Shown here: piece after piece, positions 1-35,709 of the stretch
Position numbering within the stretch: the stretch's first letter is position 1
Layout of the letters: each line of letters begins with the position of its first letter
Source: Deltaproteobacteria bacterium
GTDB lineage: Bacteria; Desulfobacterota; Dissulfuribacteria; Dissulfuribacterales; JALVPX01
Reading direction: 5' to 3'
DNA length: 35,709 bases
Assembly (NCBI GenBank): GCA_027023445.1
Contig: JALVVK010000082.1
Span: 1 to 35,709, forward strand
The notes under the pieces: model-generated
The model's database searches: none
The model's input: the letters and a program-made list of their open reading frames with translations, nothing else
Told to the model about the DNA's origin: nothing
Made by a program: the position numbers and the translations under genes

Positions 1-150
1 TCTATCTTATAGAGTCTAATGATATAGCCAAGGGCGATGTCGGCGCTACCGGATCTTCCTGTTCCCACCCTGCGCGCGTGTGTCCAGCAGCCTACCCGGA
101 GATCTTGACAGAGCACAAGGCCGCCTTTTTTGGGATCTATTCCCGCACAA
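1..150. other. Left-edge stretch without a gene
   Basis: No supportable coding region lies between the window edge and the stop codon at 151. Just downstream of that stop, on the minus strand, there is a small GGGA/TCCC stem, but it is followed by A residues rather than a T-run, so it is not a convincing terminator. Confidence 0.4.
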
Positions 151-1311
151 TTATTCAAAAATGGATTCCGCCACGTCCAGAATTCTTTGCGCCCTTATGG
201 AATAGGTGAGATTTTTCGCATCCTGTTTCGCATTTTCTGCTATCTTTGCGGCCAATTCAGGGTCTGCATTCAATTCCTTTATACATTCCGCAAGTCCCCT
301 GGGATTCCCCGCCTTGAATAACAGGCAGTTTCCATGGTCGTGTAAAATTTCTCTGAATACAGGAAAATCCGAGGCTATCACCGGCACACCGCAGGCCATG
401 TATTCAAACAGTTTAAGGGGAGATGAAAAGATCGACTGGTCTTCAGGAATGTTGGGCAGGACAGCGGCCTTTGCCCCTGAGAGATATTTGGGGATTTCAT
501 CGTGAGAGACACGCCCTGGAAAATCTATCCTGTCCGCCATTCCTTCCTCCATTACCCTGCCGCGCAATTCATTAAGCCTGCCGCCTCCACCCACGATCAC
601 GAGTCTTTCTCCTGCCAGGTACTTCATGGCGGAGATCAGCGTATCCACGCCCTTCCATCGGTACAGGCTTCCCGCGTAGCATATGTATGATGGATTATCA
701 ACCCTCTTTATCCTAAACCATTCTTTCTTTATCCCGTGCCGTATGACATGTATTTTATCCGGCTGGCCGGTTATTCCCAGGAGTTGTTTTTTCAGATAAC
801 AGGATGTGCAGATTACCTTGTCGGCATGCTTATAGACTTCATATTCAAGTTCTTTGTTTTTCTTCTTTTTTTTCGCAAACTTGATGCTGCGGTGAAAAAT
901 TTCATGTACCTCGAAGATCAAAGGCATGCCAATGCGTGTCCTGAATCTGAGAATCAGTCCGGCAAGCTTGAGATGCCTCAGAAAAATTATGGTTCTCCCT
1001 GTATTCTTTGATTTTTGACGAAAAAGATGTAACAGCAGGGAAAAATAGAATATGCCATGCCATGAGATTCCCAAACGGCTTGATGGCTCTTTTCTTAACA
1101 TGGGAAGCGGCAGGATTTTCAGGTTCGGATGCGGGGAAATCCCGTAGAATTCAAGTACACTCTCTATGGAATGGCCCCTTTTTAAACCCGTTGCCAGTGT
1201 CACATCCGCACCGGCCCTGGCAAGAGCGAGGCACGTGTTTATTATTTGAATAAACCGGGCCCTTGAATCGGGCAGCGCCTCGGGAACCGGGTAGATGATT
1301 TTCATGGTCAT
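151..1311 (-). CDS. Glycosyltransferase family 4 (GT-B)
   Basis: This 386-aa protein should transfer a sugar from a nucleotide-sugar donor to a growing surface glycan, probably LPS core or O-chain, on the cytoplasmic side of the inner membrane. The C-terminal half is a typical GT4 donor domain: it opens with YAGSLYRWKGVDTLI, has VIVGGGGRLNEL and PGRVSHDEIPKYL, and carries the E-x7-E nucleotide-sugar signature in SPLKLFEYMACGVPVIAS. The N-terminal acceptor half has a basic stretch (KFAKKKKKNKE) that may touch the membrane. Start is M1 at 1311 or M3 at 1305; neither has a clear ribosome site. It is the last gene of the minus-strand glycan cluster, 42 bases after the preceding GT4. Donor and acceptor cannot be told from sequence. 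Confidence 0.9.
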   Translation of the reverse strand: MTMKIIYPVPEALPDSRARFIQIINTCLALARAGADVTLATGLKRGHSIESVLEFYGISPHPNLKILPLPMLRKEPSSRLGISWHGIFYFSLLLHLFRQKSKNTGRTIIFLRHLKLAGLILRFRTRIGMPLIFEVHEIFHRSIKFAKKKKKNKELEYEVYKHADKVICTSCYLKKQLLGITGQPDKIHVIRHGIKKEWFRIKRVDNPSYICYAGSLYRWKGVDTLISAMKYLAGERLVIVGGGGRLNELRGRVMEEGMADRIDFPGRVSHDEIPKYLSGAKAAVLPNIPEDQSIFSSPLKLFEYMACGVPVIASDFPVFREILHDHGNCLLFKAGNPRGLAECIKELNADPELAAKIAENAKQDAKNLTYSIRAQRILDVAESIFE

Positions 1312-1353
1312 AAATTCAACAATCGCATCTGCGTCAGGAGTATGGGGGCGCGT

Positions 1354-2457
1354 TCAACCTATCAGTTGTTCAAATCTGTCCGCGACACTGTCCCAACTAA
1401 ACCTGCTCAGTATTCTTTCTCGTCCCTTAACGCCAAGTTCCCTCCTCAGTTGATCCCCTTCAAGCAGGGTTTCCATCGAACCGGCCAGGGCTTCTGCATT
1501 TTTGGGAGGGACCAGCTTTCCTCCCTCTTTGCCCACGACCTCCGGAATTCCCCCTACCCTGGTGGAAATGACCGGGACTCCGCAGGCCATGGCTTCGGCA
1601 ATGGCAATCCCGAAGGTTTCGTCCGCCACGCTGGGAAATACTGCGATGTCTGCAACGGAGTAATATCCTGGCAGCTGGCTGTTGGGAATATTACCAAGAA
1701 AAGAGACGCTGTTGTCCAACCTCAATTGGTTCGCAAGACCCTCAAGTTCTTTTCTGGCCTCCCCTTCACCGATAACACAATAACGGATATTATGCCCCTT
1801 CCTTTTCAGGGTATCAACGGCCTTTATGGCATAGTCAATCCCCTTCAAGCCCACGAGCCGGCAGGCGCTTACAATGATTTTTTCTCCTTCTTTAATGTCC
1901 AGGGTACGCCTTATGTTTGAATCCGGTTCAAGGGGTCTGAAAAGATCCGTGTTCACGCCGTTGGGCAGAACCTGAGGCCTTATGCCGCAGTATTGCTCGA
2001 TCTGAGTGGCGTTGAAATCGCTGCATGAAAAGAAGTAGTCGGCCTTGCGCGCAAGTTTTCCGTATCCGGGGAAAAATTCCGTTCCTCCTGAACCAAAGAT
2101 GACCTTTGCGCCGGACAGGGATGCCGAAAGCAGGACCACTGGAAGGTCAAAGGGCTTTGATATGTAGATGTAGTCATAGCCGCCCTGCCTTAAATCCCTG
2201 CCGGCAGGGATACCGAAAGAAAGCCTTTCCATGAATTTTCTGAACCTGCTGCCCATGTCGGGGAAAAAATCCCTCTTTATAAAGGAATAGGTACGGATGG
2301 CAACCTCCGGGTGATATCCTTTTACAAAAGGCCCTTTTCCCCCGTAAAGGTGCACGGTATGCCCCCTTTTGGCAAGGGTGTTTGCCATCTCGCGGTTGAA
2401 GGTTTCTATGCCGCCTGATTTCGTGGTGGTCGTGAGATTATAAAGGGCTATTTTCAT
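1354..2457 (-). CDS. Glycosyltransferase family 4 (GT-B)
   Basis: This is a 367-aa GT4 enzyme, probably acting in LPS or capsule glycan assembly. The N-terminal KSGGIETFNREMANTLAKRG is the usual glycine loop and acceptor helix of GT4. The donor domain has VSACRLVGLKGIDYAI, VIGEGEARKELEGL, FLGNIPNSQLPGYYSVADI and the E-x7-E motif in ETFGIAIAEAMACGVPVIST. It overlaps the upstream GT9 gene by 20 bases and has AAAGGA about 8 bases before its ATG, so translational coupling is likely. The specific sugar is unknown. The overall pattern is close to mannosyl- or galactosyl-type GT4 enzymes, but that is only family resemblance. Confidence 0.92.
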   Translation of the reverse strand: MKIALYNLTTTTKSGGIETFNREMANTLAKRGHTVHLYGGKGPFVKGYHPEVAIRTYSFIKRDFFPDMGSRFRKFMERLSFGIPAGRDLRQGGYDYIYISKPFDLPVVLLSASLSGAKVIFGSGGTEFFPGYGKLARKADYFFSCSDFNATQIEQYCGIRPQVLPNGVNTDLFRPLEPDSNIRRTLDIKEGEKIIVSACRLVGLKGIDYAIKAVDTLKRKGHNIRYCVIGEGEARKELEGLANQLRLDNSVSFLGNIPNSQLPGYYSVADIAVFPSVADETFGIAIAEAMACGVPVISTRVGGIPEVVGKEGGKLVPPKNAEALAGSMETLLEGDQLRRELGVKGRERILSRFSWDSVADRFEQLIG

Positions 2458-3565
2458 CCAAAAAATCCTTTGCGGCCTGGAATACCTCGTCCACTGTGAT
2501 CTGGTTCATGCACGAGCCATTTTTGCATTTTTTGGTAACGCATGGGTTGCAAGGCGGTTTTTTTTCTATGACCTTGTGGAGATGGAGGTCCTGTGTCGGG
2601 CCTATTCCCCTGCTGCTCGTGGGACAAAAAAGGGAGATAGTCCTGGTCCTGACCGCGATGGCCATGTGCATGGTTCCCGTGTCATTGGTTACTATGAAGG
2701 CCATCTTTTCAAGGAGCGCGCGTAACTGACGCAAGGTTATATCCCCTGCCGTAGAAATGGCCTGTCTTCCTATTCCCCGGGCTATTCCCCTGCATAACTC
2801 CCTTTCTCTTCCGGAACCCGTAAGAAGAATGATTGTATCCTTTCTGTAAGCTGTCAGTCGTCTGCCAAGTTCAATAAAATATTCGGCGGGCCACATTTTG
2901 TATTTTGTGGCAGCTCCTGCCTGAAAGCCGATAATGGTTTGTTCTTCCGAGATTCCTGATCCCCTCAGGTAACGCTCGATTGAAGCTCTGTCGTCTTCCT
3001 CAACGATAAGGTCCATTTCCCTGCCATCCTCAGCGCACCCGGCAAGAGATGCCACCTTTAATCGAACATCAATGGCATGACAGCCCTTGATATTGGCTGT
3101 TGGCACAGGGGAGTTACTCAATAAAAAGGAGTATTTTTTTGGCAGGGGCAGCTTTATTATGAATCTGGCCCCGGAAAGGTAGGCCATCGGGCTTGCCTGC
3201 GGTTCGTTTCCATGAAATATCAGGACGCAGTCAAACCCGTGCCTTCTGAATTCGCTGAGTGTCTTAAAAAATCTTTTGTATCCGCCATAATAAGGAATAA
3301 TACCGTCAAGATAGGGATTGTTGGCAAAAAGCTCCATGTTTTTGACATTAAAGTGGGCGAATATCTCTGCCTTGGGATAGCTCTTTCGAACCGCCCGAAT
3401 GGCGGGGGTGGAAAGCAGGGTGTCTCCAATGGCAGTGGATGAAACAACCAGTATTTTTTTGATCTCAGACGGTTTGAGGCGCTCTATTCCCGTTTGCCTT
3501 TTATCAAGGCGCTTGATTGCCCTTGTGACAAGGTACAGTGAAGTGTCATAAGGGTGAAGCCTCAT
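2438..3565 (-). CDS. Glycosyltransferase family 9 (heptosyltransferase-type)
   Basis: The 375-aa protein belongs to the GT9/ADP-heptose:LPS heptosyltransferase family, which adds heptose or related sugars to LPS inner core. Visible features are ILVVSSTAIGDTLLSTPAIRAV near the N-terminus (the GDxLxxTP acceptor loop), GFQAGAATKYKMWPAEYF at the start of the donor domain, and the hallmark VTNDTGTMHMA. The C-terminal tail has a cysteine cluster (PCNPC, KKCKNGSC) of a kind often seen in GT9 proteins. A 24-residue longer reading frame exists, but the ATG at 3565 overlaps the stop of the deacetylase as ATGA, which is the likely coupled start. Its presence supports LPS-core synthesis as the role of the cluster. 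Confidence 0.93.
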   Translation of the reverse strand: MRLHPYDTSLYLVTRAIKRLDKRQTGIERLKPSEIKKILVVSSTAIGDTLLSTPAIRAVRKSYPKAEIFAHFNVKNMELFANNPYLDGIIPYYGGYKRFFKTLSEFRRHGFDCVLIFHGNEPQASPMAYLSGARFIIKLPLPKKYSFLLSNSPVPTANIKGCHAIDVRLKVASLAGCAEDGREMDLIVEEDDRASIERYLRGSGISEEQTIIGFQAGAATKYKMWPAEYFIELGRRLTAYRKDTIILLTGSGRERELCRGIARGIGRQAISTAGDITLRQLRALLEKMAFIVTNDTGTMHMAIAVRTRTISLFCPTSSRGIGPTQDLHLHKVIEKKPPCNPCVTKKCKNGSCMNQITVDEVFQAAKDFLDENSPL

Positions 3566-4359
3566 GCCTTTTTCACCCCCAGATACGCCTTTGCCAGCAG
3601 GGGATGCGTGTAGATAAGCATCCTTATCCTGAACCACTGAACCTTGTCCTTGACGACTATTCTGGGGATCCTGAGCGGGTCGGTCCCGGGTTTTGCGACC
3701 CCGTGCCTGGTGGTAAAAATAGCCCGGTATCCCAGGTCCTTCGCAATGTTAATGGCCGATTCTGAATATTTGCCGTAAGGCCAGCAAAGGTATGGGCAGG
3801 GTCTTCCTAACCTATTTTCAATGGCATCCCTTGATCCTTTCAGCTCTGTTTCCAGGACTTCATCTGTCAGGTTGTGGCATGCCGGATGGGTTTTCGTATG
3901 GGAGTAAAAATCTACAAGTCCTGTTTCCATCATGGCCCTGACGTCTCCCCAGTTCATTATAACCCCGGAGAACCGGCCTGACCTTATGAGTGATTTTGCC
4001 CGGCTGTGCGCTGGTATCCCGCCTTGCGCCCTGTGGCTGTTTCTGTTGGCAGCCGTTGCCCCTTCAATCCAGTCCGTTACCGTGAACACGGTTGCCTTAA
4101 TGCCATACCGGGCCAGCACGGGAAGTGCGTACACATAATTGTCAAGCCAGCCGTCATCAAAGGTAATTACCACCGCCCGTTCCCTGAGAATCAGTGTGCC
4201 GGAGAGGTACTGTTCCAGCTCCCTGATACTGATGGACGTGTATCCCGCCCTTTTCAGAAAGGACATCTGTCCTTCAAAGGTCTCCGGGGTCACGGTCACC
4301 ATGTCCCCTTTATTGGGATTGACGTGGTGGTACATGAGGACCGGGATGGGGCGTTTCAC
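3562..4359 (-). CDS. Polysaccharide deacetylase (NodB-like, CE4)
   Basis: A 265-aa member of carbohydrate esterase family 4, which removes N- or O-acetyl groups from glycans using a divalent metal. MYHHV near the start, VITFDDGWLDNYVYALPVL (catalytic Asp and metal-binding Asp), YSHTKTHP (metal-binding His pair) and LCWPYGKYSE are the standard NodB motifs in order. I place the start at the GTG at 4359: its GTGA overlaps the stop of the preceding GT4 and a GGAGG lies 7 bases upstream. The longer frame beginning at 4407 has no such support. No signal peptide is evident, so it may act in the cytoplasm on a lipid-linked intermediate. Sitting among glycosyltransferases, it probably trims an acetyl group from an amino sugar in the surface glycan. 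Confidence 0.9.
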   Translation of the reverse strand: MKRPIPVLMYHHVNPNKGDMVTVTPETFEGQMSFLKRAGYTSISIRELEQYLSGTLILRERAVVITFDDGWLDNYVYALPVLARYGIKATVFTVTDWIEGATAANRNSHRAQGGIPAHSRAKSLIRSGRFSGVIMNWGDVRAMMETGLVDFYSHTKTHPACHNLTDEVLETELKGSRDAIENRLGRPCPYLCWPYGKYSESAINIAKDLGYRAIFTTRHGVAKPGTDPLRIPRIVVKDKVQWFRIRMLIYTHPLLAKAYLGVKKA

Positions 4360-5447
4360 CTTCGTTCCTCCAGCAGTTCGCTGTAGAGCCTGTGCATGTC
4401 CCTGCACATTCTGTCTGTTGTATAATTTTCGAGGACGATTTCTCTGCCTCTGTTTCCCATCGTTGCTGCCTTTTCCCTGTCCTTTAACAGCCTGGTAATG
4501 GCGTCTGCGAGAGACGCCGGATCATCCGGCCTTACGAGAAGACCGTTTATCCTGTCCCGTATCACCTCGCTTACTCCATCAATAGCCGTCCCCACGACCG
4601 GCTTTTTCATGGCCATCGCCTCGATAAAGGATGTTCCAAGGGCCTCTTGAAGGGTGGGCAGAACAAAAAGGTCTATCGAATTTAGCAGGCCCGGGATGTC
4701 GTCTCTCAGGCCAAGCATCATAACGTGGTCGGACAGGCCCAGCTCCTGGATTCTGTTTGAAAGGTTCTGGTGTTGCGGGCCATTGCCGGCAAAGAGGAAC
4801 AGGGCGTCAGGCACCCTTTTTAAAACCTTAGGAATGGCATCAAGAAGGACATGATGCCCCTTTTTTTTCCTCAGGATGGCAACGGTGCCCACCAGGGGAA
4901 TGTCCGGTTTAATGCCCAGTTCCTGCCTGATGTCACCGGTTTCCCTGTCGGGATCAAACCTTTCAAGGTCAATTCCCGTGGGTATTGCCACAACACGCTC
5001 CGGCCTCAGGCCTTTTGAAATGAGATAACGCCTTACATACCGGCTCACGGTAACCACCCTGTGCGGGATAAGGCTGTAGGATGCCCTGGAGGTTATGGGC
5101 AACGCGAGGTGCCTTGTCCGCACGATTACCGGCCTCCGTGAAGACATCCTGCCCGCAATGCCCGCGAGAAAGCTGTCACGACCGCTGTGCGTGTTTATCA
5201 CGTCAACATGTTCTGTCCTGATCAGTTTCAGTATGTCTTTTACGGCAACAAGGTCATAGCTCTTTTTCATCCGGCAGAATTCGACCTGGATACCATGATC
5301 CGAGGCCCTTTCCCCCAGGACACTTCCCGGCTGGCACAGGACTATGATTCTGGCCCCCATGTCCCTGAGGCCAATGGATTCACGGAGCGTCCTGTTTTCC
5401 TGCCCACCCCATCCGGTAGAAGATTCTGTATGCAATACGGTATACAT
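4356..5447 (-). CDS. Glycosyltransferase family 4 (GT-B)
   Basis: This is a 363-aa GT4 glycosyltransferase. It shows the glycine loop TGWGGQENRTLRES at the N-terminus, HSGRDSFLAGIAGR in the acceptor domain, and a donor domain with VGTVAILRKKKGHHVLLDA, LFAGNGPQHQNL, LGLRDDIPGLLNSIDLFVLP and the E-x7-E motif in EALGTSFIEAMAMKKPVVGT. The gene starts 12 bases after the upstream GT4 and its stop overlaps the deacetylase start by 3 bases, so it is in the same transcript. The domain pattern resembles GT4 enzymes of O-antigen and core assembly. The substrate cannot be assigned. Confidence 0.93.
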   Translation of the reverse strand: MYTVLHTESSTGWGGQENRTLRESIGLRDMGARIIVLCQPGSVLGERASDHGIQVEFCRMKKSYDLVAVKDILKLIRTEHVDVINTHSGRDSFLAGIAGRMSSRRPVIVRTRHLALPITSRASYSLIPHRVVTVSRYVRRYLISKGLRPERVVAIPTGIDLERFDPDRETGDIRQELGIKPDIPLVGTVAILRKKKGHHVLLDAIPKVLKRVPDALFLFAGNGPQHQNLSNRIQELGLSDHVMMLGLRDDIPGLLNSIDLFVLPTLQEALGTSFIEAMAMKKPVVGTAIDGVSEVIRDRINGLLVRPDDPASLADAITRLLKDREKAATMGNRGREIVLENYTTDRMCRDMHRLYSELLEERR

Positions 5448-5459
5448 GGCCTGTCGCTG

Positions 5460-6581
5460 TCAGTTCTCTTGGTTGCAGAAAGAGGTAATGAGGTCGATCA
5501 GTTCCCGCGCGCTTTTTTCAATGGGGAAATTTTCCGCCTTCTGCCTGGCAGCCTTGCGGGCGGTTCCGGGAGATGCCAGCAGGATATCCATTCGGGATGC
5601 GAGCTCTGCGGAATCCAGTGCGTTTTCCAGCACAAAACCGTCAATACCCTGGTCGATAATTTCTGACGCCCCATTGTGCCTGGTGGTTATTACGGGAAGT
5701 CCTGACGCCAGGGCCTCTAATACAACATTGCTGAACGGATCATATATTGTGGGAAGGACAAATATGTCCGAGGCCGCGTAGAATTTCTCAATATCCTTTT
5801 GCGCCCCTGCGAAGATGACACGTTCTTCCACACCGTTCCTGAGTGCGATTTTTCTGAATTTATCCGTGTTGCCCCGGCCGACCACTATAAGTTTCGCATT
5901 ATTCAGTTCCATGCCCGGCAGGGCGGCTATCAGTGTTCCAAGGCCCTTACGCTCGTACCCCGAACCCACAAACAGGATAACCGGTGTCTGAAGGCCTATG
6001 CCACGGGATTTTCTGAGCGGAACACGCCGGGAAAGCCTGTTGGCCGGAGAAAAACGTTTCAGGTCCACCCCATTGTACAGCACCCTGATTCTGTCTCCCC
6101 TGACGCCGTAATGTTTTGTAATCTCTGCTTTAACCATATTGGAGTTGGCAATTATAATCGGCGTGTTGCGGAATATCTCCTTTTCCATCTTGAGAAGGGT
6201 CCTGTGGAATGGATTGATGTGAAAAGAAAGCCTTTTTGCCGGCCCATCAATAAACCTTCTCAGCCTGAGCCATTCCCTGTGGCATCCATCGCTCGCACGG
6301 AATATATCCTGGCACGTGGTGCGCTCAAAGCTCAGCGTGCAGTCAGGCCTGAGGGCCTTAATCGCCCGTTCCGCGTTTTGATTAAAACTGATCGTGGATA
6401 TCAGGGAATTGAGGTTCATGGTCTCTATTCTGTGGAATAGAATATCGGAACTTTCACGCCATCCTGATGCCAGGACATGGATTTCATGGTTGCCGCCCTT
6501 GAGTTTTTCAATCAGTGTGGCAAGGTAGTTTTCCGCGCCTCCAAAGGCGGTAAATTTCTTCTTTATAAACGCGATCTTCAT
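5460..6581 (-). CDS. Glycosyltransferase family 4, WaaG-like
   Basis: A 373-aa GT4 enzyme resembling LPS core glucosyltransferase I (WaaG/RfaG). The N-terminal IKKKFTAFGGAENYLATLI matches the FGG loop of that group. The segment with CQDIFRASDGCHREWLR followed by FHRTLLKMEKEIFRN is also WaaG-like, where the acceptor domain contains a membrane-associating amphipathic stretch. The donor domain has ILFVGSGYERKGLGTLIAAL, VGRGNTDKF, FAGAQKDIEKFYAASDIFVLP and DPFSNVVLEALASGLPVIT. It lies 15 bases downstream of the GT2 gene. I infer addition of a hexose to inner-core heptose, but the exact linkage is not provable here. Confidence 0.9.
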   Translation of the reverse strand: MKIAFIKKKFTAFGGAENYLATLIEKLKGGNHEIHVLASGWRESSDILFHRIETMNLNSLISTISFNQNAERAIKALRPDCTLSFERTTCQDIFRASDGCHREWLRLRRFIDGPAKRLSFHINPFHRTLLKMEKEIFRNTPIIIANSNMVKAEITKHYGVRGDRIRVLYNGVDLKRFSPANRLSRRVPLRKSRGIGLQTPVILFVGSGYERKGLGTLIAALPGMELNNAKLIVVGRGNTDKFRKIALRNGVEERVIFAGAQKDIEKFYAASDIFVLPTIYDPFSNVVLEALASGLPVITTRHNGASEIIDQGIDGFVLENALDSAELASRMDILLASPGTARKAARQKAENFPIEKSARELIDLITSFCNQEN

Positions 6582-6596
6582 ATTTTCTGTTTTGTA

Positions 6597-7367
6597 TCAG
6601 GCCCTGGACCTGTTTTTCAGCCCCGCCTCCCATGCCTTGGCGTATTTCAGAAAGGTGTAAAAGCCGTATCCCGCTGCAAGGACAAAGCCGTGCCATCCGT
6701 CCAGGAAACCCCGCCTAAGAAAATACATTTTTACAAAGGTGAATACCGGGTTTATAACCATGGACATCCTTGACGGTGTTCCTTTTTCTGCCATTTCATT
6801 TGCGGCCAGGGTGGAATAATTTTCCATCTTTTCCATATATGATTTTATTGACCGGTATGTATAGTGTTCCAGATGGCCCTTCAGATAACCGGCACGGCCT
6901 TCAATTACCACCTTTTCGTGCACCTTCCGGGGCTCTATATAGCCGGAGTCCTTTTTAAAAAGTCGCAGGGTGTTGTCAGGCCACCACCCGCTGTGCCGTA
7001 TCCATTTTCCCAGGAAAAAATTCTTCCTTGGGATATAAAAACCGCTGAAGCCCTGGTCATCCTGTATTATACGTATAATTTCAACCTTTAATCCAGGTGT
7101 CACCCTCTCATCGGCATCCAGGATCAGGACCCAGTTTCCCCGTGCCTGGTCCACTGCCATCTGTTTCTGCCTGGCATAACCCTGCCATTCGTGACAGATG
7201 ACCCTTGCCATGTACTGCCTGCATATTTCCACGGTCCTGTCGTCGCTGAAGGCGTCGATTACCACGATTTCCTCGAAATCCTTTACACTTTCAAGGGCGG
7301 CAGCAATATTTGCCTCCTCGTTATGGGTGACCATGGCCACTGATACGGGAATCTTTCCTTCGTTCAT
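6597..7367 (-). CDS. Glycosyltransferase family 2 (WaaE/KdtX-like)
   Basis: A GT-A fold family 2 glycosyltransferase of about 256 aa. VAMVTHNEEANIAAALESV is the N-terminal nucleotide-binding strand, IVVIDAFSDDRTVEIC follows, and ILDADERVTPGL holds the DxD metal motif. The YARQKQMAVDQARGNW segment and the C-terminal part resemble the LPS-core beta-glucosyltransferases of the WaaE/LgtF type. A hydrophobic segment near the C-terminus may associate with the membrane. The frame is open to 7394, giving up to 9 more residues; neither start has a good ribosome site, and I prefer MNEGKIP at 7367. It sits between msbA and the WaaG-like gene. Confidence 0.9.
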   Translation of the reverse strand: MNEGKIPVSVAMVTHNEEANIAAALESVKDFEEIVVIDAFSDDRTVEICRQYMARVICHEWQGYARQKQMAVDQARGNWVLILDADERVTPGLKVEIIRIIQDDQGFSGFYIPRKNFFLGKWIRHSGWWPDNTLRLFKKDSGYIEPRKVHEKVVIEGRAGYLKGHLEHYTYRSIKSYMEKMENYSTLAANEMAEKGTPSRMSMVINPVFTFVKMYFLRRGFLDGWHGFVLAAGYGFYTFLKYAKAWEAGLKNRSRA

Positions 7368-7431
7368 GTCCTGACCAGCGGTGTCCATCTGCATGTTATT
7401 TCAGGTTGTCCGGCACATTGAGAAAAAGATT

Positions 7432-9192
7432 TTATGAAACCACATGGTTATCCTGGCTGAAGGAATGGTAAAGGGCCTTGTAGACAGGTGATGTCTCCAT
7501 GAGATCTTCGTGGGTGCCTCTTGCCATCATACGGCCCCTTTCCATTACCACGATGGAATCCGCGTTCCGGATGGTGCTCAGCCTGTGCGCCACCACCACG
7601 GTTGTACGGTTGCTCATGAGCTGGTTCAGGGCCATCTGGACAAGGTTTTCCGATACGGAATCAAGGGCGGATGTCGCCTCGTCCAGGATCAGTATCGGGG
7701 GATCCTTCAATATGGCGCGGGCTATGGCGATTCTCTGCCTCTCTCCGCCTGAAAGGTTTAGGCCACGTTCCCCTAACATGGTGTCGTACCCCCGGGGAAG
7801 TTCCCTGATAAAGTCATGGGCATAGGCCCTGCGCGCCGCATCCTCGATTTCCTCCTGGGAGGCGTCAGGATTTCCAAAGGCAATATTGGACCTTACCGTA
7901 TCGTTAAAAAGGACTATCTCCTGGCTGACCAGGCCGATCTGCCTGCGTACGTCTATAACATCCAGTTCACGCAGATCAGTCCCGTCCATTCTGACGACAC
8001 CGCATGTTGGGTCATAAAACCTCGGGATCAAATCCACGAAAGTGGTCTTGCCTGCGCCGCTATGGCCGACCACGGCCAGGGTCTCTCCTTTTTTTATGGT
8101 AAGGTTTATGTCTCTCAGGACCAGGTCCCCCTTGGCCTCATACCGGTGTGACACGTTTTCAAAGGAAATTTCCTTCCGGAATTTATCCAGGTGCTTTCCC
8201 CCTGATTTTTCCCTGGGCATGGCCTCAAGCCATTTTATGCGCTCCATAGCGCCTTTTATTTCCTGGAAAGAGGCATAGGAGCCGCCCAGTTTTTTCACAG
8301 GTGAAAAGATCATGATTATGGCGCCAAGGGCTGAAAACAGGTCCCCGGTGGTTATTATTCCCTTGACTACAAGGTATCCTCCATATCCAATGACAATCCC
8401 CGCGCCTATGCCTGTGGAACTCTCTGTCACCAGCTTGGCAAGTTCCTTCAGCTTTACGATTTTTACCTCTTTACGGTAATTGGAATGGCTTTCCTCCGAG
8501 AACCTGTTGACCATCTCACGTTCCCGCAGGAATATTTTTATCACCCTGTTCCCGCTTATGGCCTCACCTATTCGATGGGTCAGGTTGGCCATGGTTATCT
8601 GCGCGTGTTTGCGTTCACCTTTTATGATTTTCCCAAAACGCTGGGCCGCGGCGGCAATGCCTGGTAACACGATCAAGGCGAGCAGGGTTACGTCCCATCT
8701 CCTGTAGAGCGCCACCCCGAGGAGAACGATAACAGTGGGCACTTCCTTTAAAAGGTTTAAAAGCGTGTTTGAAACCAGGGCAGACAGAATGGCAGTATCG
8801 TTCAGAAGCCTTGAGATCATCCTGCCGGAGCTTTCCTTGCTAAAGGAGGAAACCGGCACATAGAGAAGCCGGTCATAAAGTCGTATCCTCAGATCCCGGA
8901 CAAGCTTCAAGCCCGCGGAACGCATAAGATAACAGTAAACCATCTGGCAGAAGCCCCTTACGAAAAAAATACCCACCACCGCCCAGGGAAGCCATTTGAG
9001 GTGCATCTGGTTTTTATCCATAAAAATGGAATTCGTGACGGGCTTGAGGAGCCATACAATGGCTCCGCTTGCGGCCGATGTGCCAAGGCTGAAGCCGATA
9101 GCCGCGATGACCCTCCAGAAGTAAGGGGTCACCAGACCGAATAATTCGCGGGAGGTTACGGGGATTCTTTTTATGTTTTCATCAAAGGGCAT
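7432..9192 (-). CDS. msbA: Lipid A/LPS export ABC transporter MsbA
   Basis: A fused half-transporter of about 586 aa that forms a homodimer and flips lipid A-core across the inner membrane using ATP. The N-terminal half holds about six membrane helices (an ABC exporter domain with the typical SRELFGLVTPYFWR entry). The C-terminal half is the ATPase: Walker A VVGHSGAGKTTF, Q-loop region LVSQEIVLFNDTVRSNIAFG, signature LNLSGGERQRIAIARA, Walker B ILILDEATSALD and H-loop VVAHRLSTI. Start: M11 of the longest frame (9192) is preferred because the upstream ATG at 9222 lies inside an inverted repeat and has no spaced ribosome site. It is the first gene of the minus-strand glycan cluster, and its context with core glycosyltransferases supports MsbA over a drug exporter. 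Confidence 0.92.
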   Translation of the reverse strand: MPFDENIKRIPVTSRELFGLVTPYFWRVIAAIGFSLGTSAASGAIVWLLKPVTNSIFMDKNQMHLKWLPWAVVGIFFVRGFCQMVYCYLMRSAGLKLVRDLRIRLYDRLLYVPVSSFSKESSGRMISRLLNDTAILSALVSNTLLNLLKEVPTVIVLLGVALYRRWDVTLLALIVLPGIAAAAQRFGKIIKGERKHAQITMANLTHRIGEAISGNRVIKIFLREREMVNRFSEESHSNYRKEVKIVKLKELAKLVTESSTGIGAGIVIGYGGYLVVKGIITTGDLFSALGAIIMIFSPVKKLGGSYASFQEIKGAMERIKWLEAMPREKSGGKHLDKFRKEISFENVSHRYEAKGDLVLRDINLTIKKGETLAVVGHSGAGKTTFVDLIPRFYDPTCGVVRMDGTDLRELDVIDVRRQIGLVSQEIVLFNDTVRSNIAFGNPDASQEEIEDAARRAYAHDFIRELPRGYDTMLGERGLNLSGGERQRIAIARAILKDPPILILDEATSALDSVSENLVQMALNQLMSNRTTVVVAHRLSTIRNADSIVVMERGRMMARGTHEDLMETSPVYKALYHSFSQDNHVVS

Positions 9193-9210
9193 ATGTGCGT
9201 CCAATTTCCC

Positions 9211-9228
9211 GCAGGGAAACATCCCTGC
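9211..9228. promoter_or_regulatory. Inverted repeat at the 5' end of msbA
   Basis: GCAGGGA and TCCCTGC are perfect 7-base arms separated by 4 bases. The repeat spans the alternative upstream ATG of msbA (9222). It could be an operator or an mRNA hairpin near the start; nothing more can be said from one copy. Confidence 0.3.
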
Positions 9229-9438
9229 GATAAGATTCTTTTCTTTTTCGACGTAATATTAAAACGGAAGGGATAGAGTAACATCTAATATCATTTTTTT
9301 CATCACTTATCACCTGTTTCGGGGCATGGATGATACCCAAGGCACTTCGGCAAACTTGCAGACCGCGTAATCCGGGTTTATTTCTCTTTGATCCATATCC
9401 ATTATACGGACGAAGGCAAAACCTTTCCAAAGGTGCAT

Positions 9439-9460
9439 TTTCATGCCCTGGGGCATGAAA
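9439..9460. repeat. Palindrome with CATGCCC/GGGCATG core
   Basis: TTTCATGCCC and GGGCATGAAA are perfect 10-base arms separated by 2 bases. The CATGCCC core is shared with a longer palindrome at 16581-16610. It lies between divergent genes and has no T-run, so an operator or a small interspersed palindromic repeat is more likely than a terminator. Confidence 0.5.
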
Positions 9461-9511
9461 CAGTACTTAGCCACGACCCATTATCCATGACCCATTACCC
9501 ACCTTACATCA

Positions 9512-9530
9512 ATGTGACATTTTTGTTACG
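9512..9530 (+). promoter_or_regulatory. Possible Pho-box-like direct repeat upstream of pstC
   Basis: Two imperfect heptamers, TGTGACA and TGTTACG, start 11 bases apart with a T-only spacer, about 90 bases before the pstC start. The 11-base period and AT spacer resemble PhoB boxes, but each copy matches the enterobacterial CTGTCAT heptamer at only about four positions. The call rests mainly on position before pst genes. Confidence 0.27.
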
Positions 9531-9617
9531 GAATGATGAAAAAACAGACAAGACATGTTAAAGCATATGAAATTTTACACGCTTTTTATCTGAAAAATAC
9601 GGCAGGGGAGTTCCACT

Positions 9618-10559
9618 ATGGCTGGCCTGAAAGATACGCCTCGACATAGTTCATGGATGGAAACCGGATTCAGGTTTCTGACCTGGGGGGCAGGATTCTT
9701 TATCCTGATCCTTCTCCTCGCCATGATGGCCGTGCTTATTTATGACGCCTGGCCCGCCATACAAAAATTTGGCCTGGATTTTCTTATTTCCACGGAATGG
9801 AACCCGGTTCTCGGCAAATTTGGCGCCCTTACCACGATTATAGGCACCCTTGTCTCAACCGCCCTTGCCATGATTCTGGCAGTGCCTCTGGCGTTAGGTG
9901 TGGCCCTTTTCCTCACGGAGATGGCGCCGGACTTTTTAAGGCCGGTGTTTGGAACCGCCATTGAGCTGCTTGCGGCAATCCCGTCTATTATCTATGGCAT
10001 GTGGGGTCTTTTTATCTTTGCTCCCATTCTGGCGGATCATGTCCAGCCATGGTTATCAGAGCACCTGGGTTTCCTTCCCCTGTTTCAGGGGCCTCCCATG
10101 GGCATTGGAATGCTTAATGCCGGGATAGTGCTCGCAGTAATGATACTACCGTTTATGGCGTCGGTAATCAGGGATATGCTGCTCATGACGCCCCAGGTCC
10201 TCAAGGAATCAGCCTATGGCCTGGGAGCCACTACCTGGGAGGTTATATGGCAGGTGGTAATGCCATATGGCCGCCGTGGCATAGTTGGCGGGCTGTTCCT
10301 GGGACTTGGCCGCGCGCTTGGAGAGACAATGGCGGTCACGTTTGTTATCGGGAACGCCCACGAGCTGTCATGGTCTCTCTTTGATCCGGCTAACACCATA
10401 GCGTCCACCCTTGCCAACGAATTCACCGAGGCGGCTGACCCGATATATCTTTCCGCCCTGGTGGAACTTGGCCTGGTGCTGTTTCTCATAACCTTTGTGG
10501 TACTGGGTCTGGCCGAATGGTGGCTCAGGCACACGGCTCCCAGAGGCCTGGAGAAATGA
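9618..10559 (+). CDS. pstC: Phosphate ABC transporter permease PstC
   Basis: A 313-aa inner-membrane permease of the high-affinity phosphate importer PstSCAB. It shows about six hydrophobic helices, the first at roughly residues 17-40 (FFILILLLAMMAVLIYDAW). The segment TEWNPVLGKFGALTTIIGTL, the AIPSIIYGMWGLFIFAP helix and the cytoplasmic ABC-coupling loop ESAYGLGATTWEVIWQVVMP (EAA-type) are typical of PstC. The start ATG has GGGGAG 7 bases upstream. It is the first gene of the plus-strand pst run and its stop overlaps pstA by 4 bases. No pstS (binding protein) precedes it, so the substrate-binding protein must be encoded elsewhere. Confidence 0.96.
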   Translation: MAGLKDTPRHSSWMETGFRFLTWGAGFFILILLLAMMAVLIYDAWPAIQKFGLDFLISTEWNPVLGKFGALTTIIGTLVSTALAMILAVPLALGVALFLTEMAPDFLRPVFGTAIELLAAIPSIIYGMWGLFIFAPILADHVQPWLSEHLGFLPLFQGPPMGIGMLNAGIVLAVMILPFMASVIRDMLLMTPQVLKESAYGLGATTWEVIWQVVMPYGRRGIVGGLFLGLGRALGETMAVTFVIGNAHELSWSLFDPANTIASTLANEFTEAADPIYLSALVELGLVLFLITFVVLGLAEWWLRHTAPRGLEK

Positions 10560-11413
10560 TGAAGACAAGATCAAAGACCGTCAGGAAACTTGTCAATATC
10601 GCCGCATTGCTGGCTTCAGGTCTTTCGGCCATTATCGGGCTGGTATTCCTTGTGTGGATCCTGCTGGATGTTTTTTCAAAGGGGATAGGCGCCATTAACT
10701 GGAAATTTTTCACTGAATTGCCTACGCCTCCCGGAATTTCCGGCGGCGGCCTTGCCAATGCCATGTTAGGAACGGTGATAATTACCGTGCTGGCTACTAT
10801 TTTGGGTGTGCCCCTTGGAATTCTGGCAGGAACCTACCTGTCCGAATTCGGCCGGAACCGGCTGGGTGAGATAATACGTTTTCTGACCAACACCTTTGTA
10901 AGCGCCCCGTCCATAGTTATCGGCGTGTTTGTGTACGCGGTAATGGTGGTACCTCTGGGGAATTTTTCAGGCCTTGCCGGCGGCATCTCCCTTGCTATCA
11001 TAATGCTGCCCGTGGTCACAAGGACTACCGAGGAGATGCTGAGGCTTGTGCCGGACAGTATGCGGGAAGCGGCTCTGGCCCTTGGCGCTCCATACTGGCA
11101 TATGGTATGGAAAGTGGCATACAGGAGCGCCGGTGCCGGCATGATGACAGGGATCATCCTTGCGATTGCCAGGGTTTCCGGGGAAACCGCACCGTTATTG
11201 TTTACCGCGCTCAACAGTCCCTACTGGCCAAACGGTATTATGCAACCAATGGCCAATTTGACGGTTACCATTTTTAACTATGCCATGTCCCCTTATGAGG
11301 ACTGGCAGGTCCAGGCCTGGGGGGGATCCCTTCTGATCGCCCTTACTGTGCTGGTAATGAATATTGCCGCCAGGATGGTGGTCCGGCGCGCAGGCAAATC
11401 GAGGAAGCGATGA
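10556..11413 (+). CDS. pstA: Phosphate ABC transporter permease PstA
   Basis: The second permease of the Pst phosphate importer, 285 aa from the ATG that overlaps the pstC stop as ATGA (a second in-frame ATG follows at 10559). [19 protein letters not shown] is the conserved N-terminal periplasmic segment, followed by [19 protein letters not shown] and [13 protein letters not shown]. The coupling loop is [20 protein letters not shown]. The segment with [15 protein letters not shown] is diagnostic for PstA. Its stop overlaps pstB by 4 bases. A 13-residue upstream extension in the same frame is inside pstC and is unlikely to be used. Confidence 0.96.
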
Positions 11414-12186
11414 AGTTTCTCCCAACAGATATCCCCGTGAAGATACAGGTCAGGGGCCTCAACTTCTTTTACGGCAGGAAGCAGGCGCTTTTTGAAAATA
11501 ACCTGGATGTGGCGGAAAAAAAGGTTACGGCCTTTATAGGGCCGTCAGGGTGTGGAAAATCCACCCATATCCGCACATACAACAGGATGTATTCCCTTTA
11601 TCCGGATCAGCGGGCAGAGGGCGAGCTGATCATGGATGGCAGAAATATCCTGGGCGACGACGTGGATCTTATTGATCTCAGGACAAGGGTGGGCATGGTT
11701 TTCCAGAAACCGACCCCCTTTCCAATGACCGTTTTTGATAATGTGGCCTATGGCATCAGGCTGAAATCCAGGATGTCAAAGGAGATCTTAAAGGAGAAGG
11801 TGGAAAAGGCATTAAGGGACGCGGCCCTTTGGGACGAAGTCAAGGATCATCTGCACAGCCTGGGGACAGATCTTTCCGGCGGACAGCAGCAGAGGTTATG
11901 CATAGCCCGGGCCATAGCCGTGGAGCCCGAGGTTATCCTTATGGATGAGCCCTGCTCTGCCCTTGATCCCGTGGCTACCTATAAGATAGAAGACCTTATC
12001 GGGCGGCTGAAGACGCGTTTTACCATTGTAATCGTAACGCATAACATGCAACAGGCCGCAAGGGTATCGGACTATACGGCCTTTTTCTACCTTGGGAAGT
12101 GTATTGAATTCGGGGATACGGAAAAAATATTTACCAATCCCACGGAAAAGGAAACCGAAGACTATATAACAGGCCGGTTTGGTTAA
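11410..12186 (+). CDS. pstB: Phosphate import ATP-binding protein PstB
   Basis: A 258-aa ATPase that powers phosphate import through PstCA. It has Walker [10 protein letters not shown], the PstB-typical [11 protein letters not shown] stretch, Q-loop region [20 protein letters not shown], signature [14 protein letters not shown], Walker [14 protein letters not shown] and H-loop [19 protein letters not shown]. The residue after the Walker A KST is His where many PstB proteins have Leu, a minor oddity. The ATG overlaps the pstA stop by 4 bases. phoU, which commonly follows pstB, is replaced here by cmk after only 3 bases. Confidence 0.97.
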
Positions 12187-12189
12187 TCA

Positions 12190-12858
12190 ATGGTTATTAC
12201 CATAGACGGCCCGGCAGGGGCGGGTAAAAGCACGGTGGGCAGGGAACTGGCAAAAAGCCTGGGGTTTACCTACCTTGACACGGGGGCAATGTACAGGGCC
12301 GTGGCCCTGGCAGCACTGAAGTCCTCTGTGTCCATTGATGATGCCAATGGCCTGGATACCCTGTGCCCTGGGCTTGTCATAAAATTTTCAGGCAGCAGGA
12401 TCCTTTTGAACGGAAAGGATATAACCGAGGATATAAGAACCCCTCTCATGGACAGGCTTTCCTCCGCGGTCTCCGCTGTTCCGGTGGTCAGAACCCATCT
12501 GACAAGGCTGCAGAGGGAAATGGCAAGAGGCATTGACCTTGTGGCAGAGGGCCGGGATATGGGCACGGTGGTGTTTCCTCATGCTGAATTCAAGTTTTTT
12601 CTTACTGCCTCTCCAGAGGAACGGGCAAGGAGGCGTAAGGGGGACATTGAAAGAAAGGGTATAGATATGCCCTTTGAAGAGATCCTGGCCGCGATCAGGG
12701 CCAGGGACGCGGCGGATTCAAACAGGCCTGTCGCGCCTCTCAGGCCCGCTGAAGACGCCGTGCTCGTGGATTCTTCCGAGTTGAATATAAGTCAGGTAAT
12801 CGAACTTATGACCCGTCACGTAAAAAACAGGATGCGTGCCTCAACCATATCCCCTTAG
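12190..12858 (+). CDS. cmk: Cytidylate kinase
   Basis: A 222-aa cytoplasmic kinase that phosphorylates CMP and dCMP with ATP for nucleotide supply. The P-loop is IDGPAGAGKSTVGRELA, followed by YLDTGAMYRAVALAA, the NMP-binding insert region and LVAEGRDMGTVVFPHAEFKF. The lid region contains ARRRKGD and RDAADSNRPVAPL. Length and motif order match the bacterial Cmk family. The start lies 3 bases after pstB and has only a weak ribosome site, so it is probably co-transcribed and partly coupled with the pst genes. Why a nucleotide kinase follows phosphate import here is not obvious. Confidence 0.95.
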   Translation: MVITIDGPAGAGKSTVGRELAKSLGFTYLDTGAMYRAVALAALKSSVSIDDANGLDTLCPGLVIKFSGSRILLNGKDITEDIRTPLMDRLSSAVSAVPVVRTHLTRLQREMARGIDLVAEGRDMGTVVFPHAEFKFFLTASPEERARRRKGDIERKGIDMPFEEILAAIRARDAADSNRPVAPLRPAEDAVLVDSSELNISQVIELMTRHVKNRMRASTISP

Positions 12859-13158
12859 TCATCCTACTGTTTCATGGTACAAGGTTTACGGTACCCGGTA
12901 CAAGGGGCAGGGTGCCGGGTTTAAGAGGGAGCCGGCACCTCGAAATACTAATGTTAAATGGTAAATTCTGAATGTTAATTTAAGGTGCTGACTTATTATA
13001 TAGCTTTCAGAATCTGATAAAAATTTGTTTGCCGCAACCTACAATTCAGCATTTATTATTCAACATTTTCATTCCCAGGAATGTAAGGTACCGCTTAGGG
13101 TGACGGTTTGAATTATCCCGGATGATGTTCCCTTGAACAGGAAAATTGGGTATGGAGT
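12859..13158. other. Intergenic region between cmk and the MarR gene
   Basis: About 300 bases with no supportable gene. It holds two direct copies of GGTACAAGG (12876-12884 and 12897-12905) and a GC-rich hairpin at 12911-12939, then an AT-rich stretch that probably includes the promoter of the MarR gene. Confidence 0.5.
12911..12939 (+). terminator. Possible terminator hairpin after cmk
   Basis: GGTGCCGG and CCGGCACC form a perfect 8-base stem with a 13-base loop, 52 bases after the cmk stop. No T-run follows, so it would be an atypical terminator, or simply an mRNA 3' end hairpin. Confidence 0.3.
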
Positions 13159-13629
13159 ATGGACAAACAGGCGTATAAATTTATGGACGGGCGTTTCGAT
13201 ATAGATGATTGTCTCGGCTTTATGGCCAACAGACTGGTCAGGGTTTTCCAAAAGGCGGTGGACAAAAGGGTGGCTGATCATGGTCTTACCACCGCGCAGT
13301 TCTGCGTTCTTGCCAAGTTGTCAGAGGAAGAGGGAATTACCCAGACCGAGCTTGCCCAGCGCCTGTTTATAGAGAGTCCCACCCTGGTGCGTACCCTTGA
13401 CAGGCTTGAATCCTCTGGAATCATTGAGAGAAGAAGGGACCCACAGGATAGAAGGGCCTATCACATTCACCTGTTGCCAAAAGGAAAGGAACTTGTTGAC
13501 TTTGTGGAAAAAGTGGGACAGGACGTACATCAGGTAGCCACTGCGGATCTCAGCCAGGATGAACTTTACATGCTGAAAAAGGCCCTTTACAGGCTGTGGC
13601 AAAACCTTGCACAGGATATCGAGAGGTAA
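13159..13629 (+). CDS. MarR-family transcriptional regulator
   Basis: A 156-aa winged-helix regulator that should bind DNA as a dimer and respond to small ligands or oxidation. DHGLTTAQFCVLAKLSEEEG and ITQTELAQRLFIESPTLVRT form the DNA-binding helices, and LDRLESSGIIERRRDPQDRR is the classic MarR wing with its DPxDRR motif. N- and C-terminal helices form the dimer interface. It starts after an AT-rich intergenic region and ends 6 bases before the convergent DUF72 gene. No neighbouring efflux or catabolic gene indicates its target. The ribosome site is weak; an ATG at residue 9 is an alternative start. Confidence 0.93.
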   Translation: MDKQAYKFMDGRFDIDDCLGFMANRLVRVFQKAVDKRVADHGLTTAQFCVLAKLSEEEGITQTELAQRLFIESPTLVRTLDRLESSGIIERRRDPQDRRAYHIHLLPKGKELVDFVEKVGQDVHQVATADLSQDELYMLKKALYRLWQNLAQDIER

Positions 13630-13635
13630 CAGGCA

Positions 13636-14364
13636 TCAGTCTGTCCCCGGATGCCGGATCATGCGGAGCATGGCCAACGCGTCATCAGCCGCGCTGCCGT
13701 CTGCCGTATTGTCAAAGTACACAAAGGTTTCCACCTTCCATTTCCTGATACGGTCTATCCATTTACTCAGTTCGTCCGGTCCATAGCTTCCGGTGTAAAG
13801 GCCCCGGGTGCCATGCAGCCTGACATAGGCCATGTCGGCGGTTGTTATTATGGACATTGGATAGTGTCCCGCCGAATGGCTTATAACCCAGGCGACGCCG
13901 TGATCCCCGAGAATGTGCCAGACATCTTCCGTGTGCCAGGTGGGATGACGTGCCTCAAGTGCTATTCTGCCATCCTTTGGCTGCAGTGAGAGGAATGATG
14001 TGAGAAGATCCTGATCATAGGGCAGGTTGGGGGGCAACTGGAAAAGAGCAACAGCCATTTTGTCTTTTAATGGCGCTACTGACTGCCAGAAGCGGTTTAT
14101 CTCCTCCTGTGATACTGCAAGCCTTCTTATGTGCGTGAGGAACCTGGATGCCTTGACCGACCATAGAAAGCCTACGGGCGTCCGCCGATACCAGCCCTGC
14201 CATACCTTTTCGGGGAACCCCCTGTAAAAGCTCGCGTTAAGTTCGACCGTTTCAAACCGTTGGGCGTAAGCCTCCAGATACCTGCGCCTGGGAGTGCCTT
14301 CCGGGTACAGCTTTCCGGCAAAGCAGTCATAGTTCCATCCGCTTGTGCCTATGTGTATCTTCAT
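13636..14364 (-). CDS. DUF72 family protein (YecE-like)
   Basis: A 242-aa member of the DUF72/YecE family, which adopts a TIM-barrel fold and has no firmly established biochemical role. The start MKIHIGTSGWNYDCF is the family's characteristic opening, followed by RRYLEAYAQRFETVELNASFYR and VKASRFLTHIRRL. Near the C-terminus YVRLHGTRGLYTGSYG and VETFVYFDNTADGSAADDALAML are also family motifs. The reading frame is open for 36 more residues upstream, but the conserved N-terminus argues for the ATG at 14364, with an ATG at 14382 as the alternative. It is convergent with the MarR gene. Confidence 0.9.
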   Translation of the reverse strand: MKIHIGTSGWNYDCFAGKLYPEGTPRRRYLEAYAQRFETVELNASFYRGFPEKVWQGWYRRTPVGFLWSVKASRFLTHIRRLAVSQEEINRFWQSVAPLKDKMAVALFQLPPNLPYDQDLLTSFLSLQPKDGRIALEARHPTWHTEDVWHILGDHGVAWVISHSAGHYPMSIITTADMAYVRLHGTRGLYTGSYGPDELSKWIDRIRKWKVETFVYFDNTADGSAADDALAMLRMIRHPGTD

Positions 14365-14493
14365 AATGTTATAAATGTTCATGGCCAGGGCTGTTGTCAT
14401 CCCCCAGGCAAACTTTTTGAGGTACGAAACGCCACAAAAGGGCCTGATCACGGTTAAAGCCACGCGTGGCACAGAGAAGAGAGGCGCATATGG

Positions 14494-15066
14494 CTAATTT
14501 ATGGGCACCACTTTGTTCTCATTCAGGATTTCCAGGTACCTGCTGACCCTTGTTTTATGCCACCGGCTGTAGGCCCGCGCCAGGTTGGATTCGTCCATGA
14601 AATGCATGTCGCCTGATATTTCAGTCAGAATTTCCGTAAGATACAGGAATTCGGCCACGAGCTGTGAATAAAGAACAAAAAGCTCTTTCTGTGTCCTGTA
14701 GTTGCTGTATGTGTCTGAAAGCATATGATAAGATTTTTTGCCAAGATCTATGAAGTAATCAATGTCTACCATCCTTCTTGTCAAATGCTCTGGATACAGG
14801 CCTGAAAATATGAGGGATATGTCCCCGACCACCCTGAGATCCCGTATTTTTTCAAAGATGTTTTTCTGCAGGGCCTCAAGCAGGAATATGCTCAGGGGCT
14901 TGTCCTGGATGAGGTCTGAGTAGAAAAAGTCCTCGCTTTCGGAAAGGTGTTTCAGTAAATGCAGCAGGTACAGTTTTGAGTGGGCGCTGAGATGCTTTTT
15001 CAGTTTTTCCTCTGCCGCCTCTATCTCGTCCACGAAAAAGGCATCGAAATTTTTGACGAGTTCCAT
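14494..15066 (-). CDS. Hypothetical 190-aa helical protein
   Basis: I do not recognise this protein. It has a strong ribosome site (AAGGAGGT, 9 bases before the ATG) and normal codon use, so it is very likely expressed. The sequence is rich in Leu, Glu, Lys and Tyr and looks all-helical, with no signal peptide or membrane segment. Segments such as KLYLLHLLKHLSESEDFF and YSQLVAEFLYLTEILTEISG suggest amphipathic helices. It ends with WHKTRVSRYLEILNENKVV. It follows a small Cys-containing ORF by 74 bases on the same strand and precedes the DUF72 gene by about 130 bases. No function is proposed. Confidence 0.8.
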   Translation of the reverse strand: MELVKNFDAFFVDEIEAAEEKLKKHLSAHSKLYLLHLLKHLSESEDFFYSDLIQDKPLSIFLLEALQKNIFEKIRDLRVVGDISLIFSGLYPEHLTRRMVDIDYFIDLGKKSYHMLSDTYSNYRTQKELFVLYSQLVAEFLYLTEILTEISGDMHFMDESNLARAYSRWHKTRVSRYLEILNENKVVPIN

Positions 15067-15140
15067 GAGAGCTTGACCTCCTTATATCTTTCTTATCGGC
15101 TTTTTCTGCGTATAAGGATAAGACAGGAGACCTCTCGGCA

Positions 15141-15311
15141 TCAGCCATCCCTGACGCCGGGCAGCATGCATACACCTCCGGCACAGCAAACTTTAATATC
15201 GTACGCGTTCAGCACTCTGAGCCCCTCCTCCATCCTCTCCGGTGAAAGAGGTCCAAACCCGAATTCTTTTATCCGCATGCCTATATCTTTTAGGCCAAAG
15301 GCAAAAGGCAT
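15141..15311 (-). CDS. Small 56-aa ORF with Cys pair
   Basis: A short frame encoding 56 residues, ending DIKVCCAGGVCMLPGVRDG, with a CC pair and a third Cys five residues on. The codons look protein-like (for example KEFGFGPLSPERMEEGLRVL). No good ribosome site precedes the ATG; a second ATG at residue 12 is possible. It lies between an IS66 TnpB remnant and the 190-aa hypothetical gene on the same strand. It could be a small metal-binding protein or the tail of a decayed gene. I do not recognise the family. Confidence 0.4.
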   Translation of the reverse strand: MPFAFGLKDIGMRIKEFGFGPLSPERMEEGLRVLNAYDIKVCCAGGVCMLPGVRDG

Positions 15312-15335
15312 TGCAATCCCAGTACAAGACCTTAA

Positions 15336-15437
15336 CTATGTCTCACTCCTTTTGCAAAAGACGAAGAATTGACCGAATCTCATGTCCGTGACACCAACCG
15401 CCAGATACACCTTGAGGTTTGGAAGGTATGGGAACAT
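15336..15437 (-). pseudogene. IS66-family TnpB (Orf2) remnant
   Basis: The reading frame starting at the ATG at 15437 gives LPNLKVYLAVGVTDMR, which is the conserved opening of IS66 Orf2/TnpB, then jumps to GQFFVFCKR, which matches the conserved LFVFCNR segment further along that protein. The roughly 20 residues normally between them are missing and the frame stops just after, so this is an internally deleted, truncated copy. No tnpC lies downstream of it. TnpB is the accessory protein of IS66 transposition. Confidence 0.65.
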
Positions 15438-15501
15438 CAAAGGGGCTTGGTGGAATGGATCATCCCGCAGACAAACCGGTCTCAGCCCCGTCCGCCAGGG
15501 A

Positions 15502-15961
15502 CTAAGGGGTGTCAAAATCGCATTTGAATCCTCCAAGAATTTCCTGAAATCTCCCAGAAAGGTCACGCAGTCTACCTGCCGCGCCCTGCACCTCCTGCCG
15601 GACCACGGCTACTATGGACTCTACGGCCTTAATGGCTTTGGCCGCTCCCTGCTGCAGACCCTGAACGATCCCGTCGATCTGGCAAGCCCTTTTCCCGGCG
15701 CACTGAGGTCTGTCTCTATCTCCCCTTCTGTCTTCTGCCCGGAATCGAATCCGTCCATGTCCAGGCGCAGGCCCAGCAGATTCTGGGGAAAATCCTCGTT
15801 CATGACCATGTCGATCTCTGCCCTGCGTTTTCAGTTCATCCGTACTTCTTACTGCCTCCAGAACGGCCAGAATGCCCGTAATGCCAAGGAAAACAATGGA
15901 CAAGGCCCCGCCCCCCTAACAGAATCCTTTTCCTGATATTCAGCCTCGATTTTATCTTCAT
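15502..15961 (-). pseudogene. Frameshifted membrane-anchored gene, possible chemoreceptor-like N-terminus
   Basis: A strong ribosome site (AAGGGGGG) precedes an ATG at 15961 that opens MKIKSRLNIRKRILLGG. This runs out of frame at a C6/G6 tract (15911-15916). One base fewer there would continue into LSIVFLGITGILAVLEAV, a membrane helix. A second shift then leads to AEIDMVMNEDFPQNLLG and a third back to GIVQGLQQGAAKAIKAVES and a stop at 15502. The composite of about 150 residues is a signal-anchored, mostly helical protein, reminiscent of the N-terminal part of chemoreceptors but without a signalling domain. It is either a decayed gene or one affected by sequence errors. Confidence 0.5.
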
Positions 15962-16372
15962 AGTTCCCCCCTTGAAATATCACTCAAAGTCATCATGGCG
16001 CAACATTTTTGACGTAATAACAATAAATTGTCATAACAAACCCTACGCCTTCGCCTGAGGATAAAGACCCTTACAAGGTTATTTAAGGTTAATCGTATTA
16101 TTAAAGTTGCCACCTTAATCGTTTTTAGCAAAATAATCTTTTTGTTTTTTATTATTAAAGATATAAATATTATTGACCAAAACGATTAAAACGCTTAAAG
16201 TGCTCGAAATACAATCTTGAATAACTGGGCACGGATGGAATAGATTGGCCTTCGGGGTTCGAGGAATTAAACCTGCTTACAGCAAGATTGACTAAAAAAA
16301 CTCAACTTTCGAAGTAAATTTGCGTAGGTTTTTAAGGTCAACATATTGAAATAATTTATATATTCTACTTAA

Positions 16373-16436
16373 AGAGTCCTTTCTTTTCGATTATAGTGTT
16401 GATCACCAACCCAACATTACAATCAGAAAGGACTCT
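16373..16436. repeat. Inverted repeat with 12-base arms
   Basis: AGAGTCCTTTCT (16373-16384) and AGAAAGGACTCT (16425-16436) are perfect reverse complements 40 bases apart. The right arm holds an AAAGGA that is well placed as ribosome site for the mini-ORF at 16440. It may be the end of a degenerate insertion element, a MITE-like remnant or a regulatory hairpin. Confidence 0.5.
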
Positions 16437-16439
16437 GTG

Positions 16440-16493
16440 ATGAAGAGTAACGAAATTTCCTGGGATGAACAAGCTCAAAAGCAGAGGTTATGA
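16440..16493 (+). CDS. Possible 17-aa ORF or truncated gene start
   Basis: ATG with AAAGGA 7 bases upstream, encoding MKSNEISWDEQAQKQRL and then a stop. It could be a leader peptide or the first codons of a transposase whose body is lost, as it directly follows an inverted repeat. Very low confidence as a functional gene. Confidence 0.2.
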   Translation: MKSNEISWDEQAQKQRL

Positions 16494-16580
16494 TGATAAC
16501 TCAACCTTAGGAGTTGTATAATTAGCTTAAAAAACATTAGATTCGCCATGGACAGACATGGACTCAAATGGACAAATACC

Positions 16581-16610
16581 TTTAGTCATGCCCGACCGGG
16601 CATGACTAAA
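16581..16610. repeat. Long palindrome with CATGCCC/GGGCATG core
   Basis: TTTAGTCATGCCCG and CGGGCATGACTAAA are perfect 14-base arms separated by 2 bases. The core matches the palindrome at 9439-9460. It lies about 165 bases before the first gene of the signalling operon. It could be an operator, a small interspersed palindrome or an attenuator-like hairpin; no T-run follows. Confidence 0.55.
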
Positions 16611-16775
16611 CTCCAAAAAGGTAACCATTGGCGACCCTTGTCAGGGCTGCAAAATTGTCTATGTGGGTCCATGGCTAAAAAAGTCTCTGATCTTGGATGT
16701 ATTATTTGTTTTTACTTTCAACAGGTTATTTGAGTAAAAAAATAATACCAGGGGTTGATCAGAAGGAGGCCTCGA

Positions 16776-17366
16776 ATGGGAAAAAACAGAAAAAACGAGT
16801 TCATCTCCACTTCAGAGGCAAGCAGGCTTTGTGGAGTAGCCAGAACAACTGTTTCGAAGTGGATAGATGAAGGCCTGCTCAACGCCTTTGTGACACCAGG
16901 CGGACATCGCAAGATCGAAAGGGCGGACCTGAAGGACTTTATTGAAAAACATGGACTGGCTCCAAAGGCCAGAACATTCGAGGAAGGGTCAAAAAAGAAG
17001 ATACTGGTTATAGACGACAATCCCGATGATATCAGGCTGGTCCAGGCGGCCTTCCTGGCGGCACAGGACAAATATGAGGTTCATTCCGCCACGGGCGGCT
17101 TTGAGGCGATCTACAAGATCGGCGAGATCAAGCCGGACATGGTTGTTCTGGATATTGTGATGCCGGACATGGATGGATTTTCCGTATGTAAAAATATCAA
17201 AAGCAATCCCATAACCAAGGGGATAAAGGTTATTGCTGTCACTGCCTATCCGGACGAAGAGAAGCGGGAAAGGGCGCTCTCCTTCGGGATAGAGGCCTTT
17301 TTTACCAAGCCGCTGGACCTGGAGGCGTTAGTCAAAAAGATGCTCAGCCTGCTGGAACAAAAATGA
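16776..17366 (+). CDS. HTH-REC response regulator (N-terminal excisionase/MerR-like HTH)
   Basis: A 196-aa protein that joins a DNA-binding domain to a phospho-receiver in the order opposite to most response regulators. Residues about 8-62 (STSEASRLCGVARTTVSKWI, then TPGGHRKIERADLKDFIE) form a MerR/excisionase-type helix-turn-helix. Residues about 73-193 form a receiver domain: acidic pair in ILVIDDNPDD, phospho-acceptor Asp126 in VVLDIVMPDMDG, Thr in VIAVTAY and Lys in FFTKPLD. The ATG at 16776 is chosen because AAGGAGG lies 7 bases upstream. It is the first gene of the operon and its stop overlaps the CheD-HDOD gene by 4 bases, so it is likely the transcriptional output or autoregulator of the system. 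The partner kinase is probably one of those downstream. Confidence 0.9.
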   Translation: MGKNRKNEFISTSEASRLCGVARTTVSKWIDEGLLNAFVTPGGHRKIERADLKDFIEKHGLAPKARTFEEGSKKKILVIDDNPDDIRLVQAAFLAAQDKYEVHSATGGFEAIYKIGEIKPDMVVLDIVMPDMDGFSVCKNIKSNPITKGIKVIAVTAYPDEEKRERALSFGIEAFFTKPLDLEALVKKMLSLLEQK

Positions 17367-18712
17367 ATTTCTTCGAAAAATCCTTTCTCATCTCCCCGGC
17401 GGAATTCTATGTAACCCGCGACCGGAACGCGGTTCTGGAGACCTACCTGGGATCATGCGTGGGAGTAACGCTGTATGATCCCGTGGCAAAGGTCGGAGGG
17501 CTGGCGCATATTGTCCTGCCCGACGGGGATGAAAAAAGAAAGGCGGTTTCCCCCGGCAAATACGCCACCTCGGCCCTGCCCCTGCTGACTGAAAAGACAC
17601 TTGAACTGGGCGCCTCAAAGAAACGCCTGGTAGCCAGGATGGCGGGCGGAGCGTCCATCTACAGGGATCTTAATCTCAACATCGGCCAGAGAAACGCGCA
17701 AAAAGCAAGGGAACTCCTGATTCAGGAAGGAATCCCGATCCTGGAGGAGGACATAGGAGGCAATTTCGGCCGGGTGCTGAGTCTGAAAATAGAGGACGGC
17801 GAGATCAGATTGAGACAGATCGGCCAGGGATTGCGTGAGGCTCCTTTTCCTGGCGTGGTCAGGGAGATAGAACCCGGGGACATACTGAGGGAAATCGACC
17901 AGATTCAGCCCCTGCCGGAGACCGTGCGCCAGGCGCTGGCCGCAATTGACAGCGAACCGACAGACAGCGAGGAGCTTAAAAAGATTATCTACCAGGACCA
18001 GGCATTGACAGCGGACATACTCAAGGTGTGCAATTCCGCCTGTTACGGATTTTCCAGGCGCATATCCAGCCTGAGCCAGGCTATCACCCTTCTGGGCCTT
18101 AAAACTGTAAAAAAAACGCTTCTCGCCCTGTCCCTGAAAAAGGTCCTGTTCCAGAAGATACCGAGCTATTCCCTCAGAACGGGAGAGATGTTCAGACACG
18201 CCCTGGCCTGCGCCTTCACTGCGGAACTGATGGCAAAGGAAAAGGGCCATGACCGTGACAGTGAGAAATTCTTCACGGCCGCCCTGCTGCACGACATCGG
18301 CAAGATAGTCCTGGGCCAGGTCGCCTTTGACAGGTTCGGCCTGGTCATGGACATGGTATTAAAGGGAAACAGGTCATTTATTGAGGCAGAGAAGGAAATA
18401 CTTGGCTATACACATCCACAGGTAGGGGCGCTGATAGCGCAGGAATGGAACCTCCCTCTCGTCCTGATTGAGGCTATCGCCTTTCATCATGAACCGGGAA
18501 AGGCACGGGCGGCGTCAGAGGTGGTGGCCGTAGTCCATGTCTCCAACGTGATATGTTCCATGTTGGGCATTGGCTGCGGGGTGGATGGCCTGGTCAATCC
18601 CGTGCGTCCCGAGGCATTATCCCTTCTGGCCCTGGATGGCAGGGCCGTAGACAATATTATCGAAAGGCTGCCTGAGGTGATGAAGCAGATCAAGCCCCTT
18701 GAAGCCGTTTAA
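17363..18712 (+). CDS. CheD-HDOD fusion protein
   Basis: A 449-aa two-domain protein. Residues about 1-160 are CheD, a chemoreceptor glutamine deamidase: ETYLGSCVGVTLYDP with catalytic Cys32, GGLAHIVLP with His49, KYATSALPLL, MAGGASIYRDLNLNIGQRN and EDIGGNFGRV. Residues about 170-445 are an HDOD domain (LPETVRQALAAID, DQALTADILKVCNSACYG, LSQAITLLGLKTVKKTLLAL, LLHDIGKIVL, HPQVGALIAQEWNLP), a signalling fold related to HD hydrolases whose partners are mostly unknown. The start overlaps the HTH-REC stop by 4 bases and the cheR-like gene follows after 9 bases. The fusion suggests that receptor modification is linked to an HDOD output. Both parts look intact. Confidence 0.93.
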   Translation: MNFFEKSFLISPAEFYVTRDRNAVLETYLGSCVGVTLYDPVAKVGGLAHIVLPDGDEKRKAVSPGKYATSALPLLTEKTLELGASKKRLVARMAGGASIYRDLNLNIGQRNAQKARELLIQEGIPILEEDIGGNFGRVLSLKIEDGEIRLRQIGQGLREAPFPGVVREIEPGDILREIDQIQPLPETVRQALAAIDSEPTDSEELKKIIYQDQALTADILKVCNSACYGFSRRISSLSQAITLLGLKTVKKTLLALSLKKVLFQKIPSYSLRTGEMFRHALACAFTAELMAKEKGHDRDSEKFFTAALLHDIGKIVLGQVAFDRFGLVMDMVLKGNRSFIEAEKEILGYTHPQVGALIAQEWNLPLVLIEAIAFHHEPGKARAASEVVAVVHVSNVICSMLGIGCGVDGLVNPVRPEALSLLALDGRAVDNIIERLPEVMKQIKPLEAV

Positions 18713-18721
18713 GGTTTGAGC

Positions 18722-19588
18722 ATGGAAATAACCGACCAGGACCTGGAAATACTGCTCAGGAAAGTCGTGAAACAGACCGGCTACGATTTCAGCCAGTACC
18801 GGCACGGAACGATCAAGCGGCGCGTATTCAAACGCCTTCTGGCCACAGGCGTGCCGGATTATCAGGCCTACATGCGTCTGCTGGATCAATACCCTGAGGA
18901 ATACCGTCGATTGATCAGGGAACTTACCATAAAGGTAAGCCATTTTTTCCGCAATCCGTATGTGTTTGAACTGTTGAACAGGATCGTCCTTCCAGAAATA
19001 TTCAAAAAAAAGGAGAGGCAAAAGGAGCCGGCCATCCGTGTCTGGAGCGCGGGTTGCGCCTATGGCGAAGAGGCATATTCCATAGCCATGCTTCTGGCAG
19101 AATATCTCCGGGACAAAAAAAAGGATACGTCCGACTATTCCATATCCATATTTGCCACAGACATAGACGAACACGCCCTGGCCAGGGCAAAAACGGGTGT
19201 TTATGAGGGAGATGTCCTCTCTGAGGTCAAGAAGCGGTTCCTGGACAGGTATTTTGTCTGTAACGGCCGCTACTCTGTAACCGACGAGATAAAAGACCTG
19301 GTTGTATTTTGCCGGCACGACCTGACATCATCCAGACAGATCGCGCCTCCCGTGGGAATCGTCCATAACTACGACCTCATCCTTTGCCGGAACATCCTTA
19401 TTTATTTTTCCCCGTCCCTTCAAAGGAGGGTGATGCTCAACCTGCTCAACTCCCTGAATCCCGGCGGATTCCTTGTTTTGGGCGAGGCCGAGTCCGTGCT
19501 GAAGGAGTTTGAATCCCTTCTGACCGTAAAAGATCCGCGAGCCAGGATCTATCAGAAGTGTGGAGACAGAGATGAAGGTAAGTATTAG
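18722..19588 (+). CDS. cheR: CheR-type chemoreceptor methyltransferase
   Basis: A 288-aa SAM-dependent methyltransferase that methylates glutamates on chemoreceptors. The N-terminal helical domain has YDFSQYRHGTIKRRVFKRL and TIKVSHFFRNPYVFELL. The catalytic domain has IRVWSAGCAYGEEAYSIAML (the SAM-binding AGCxxGEE motif), SIFATDIDEHALARAKTG, LILCRNILIYFSP and LNPGGFLVLGEAES. The ATG at 18722 follows an AAGG 7 bases upstream; a TTG two codons earlier is less likely. It overlaps the hybrid kinase by 17 bases. No cheA, cheW or cheB is nearby; the chemoreceptor at 25071-26615 is a possible substrate. Confidence 0.94.
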   Translation: MEITDQDLEILLRKVVKQTGYDFSQYRHGTIKRRVFKRLLATGVPDYQAYMRLLDQYPEEYRRLIRELTIKVSHFFRNPYVFELLNRIVLPEIFKKKERQKEPAIRVWSAGCAYGEEAYSIAMLLAEYLRDKKKDTSDYSISIFATDIDEHALARAKTGVYEGDVLSEVKKRFLDRYFVCNGRYSVTDEIKDLVVFCRHDLTSSRQIAPPVGIVHNYDLILCRNILIYFSPSLQRRVMLNLLNSLNPGGFLVLGEAESVLKEFESLLTVKDPRARIYQKCGDRDEGKY

Positions 19589-22500
19589 GGCAAAGTTGCT
19601 GACAGGCATCCTGGGCTGCATCCTGCTGCTGGGTTCAGGCATATTGATATTTATCCATGAAAGCCTGTCTAACAGGCTTATAACCGCGTACGAAAAGAGA
19701 GGCGTTTCCCTGGCAAAAGATATCAGTGATGAACTCATTCCGGCAATAACCTCCGGCGACAGGGCCGGGGCCCGCGCCCTCCTGCTCCAGCATAAGGACC
19801 GGGAGGAGAATGTGGATTACATCCTTATAGTCACCCCACAGGGGAAAATCTTTGCCCATACCTTTCCCGGGCCAATCCCTTCGAACTTGCTGGAATCAGG
19901 ACTTTTAAACGACACAAGGCCCTATGGGGTAAAAAAAATTCCAGACGTAAAAGGTCTTATCCTTGACATTGCCTGTCCCATACAGAAAACCAGACTGGGC
20001 GTGCTTCACCTGGGCCTGCTTGGAAAACCCGTGGTGGAAGAACTTAATTATGCCGTCAGAGACATCTCCATCATAGCGGCCGTTATCCTGATCCTGGGGG
20101 CACTATTAGCAATTTCACTCTCCAGGCTTATTTCCAGGCCTGTCCTTGACTTCATCAAGGTCACCAGGGCCGTGAGCCAAGGGGACCTGGAGCAGATGGC
20201 AGTTGCGAAAACCGGGGATGAACTGGAGGACCTGGCCGATTCACTCAATGAAATGACAGGGCAGATAAAGGCCGCGCGGGCCAGGCTTGGAGAGGCCAGG
20301 GATTATGTCTCCAACATCATAGAAAATATGTTCGAGTCATTAATAGTTGTTGACCCGGAGGCAAAGATAAAAACCATAAACCAGGCCACGCTCTCCCTTT
20401 TGGGTTACAGACAGGGAGAACTCATCGGCCATTCGGCGGGTCTGGTGATCAGGGATGGGGACAGGATCTTCATGGATCTGATCCATCAACTGATCCGGGA
20501 GCAGGGTCCCATCCAGGATTACGATGTCGTTTACCTCACCAGACAGGGCGAATCCATCCCGGTAACCTGTTCCATCTCGGCCCTGTGGGACGCATCCGGC
20601 AGGCTTGCCGGGGTAATCTGCCTGGCCAGGGACCTGAGGGAAATAAAGCGGCTTATCAGCGAGCTGAGCCAGATCTACAACGGAGCCCCCTCACCCATCC
20701 GGGTGATAGACACGCAGTTCAGGGTTATAAGCCAGAACGAGGCCATGAGCCGGTTAATTGGTGTGAGCTCGGAAGAGGCGAAAGGCAGACACTGCTACGA
20801 GCTGCTGAGAGGCCCCAATTGCCGGACCGGGAACTGCTCCATGCGACTGATCCTCAAGGGGCGCAAGAAGATCGACCGCGAGGCCGAGCGTACCACGCCG
20901 GAAGGGGACGTGATCCCCTGCCGCCTCCTGGCCAACCCGTTCCGAAACGCGCAGGGAAAGATCGTCGGCGTTATCGAGGTGTTTATAAACATTGCCGAGA
21001 GAAGGGAGTTCATCCGCCGATTGGAGGCCAAGGGCCGCGAGTTGGCCGATGCGCTTGAAAACCAGCAGGCATATGCCGACATCATGACATCTCTGAGCAG
21101 TATTATTGACCTGCGCTCCCTCCTGGAAGACGTGCTGATCAAGATTGCCGGTTACACAAACAGCCAGCTGGGGATTATCTACCTGTTTAAAAACAGCCTG
21201 TTGGTGCCCCATGCCGCGTATTCACTCGAGATGAATGGCATAAAGGACTTCCAGCCAGGGGAAGGCATACCGGGTGAGTGCGCCCTGGAAAAGAGGCCCA
21301 TCATGGTTTCTGATGTGCCGGATGATTATTTCACGATCCGCTCCGGCGCGGGGGAGACCCCTCCCAGGCATGTTGCCTGCGTGCCCATAATGTTCAAGTC
21401 CAGACTCGTCGGGGTCCTGGAGCTTGCCAGCCTGGAGGGTTTCGGCAAAAAGGAGCTCGATTTTCTCAATGTCGTGGCGGATCAGTTGGGTGTTGGTATT
21501 GATCACGCCCTGGCCTACCGGAAGGCAGGGGAACTGGCCGCCGAACTGCAGGAGAAAAATGAGCTCCTGATGTCCCAGAACGAGGAACTGCAGTCCCAGG
21601 GAGAGGAACTTCTGGCGTTAAATGAAGAGCTCCAGTCCCAGGCAGAGGAACTGGCCGTGCAGAAGAAGGCACTGGAGGACAAGACCAGACAGGTTGAGGA
21701 GGCCAACCGCCTGAAGTCCGAATTTCTTTCCAACATGTCTCACGAGCTGAGGACTCCTCTTAACGCCATCCTGGGAATGACCCGGCTGCTGAAGGATGAG
21801 GCGAGCGGTATCACAGGAGAACAGCAGGCGGGTTACCTGGAAATAATCGAGCGAAACGGCCAGAACCTGCTGGAACTGATCAACGATATCCTGGACATTT
21901 CCAAGATCGAGGCAGGAAAGGTGGAAATAATATGGAGCAGGATCGATCTCAAGGCATTTACACAGGAGGTGCTCCAGTCGGTCCGCGCGCTTGCAGACGA
22001 AAAGGAGCTGGAGCTGGGGGCCGAACTCGATCCAGAGGCGGACTTCATTATCTCCGATCCGGACAAACTCAGGCAGATCCTGCTGAACCTGTTGAGCAAC
22101 GCCATAAAGTTTACAGAGAAGGGGAGCATATCGGTTATCACAAGGTGCGAGGAAGAAAACAAGATATCCCTGGCCGTAAGGGATACCGGCATCGGCATCT
22201 CCGAAGACGAGCTGGAATACATATTTGATGCCTTCAGGCAGGTGGACAGCTCGACTACCCGTGTATATGGCGGAACAGGGCTGGGCCTTAACATAGTCAA
22301 GAAGCTGGTCGATCTCCTGGGCGGTGAAATTCACGTTGAAAGCCAAGTGGGCATGGGGTCCACCTTCACGGTAACCCTGCCCAGGCAGCCTGTAACCCTG
22401 AAAGAGATGGATGAAAACTGGAAGGAAAAGGTCAGGTCCGTTCTCCTGACCGGGGAAACGACATCCCCGGAGGGGGGGACAGGGCCAAAGGCCCGCAAGC

Positions 22501-23315
22501 ATATATTGATCATAGACGATGATCCCATAGCCACACGCGAGCTAAGCGTCCTCCTGAAGGAGGAAGACTACCAGCTGCATTTTGCCTTTAACGGACTTGA
22601 AGGACTGAAACATATAAGGAATGAGGCGCCCGACCTGGTTTTACTCGACCTGAAGATGCCCGACATGGACGGTTTTTCCCTGATAAAAGAGATGCAAAAG
22701 GATGAACGGACCAGGAATATCCCTGTGGTTGTGCTCTCGGCCATGGACCTGAGCGGGGAAGAAAAGGGTCGTCTGGCAGGCAACGTAAGGGACGTAATCC
22801 TCAAGGGGCAGATAGACAAGGCCGCCTTCCTCGATACGGTCGGCAGGGCGCTGTACGGGGAAAAACCGCCGGAACGCACCAGGGCAAAAGCACAGGTCGC
22901 GGAAGAAGAATCGCGGATTGACGTTCCTCCCGGGCCGGCAAGGATCCTGATAGTGGAAGACAACAAGGATAATCTCTTCCTGCTTAAACAGGCCTTCCGT
23001 CATACTGATTATGAACTTTATACAGCGGAAAACGGCGCGCAAGCCCTGGAAACCGCCAGAAAGGTCAGGCCCGACCTGATACTCATGGATATGCTCATGC
23101 CGGTTATGGACGGATATGAGGCCACCAGCAAGATAAGGGAAATCAGGGAACTGGCCGGGGTGCCCATAATTGCCCTGACAGCGCGCGCCATGCGTGGAGA
23201 CCGTGAGAAGACCCTGGCCGCGGGTTGTAACGACTATATATCCAAACCGATCAATCCAGCTGAGCTCGTGGAAAGGGTCGGCGACTGGCTCAGGATATTT
23301 AAAAAACGAGGTTAA
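19572..23315 (+). CDS. Membrane hybrid histidine kinase (HAMP-PAS-PAS-GAF-HK-REC-REC)
   Basis: A 1247-aa sensor kinase. Residues about 8-30 and 160-185 are membrane helices enclosing a periplasmic sensor of about 125 residues. HAMP (about 185-240), PAS (about 245-360), a second PAS (about 365-485) with a Cys-rich segment [15 protein letters not shown], and GAF (about 505-655) follow. A Glu/Gln-rich coiled coil (about 660-720) leads to the DHp helix with phospho-His724 in [11 protein letters not shown], then the ATPase domain ([38 protein letters not shown]). Two receivers follow, with Asp1026 ([13 protein letters not shown]) and Asp1173 ([13 protein letters not shown]). The first receiver has Lys-Gly instead of Lys-Pro at the end of strand 5. 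The start ATG has GGAG 6 bases upstream and overlaps cheR. Confidence 0.95.
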
Positions 23316-23316
23316 A

Positions 23317-23565
23317 ATGACAGATCCGGACAAAAAGAACTTCCTGAAGGATGTATCCTCCGAGTCATTCAGCAGGGTGCTTCACGCGTTAAGGGCCCCG
23401 CTTAATTCCATCGCCGGCTTTACAACCCTGCTGAGAAATGAATCCTACGGGCCGCTTTCGGACGAACAGATGGAATTCCTTGAAATCATACAACGAAACG
23501 CCGAAGAGATGCGGATGCTCATAGACAGGCTTTCCTCAGCGGTAAAATCCAGGGAGGATTTATGA
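23317..23565 (+). CDS. Free-standing DHp-like (HisKA) mini-protein
   Basis: An 82-aa protein that looks like an isolated histidine-kinase dimerisation domain. FSRVLHALRAPLNSIAGFTTLL aligns with the H-box of HisKA domains, with His23 in the phospho-acceptor position (HALRAP for the usual HELRTP). A second helix follows, DEQMEFLEIIQRNAEEMRML. There is no ATPase domain. GAGG lies 6 bases before the ATG, and the stop overlaps the next gene as ATGA, so it is a real, coupled gene and not a fragment. It may accept phosphate from, or compete for dimerisation with, the flanking kinases, acting as a phosphotransfer or adaptor protein. That role is inferred. Confidence 0.82.
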   Translation: MTDPDKKNFLKDVSSESFSRVLHALRAPLNSIAGFTTLLRNESYGPLSDEQMEFLEIIQRNAEEMRMLIDRLSSAVKSREDL

Positions 23566-24692
23566 AAGACGAGCATGACGCCACCATAATGGTTATTGAC
23601 GACGATGTAGAAAGCGCCCGCCTGCTGGAGTGCGCGCTCCTGCCATCAAATTTCAACGTGGTCAAGGCCTACACGGGAAGGGATGCCCTGGCCCTCCTTG
23701 AAGAGGTCCTGCCTGATTTGATCCTCCTGGACATAATCATGCCCGACCTGGACGGCTTTGAGATCTGCCGAAGGGTGAAGGAAAAGGTGGGCCGGACCGG
23801 CCAGGATTTTATCCCGGTTATCATGGTTACGGCCCTGTCATCCCGGGAGGACAAGATCAGGGGCCTTGAGGCAGGCGCTGATGATTTCATCTCAAAGCCC
23901 ATAGACCTTGCCGAGCTGGTGGCCAAGGTCAAATCATTGTCACGGATCAAACACCTGCACAAAAGCCTTCATGAAAGCTATGAGGAATTAAAGAGACTGG
24001 AGAGGGTCAAGGACCTGCTCACCCAGATGATTGTCCACGACCTGAAAAATCCTCTCACCGCCCTGATGAATTATTTGGAAATGCTGGCCATTAAGACGGA
24101 CAAGTTTTTATCCCCTGAGGATAAATTCTCCCCGCGAAACATACTGGGCATTACTGACCGCATGCTCCGACTGATAGACAACCTGCTTGATATCACCAGG
24201 ATGGAAGAAGGGAAGCTTAAGCCTGATTACGCGGACATCGAAATCGGAGAGATATTCCTCGAGATAGAGCACATGTTTTCCGCTGAGGCCGCGAGAAACT
24301 CTATCCGGTTGACCCGGGAGGTTAAAGATGTACCGGTTTTCAGGGCGGACCGTGGTCTTCTTGTAAGAATCCTGGAAAACCTTGTTTCAAATGCCATCCG
24401 GAGCATTCCGTTCAACAGGCAGGGGCTGATCGCCATGAAGGCAGTGTTTGATAAGACGAAAAAACGGATCGTAATAAGCGTAATCGACAATGGCTACGGC
24501 ATTCCCGAAAAATATCTGGGCAAAATCTTTGAAAAATTTGAACAGGTGAGGATGAGAAAGGAAGGAAGCCAGTTCAACAAGGGCCTGGGCCTTACCTTCT
24601 GCAGGCTGGCAATCGAGGCTCATGGTGGGAGAATAGATGTAAAAAGCAGGGAAGGCAGGGGCAGTGAGTTTATCTTTACCCTGCCCGCCTGA
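23562..24692 (+). CDS. REC-histidine kinase hybrid (cytosolic)
   Basis: A 376-aa soluble kinase with an N-terminal receiver. The receiver (about 1-125) has acidic residues in VIDDDVESA, phospho-Asp57 in LILLDIIMPDLDGF, Thr in MVTAL and Lys in FISKPIDLAEL. A coiled-coil linker leads to the DHp domain with His159 in MIVHDLKNPLTALMNYLEML. The ATPase domain has LVRILENLVSNAIRS, VIDNGYGIPEKYLGKIFEKF and GLGLTFCRLAIEAHGG. AGGGAGG lies a few bases before the ATG, which overlaps the stop of the mini-DHp gene. It is the last gene of the plus-strand operon. The receiver may be the target of the upstream hybrid kinase, forming a cascade. Confidence 0.94.
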   Translation: MKDEHDATIMVIDDDVESARLLECALLPSNFNVVKAYTGRDALALLEEVLPDLILLDIIMPDLDGFEICRRVKEKVGRTGQDFIPVIMVTALSSREDKIRGLEAGADDFISKPIDLAELVAKVKSLSRIKHLHKSLHESYEELKRLERVKDLLTQMIVHDLKNPLTALMNYLEMLAIKTDKFLSPEDKFSPRNILGITDRMLRLIDNLLDITRMEEGKLKPDYADIEIGEIFLEIEHMFSAEAARNSIRLTREVKDVPVFRADRGLLVRILENLVSNAIRSIPFNRQGLIAMKAVFDKTKKRIVISVIDNGYGIPEKYLGKIFEKFEQVRMRKEGSQFNKGLGLTFCRLAIEAHGGRIDVKSREGRGSEFIFTLPA

Positions 24693-24722
24693 TGTATAAT
24701 ATTACCATACCACAAAATAACA

Positions 24723-25016
24723 TCTGAATTCAGCGTTCAGCCCAACATGGTAAACCGATGGAAAAAGCAGGCCTTGGAATCCATGGCTGCTATTTTCAGC
24801 AGCAAGCGCGAAAGAAGCACAAAAGAAATGGAAACTGAAAAAGACCGCCTTTATCATCGGGTTGGCAACTTGCAGGTCGAGCCGGACTGGTTAAAAAAAT
24901 ACGGGGCATCTTCTGTAGGCAATACATCCAGACGGCTCTGCATTGATCCAAGGCACTCGAAGATCAACGTGAAACACCAACATAAACTGATCAGCCTGCC
25001 GCAAGCAGGTTATTAG
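24723..25016 (+). pseudogene. IS3-family transposase remnant (OrfA end plus OrfB start)
   Basis: The frame reads SEFSVQPNMVNRWKKQALES, like the end of the IS3 OrfA helix-turn-helix, then a helix with LYHRVGNLQVEPDWLKKYG (the usual IGxLxxExDFLKK segment). It continues into CIDPRHSKINVKHQHKLISL, which matches the start of OrfB (xIDPxHPxLSIxRQCxLL), and stops at QAGY where OrfB normally continues. The rest of OrfB, with the DDE residues, is missing. A run of seven A residues at 24893-24899 lies where IS3 elements carry their frameshift site. This is a dead fragment. Confidence 0.75.
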
Positions 25017-25070
25017 CGGAATCCCCGCCTGGTATGCATGCGGAAACGGAAGAAAAGGCGGAAATCAGTT

Positions 25071-26615
25071 TCAGGAGGTGGAAAACAGCCTTGTCATCTC
25101 TTCAAGCTTGTCAGCCAGTAAACCTAATTTTTTAGAGCAGTCAGATGTTTCCTGGGCAACACCCGAAACAGAACTGGCCAGGTCTGCCGCCTCCATGCTT
25201 CTTTCTTTCACGCCCTTTACCTCCTGAGAGGCGTCTTCCATGTTACCACTTATCTCCGAAACGGTCGCGGTCTGTTCCTCCGCTGCGGAGGCAATGGTAT
25301 TTGCAAGATCATTTATCTGGGCCACTATGTTGGTGATCTCCTCCACCGATTCCACGGCTATCCTGGTCTCTGACTGGATGGTCTGGATCATGCTGGTAAT
25401 CTCTTCTGTGGCCTCGCCGGTCTGCCCGGCAAGCTCCTTTATCTCGTTTGCCACTACGGCAAAGCCCTTCCCGGCCTCCCCGGCCCGGGCCGCTTCAATG
25501 GTTGCGTTGAGGGCCAGAAGATTTGTCTGTTCCGCTATAGTATCTATCACCTGTATAATACTGCCTATCTTGTCTGAACTCTCACCAAGCTTCTGAATCA
25601 CAGCATTGGCGCTTGATGCTTTATCCTGAGCATCATTTGTAATAGCGGCGGTGTGGGCCACACTCTTGGCTATTTCCGTGGTAGCTTCTGTAAGCTCCTG
25701 AGACGCCCTGGCTACCGACATTATCCTGTCATCCACGTTTTCTGCTGTATTTGCAACTTCGTCAACTATCTTATTCATCTGGGAGGTACCGTCAAAGACA
25801 TTGGCGCTGACACTATCCAGTTCCTGACACGCACCCTTAAGCTGATCTGAATCATTCTTTATCTCCCGGATCATCTTCTGCAGCTTTTCAGCCATGGCGC
25901 TTATAGCATCGCCCAGCTGCCTGAGCTCGCCCTTGACCGTGAGGTGTGCCCTGGCGGTAAGATCCCCTGAGGCGATACTGTTTATAACCGGAAAGATCTT
26001 GTTCAACGGCCTTAAAACCTGCACATGAACCATCCACGCGGAGAACGCAAAGACAATTAAACACAAACAAAGCATTACAACCTGAAAGACCTTGAGCTCC
26101 AAAATACCTTCTATGGCCATCTCTTTGTAGGCCTGTGTTACGGCATTTGCCTGTTTCAAAAGGGTCATGTTGTTATTTTTCAGGTAACTGACTGCCCTGG
26201 CGACCTCAGGGCTGTCCAGGCCGGCAGAAATAACCGTATCAAGATTTTTTTCAAATTTTTTCCACTCAGAAAGAAGCCCGTCGATTTTCTTCAAAACCAG
26301 GGCATTCTTCGTGGGGGCAAGACCAATCTTGGTGCTTCCATCCCTCAGGGCGAAAAGACTTCTTTCAAAAAGGTCCCTTGTTCGGGAAAGCTTTTTCCGC
26401 CAAACATTGTCCCTTGTAGCAAGATAAAGCAGGATCTCCTTTGTCATTTTTTGAGAAAGCATCCTCTGACGCCCTGCCACGTCCACGTAAGCGCTGTTTT
26501 TTTCCTGATGGGCAAGGGTAAGAAATGTCGCTGCTATAGTGATGACGTTTGCCAACAAAAGTAACGCCAGCATGAAGCCGATTTTTCCCTGGACACTGTT
26601 TAGAGAAAACTTCAT
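25071..26615 (-). CDS. Methyl-accepting chemotaxis protein with PilJ-type sensor
   Basis: A 514-aa chemoreceptor. Residues about 10-30 form a first membrane helix. The periplasmic segment begins with [19 protein letters not shown], the signature of the PilJ/type IV pili chemoreceptor N-terminal domain. A second membrane helix lies at about 175-195, followed by HAMP (about 197-250). The long signalling coiled coil has the conserved hairpin tip [20 protein letters not shown] and [21 protein letters not shown] strong ribosome site, GGGAGG, precedes the ATG. It lies on the opposite strand, close to the end of the CheR/CheD operon, and is the only receptor in the window, so it is the natural candidate for modification by them. 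Its ligand is unknown. Confidence 0.95.
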
Positions 26616-26739
26616 TTAGAACCTCCCGATAGATTTCCAGAAGTGGTTACTGAGCATTGTTTTTATCGTCTTTTTACAAATTTTCTTTAACCCGGATTAT
26701 GCCGCCCAAAGGCAATCTGCGGATAATCAGCATAAACGC

Positions 26740-27093
26740 TCAGTTAACCCCACCCTTGCAGGCAGCCGGGGAAAGTGGCCTGGGACAGTTCCATGGCAGG
26801 AGGGCTTCGTAGTCCTCCAGGGTCCTGGCAAGGGGCGGGTTTTCAAAGATGTGTCCGAAATAGCCATAGGGCTCAAGCCCACCGGCCTTGACCGTCTCGA
26901 TCAGACTGTATTCCGTGGTCCCTGAAAACAGCCCGTTTTTCCGGCCGACAACAAAGAGCCTGATGCTGTTTTCGGCAAAGTTGTTATCAGGCAAAAGACG
27001 GCCGTGCTCAAGATAACCCACAAGGCGATCCCACTGCTTCAGGGTGTACGGAACAGCCTTGCCAAGGAGCCCTTTCGGAGAACTCTGGATTGT
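26740..27093 (-). pseudogene. IS66-family transposase (TnpC) C-terminal remnant
   Basis: The frame is open from a stop at 27094-27096 and encodes GKAVPYTLKQWDRLVGYLEH, then GRLLPDNNFAENSIRLFVVG, RKNGLFSG, YSLIETVKAGGLEPYGY and TLEDYEALLPWN. These are the consecutive conserved blocks of the IS66 transposase C-terminus, including the DNN-x2-EN catalytic region. About eight residues normally found between FSG and YSLIETA are missing, and the N-terminal two thirds are absent. No intact IS66 ends were recognised. An exact tandem 10-base repeat, GTCTATGAAT, sits just upstream at 27181-27200. Confidence 0.8.
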
Positions 27094-27264
27094 TCAGGAA
27101 GCCAGATGCTACCTGGCCGCCCCGGGAAAGGTCCTGTCCAAGGCTGCCAAACTGCCTTTCCTGGCGGCAAAGGGGAACGCGTCTATGAATGTCTATGAAT
27201 ATAACAAATAGATGTTTTTTAGACCGTTAGCCGGCATTTCATACTAACCATGAAGATTAATTCG

Positions 27265-28752
27265 TTAATTTTTATCCACATGTTTTTTATCTTTTGGGCA
27301 TGCCGCGGTCTTTACCGGAAGCTTCATCACCACGGTTGTGCCCTCACTGTCCGAGGATCTGAAGGACAACTTTCCACCATGGCTTGTCACCACAAGGTAA
27401 GCCATGTACGCGCCAAGGCCTGTACCATTCTTTTTGCCGGCCGTCGCATATTTTTCAAAAAGGCGGTTTCTGATTTCTTTCGGAATCACGCCCCAGTTAT
27501 GCACGCTAACGCATAGGTGGTCTCCCCGGTCCTTTACTTTTATCTTTACCGTTCGATTTTCAGGTGAGGCCTCTATGGCGTTTTTAACAAGATTGTTAAG
27601 GGCGTTCTGCAGGCATACCTTGTCACCCACAAAGGGTAAATAGTCCTCCAGAGAATACATAGATTTATTGAATATGATAACGATATTAACATTTTTTTTA
27701 TCTGCCAGCTCTCTGAGGAGTCCCCTGGAACGTGCCACTATATCCATGAAGTTAAACCGGTCATTCCGGGGTTTGAAGGAGCCGTGTTCCATGCGGGTGA
27801 CATCCAGGTAGGTTTCCACCATCTTTTCCATTTGCAAACCGCACTGCCGAATCTGGCAGCAGTATTCCCTCTGTTTTTCATCCAGCGGTGTCTTTTCAAG
27901 CAGCCTGCAGGCAAGACCGACTATCCCGATGAGGTGGGAGCGCATATCGTGGCGCAGCATCTTTTCCATGTCTCTGCGGATGCTCTCTGTCTCAACAATG
28001 GCAGTAATATCACGAAAGGTGGAAATAATGGTGGGCTCGCCGTTGTAAGTGGCGGTTGCGCTGTTTACCGACATCCAGCAATATGTTCCATCTTTTTTTT
28101 TGAACCGATATCTCTGGGGGCCAATGGCCTCACCCCTTAGAAGCCGTGAGGCGTTCTTCAGTGCCCTGCCCCGGTCATCCGGGTGGATAAGATCGACCAG
28201 GGCATGCCGGTGAAGCGTCATGGAATCAATACCAAGAAGTTCGGCCAACGCCTTGTTTTGAAATATTATTTTTCCTCCTGAAAAAAGGGCCACGCCATCC
28301 GCGGTATTTTCCACCAGGATCCTGTAGCGTTCGTTTGATTCACGCAACTGCCTGTTTTTTTTCCGAATTTGTTTTACAAGGCGAATACGTTCGGCCACAC
28401 GGTTGACGCTGACAGAAAGCTCCTGAAACCTGAATGGCTTTTCTATGAAATCAGCTACCCCTAACTTGATGGCGTCAAGGGCGTGCTGGAAATTGCCATA
28501 CCCAGTGATAAATATGATACCTATATCTTCACTGACTTTTTTCAGTTCTCTGGCAAGGGACAAACCGTCCATCTGGGGCATGTTGATATCCAGAAGCGCC
28601 AGGTCAAATTGCCTCCGTCCGGCAAGTTTCATGGCATCTGCCGGACGGCAGGCCGAACTGACAGAAAACCCCATGCTGATAAGGGCCCTGGAGAGGACCA
28701 CGCACACGTCCTTCTCGTCATCAACAACGAGAACGTGAGTCAAATCTTTCAA
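27265..28752 (-). CDS. REC-PAS-histidine kinase
   Basis: A 495-aa soluble signalling protein. An N-terminal receiver (about 1-120) has phospho-Asp55 in LALLDINMPQMDG, Thr in FITGYGN and Lys in IEKPFRFQEL. A PAS domain (about 140-255) has YRILVENTADGVALF and ends FRDITAIVE. The kinase part has an H-box variant, MLRHDMRSHLIGIVGL, with His268, and an ATPase domain with NALNNLVKNAIEAS, LFEKYATAGKKNGTGLGAYM and SHGGKLSF. The start is TTG at 28752: the receiver's first strand requires it, no ATG is available upstream, and GGGAG lies 5 bases before it. It stands alone on the minus strand between IS66 debris and an empty region. Confidence 0.92.
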   Translation of the reverse strand: MKDLTHVLVVDDEKDVCVVLSRALISMGFSVSSACRPADAMKLAGRRQFDLALLDINMPQMDGLSLARELKKVSEDIGIIFITGYGNFQHALDAIKLGVADFIEKPFRFQELSVSVNRVAERIRLVKQIRKKNRQLRESNERYRILVENTADGVALFSGGKIIFQNKALAELLGIDSMTLHRHALVDLIHPDDRGRALKNASRLLRGEAIGPQRYRFKKKDGTYCWMSVNSATATYNGEPTIISTFRDITAIVETESIRRDMEKMLRHDMRSHLIGIVGLACRLLEKTPLDEKQREYCCQIRQCGLQMEKMVETYLDVTRMEHGSFKPRNDRFNFMDIVARSRGLLRELADKKNVNIVIIFNKSMYSLEDYLPFVGDKVCLQNALNNLVKNAIEASPENRTVKIKVKDRGDHLCVSVHNWGVIPKEIRNRLFEKYATAGKKNGTGLGAYMAYLVVTSHGGKLSFRSSDSEGTTVVMKLPVKTAACPKDKKHVDKN

Positions 28753-28846
28753 CCTTTCTCCCTCCGCAGACCCGTTTATCTACATGATGACTTCCGACCC
28801 TAACGCCGTAGTATTATTTGCCCTTTTTATGATATGCATGACATCA

Positions 28847-28869
28847 GAAGAACAGTATACCTGTTCTTC
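28847..28869. promoter_or_regulatory. Palindrome upstream of the REC-PAS-kinase gene
   Basis: GAAGAACAG and CTGTTCTTC are perfect 9-base arms with a 5-base centre (TATAC), about 95 bases upstream of the TTG start of the divergent kinase gene. The size and symmetry fit a dimeric regulator site; the binding protein is unknown. Confidence 0.4.
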
Positions 28870-29177
28870 ATAACCAGGCTGAAAACAGCCCCCGGAACAA
28901 TCAGGATGTACCACTATTCACATACTGTTCTGAATTTTATGACACAAATTTCAATAAAAAACAACAAACAGCCAAACTTTATGTCAAGTGGTGCTTCGCT
29001 CCCAAGGTATGAAAATGTACCTCTGGAAACATTTTACTTTTTATCCGTTTATATCCTTCTTTTGCAACACTAATCGAAAGCAATGGCCATTTTTATAAAT
29101 GGAAAAAACGAACGCAAAACACTGATTAAGATTAACAGGCCTTAAAAGCAGTCCGAACAGACAGGGCTTAAACCTGG

Positions 29178-29313
29178 TTATGCACTTCAAGTGCCTGAGA
29201 TGTAAGACGCACAGGACACAGCACCTTTCAGGCAAACAAAATATCTGGCTGAATCATGGCTAACTCTTTAATTATTCGACCAAAACATCTTCTCAGGCAT
29301 TTAAAGTGCATAA
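29178..29313. repeat. Imperfect inverted repeat with 22-base arms
   Basis: The left arm (29178-29199, containing TGCACTTCAAGTGCCTGAG) and right arm (29292-29313, containing CTCAGGCATTTAAAGTGCA) match at 20 of 22 positions as reverse complements, about 92 bases apart. Such a layout fits a small MITE-like element or the two ends of a largely deleted insertion sequence. Confidence 0.5.
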
Positions 29314-29449
29314 TTTATTGTAAAAGCAAATACCTGGCTGCCAATCTGTTTTCCCGCAGACAAGGGATTATCGCACACCGGACCATGACTTCTTGACCAT
29401 ACGTGCTACAAATGATTAGCTGGAAAAAACTTTCCCGGGGTACGAAAAA

Positions 29450-30226
29450 ATGAGATTCAGACCATGCATAGATCTCCATGAAGGCAAGGTCAAACAGATA
29501 GTAGGTTCCTCACTGAAAAAAGATAATCCCGGCGGGCTGGTGGAAAATTTTGTCTCCAGCCGGCCTCCGTCATATTACGCATCCCTGTTTAAAAACGACC
29601 GGCTCACGGGCGGTCATGTCATAATGCTCGGACCTGGCAACGAAAAAGCTGCCAGGGAGGCACTGAGCGCGTGGCCTGGGGGCCTGCAAATAGGGGGAGG
29701 GATCAATGCTGACAACGCTCCCTACTGGCTGGATCAGGGGGCTTCCGCGGTAATCGTTACATCTTACGTGTTCAGGGACGGTATCATCAAGATGGATCGC
29801 CTGAAAAAACTCCGTAATGCCGTTGGCAAAAACAGGCTTGTTCTCGACCTGAGCTGCAAAAAAAGGAACGGATCCTATTTTATTGTTACTGACAGGTGGG
29901 AGCGATTTACCAGGGTAAAAATTGACAAAAACACCCTTAATGAACTCTCCTGTCACTGTTCAGAGTTTCTTGTTCACGCAGCGCACGTTGAAGGCAAATG
30001 CCAGGGTGTGGATATTGAACTGATAAGGCTTCTGGCGGATCACAGCCCGATCCCCACGACCTATGCCGGAGGCGCGAAATCCATGAATGATGTACGCGCC
30101 GTAAAAAAGGCCGGAAAGAACCGTATTGACATAACCGTGGGCAGCGCCCTGGACATCTTCGGAGGAGTTGGGATAACCTACGAAGAGCTTGTCAGGTTTG
30201 TGTCAAAAAATGAAAAAACTGATTAA
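29450..30226 (+). CDS. hisA: Eukaryotic-type HisA (phosphoribosylformimino-AICAR-P isomerase)
   Basis: A 258-aa TIM-barrel isomerase of histidine synthesis that converts ProFAR to PRFAR. RFRPCIDLHEGKVKQIVGSS, the SSRPPSYYASLFKNDRLTGG stretch, GPGNEKAAREALSAWPGGLQ, IGGGINADNAPYWLDQGA, VIVTSYVFRDG, LVLDLSCKKRNG, EFLVHAAHVEGKCQGVD, TTYAGGAKSMNDVRAV and VGSALDIFGG together match the fungal/plant HIS6 form rather than the usual bacterial HisA. The usual bacterial catalytic Asp pair appears here in CIDLH and later motifs of the HIS6 type. No other his gene is in the window. It overlaps the L,D-transpeptidase gene by 17 bases, so the two are co-transcribed. Confidence 0.9.
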   Translation: MRFRPCIDLHEGKVKQIVGSSLKKDNPGGLVENFVSSRPPSYYASLFKNDRLTGGHVIMLGPGNEKAAREALSAWPGGLQIGGGINADNAPYWLDQGASAVIVTSYVFRDGIIKMDRLKKLRNAVGKNRLVLDLSCKKRNGSYFIVTDRWERFTRVKIDKNTLNELSCHCSEFLVHAAHVEGKCQGVDIELIRLLADHSPIPTTYAGGAKSMNDVRAVKKAGKNRIDITVGSALDIFGGVGITYEELVRFVSKNEKTD

Positions 30227-31142
30227 CTTGATTAACATCTTACTTATTTTCCTGACTTTCCTGTGGGCGATACAGCCCATACCGGCATGGGCCATGGACT
30301 GTTTCACCATGGAAAACGGGAAAACCGCCTATGGCAAAATTCTCAGGATAAAAACCACTCCCAATGATACACTTCTTGACATCGCCAGGCGTTACGACCT
30401 TGGATACAACCAGATCATTGGCGCCAATCCCGGTCTGGATCCATGGACACCAGGAACCGGCACTGAGGTCCTTGCGCCCAAGCTTTTTATCCTTCCCGAC
30501 TCCAGGCCGTCCGCCGGCATAGTTGTAAACCTTGCGGAAATGCGCCTGTACTATTTCAGGATAACGGATAACGGCAAGACAAAATTTTACACATGCCCGG
30601 TAGGAGTCGGGAGAGAAGGGTATGCCACCAGGCTCGGCATCTACATGGTACGAAGCAAGGCCATAGACCCCACATGGGTAGTACCGCCTTCGGTGCGCAA
30701 GGAATCCCCGGATCTTCCGGAAAAAATTCCGCCGGGGGCGGGAAATCCCCTTGGCCGGTATATACTCAGGTTTTCAAGGCTCCAGTACGGAATCCACGGC
30801 ACTAACCGGCCATGGGGCGTGGGAAGACGGGTCAGCCACGGCTGTATAAGGCTGTACCCGGAAGACATCGCGCAGTTATTCCCCCTGGTCCCTATAGGCA
30901 CATTGATCCAGATAAGTTATGAGCCTATAAAGGTTGGATGGGACAACAACAAATGCTATCTTCAGGTTTTCAGGGACTATGAAGGCAGAATAGATGATCC
31001 CTTTGCCCGGGCACTACTTGCTGTAAACCAGTGTGAGAAGGCGATCGGGCCATTAAAAATAGATCTTCGCAAAATAAAAAAGGCATTGAAAGAACAAAAC
31101 GGCATACCAGTAACTGTAGCCACTGGCACCCGGGAGGAATAA
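30210..31142 (+). CDS. L,D-transpeptidase (YkuD) with LysM-like region and signal peptide
   Basis: A 310-aa periplasmic L,D-transpeptidase. A signal peptide covers residues 1-28 with cleavage after IPAWA. A LysM-like segment follows (about 45-92: DTLLDIARRYDLGYNQIIGA), then the YkuD catalytic domain (about 103-238) with IVVNLAEMRLYYF, IHG (His196) and the active-site block RVSHGCIRLYPED, where Cys212 is the nucleophile. This architecture is that of LdtA/B/C and ErfK enzymes, which attach lipoprotein to peptidoglycan in enterobacteria. The start at 30210 is chosen for the signal peptide. It overlaps hisA and is convergent with the lipoprotein gene. Confidence 0.93.
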   Translation: MKKLINLINILLIFLTFLWAIQPIPAWAMDCFTMENGKTAYGKILRIKTTPNDTLLDIARRYDLGYNQIIGANPGLDPWTPGTGTEVLAPKLFILPDSRPSAGIVVNLAEMRLYYFRITDNGKTKFYTCPVGVGREGYATRLGIYMVRSKAIDPTWVVPPSVRKESPDLPEKIPPGAGNPLGRYILRFSRLQYGIHGTNRPWGVGRRVSHGCIRLYPEDIAQLFPLVPIGTLIQISYEPIKVGWDNNKCYLQVFRDYEGRIDDPFARALLAVNQCEKAIGPLKIDLRKIKKALKEQNGIPVTVATGTREE

Positions 31143-31154
31143 ACTAATTAAAAC

Positions 31155-31520
31155 CTATTTTAAAAGGCTCTTTTCAAAAATTCTTTCGGTCTTTCTGGCT
31201 GTTGCCTCCGCCTTGGCAGCCGCCTCGGTTGCCCTGTTGGTCGCGGCATCGGCCCTGTCCGCAGCTGCCGCCGCGGCGTGGGCGGCAGCTTCAGCCTTCT
31301 TCGCGGCAGCTTCAAGCCTTGAGGCCAGGTCTTCCAGCCTCTTTGTTGCCGCATCCGCCCTGGCTGCAGCCGCCTTTGACTCTTCTGATGCCTTTATGGC
31401 CTGCTTCATCAGGGCCTTGTCCTGGTCACTGGGTCCGCAGCCATGAAGCAAGGGAAACACAAAAAAGAAAACCAGAACGATAACCTTTAACGATTTTCTG
31501 ATGTCAGAATAAGTTTTCAT
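31155..31520 (-). CDS. Ala-rich coiled-coil lipoprotein, Lpp-like
   Basis: A 121-aa lipoprotein. The signal sequence ends in the lipobox LLHGC with Cys28 as the lipidated residue. The mature part is a long Ala/Lys/Glu/Arg coiled coil with an internal repeat (RADAATKRLEDLA and RADAATNRATEAA), ending KSLLK with a C-terminal Lys. Braun's lipoprotein and OprI are built the same way and are joined to peptidoglycan through the C-terminal Lys by L,D-transpeptidases. It is longer than those (about 93 mature residues against under 70). GAGGG lies 5 bases before the ATG. It sits between two YkuD proteins, so a role in tethering the outer membrane is a reasonable inference. Confidence 0.88.
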   Translation of the reverse strand: MKTYSDIRKSLKVIVLVFFFVFPLLHGCGPSDQDKALMKQAIKASEESKAAAARADAATKRLEDLASRLEAAAKKAEAAAHAAAAAADRADAATNRATEAAAKAEATARKTERIFEKSLLK

Positions 31521-32472
31521 GGATAACCCTCAACGCAAGGAATTAATACATATAATAATTATTATAACAGGGTTAATGTTTTGTCTGCAATGCCTCATCT
31601 TCTTCGCCCCGGCCCCCTGCCTGGGCCTATGCATACTGATTGACAAGGCGACTCACACACTAAGAGTCCAGGCATCAAAGGATCTCAAGTTCCCGGTATC
31701 ACTGGGAATCGACCCCGTATCTCCGAAACGCCACAGGGGAGATGGAGCTACCCCGGAAGGGCTTTATTATATAACATATATGAAAAAGAAAAGCAGATTT
31801 TATAAGTTTATCGGCATTTCCTATCCAAACATCATTGACGCATGGCTTGGAAAAAGGGCGGGAATAATTGGCATCCGGGATCAACAAAGAATTATCCAGG
31901 CCATATCACGCAGGACAACTCCGCCCCAGGATACCCCTCTTGGGGGAGAAATAGGCATTCATGGAGGGGGCGTGAGGCGAGACACGCAGGGAGTTGCGGG
32001 CATCGACTGGACCCAGGGTTGCATAGCAATGGAAGACCGGGACATAGACCGTTTATTTCCTCTGTGCAAACCGGGAATGCCCGTGATCATATACAACAGC
32101 AAGGCGGCCTTTTTTGACATGATGCGCCCATTTGCGTATCCTGTTGATCTCTGCGATAAGGGGCAGGAGCATGTCTCCAGACTGGGCTTCATCACCAGCT
32201 TTGGCCCGTCTCTTCTGACTCTGAAGGAATCAGACGACTTTAACCGGGCCATCAGGATAACGGTATATGGCAGGGGAACGGACCATCCTCCCACATGCGA
32301 GATTATTGATCGTAACGGTGACGGGAAAACAGATTTCAGGGACAAAATCATTGGAAAATTAGACGGCATCAGCGCCCAAAAGACCTATGGCGTCATGAAA
32401 AAAGAGATGGTCAGGGCGCTTTCAAAGGGGAAAATAAAAGGCTGGAGGCTACGGAATGGTCGCCTTAAATAA
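31519..32472 (+). CDS. YkuD-family protein, YafK/DpaA-like, with Ca-binding-type loop
   Basis: A 317-aa secreted or membrane-anchored YkuD protein. A hydrophobic N-terminal segment (about 11-38) is a signal peptide or anchor. The catalytic domain has IDKATHTLRVQ, GDGATPEGLYYI, GIHGGG (His148) and DWTQGCIAMEDRDIDRLF with Cys168. The TxGCIAM form is closer to the YafK/DpaA group, which in E. coli releases lipoprotein from peptidoglycan, than to the SHGCIR form of crosslinking enzymes. Near the C-terminus IIDRNGDGKTDFRD has a DxNxDGxxD calcium-loop pattern (264-272). The ATG at 31519 overlaps the divergent lipoprotein ATG; an internal ATG at 31576 is an alternative start. Confidence 0.85.
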   Translation: MDNPQRKELIHIIIIITGLMFCLQCLIFFAPAPCLGLCILIDKATHTLRVQASKDLKFPVSLGIDPVSPKRHRGDGATPEGLYYITYMKKKSRFYKFIGISYPNIIDAWLGKRAGIIGIRDQQRIIQAISRRTTPPQDTPLGGEIGIHGGGVRRDTQGVAGIDWTQGCIAMEDRDIDRLFPLCKPGMPVIIYNSKAAFFDMMRPFAYPVDLCDKGQEHVSRLGFITSFGPSLLTLKESDDFNRAIRITVYGRGTDHPPTCEIIDRNGDGKTDFRDKIIGKLDGISAQKTYGVMKKEMVRALSKGKIKGWRLRNGRLK

Positions 32473-33067
32473 CATTATCTGGCCGTTAGCGGCATATCTC
32501 CTCGGATCAATTCCATTTGGCCTTCTGATGGCAAAATCCAGGGGTGTGGATCTGCGGCAGCATGGAAGCGGAAACATCGGCGCCACCAATGTGGCTCGTA
32601 CTCTGGGAAAATCCTTTGGCCTTATGACCCTCATGGCAGACATATCCAAGGGGCTGCTGCCTGTTCTCGGATGCAAATTTCTGGGAAAGGATCTGATGAA
32701 TGTTCAATTCATACTGTCCCTGACCGGCCTTGCAGCGGTAGCTGGACACTGTTTTCCCGTATTCCTGGGCTTCAGGGGCGGCAAAGGCGTGGCTACCGCT
32801 GTTGGCGTATTCCTGGGGCTGTGCCCAAAGGCCCTTGCCTTTGCAGCCGCGGGTTTTATAGCCGTGGTTAAGGTCTCGGGCTATGTATCCCTGGGGTCCC
32901 TGAGCGCATCAGCAATCATGCCTGCGTTAATCCACATGTTCTGCCCCGGCCACTTCGTTGAACCCATGGCCTGGAGCATTGCGATTATCATATGGTTCAG
33001 ACACCAGGATAATATCAGGAGGCTGTTTTCCGGGCAGGAAAAATCCTGGAAAAAGAGCGGTAAATAG
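32456..33067 (+). CDS. plsY: Glycerol-3-phosphate acyltransferase PlsY
   Basis: A 203-aa polytopic inner-membrane enzyme that acylates glycerol-3-phosphate with acyl-phosphate, the first step of phospholipid synthesis. The conserved motifs are all present: YLLGSIPFGLLMAK, HGSGNIGATNVARTLGK, and AVAGHCFPVFLGFRGGKGVAT. About five hydrophobic helices are visible. GGAGG lies 7 bases before the ATG, which overlaps the upstream YkuD gene by 17 bases. Its stop codon directly abuts that of the convergent ntrX gene, leaving no intergenic space. Confidence 0.96.
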   Translation: MVALNNIIWPLAAYLLGSIPFGLLMAKSRGVDLRQHGSGNIGATNVARTLGKSFGLMTLMADISKGLLPVLGCKFLGKDLMNVQFILSLTGLAAVAGHCFPVFLGFRGGKGVATAVGVFLGLCPKALAFAAAGFIAVVKVSGYVSLGSLSASAIMPALIHMFCPGHFVEPMAWSIAIIIWFRHQDNIRRLFSGQEKSWKKSGK

Positions 33068-34447
33068 TCAAATTACAAGCCCCAGTGCCTTTATTTTACG
33101 ATGCAGATGCCGTCTTTCAATACCAATGGCCTCAGCGGTTTTTTTTATGTTGCCCTGGTTTTCCCTGAGCTTGTTTGTCAGGTAGGCCTTCTCGAACATG
33201 GCTTTAGCCTGGCGGTAATCCCCGCATTCAAACCATGGAGCGGCCGTTTCCCCCTCATTTTCCCTGACAGGAGTCCCTGTATCTGAACGCAGAAACGATG
33301 ACGGAAGATCCCCAATGGTAATCTGTTTTCCCCTTGAGAGGATCAATAGACGTTCCACCATGTTTCTCAGTTCCCTGACATTCCCAGGCCAGTCATAGGA
33401 TTTCAGGGCCTCAAACACCTCTGACGCCACTCTCTTGGGCCTTAAAGCGATCTGCCCGGCAAATTCCCTCAGAAACTCATTGACAAGAAGCGGGATGTCT
33501 TCCTTCCTTTCTCTCAGGGGAGGGACCTCCATGGGAATAACATTGAGGCGGTAAAACAGGTCCTCCCTGAACTGGCCGGCGCCGATTTCCTTTTCCAGGT
33601 CCTTGTTGGTAGCGGCTATTATCCTGACGTCCACGCTTATGGTCTTGCTCCCGCCTACCCGTTCAAACCGTTGCTCCTGCAGAATCCTCAGGATCTTTGC
33701 CTGGGTCTTCATGCTCATATCGCCGATTTCATCCAGGAAAAGCGTGCCTCCGTTGGCAAGGTCAAATTTCCCCCTCTTCATGGAAGTAGCCCCGGTAAAG
33801 GCCCCCTTCTCATGGCCGAAAAGCTCACTTTCTATGAGCTCTTCAGGAATGGCCGCGCAGTTGATCTCCACCAGGGGTTTGTCCTTACGCCTGCTCAGGT
33901 TATGAATCGTCCTTGCAACCAGTTCTTTTCCCGTGCCGTTTTCCCCCTGTATGAGCACCCATGCATCTGTAGGGGCAACAAGGCTGATCTGTTCCTTCAG
34001 CTGAAGCATGGCAGGACTTTCCCCTGTCAGCTCCTGCCTGGACGCAGCCTTCTGTTTCAGAAGGACATTCTCCTCCTGGAGGTCATGATATCTCAGGGCG
34101 TTATAAATAGTGAGAAGAAGCTGCTCGTATGAAAGGGGTTTTTCGATAAAGTCGTAGGCCCCAAGCTTTGTTGCCTTGACAGCGGTTTCGATGTTTCCAT
34201 GGCCCGACATGATAAGCACCGGCACAAAGGGCCACTCTGCCCGGATTTTTCTCAACACCTCCAGACCATCCATGCCTGGCATCCAGACATCGAGCAGCAC
34301 GAGGTCCAGGAGTTCCTCTTCCATGATTTTCAGGGCCTTTTCCCCGCTTTCGGCTGTCAGCGGATAAAAACCCTCATCTTCCAGTATATCGGTAACCGAC
34401 TGGAGAATGCTCTGTTCATCATCAACAACAAGGACCCTCTTTTTCAT
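33068..34447 (-). CDS. ntrX: Sigma-54 response regulator NtrX
   Basis: A 459-aa activator of sigma-54 promoters. The receiver (about 1-120) has phospho-Asp53 in LVLLDVWMPGMDGL and Lys in IEKPLSYEQL. The AAA+ domain (about 142-370) has Walker A GENGTGKE (168-175), the sigma-54-contacting GAFTGA (215-220), Walker B GGTLFLDE (233-240) and the sensor region FRVDLFYRLNV in the form REDLFYRLNVIPMEVPPLRE. The C-terminal helix-turn-helix is NQGNIKKTAEAIGIERRHLH. Because its partner is an NtrY-type kinase with overlapping ATGA, I call it NtrX, a regulator of nitrogen or envelope/redox functions. Targets are not visible here. Confidence 0.92.
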   Translation of the reverse strand: MKKRVLVVDDEQSILQSVTDILEDEGFYPLTAESGEKALKIMEEELLDLVLLDVWMPGMDGLEVLRKIRAEWPFVPVLIMSGHGNIETAVKATKLGAYDFIEKPLSYEQLLLTIYNALRYHDLQEENVLLKQKAASRQELTGESPAMLQLKEQISLVAPTDAWVLIQGENGTGKELVARTIHNLSRRKDKPLVEINCAAIPEELIESELFGHEKGAFTGATSMKRGKFDLANGGTLFLDEIGDMSMKTQAKILRILQEQRFERVGGSKTISVDVRIIAATNKDLEKEIGAGQFREDLFYRLNVIPMEVPPLRERKEDIPLLVNEFLREFAGQIALRPKRVASEVFEALKSYDWPGNVRELRNMVERLLILSRGKQITIGDLPSSFLRSDTGTPVRENEGETAAPWFECGDYRQAKAMFEKAYLTNKLRENQGNIKKTAEAIGIERRHLHRKIKALGLVI

Positions 34448-35709
34448 GCCTTTGCCTTGACCTTGCCATCCTGTACTACCGGAAATCTCAGTTCGAAAAC
34501 AGTACCATGCGGATGGTTGCCTGCCACCCTTATACGACCACCATGATCCGAAACAATGGAATTTACAATGGCAAGCCCAAGCCCGGTTCCCCCCTTCCTC
34601 CTGGAAAAATAGGGTTCAAACAGCCTGGGCCTGTCCTCCGGAGGAATGCCTGGCCCCGTATCCGAAACCCGGATAAAGACCTCATTTCTCCCGCCCTCTG
34701 AATCACTGCCAACCTCGACGGCAATGGCACCGCCGTCCGGCATGGAGGCAGCCGCATTTTCAAGCAGGTTTATCACGGCCCGTTTCACCTGATCCGGATC
34801 CATATCCGCCTTTGGCAGATCAGGACCATATATCCTCTGAAAGGTTATATCCTTTCTGGACTCCTGATAAATCGGGATGACTTCATCAACAAGCCTGGCC
34901 ACATCCGTTGGTACAAACCTTGGAGCGGGCATCCTGGCAAAACTGGAAAATTCATTGACAAGACGTTTCAATTCCTCCACCTGGCTGACAATTGTGCTGG
35001 TGCACCTGTCAAAAACCTGATGGTCATTCCCGTCAAACCGCTCCAGATATCGCTTGCGAAGGCGCTGCGCCGAAAGCTGAATGGGCGTGAGGGGATTTTT
35101 CACCTCGTGGGCTATCCTCCTTGCAACCTCTCTCCATGCGGCCAGACGCTGTATTTTTTCCAGCTCAGTAAGGTCATCAAAAACCACCACTACACCAAGG
35201 GAACGATCATCCTGATCCCGCAGCACCGTAAAACTCACCACAAGGGACAAAGTTTTGTCCCCCACAGGAAACCTTATGGAGCGATGAACAGTGCCGGACG
35301 GAGAATGGTTCAATTCGGCCCGTATCGTGTCAAACTCCTCCACCTGAACCGGACTTAAAAGCTCCCTGTAGGAGGTTCCTATCAACTGCTCGGCAGAATA
35401 ACCCAGTATGGCCTCGGCAGAACGGTTCATGGTGGTGATTATACCCTGCCTGTCAATGGAGATCACCCCGGCAGCCACGTTCTGAAGTATGATCTCAATG
35501 TAACGCTGCCTTCTTTCCAGTTCATCATAACTGTTTTTAAGCCCCAAGGATGCCTGTTCCGCCCTGCCCCTGGCCTCCTTGAGATCCTGCGTCATGGTGT
35601 TAAATGCCCGAACCAGGGAACTCAACTCATCCCTGCCCTCCGCCTCAAGCCTGAAATCGAGATCTCCCTGCGCGACCCTGTGGGTCGCCTCTGCCAGCAT
35701 CTGCACGGG
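34444..35709 (-). CDS. ntrY: Sensor kinase NtrY, 3' part (cut by window edge)
   Basis: The C-terminal about 420 residues of a membrane histidine kinase; the N-terminal membrane and periplasmic part lies beyond the window. Visible are a HAMP domain (VAQGDLDFRLEAEGRDELSS), a PAS domain (IEIILQNVAAGVISIDRQG, ending FDDLTELEKIQ), the DHp domain with EVARRIAHEVKNPLTPIQLS typical of NtrY, and the ATPase domain ([59 protein letters not shown]). Its stop overlaps the ntrX start by 4 bases, so the pair is translated together. Confidence 0.92.
   Translation of the reverse strand, partial: PVQMLAEATHRVAQGDLDFRLEAEGRDELSSLVRAFNTMTQDLKEARGRAEQASLGLKNSYDELERRQRYIEIILQNVAAGVISIDRQGIITTMNRSAEAILGYSAEQLIGTSYRELLSPVQVEEFDTIRAELNHSPSGTVHRSIRFPVGDKTLSLVVSFTVLRDQDDRSLGVVVVFDDLTELEKIQRLAAWREVARRIAHEVKNPLTPIQLSAQRLRKRYLERFDGNDHQVFDRCTSTIVSQVEELKRLVNEFSSFARMPAPRFVPTDVARLVDEVIPIYQESRKDITFQRIYGPDLPKADMDPDQVKRAVINLLENAAASMPDGGAIAVEVGSDSEGGRNEVFIRVSDTGPGIPPEDRPRLFEPYFSRRKGGTGLGLAIVNSIVSDHGGRIRVAGNHPHGTVFELRFPVVQDGKVKAKA

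Follow-up and report, generated by a model that had tools for sequence, protein, structure and literature searches.

Gene content and layout of the operon

The window, that is, the whole stretch of 35,709 nucleotides that was analysed, contains six plus-strand open reading frames, each overlapping or nearly touching the next, in the order HTH-REC, CheD-HDOD, CheR, hybrid kinase, DHp-only protein and REC-kinase; the compact six-gene operon proposed in a sequence-only reading of this DNA is confirmed by the ORF coordinates and by strong Pfam matches of the encoded proteins. The first gene (16,776–17,366), with a good ribosome-binding site ahead of its ATG at 16,776, encodes a MerR/excisionase-type helix-turn-helix followed by a receiver (Pfam HTH_17 and Response_reg), presumed to be the transcriptional output of the operon. 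It overlaps by 4 bp the gene for a CheD-HDOD fusion (17,363–18,712), made up of a CheD part (about 17,390–17,830; Pfam CheD, 3e-25) and an HDOD part (about 17,879–18,682; Pfam HDOD, 3e-53). After a gap of 3–9 bp follows a CheR-type protein-glutamate methyltransferase (18,722–19,588; Pfam CheR, 2e-50, and CheR_N), which matches CheR structures in the PDB and starts at ATG 18,722, with TTG 18,716 as a possible alternative. Its gene overlaps by 17 bp, given a start at ATG 19,572, that of a hybrid sensor kinase of 1247 residues (19,572–23,315), whose orthologues are found at every operon locus and whose Pfam architecture comprises a membrane sensor, HAMP, two PAS domains, GAF, a coil, HisKA, HATPase and two REC domains; in the residue numbering used here, which starts at GTG 19,560, the phospho-accepting histidine of the H-box MSHELRTP is His728 (codon 21,741–21,743).

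The two remaining genes are equally close, with a gap of 1 bp between the hybrid kinase and the DHp-only protein (given its start at ATG 23,317) and an overlap of 4 bp between the latter and a REC-HisKA-HATPase kinase (23,562–24,692; Pfam REC, HisKA and HATPase). The DHp-only protein, of about 82 residues (23,317–23,565), matches HisKA alone (Pfam, 8e-12) and retains the phospho-accepting histidine without any HATPase domain, and the acidic residue that follows this histidine, the autokinase acid (E in HELR), is lost in seven of seven such sequences; these features make it a candidate phosphotransfer protein of the HPt or Spo0B kind. The absence of CheA, CheW and CheB is likewise borne out, none of them being seen by Pfam in the window around the operon. 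The convergent neighbour on the minus strand (25,071–26,615) is a PilJ-type chemoreceptor (Pfam PilJ, HAMP and MCPsignal).

The CheD-HDOD fusion matches, both in sequence and in fold, the CheD of Thermotoga maritima (2f9z) and the HDOD structure 3hc1. Cys32 and His49, which correspond to the catalytic Cys27 and His44 of T. maritima CheD, are invariant in 14 relatives, as are the HDOD ligands H279, H310, D311, H351, H375 and H376. The presence of CheR and CheD homologues with the catalytic Cys and His recalls the CheC-CheD-CheR enzymes acting on the MCPs of Bacillus subtilis and T. maritima; there, however, the substrate is an MCP, CheA and CheW are needed and the partner of CheD is CheC, whereas here CheD is fused to HDOD and the equivalent of Thr21 is Glu26. 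This Thr-to-Glu change was considered as a mark of kinase-linked CheD and dropped, since the CheD of a che cluster in the same genome, on contig C39, also has Glu. None of the papers in the literature collection searched mentions both CheD and HDOD. In other phyla, adjacent CheD and HDOD genes occur in clusters that also contain CheR and receiver genes.

Recurrence of the gene order

About 15 genomes of a phylum inferred to be Thermodesulfobacteriota carry the core of CheD-HDOD, CheR and hybrid kinase, as does one named Nitrospirota MAG, and the exact six-gene order was found again in two further families; because the order of the core recurs across other families of the phylum, the arrangement is not a product of chance. 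HTH-REC orthologues stand first in the operon at loci L046, L047, L129, L131 and L132 and are internal at L136, and an orthologue of the REC-kinase lies downstream of the hybrid kinase at nearly all operon loci where the contig continues. One further locus, L064, was recovered by a profile (alignment) search of genome contigs, a single-protein query having found none, and its kinase carries as sensor a PilJ-HAMP module, as in an MCP. No CheW-domain matches were found beside the operon copies in 17 genomes, nor any CheB next to them, and the genes co-occur as a conserved operon with no CheA close by, which supports this part of the sequence-only reading.

Other contigs of the genome, C39 and C91, hold complete che clusters; both clusters include a CheR and a CheB of their own, and that of C39 also the CheD mentioned above. 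The idea that the operon CheR and CheD are spare parts of these clusters was rejected, as the clusters carry their own. The operon is therefore neither a single occurrence nor the source of CheR and CheD for a complete che cluster, the circumstances named beforehand as speaking against a separate system, since the gene order is widespread and the che clusters possess their own enzymes.

The glutamate-rich coil and the linked methyltransferase

Ahead of the HisKA domain, residues 674–701 of the hybrid kinase (21,579–21,662, plus strand) form a coil of four heptads with one Glu-Glu pair per heptad, proposed here as the methylation/deamidation site. All 18 kinases compared keep the eight Glu residues, which lie at exposed b/c positions throughout, whereas the core 'a' position varies, the opposite of what packing alone would give. 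Mean identity reaches 77.5% in the coil, against 34% in the adjoining GAF domain and 64% in HisKA, and residues 630–747 form a single unbroken helix in the AF2 model. The EE-heptad coil is present at every operon locus, and the Glu-rich coil of the hybrid kinase itself is, judging from this conservation, probably the site that is tagged. Conservation of EE-rich signalling helices could have other causes.

A CheR, either encoded directly upstream or fused as a domain, accompanies all 10 coil-bearing kinases of the class, 24 of the 28 resolvable ones when a phylum sample is included and 28 of 32 once named genomes are added, a linkage many times above chance; it was scored from Pfam CheR coordinates and tblastn, with a coil query that spans adjoining signal-helix residues, so that a match alone is not proof of EE heptads. 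The kinases without an adjacent CheR are four weak matches (G173, G194, G290 and G351). In phylogenetic trees, the CheRs of coil kinases, gathered via the coil and not via CheR, form one clade that includes the operon CheR and is set apart from the chemotaxis CheRs of the same genomes with a support of 100/99, or 95/92 once the CheRs of B. subtilis and Pseudomonas aeruginosa are added. In the latter tree, the closest outgroup is the chemotaxis CheR of B. subtilis, an MCP methylator; the motif LTIKVSxFFR, considered as diagnostic of kinase-linked CheR, is weakened by the TINVSEFYR of that same enzyme.

A putative adaptable sensor kinase and the alternatives

Reversible methylation is the textbook means of adaptation of chemoreceptors; methylation of a sensor kinase is, to our knowledge, known only for RsbK of Bacillus cereus, where no reverse enzyme has been found. 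In that system, RsbM, encoded next to its target, methylates the signalling helix (S-helix) between GAF and HisKA of the hybrid kinase RsbK (CHASE3-HAMP-GAF-S-helix-HK-REC), and methylation together with REC represses the output (PMC4574943). The view that the present combination matches no described pathway needs correcting in this respect, given this precedent of hybrid-kinase methylation by a neighbouring methyltransferase (PMC4574943). The two systems share the adjacency of the genes, which here overlap, and the succession GAF, signalling helix, HisKA, HATPase and REC, seen in Pfam matches and in the continuous AF2 helix. Nevertheless, RsbM is an orphan methyltransferase that lacks a methylesterase counterpart, neither CheD nor HDOD is described for it, and the output goes by way of the PP2C phosphatase RsbY and sigma-B (PMC4574943); here CheR comes together with CheD-HDOD, the kinase bears two REC domains and is accompanied by a DHp-only protein, a REC-kinase and HTH-REC, and no PP2C, and hence no RsbY-type REC-PP2C with a sigma-B output, was found by Pfam among the operon proteins. 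By analogy, the operon looks like the RsbM/RsbK principle supplemented with a CheD-HDOD deamidase/methylesterase and a phosphorelay.

We consider it reasonably probable that the operon encodes a self-contained phosphorelay whose hybrid kinase is adapted by modification of its coil through CheR and CheD-HDOD. We infer that CheR would methylate the Glu-Glu/Gln heptads in the coiled coil between GAF sensor and DHp helix, that CheD would deamidate and/or demethylate the same heptads, probably gated by an internal signal through HDOD, and that these modifications would turn the kinase output up or down, as MCP methylation does for CheA. Phosphate would then pass from His728 to the REC domains, to the DHp-only protein and to the DNA-binding HTH-REC, which as the phosphorylated end point may change transcription, with the REC-kinase acting as a second input or brake.

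That CheR and CheD instead modify a chemoreceptor, either the adjacent PilJ-type MCP or others, and that the operon is ancillary to an ordinary chemosensory array, its kinase genes being merely co-transcribed, seems unlikely, although MCPs are present in all operon-bearing genomes tested and the operon CheR could act on them. The MCP at 25,071–26,615 carries QE/EE pairs of the methylation type, MCPs also lie near the operon at L046, L051 and L053, which with the present locus makes four, and in genome G032 (88% complete) the operon CheR is the only CheR found; a search for a genome that has the operon but no MCPs or CheW found none. However, most operon loci are without an MCP, those nearby differ in type (PilJ, no Pfam sensor, hemerythrin-CZB) and in side, the che clusters of the genome own their CheR, CheB and CheD, and the CheR clade follows coil kinases, not MCPs. 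The MCP at 25,071 was accordingly rejected as a conserved partner: of the sequence-only reading, it stands that a phosphorelay and a DNA-binding receiver are combined with enzymes of receptor modification, and the chemoreceptor as modified target gives way to the ever-present coil of the kinase.

An equally improbable explanation gives the coil no more than the usual structural role of a signalling helix and has CheR and CheD act on another partner (such as the REC-kinase, the HDOD part or HTH-REC) or serve as non-catalytic scaffolds; S-helices are widespread in kinases and the four coil kinases lacking an adjacent CheR would fit, but the invariance of exposed rather than core positions, the linkage to CheR, the invariant Cys and His of CheD and the RsbM/RsbK precedent argue against it. 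Very unlikely is a degenerate or relocated ACF system that has lost CheA, CheW and CheB and in which the hybrid kinase replaces CheA under MCP control. Che3 of Rhodospirillum centenum (CheA3-CheS3-CheY3) does link CheR and CheB to the hybrid kinase CheS3 within one non-chemotaxis pathway (PMC3868531), and the adjoining CheD and HDOD genes of other phyla point the same way; yet Che3 includes CheA, two CheWs, CheB and an MCP (PMC3868531), whereas the operon has none of these, its copies lack the CheA and CheW of a chemotaxis or ACF cluster as well as a conserved MCP, and its CheR belongs to a clade distinct from those of che clusters.

If coil modification by CheR and CheD-HDOD is correct, transcriptional two-component systems would possess a built-in tunable memory with both writer and eraser; for many orphan CheRs and CheB-CheR-kinase fusions, the EE coil of the kinase partner would become a testable substrate. 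More tentatively, and with the odds slightly against it, sensor kinases that accept methyl groups may form a broad class that has gone largely unrecognised, in which a distinct CheR clade was recruited to EE-heptad signalling helices and adaptation is independent of chemoreceptors; the operon would add the opposing enzyme, CheD with its fused HDOD gate, and both directions of modification would thus be encoded with the kinase. A CheB-CheR-coil-PAS-kinase fusion (genome G116, locus L140) joins a CheR domain of the same clade to a similar EE-heptad coil and a kinase, although in one polypeptide, with CheB in place of CheD and with the coil between CheR and PAS instead of between GAF and HisKA; similar CheR-coil-kinase fusions occur in L172 and L174. 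For Geobacter, orphan group-C CheRs of unknown substrate are described outside che clusters, and the group-alpha che clusters include an HD-domain protein and are without an mcp gene (PMC2577667); those clusters contain CheA, CheW and CheB, and the passages considered report no pairing of CheR with a hybrid kinase.

Organization and conservation of the operon

With start codons and gene overlaps checked on the sequence, the ORFs and Pfam matches bear out the positions and domains that the sequence-only reading gave for all six plus-strand genes: HTH-REC, with HTH and receiver domains (16776-17366), CheD-HDOD (17363-18712) and CheR (18722-19588), recognized by domain matches, the hybrid kinase HAMP-PAS-PAS-GAF-HisKA-HATPase-REC-REC (19572-23315), a DHp-only protein consisting of a HisKA-type domain alone (about 23317-23565), and a REC-HisKA-HATPase kinase (23562-24692). 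The ATG at 16776 is preceded by a good ribosome-binding site; the ~840 bp upstream (15937-16775) carry no obvious gene, and no Rfam RNA family was matched within the window. On the opposite strand, the C-terminal end of an IS66-family transposase (26740-27021) lies between the adjoining PilJ-type chemoreceptor (25071-26615) and a further REC-PAS-HisKA-HATPase kinase gene (27265-28752).

In a class-level search of 46 genomes, the full-length CheD-HDOD fusion was found in the window genome, in G026 and G025 (77% and 74% identity, respectively), and in G002, G005, G032, G006, G001 and G004 (37-40%). In all of them CheD-HDOD is followed by CheR and the hybrid kinase, and then by the REC-kinase wherever the contig goes on, the genomes of the relatives being mostly drafts. 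The same core occurs elsewhere in the phylum, at loci L128, L129, L131, L132 and L136, and as a cut copy at L130. The complete six-gene order, including HTH-REC and DHp, is present in the window genome, G026, L129, L131 and L132; in G025 the contig (L047) stops after the DHp gene, and at L136 (genome G115) CheR and the kinase are separated by the HTH-REC gene. A Nitrospiria MAG (L064) carries CheD and HDOD as separate neighbouring genes, together with CheR and a PilJ-HAMP-GAF-coil-HisKA-HATPase-REC kinase (12250-14934), whose PilJ-HAMP sensor resembles that of the chemoreceptor adjoining the operon in the window, as if sensors had been swapped between chemoreceptor and kinase. In none of 17 genomes that have the operon is a CheW-domain protein encoded next to it, and no operon copy adjoins a CheB; MCPs are present in all operon-bearing genomes tested. 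Two related genomes have a hemerythrin-CZB chemoreceptor gene in convergent orientation to the operon (L051, 2999-5425; L053, 15976-18438).

The Glu-Glu coil and its linkage to CheR

In the kinase alignment, a stretch of 28 residues situated between GAF and HisKA shows stronger conservation than the catalytic domains do, with a mean pairwise identity among 10 representative kinases of 77.5%, versus 34% for GAF, 30% for PAS, 64% for HisKA and 58% for HATPase. In the heptad register assigned from the sequence, Glu-Glu occupies positions b and c of each of four heptads, all eight Glu being invariant in 18/18 kinases, and core position a has an average entropy of 1.13 bits; as far as the sequence tells, exposed positions that are fixed around a free core position are not expected from packing alone. 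MCP methylation helices carry E/Q pairs spaced seven residues apart. The AF2 monomer model of GAF-coil-HisKA-HATPase (pLDDT 83.6, pTM 0.47) predicts a single helix, residues 630-747, running through the coil to the phospho-accepting His728.

Searches with a 49-residue coil query matched ten kinases in the class, all with CheR upstream, and 29 in a phylum sample of 395 genomes; in the two sets combined, 24 of the 28 resolvable coil kinases have a CheR that is either fused to them or encoded directly upstream in the same orientation. The four that have no CheR beside them (G173, G194, G290, G351) match with E-values of 2e-4 or weaker, and those of G134, G162, G189, G227 and G382, cut by a contig end, are outside the 28. 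Fifty named genomes gave five matches, namely G149, already counted, L064, the CheR-linked L173 and the CheR-fused L172 and L174, which brings the linkage to 28/32. The coil coordinates of G149 coincide with those in the genome of L096 (Candidatus Desulfofervidaceae), assigned by NCBI to Thermodesulfobacteriota; with G149 drawn from the phylum sample, the window genome would fall in that phylum as well. Adjacency to CheR by chance is, by our own estimate, well under 1% per kinase, since each genome has few CheR genes against thousands of genes.

In a CheR tree, the CheRs adjoining coil kinases fall on one side of a branch (support 100/99) that separates them from 28 chemotaxis CheRs, many of them from the same genomes. 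The clade persists (95/92) after addition of the Bacillus subtilis and Pseudomonas aeruginosa CheRs and removal of two long rows, the B. subtilis enzyme being the nearest outgroup. At L140 (genome G116), the CheR domain of a CheB-CheR-coil-PAS-kinase fusion is inside the clade, and a stand-alone CheR adjoining CheB is outside it.

Proposed mechanism and known systems

We infer that the coil is most likely methylated by CheR and that CheD-HDOD would deamidate or demethylate it; such modification would bias the kinase, and phosphate would pass onward to HTH-REC, perhaps via the DHp protein. CheD retains Cys32 and His49 (Cys27 and His44 in Thermotoga maritima) in 14 relatives, with Glu26 where T. 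maritima has Thr21, and its best NCBI model, matched below the model cut-off, is by name a deamidase/glutamate methylesterase. The predicted CheD-HDOD structure (pLDDT 84.7, pTM 0.76) resembles CheD 2f9z and HDOD 3hc1; SadB of P. aeruginosa (9qzk) is a more distant match. The HDOD domain may bind metal, since H279, H310-D311, H351 and H375-H376 are kept in 14/14 sequences. For the DHp-only protein the simplest reading would be a phosphotransfer role, because it retains the phospho-His, has another residue in place of the acidic one found after that His in autokinases (7/7 sequences compared), and lacks an ATPase domain.

The principle of a methylated hybrid kinase is already known, since RsbM, which we take to be a CheR family member, and RsbK are a direct precedent. 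In Bacillus cereus, RsbM, termed by its authors an orphan without methylesterase, methylates the hybrid kinase RsbK (CHASE3-HAMP-GAF-S-helix-HK-REC) on the signalling helix, and this methylation, together with the REC domain, keeps output low (PMC4574943). New in the operon are the CheD-HDOD fusion as a possible counter-enzyme, the phosphorelay parts, and the eight-Glu heptad signature, tied to a separate CheR clade in several families from at least two phyla. Che3 of Rhodospirillum centenum likewise couples a hybrid kinase to CheR, in that case alongside CheA, CheW and an MCP (PMC3868531). A paper on Geobacter describes CheRs encoded away from che clusters, as well as mcp-less clusters that include an HD protein (PMC2577667).

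Other che genes and CheD-HDOD pairs

The window genome (2.24 Mb, 99% complete) has 10 CheW-domain matches, 4 CheR and 3 CheD in total. A che cluster dependent on the CheR and CheD of the operon, which the sequence-only reading had named as the opposing case, is not what is found, because the clusters on contigs C39 (CheR, CheD, CheB) and C91 (CheR, CheB) supply their own enzymes. A literature search, with subscription journals mostly outside its coverage, returned no paper mentioning both CheD and HDOD. Contig C120 of the window genome (L063, 2655-4123) has a second CheD gene, this one not fused, which overlaps an equally free-standing HDOD gene; the pair belongs to no che cluster visible on that stretch, and CheD and HDOD seem to go together. 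CheD also adjoins HDOD at L054, L055, L080 and L087, in clusters with CheR and receiver genes, both in the order of the window organism and in other phyla, and HDOD may serve quite generally as the partner of CheD, replacing CheC.

Follow-up and report, generated by a model that had tools for sequence, protein, structure and literature searches.

The window analysed here, a stretch of 35,709 nucleotides from a Deltaproteobacteria bacterium (contig JALVVK010000082.1), contains a small lipoprotein gene that is flanked by two genes for YkuD-domain proteins. The first of these (30210-31142, + strand) encodes an L,D-transpeptidase of the LdtA/B/C/E type, 310 amino acids in length, with a YkuD domain at 30516-30914 by profile match and the active-site motif SHGCIR (Cys212 and Arg214; 30834-30851); an alternative TTG start at 30189 is likewise open. 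On the opposite strand (31155-31520, −) lies a gene for an Ala-rich lipoprotein of 121 amino acids, apparently of the Lpp/OprI alanine-zipper type, in which the lipobox LHGC supplies the lipid-acceptor Cys28 (31437-31439), followed by Gly, and the C-terminal residue is Lys121 (31158-31160), the proposed site of linkage to diaminopimelate. The start codons of this gene and of the second YkuD gene overlap head-to-head in a shared CATG (31518-31521). The second YkuD protein (31519-32472, +; 317 amino acids) has a YkuD domain at 31633-32091, a DpaA-type active-site motif, TQGCIAM (Cys168, with Ala170 where transpeptidases carry Arg; 32011-32031), and an EF-hand-like loop in its C-terminal domain (Asp264-Asp275; 32308-32343). 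A later start than the annotated one is possible for this protein. All four sequence features named in the preliminary description, SHGCIR, TQGCIAM, the lipobox and the C-terminal Lys, are present at 30210-32472, with the lipoprotein on the − strand, a strand that the description did not give.

At its 3' end the second YkuD gene overlaps plsY (32456-33067, +; TIGR00023, 164 bits, cut-off 137.2), a conserved neighbour that we do not think is part of the tether proposed below. The two YkuD proteins of the locus are the only ones in the genome (assembly 99% complete), which also encodes LolA and LolC/E for the delivery of lipoproteins.

Family scores alone are too weak to place the lipoprotein, and we base its assignment on its relatives and on the order of the genes. 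It scores 22.7 bits against Alanine_zipper PF11839 (cut-off 23.1), with its last residue aligned to the last position of the profile, and 30.3 bits against NCBIfam NF040598, ‘Lpp/OprI family alanine-zipper lipoprotein’ (cut-off 43). Among 41 relatives, 34 match NF040598 and 27 match PF11839 at a uniform threshold of E 0.001. PF04728, the model of Lpp proper, gave no match to the lipoprotein at E 0.1 and none was listed for the 41 relatives at E 0.001. The Ala content is 36%, and the hydrophobic heptad pattern was matched by 20 of 1,000 shuffled sequences. The mature protein has 94 residues, and mature coils in the phylum mostly have 66-95, compared with 58 in Lpp. We place it as a divergent member of the Lpp/OprI alanine-zipper group. 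A search of solved structures with the lipoprotein matched only designed or unrelated coils. A search across the order with NF040598 returned many coiled-coil false positives, placed no genome over the cut-off and also matched controls; it was not used for any count.

Two properties on which the preliminary description depended, a conserved terminal Lys and the lack of an inner-membrane retention signal, both hold. Of 86 homologous lipoprotein frames (many of them close relatives and hence non-independent, and with the truncated lipoprotein of one genome, G040, excluded), 84 end in Lys, and the conservation of this residue is far above that of other positions. In the order, the lipoproteins end in a near-invariant box, K(T/M)ERIFEKSLxK. 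The profile itself includes the terminal Lys, which biases it towards Lys-ended matches; in a sample meant to offset this bias, drawn from genomes that lack a lipoprotein profile match, a Lys-ended lipobox protein lies within 1.5 kb in 14 of 20 transpeptidase loci, although these frames were still partly recognized by weak profile scores. In none of the 85 homologous frames with a lipobox is the lipid Cys followed by Asp.

The lipoprotein and transpeptidase genes are tail-to-tail in 18 of the 22 lipoprotein-bearing genomes of the order. Of 82 genomes sampled across the phylum, at least 54 carry the two within 1 kb of each other, a lower bound in which the listed lipoprotein matches are set against part of the listed transpeptidase matches (the better-scoring ones and a few others), and all 19 of the strongest matches are tail-to-tail. 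Within the order, 13 of these 22 genomes have the second YkuD gene beside that of the lipoprotein, an arrangement seen in five other families as well; the full-length form of this YkuD protein occurs in 18 genomes, 17 of which have the lipoprotein. In four genomes (G007, G025, G026 and G002) the pair is present and the second YkuD gene is not beside it. The nearest family relatives of the source genome (G008 and G009) have no lipoprotein match.

Because the terminal Lys, the active sites and the gene order are conserved, and because the genome has only two YkuD proteins, we favour, with moderate confidence, the interpretation that the three genes form a module for covalent tethering of the outer membrane, which would comprise a lipoprotein, the enzyme that attaches it and, probably, one that releases it. 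From its family and sequence, the lipoprotein is predicted to be exported, to be lipidated at Cys28, to reach the outer membrane through the Lol system and to form an alanine-zipper coiled coil. The transpeptidase would then link the side chain of the C-terminal Lys to diaminopimelate in the stem peptides of peptidoglycan, a step for which LdtA, LdtB and LdtC acting on Lpp, and LdtPae2 acting on OprI, are described as analogues. In the weakest step of the scheme, the second YkuD protein may hydrolyse the Lys-diaminopimelate bond in the manner of DpaA, so that the number of tethers could be tuned. The suggestion that one locus encodes a substrate together with enzymes for its attachment and possible release stands as far as the terminal Lys and the residue after the lipid Cys are concerned; the roles of both enzymes are ones that we infer.

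The main alternative concerns the second YkuD protein (Pfam YkuD, 4.1e-19). The lipoprotein and transpeptidase could work as a tether while this protein acts as an L,D-carboxypeptidase of the Csd6, Pgp2 or Bd1075 type, which would trim the D-Ala of tetrapeptides and so merely limit the supply of donors. We consider this unlikely. The GCxA motif is common to amidases and carboxypeptidases, and the structural model of the protein aligns with Csd6 (Z 15.7 over 131 residues) and Pgp2 (Z 15.2 over 128) in a tie with YkuD (15.7-15.8); DpaA (8ikr) was not among the matches listed in this fold search, which does not separate the two activities. By sequence profile, however, DpaA ranks first (5.4e-7), ahead of Bd1075, Csd6 and Pgp2, which also match (2.4e-5 to 8e-3), although the score against the DpaA/YafK family model NF040599 is 28.4 bits, far below its cut-off of 365. 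The claim that this protein is closer to YafK/DpaA agrees with the profile ranking, and the fold comparison ends in a tie with carboxypeptidases. Equivalents of DpaA Lys83, Cys143 and Ala145 are kept in 32 of 32 relatives; Lys83 binds diaminopimelate in DpaA, and Csd6 also carries Lys there (PMC10653827). The Trp described for the D-Ala pocket of L,D-carboxypeptidases (PMC10653827) is replaced by Gly or Cys in 31 of the 32 relatives and is found only in G005, which argues against a carboxypeptidase, as does the position of the gene beside that of a Lys-ended lipoprotein. DpaA-specific cleft residues are changed: Gln86, Lys130 and Tyr131 align with Arg, Gly and Glu. Met133, also specific to DpaA, is likewise not kept, and an extra segment precedes the active site. 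The first and last Asp of the EF-hand-like loop are invariant in 18 homologues; the C-terminal domain gave no confident fold match in the PDB (best E 0.77). We propose the second YkuD protein as the probable releasing enzyme.

A second alternative, which we regard as quite improbable, is that the transpeptidase forms 3-3 cross-links as LdtE does and that the lipoprotein exists as a free coil in the periplasm or remains unattached, with the adjacency being ancestral or regulatory. The transpeptidase has a YkuD domain (Pfam, 3.2e-24) with the SxGChR signature, in which all six residues of SHGCIR are invariant across 16 homologues, and a LysM match just under threshold (20.1 bits, cut-off 20.9); its best solved relative is 9tyw (7.7e-59). 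E. coli LdtE, encoded beside lpp, is a cross-linker (PMC8263019), and NCBIfam ranks LdtE first for the transpeptidase. By BLAST and family profile, LdtA, LdtB and LdtC instead stand at or above LdtE (150, 139, 139 and 135 bits for LdtA, LdtB, LdtC and LdtE), so that the similarities are nearly tied, and lineage does not separate lipoprotein-attaching from cross-linking Ldt enzymes (PMC10434034). Against a cross-linker stand the conservation of the terminal Lys of the lipoprotein well beyond other positions and the finding of no other YkuD protein with a transpeptidase motif in the genome that could attach it. The transpeptidase is the candidate attaching enzyme. That an Lpp-mimicking Ala-rich coil lies by chance between two unrelated cell-wall enzymes is very hard to credit: Ala-rich coils do produce spurious profile matches, and the module is absent from the nearest family relatives of the source genome, but order, orientation and terminal box are conserved over many families, and the pairing counts already disfavour coincidence.

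In a published survey, Lpp is confined to Gammaproteobacteria and deltaproteobacterial DpaA-like proteins appear without a substrate. The locus offers a candidate for that substrate, an Lpp/OprI-like lipoprotein beside a DpaA-like protein, a lipoprotein that the Pfam model of the survey does not detect. In the open-access literature searched, we found no earlier report that describes a tether of this kind for the phylum. Tentatively, the sequence comparisons suggest that the Lpp/OprI-type covalent tether is widespread and old in the phylum rather than having been invented by Gammaproteobacteria. It would travel with its attaching enzyme, mostly tail-to-tail, in a geometry that persists in E. 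coli lpp-ldtE; several lineages may have gained a YkuD amidase to give a write-and-erase locus, and variation in coil length would set different distances between outer membrane and wall. If the link is real, a further phylum would have covalent tethering of the outer membrane with controlled release, the substrate of DpaA would be less of a puzzle and the gene pair could serve as a simple marker in searches for such tethers elsewhere.

In Pseudomonas aeruginosa, ldtPae2 is PA14_27180, and oprI may adjoin it. The proposed system resembles that of P. aeruginosa in its alanine-zipper lipoprotein, which shares its NCBIfam family name with OprI, in an anchoring enzyme of the ErfK/YbiS/YcfS/YnhG lineage and, as in the LdtPae2/LdtPae3 system, in an SXGChA enzyme proposed for release (PMC10434034). 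It differs in that the lipoprotein has diverged from OprI to below the family cut-off and in that the source genome has two YkuD proteins, compared with three described for P. aeruginosa. The second YkuD protein resembles DpaA/YafK (8ikr; PMC10653827) in the GCxA motif, the residues Lys83, Cys143 and Ala145, an aromatic residue at the position of Tyr109 and the GDxxTPEG and YPN segments; it is only 25% identical to DpaA, from which it departs at Gln86, Lys130, Tyr131 and Met133, in the extra segment before the active site and the C-terminal domain with its EF-hand-like loop. With Csd6, Pgp2 and Bd1075 it shares the fold of the catalytic domain, the GCxA motif and a two-domain build, but not, in nearly all relatives, the Trp of the D-Ala pocket.

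The closest parallel in gene order comes from E. coli K-12 (NC_000913.3), the one gammaproteobacterium in which order was compared. There, lpp (1757421-1757657, +) and ldtE (1757721-1758725, −) are neighbours, and ldtA, ldtB, ldtC and dpaA lie elsewhere. The view that these functions are scattered in E. coli is thus only partly right, because lpp and ldtE share the tail-to-tail geometry of the locus: the gene of a small Lys-ended lipoprotein facing one for an Ldt from the LdtA/B/C/E group, in a genome that also encodes a DpaA-type YkuD protein. The lipoproteins differ, as Lpp (PF04728) has 58 residues when mature and that of the locus has 94 and is of the alanine-zipper type. In E. coli the enzyme beside the lipoprotein cross-links peptidoglycan and the attaching enzymes and dpaA are encoded apart, unlike the proposed locus, in which attachment and probable release would be encoded on either side of the tether itself.

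The preliminary description placed a lipoprotein with a C-terminal lysine between two YkuD enzymes, and the frames, motifs and domains confirm this arrangement. In the source assembly (2.24 Mb, 99.4% complete), the series at 29450-33067 comprises hisA, the transpeptidase gene (30210-31142, +), the oppositely oriented lipoprotein gene (31155-31520, -), the second YkuD gene (31519-32472, +) and plsY, followed by response regulator and histidine kinase genes. The frame ends of the transpeptidase and lipoprotein are 12 bases apart. A Pfam search of the genome found exactly two YkuD domains, both at this locus, and no second lipoprotein copy was found in the genome by sequence. As listed, the lipoprotein (-) and second YkuD (+) genes begin head-to-head within one CATG (31518-31521), their start codons overlapping and leaving no promoter space; relatives have a gap here, and the true start of the second YkuD gene is possibly further downstream. 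The 3' end of hisA (29450-30226, +) overlaps the transpeptidase start, and its product fits the bacterial HisA model much less well than the eukaryote-type one, TIGR02129 (364.7 bits; cut-off, 229.3). Elsewhere in the window, CheD and HDOD domains are joined in one frame (17363-18712, +).

Judged from sequence, the locus most plausibly encodes a divergent tether of the Lpp/OprI kind together with the enzyme that attaches it and another that probably releases it. The lipobox of the lipoprotein is LHGC, followed by Gly; Ala makes up 36% of the mature part (94 residues), whose heptad pattern was equalled by 20 of 1,000 shuffles. The protein falls below the cut-off of the NCBIfam Lpp/OprI model (30.3 versus 43 bits) and just below that of Pfam Alanine_zipper, to whose last profile position the alignment extends. 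At E 0.001, the former is matched by 34 and the latter by 27 of 41 relatives drawn from the phylum; the Lpp/OprI assignment therefore rests on the relatives. Neither the window lipoprotein nor the 41 relatives match Lpp proper (PF04728), which is described as limited to part of the Gammaproteobacteria, amounting to about 3% of genomes (PMC8263019), and again as present only in a Pseudomonadota subclade (PMC10260701). We found no earlier report of such a tether in Desulfobacterota in the open-access literature. Many lipoproteins of this set already match the NCBIfam Lpp/OprI model, and single members may carry that database name.

The C-terminal lysine, on whose conservation the preliminary description had staked its proposal, is present in 84 of 86 lipoprotein frames (one from the window, 21 more from the initial set of loci and 64 taken from 60 loci across the phylum). 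One exception, with a terminal Pro, is probably not the correct frame. The other ends in Arg (L083 3155-3505, on contig C55 of G001; a further locus of this genome, L090, is on contig C19). G001 is 90% complete, and the single YkuD domain found in it is of the second type, possibly a natural case in which the attaching site was lost along with the attaching enzyme. As for an inner-membrane retention signal, Asp directly after the lipid Cys, which retains lipoproteins in the inner membrane of E. coli, occurs in 0 of 85 frames; this rule may differ in the phylum. LolA and LolC/E are present. The terminal box K(T/M)ERIFEKSLxK is almost fixed within Dissulfuribacterales and varies across the phylum (for example, IFMKHMKK and AFELQQKK), with Phe at -7 and Lys at -1 kept. 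These variable ends fit published work showing broad tolerance of the Lpp box to substitution, as well as attachment of a Lys-Lys end in Dickeya (PMC12274547). According to the same source, more than 20% of the periplasmic proteins and lipoproteins of E. coli terminate in Lys, so a terminal lysine alone proves little. In genome G253, three Lys-ended lipoproteins (mature lengths 73, 115 and 150) stand in series beside one LdtE-type gene (L158 7124-8465).

Within the order, 22 of 46 genomes have the lipoprotein, and 18 of these 22 carry it tail-to-tail with the transpeptidase gene. A contig end splits the pair in G040, the genes are about 35 kb apart in G037, and no such pairing exists in G001 or G029. 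In 13 of the 22, the lipoprotein gene has the second YkuD gene on its opposite flank, and all three genes are together on one contig in 11 genomes. PlsY and two-component genes often come next, so the neighbourhood is inherited. Full-length second enzymes occur in 18 genomes, 17 of which also have the lipoprotein (Fisher p 2.7e-7, uncorrected for kinship); in the sole exception, G032, the gene is at a contig end. Two members of the window's own family, G008 and G009, have no lipoprotein match and a different YkuD pair, so the module has been lost or replaced in places. In three genomes of the order that lack the lipoprotein (G008:C267, L094; G009:C90, L095; G016:C5, L093), two YkuD genes adjoin tail-to-tail, one of which encodes a short protein related to the second enzyme and carrying GCIA.

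Across 395 genomes of the phylum, 82 have a lipoprotein match (E 1e-4) and 145 an LdtE-type enzyme (E 1e-20). The two genes lie no more than 1 kb apart in at least 54 of the 82; 37 of these close pairs are tail-to-tail, as are all of the 19 strongest matches. We infer that, with genome sizes of a few Mb, chance would bring the two genes within 1 kb in well under 1% of cases. In a control chosen to lean less on the profile (20 transpeptidase loci in genomes lacking a lipoprotein match), 14 loci encode a lipobox protein ending in Lys no more than 1.5 kb from the transpeptidase, one has candidates that are not Lys-ended and five have no candidate within that distance. In five more families (L136, L137, L138, L140 and L147) the pair is likewise flanked by the second YkuD gene; L175 and L176 have weaker YkuD neighbours.

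The SHGCIR motif of the first enzyme is invariant across 16 homologues. BLAST against E. coli enzymes ranks LdtA first (150 bits; LdtB and LdtC, 139 each; LdtE, 135), the family profile gives LdtB > LdtA > LdtC > LdtE, and NCBIfam ranks its LdtE model first. LdtPae2, which anchors OprI, is placed in the ErfK/YbiS/YcfS/YnhG lineage, and lineage is stated to be unable to assign anchoring versus cross-linking (PMC10434034). No other YkuD protein encoded in the genome has the transpeptidase Arg, so the first enzyme may do both.

The second enzyme (motif TQGCIAM) has GCIA without this Arg, which is also reported missing from DpaA (YafK), the Lpp-releasing amidase of E. coli (PMC8263019). DpaA was aligned with 32 relatives, every one of which retains Cys143, Ala145 and Lys83; the Tyr109 position is aromatic in 31 and the Arg108 position basic in 28. 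The position of the Trp assigned to the D-Ala pocket of carboxypeptidases (PMC10653827) is Gly or Cys in 31 of 32. DpaA residues Gln86, Lys130, Tyr131 and Met133 are not conserved in the window protein. A profile search returned DpaA (8ikr) first (5.4e-7), then Bd1075, Csd6 and Pgp2; the predicted model (pLDDT 84.4) aligns equally well to YkuD, Csd6 and Pgp2. The enzyme most likely acts like DpaA, and we do not file it as a member of that family. DpaA-like proteins are described in many bacteria without Lpp, Deltaproteobacteria included (PMC8263019). The C-terminal domain (beta-rich; model pLDDT 82.0) has no confident PDB match and holds an EF-hand-like loop (32308-32343, +) whose first and last residues are fixed; the domain is absent from the short relatives found elsewhere in the order.

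The proposal that substrate, attaching enzyme and possible releasing enzyme could share one locus is thus largely borne out by the comparison, from which we infer the chemistry, whereas its E. coli background was partly wrong. The functions had been called scattered in that species, and the known attaching and releasing enzymes do lie elsewhere: dpaA, ldtA, ldtB and ldtC occupy other sites, unlike the single locus here. However, ldtE adjoins lpp. In E. coli K-12, the sole gammaproteobacterial genome in this comparison of geometry, lpp (+) and ldtE (-) stand tail-to-tail with 63 bases between them, the same geometry as the lipoprotein-transpeptidase pair described here.
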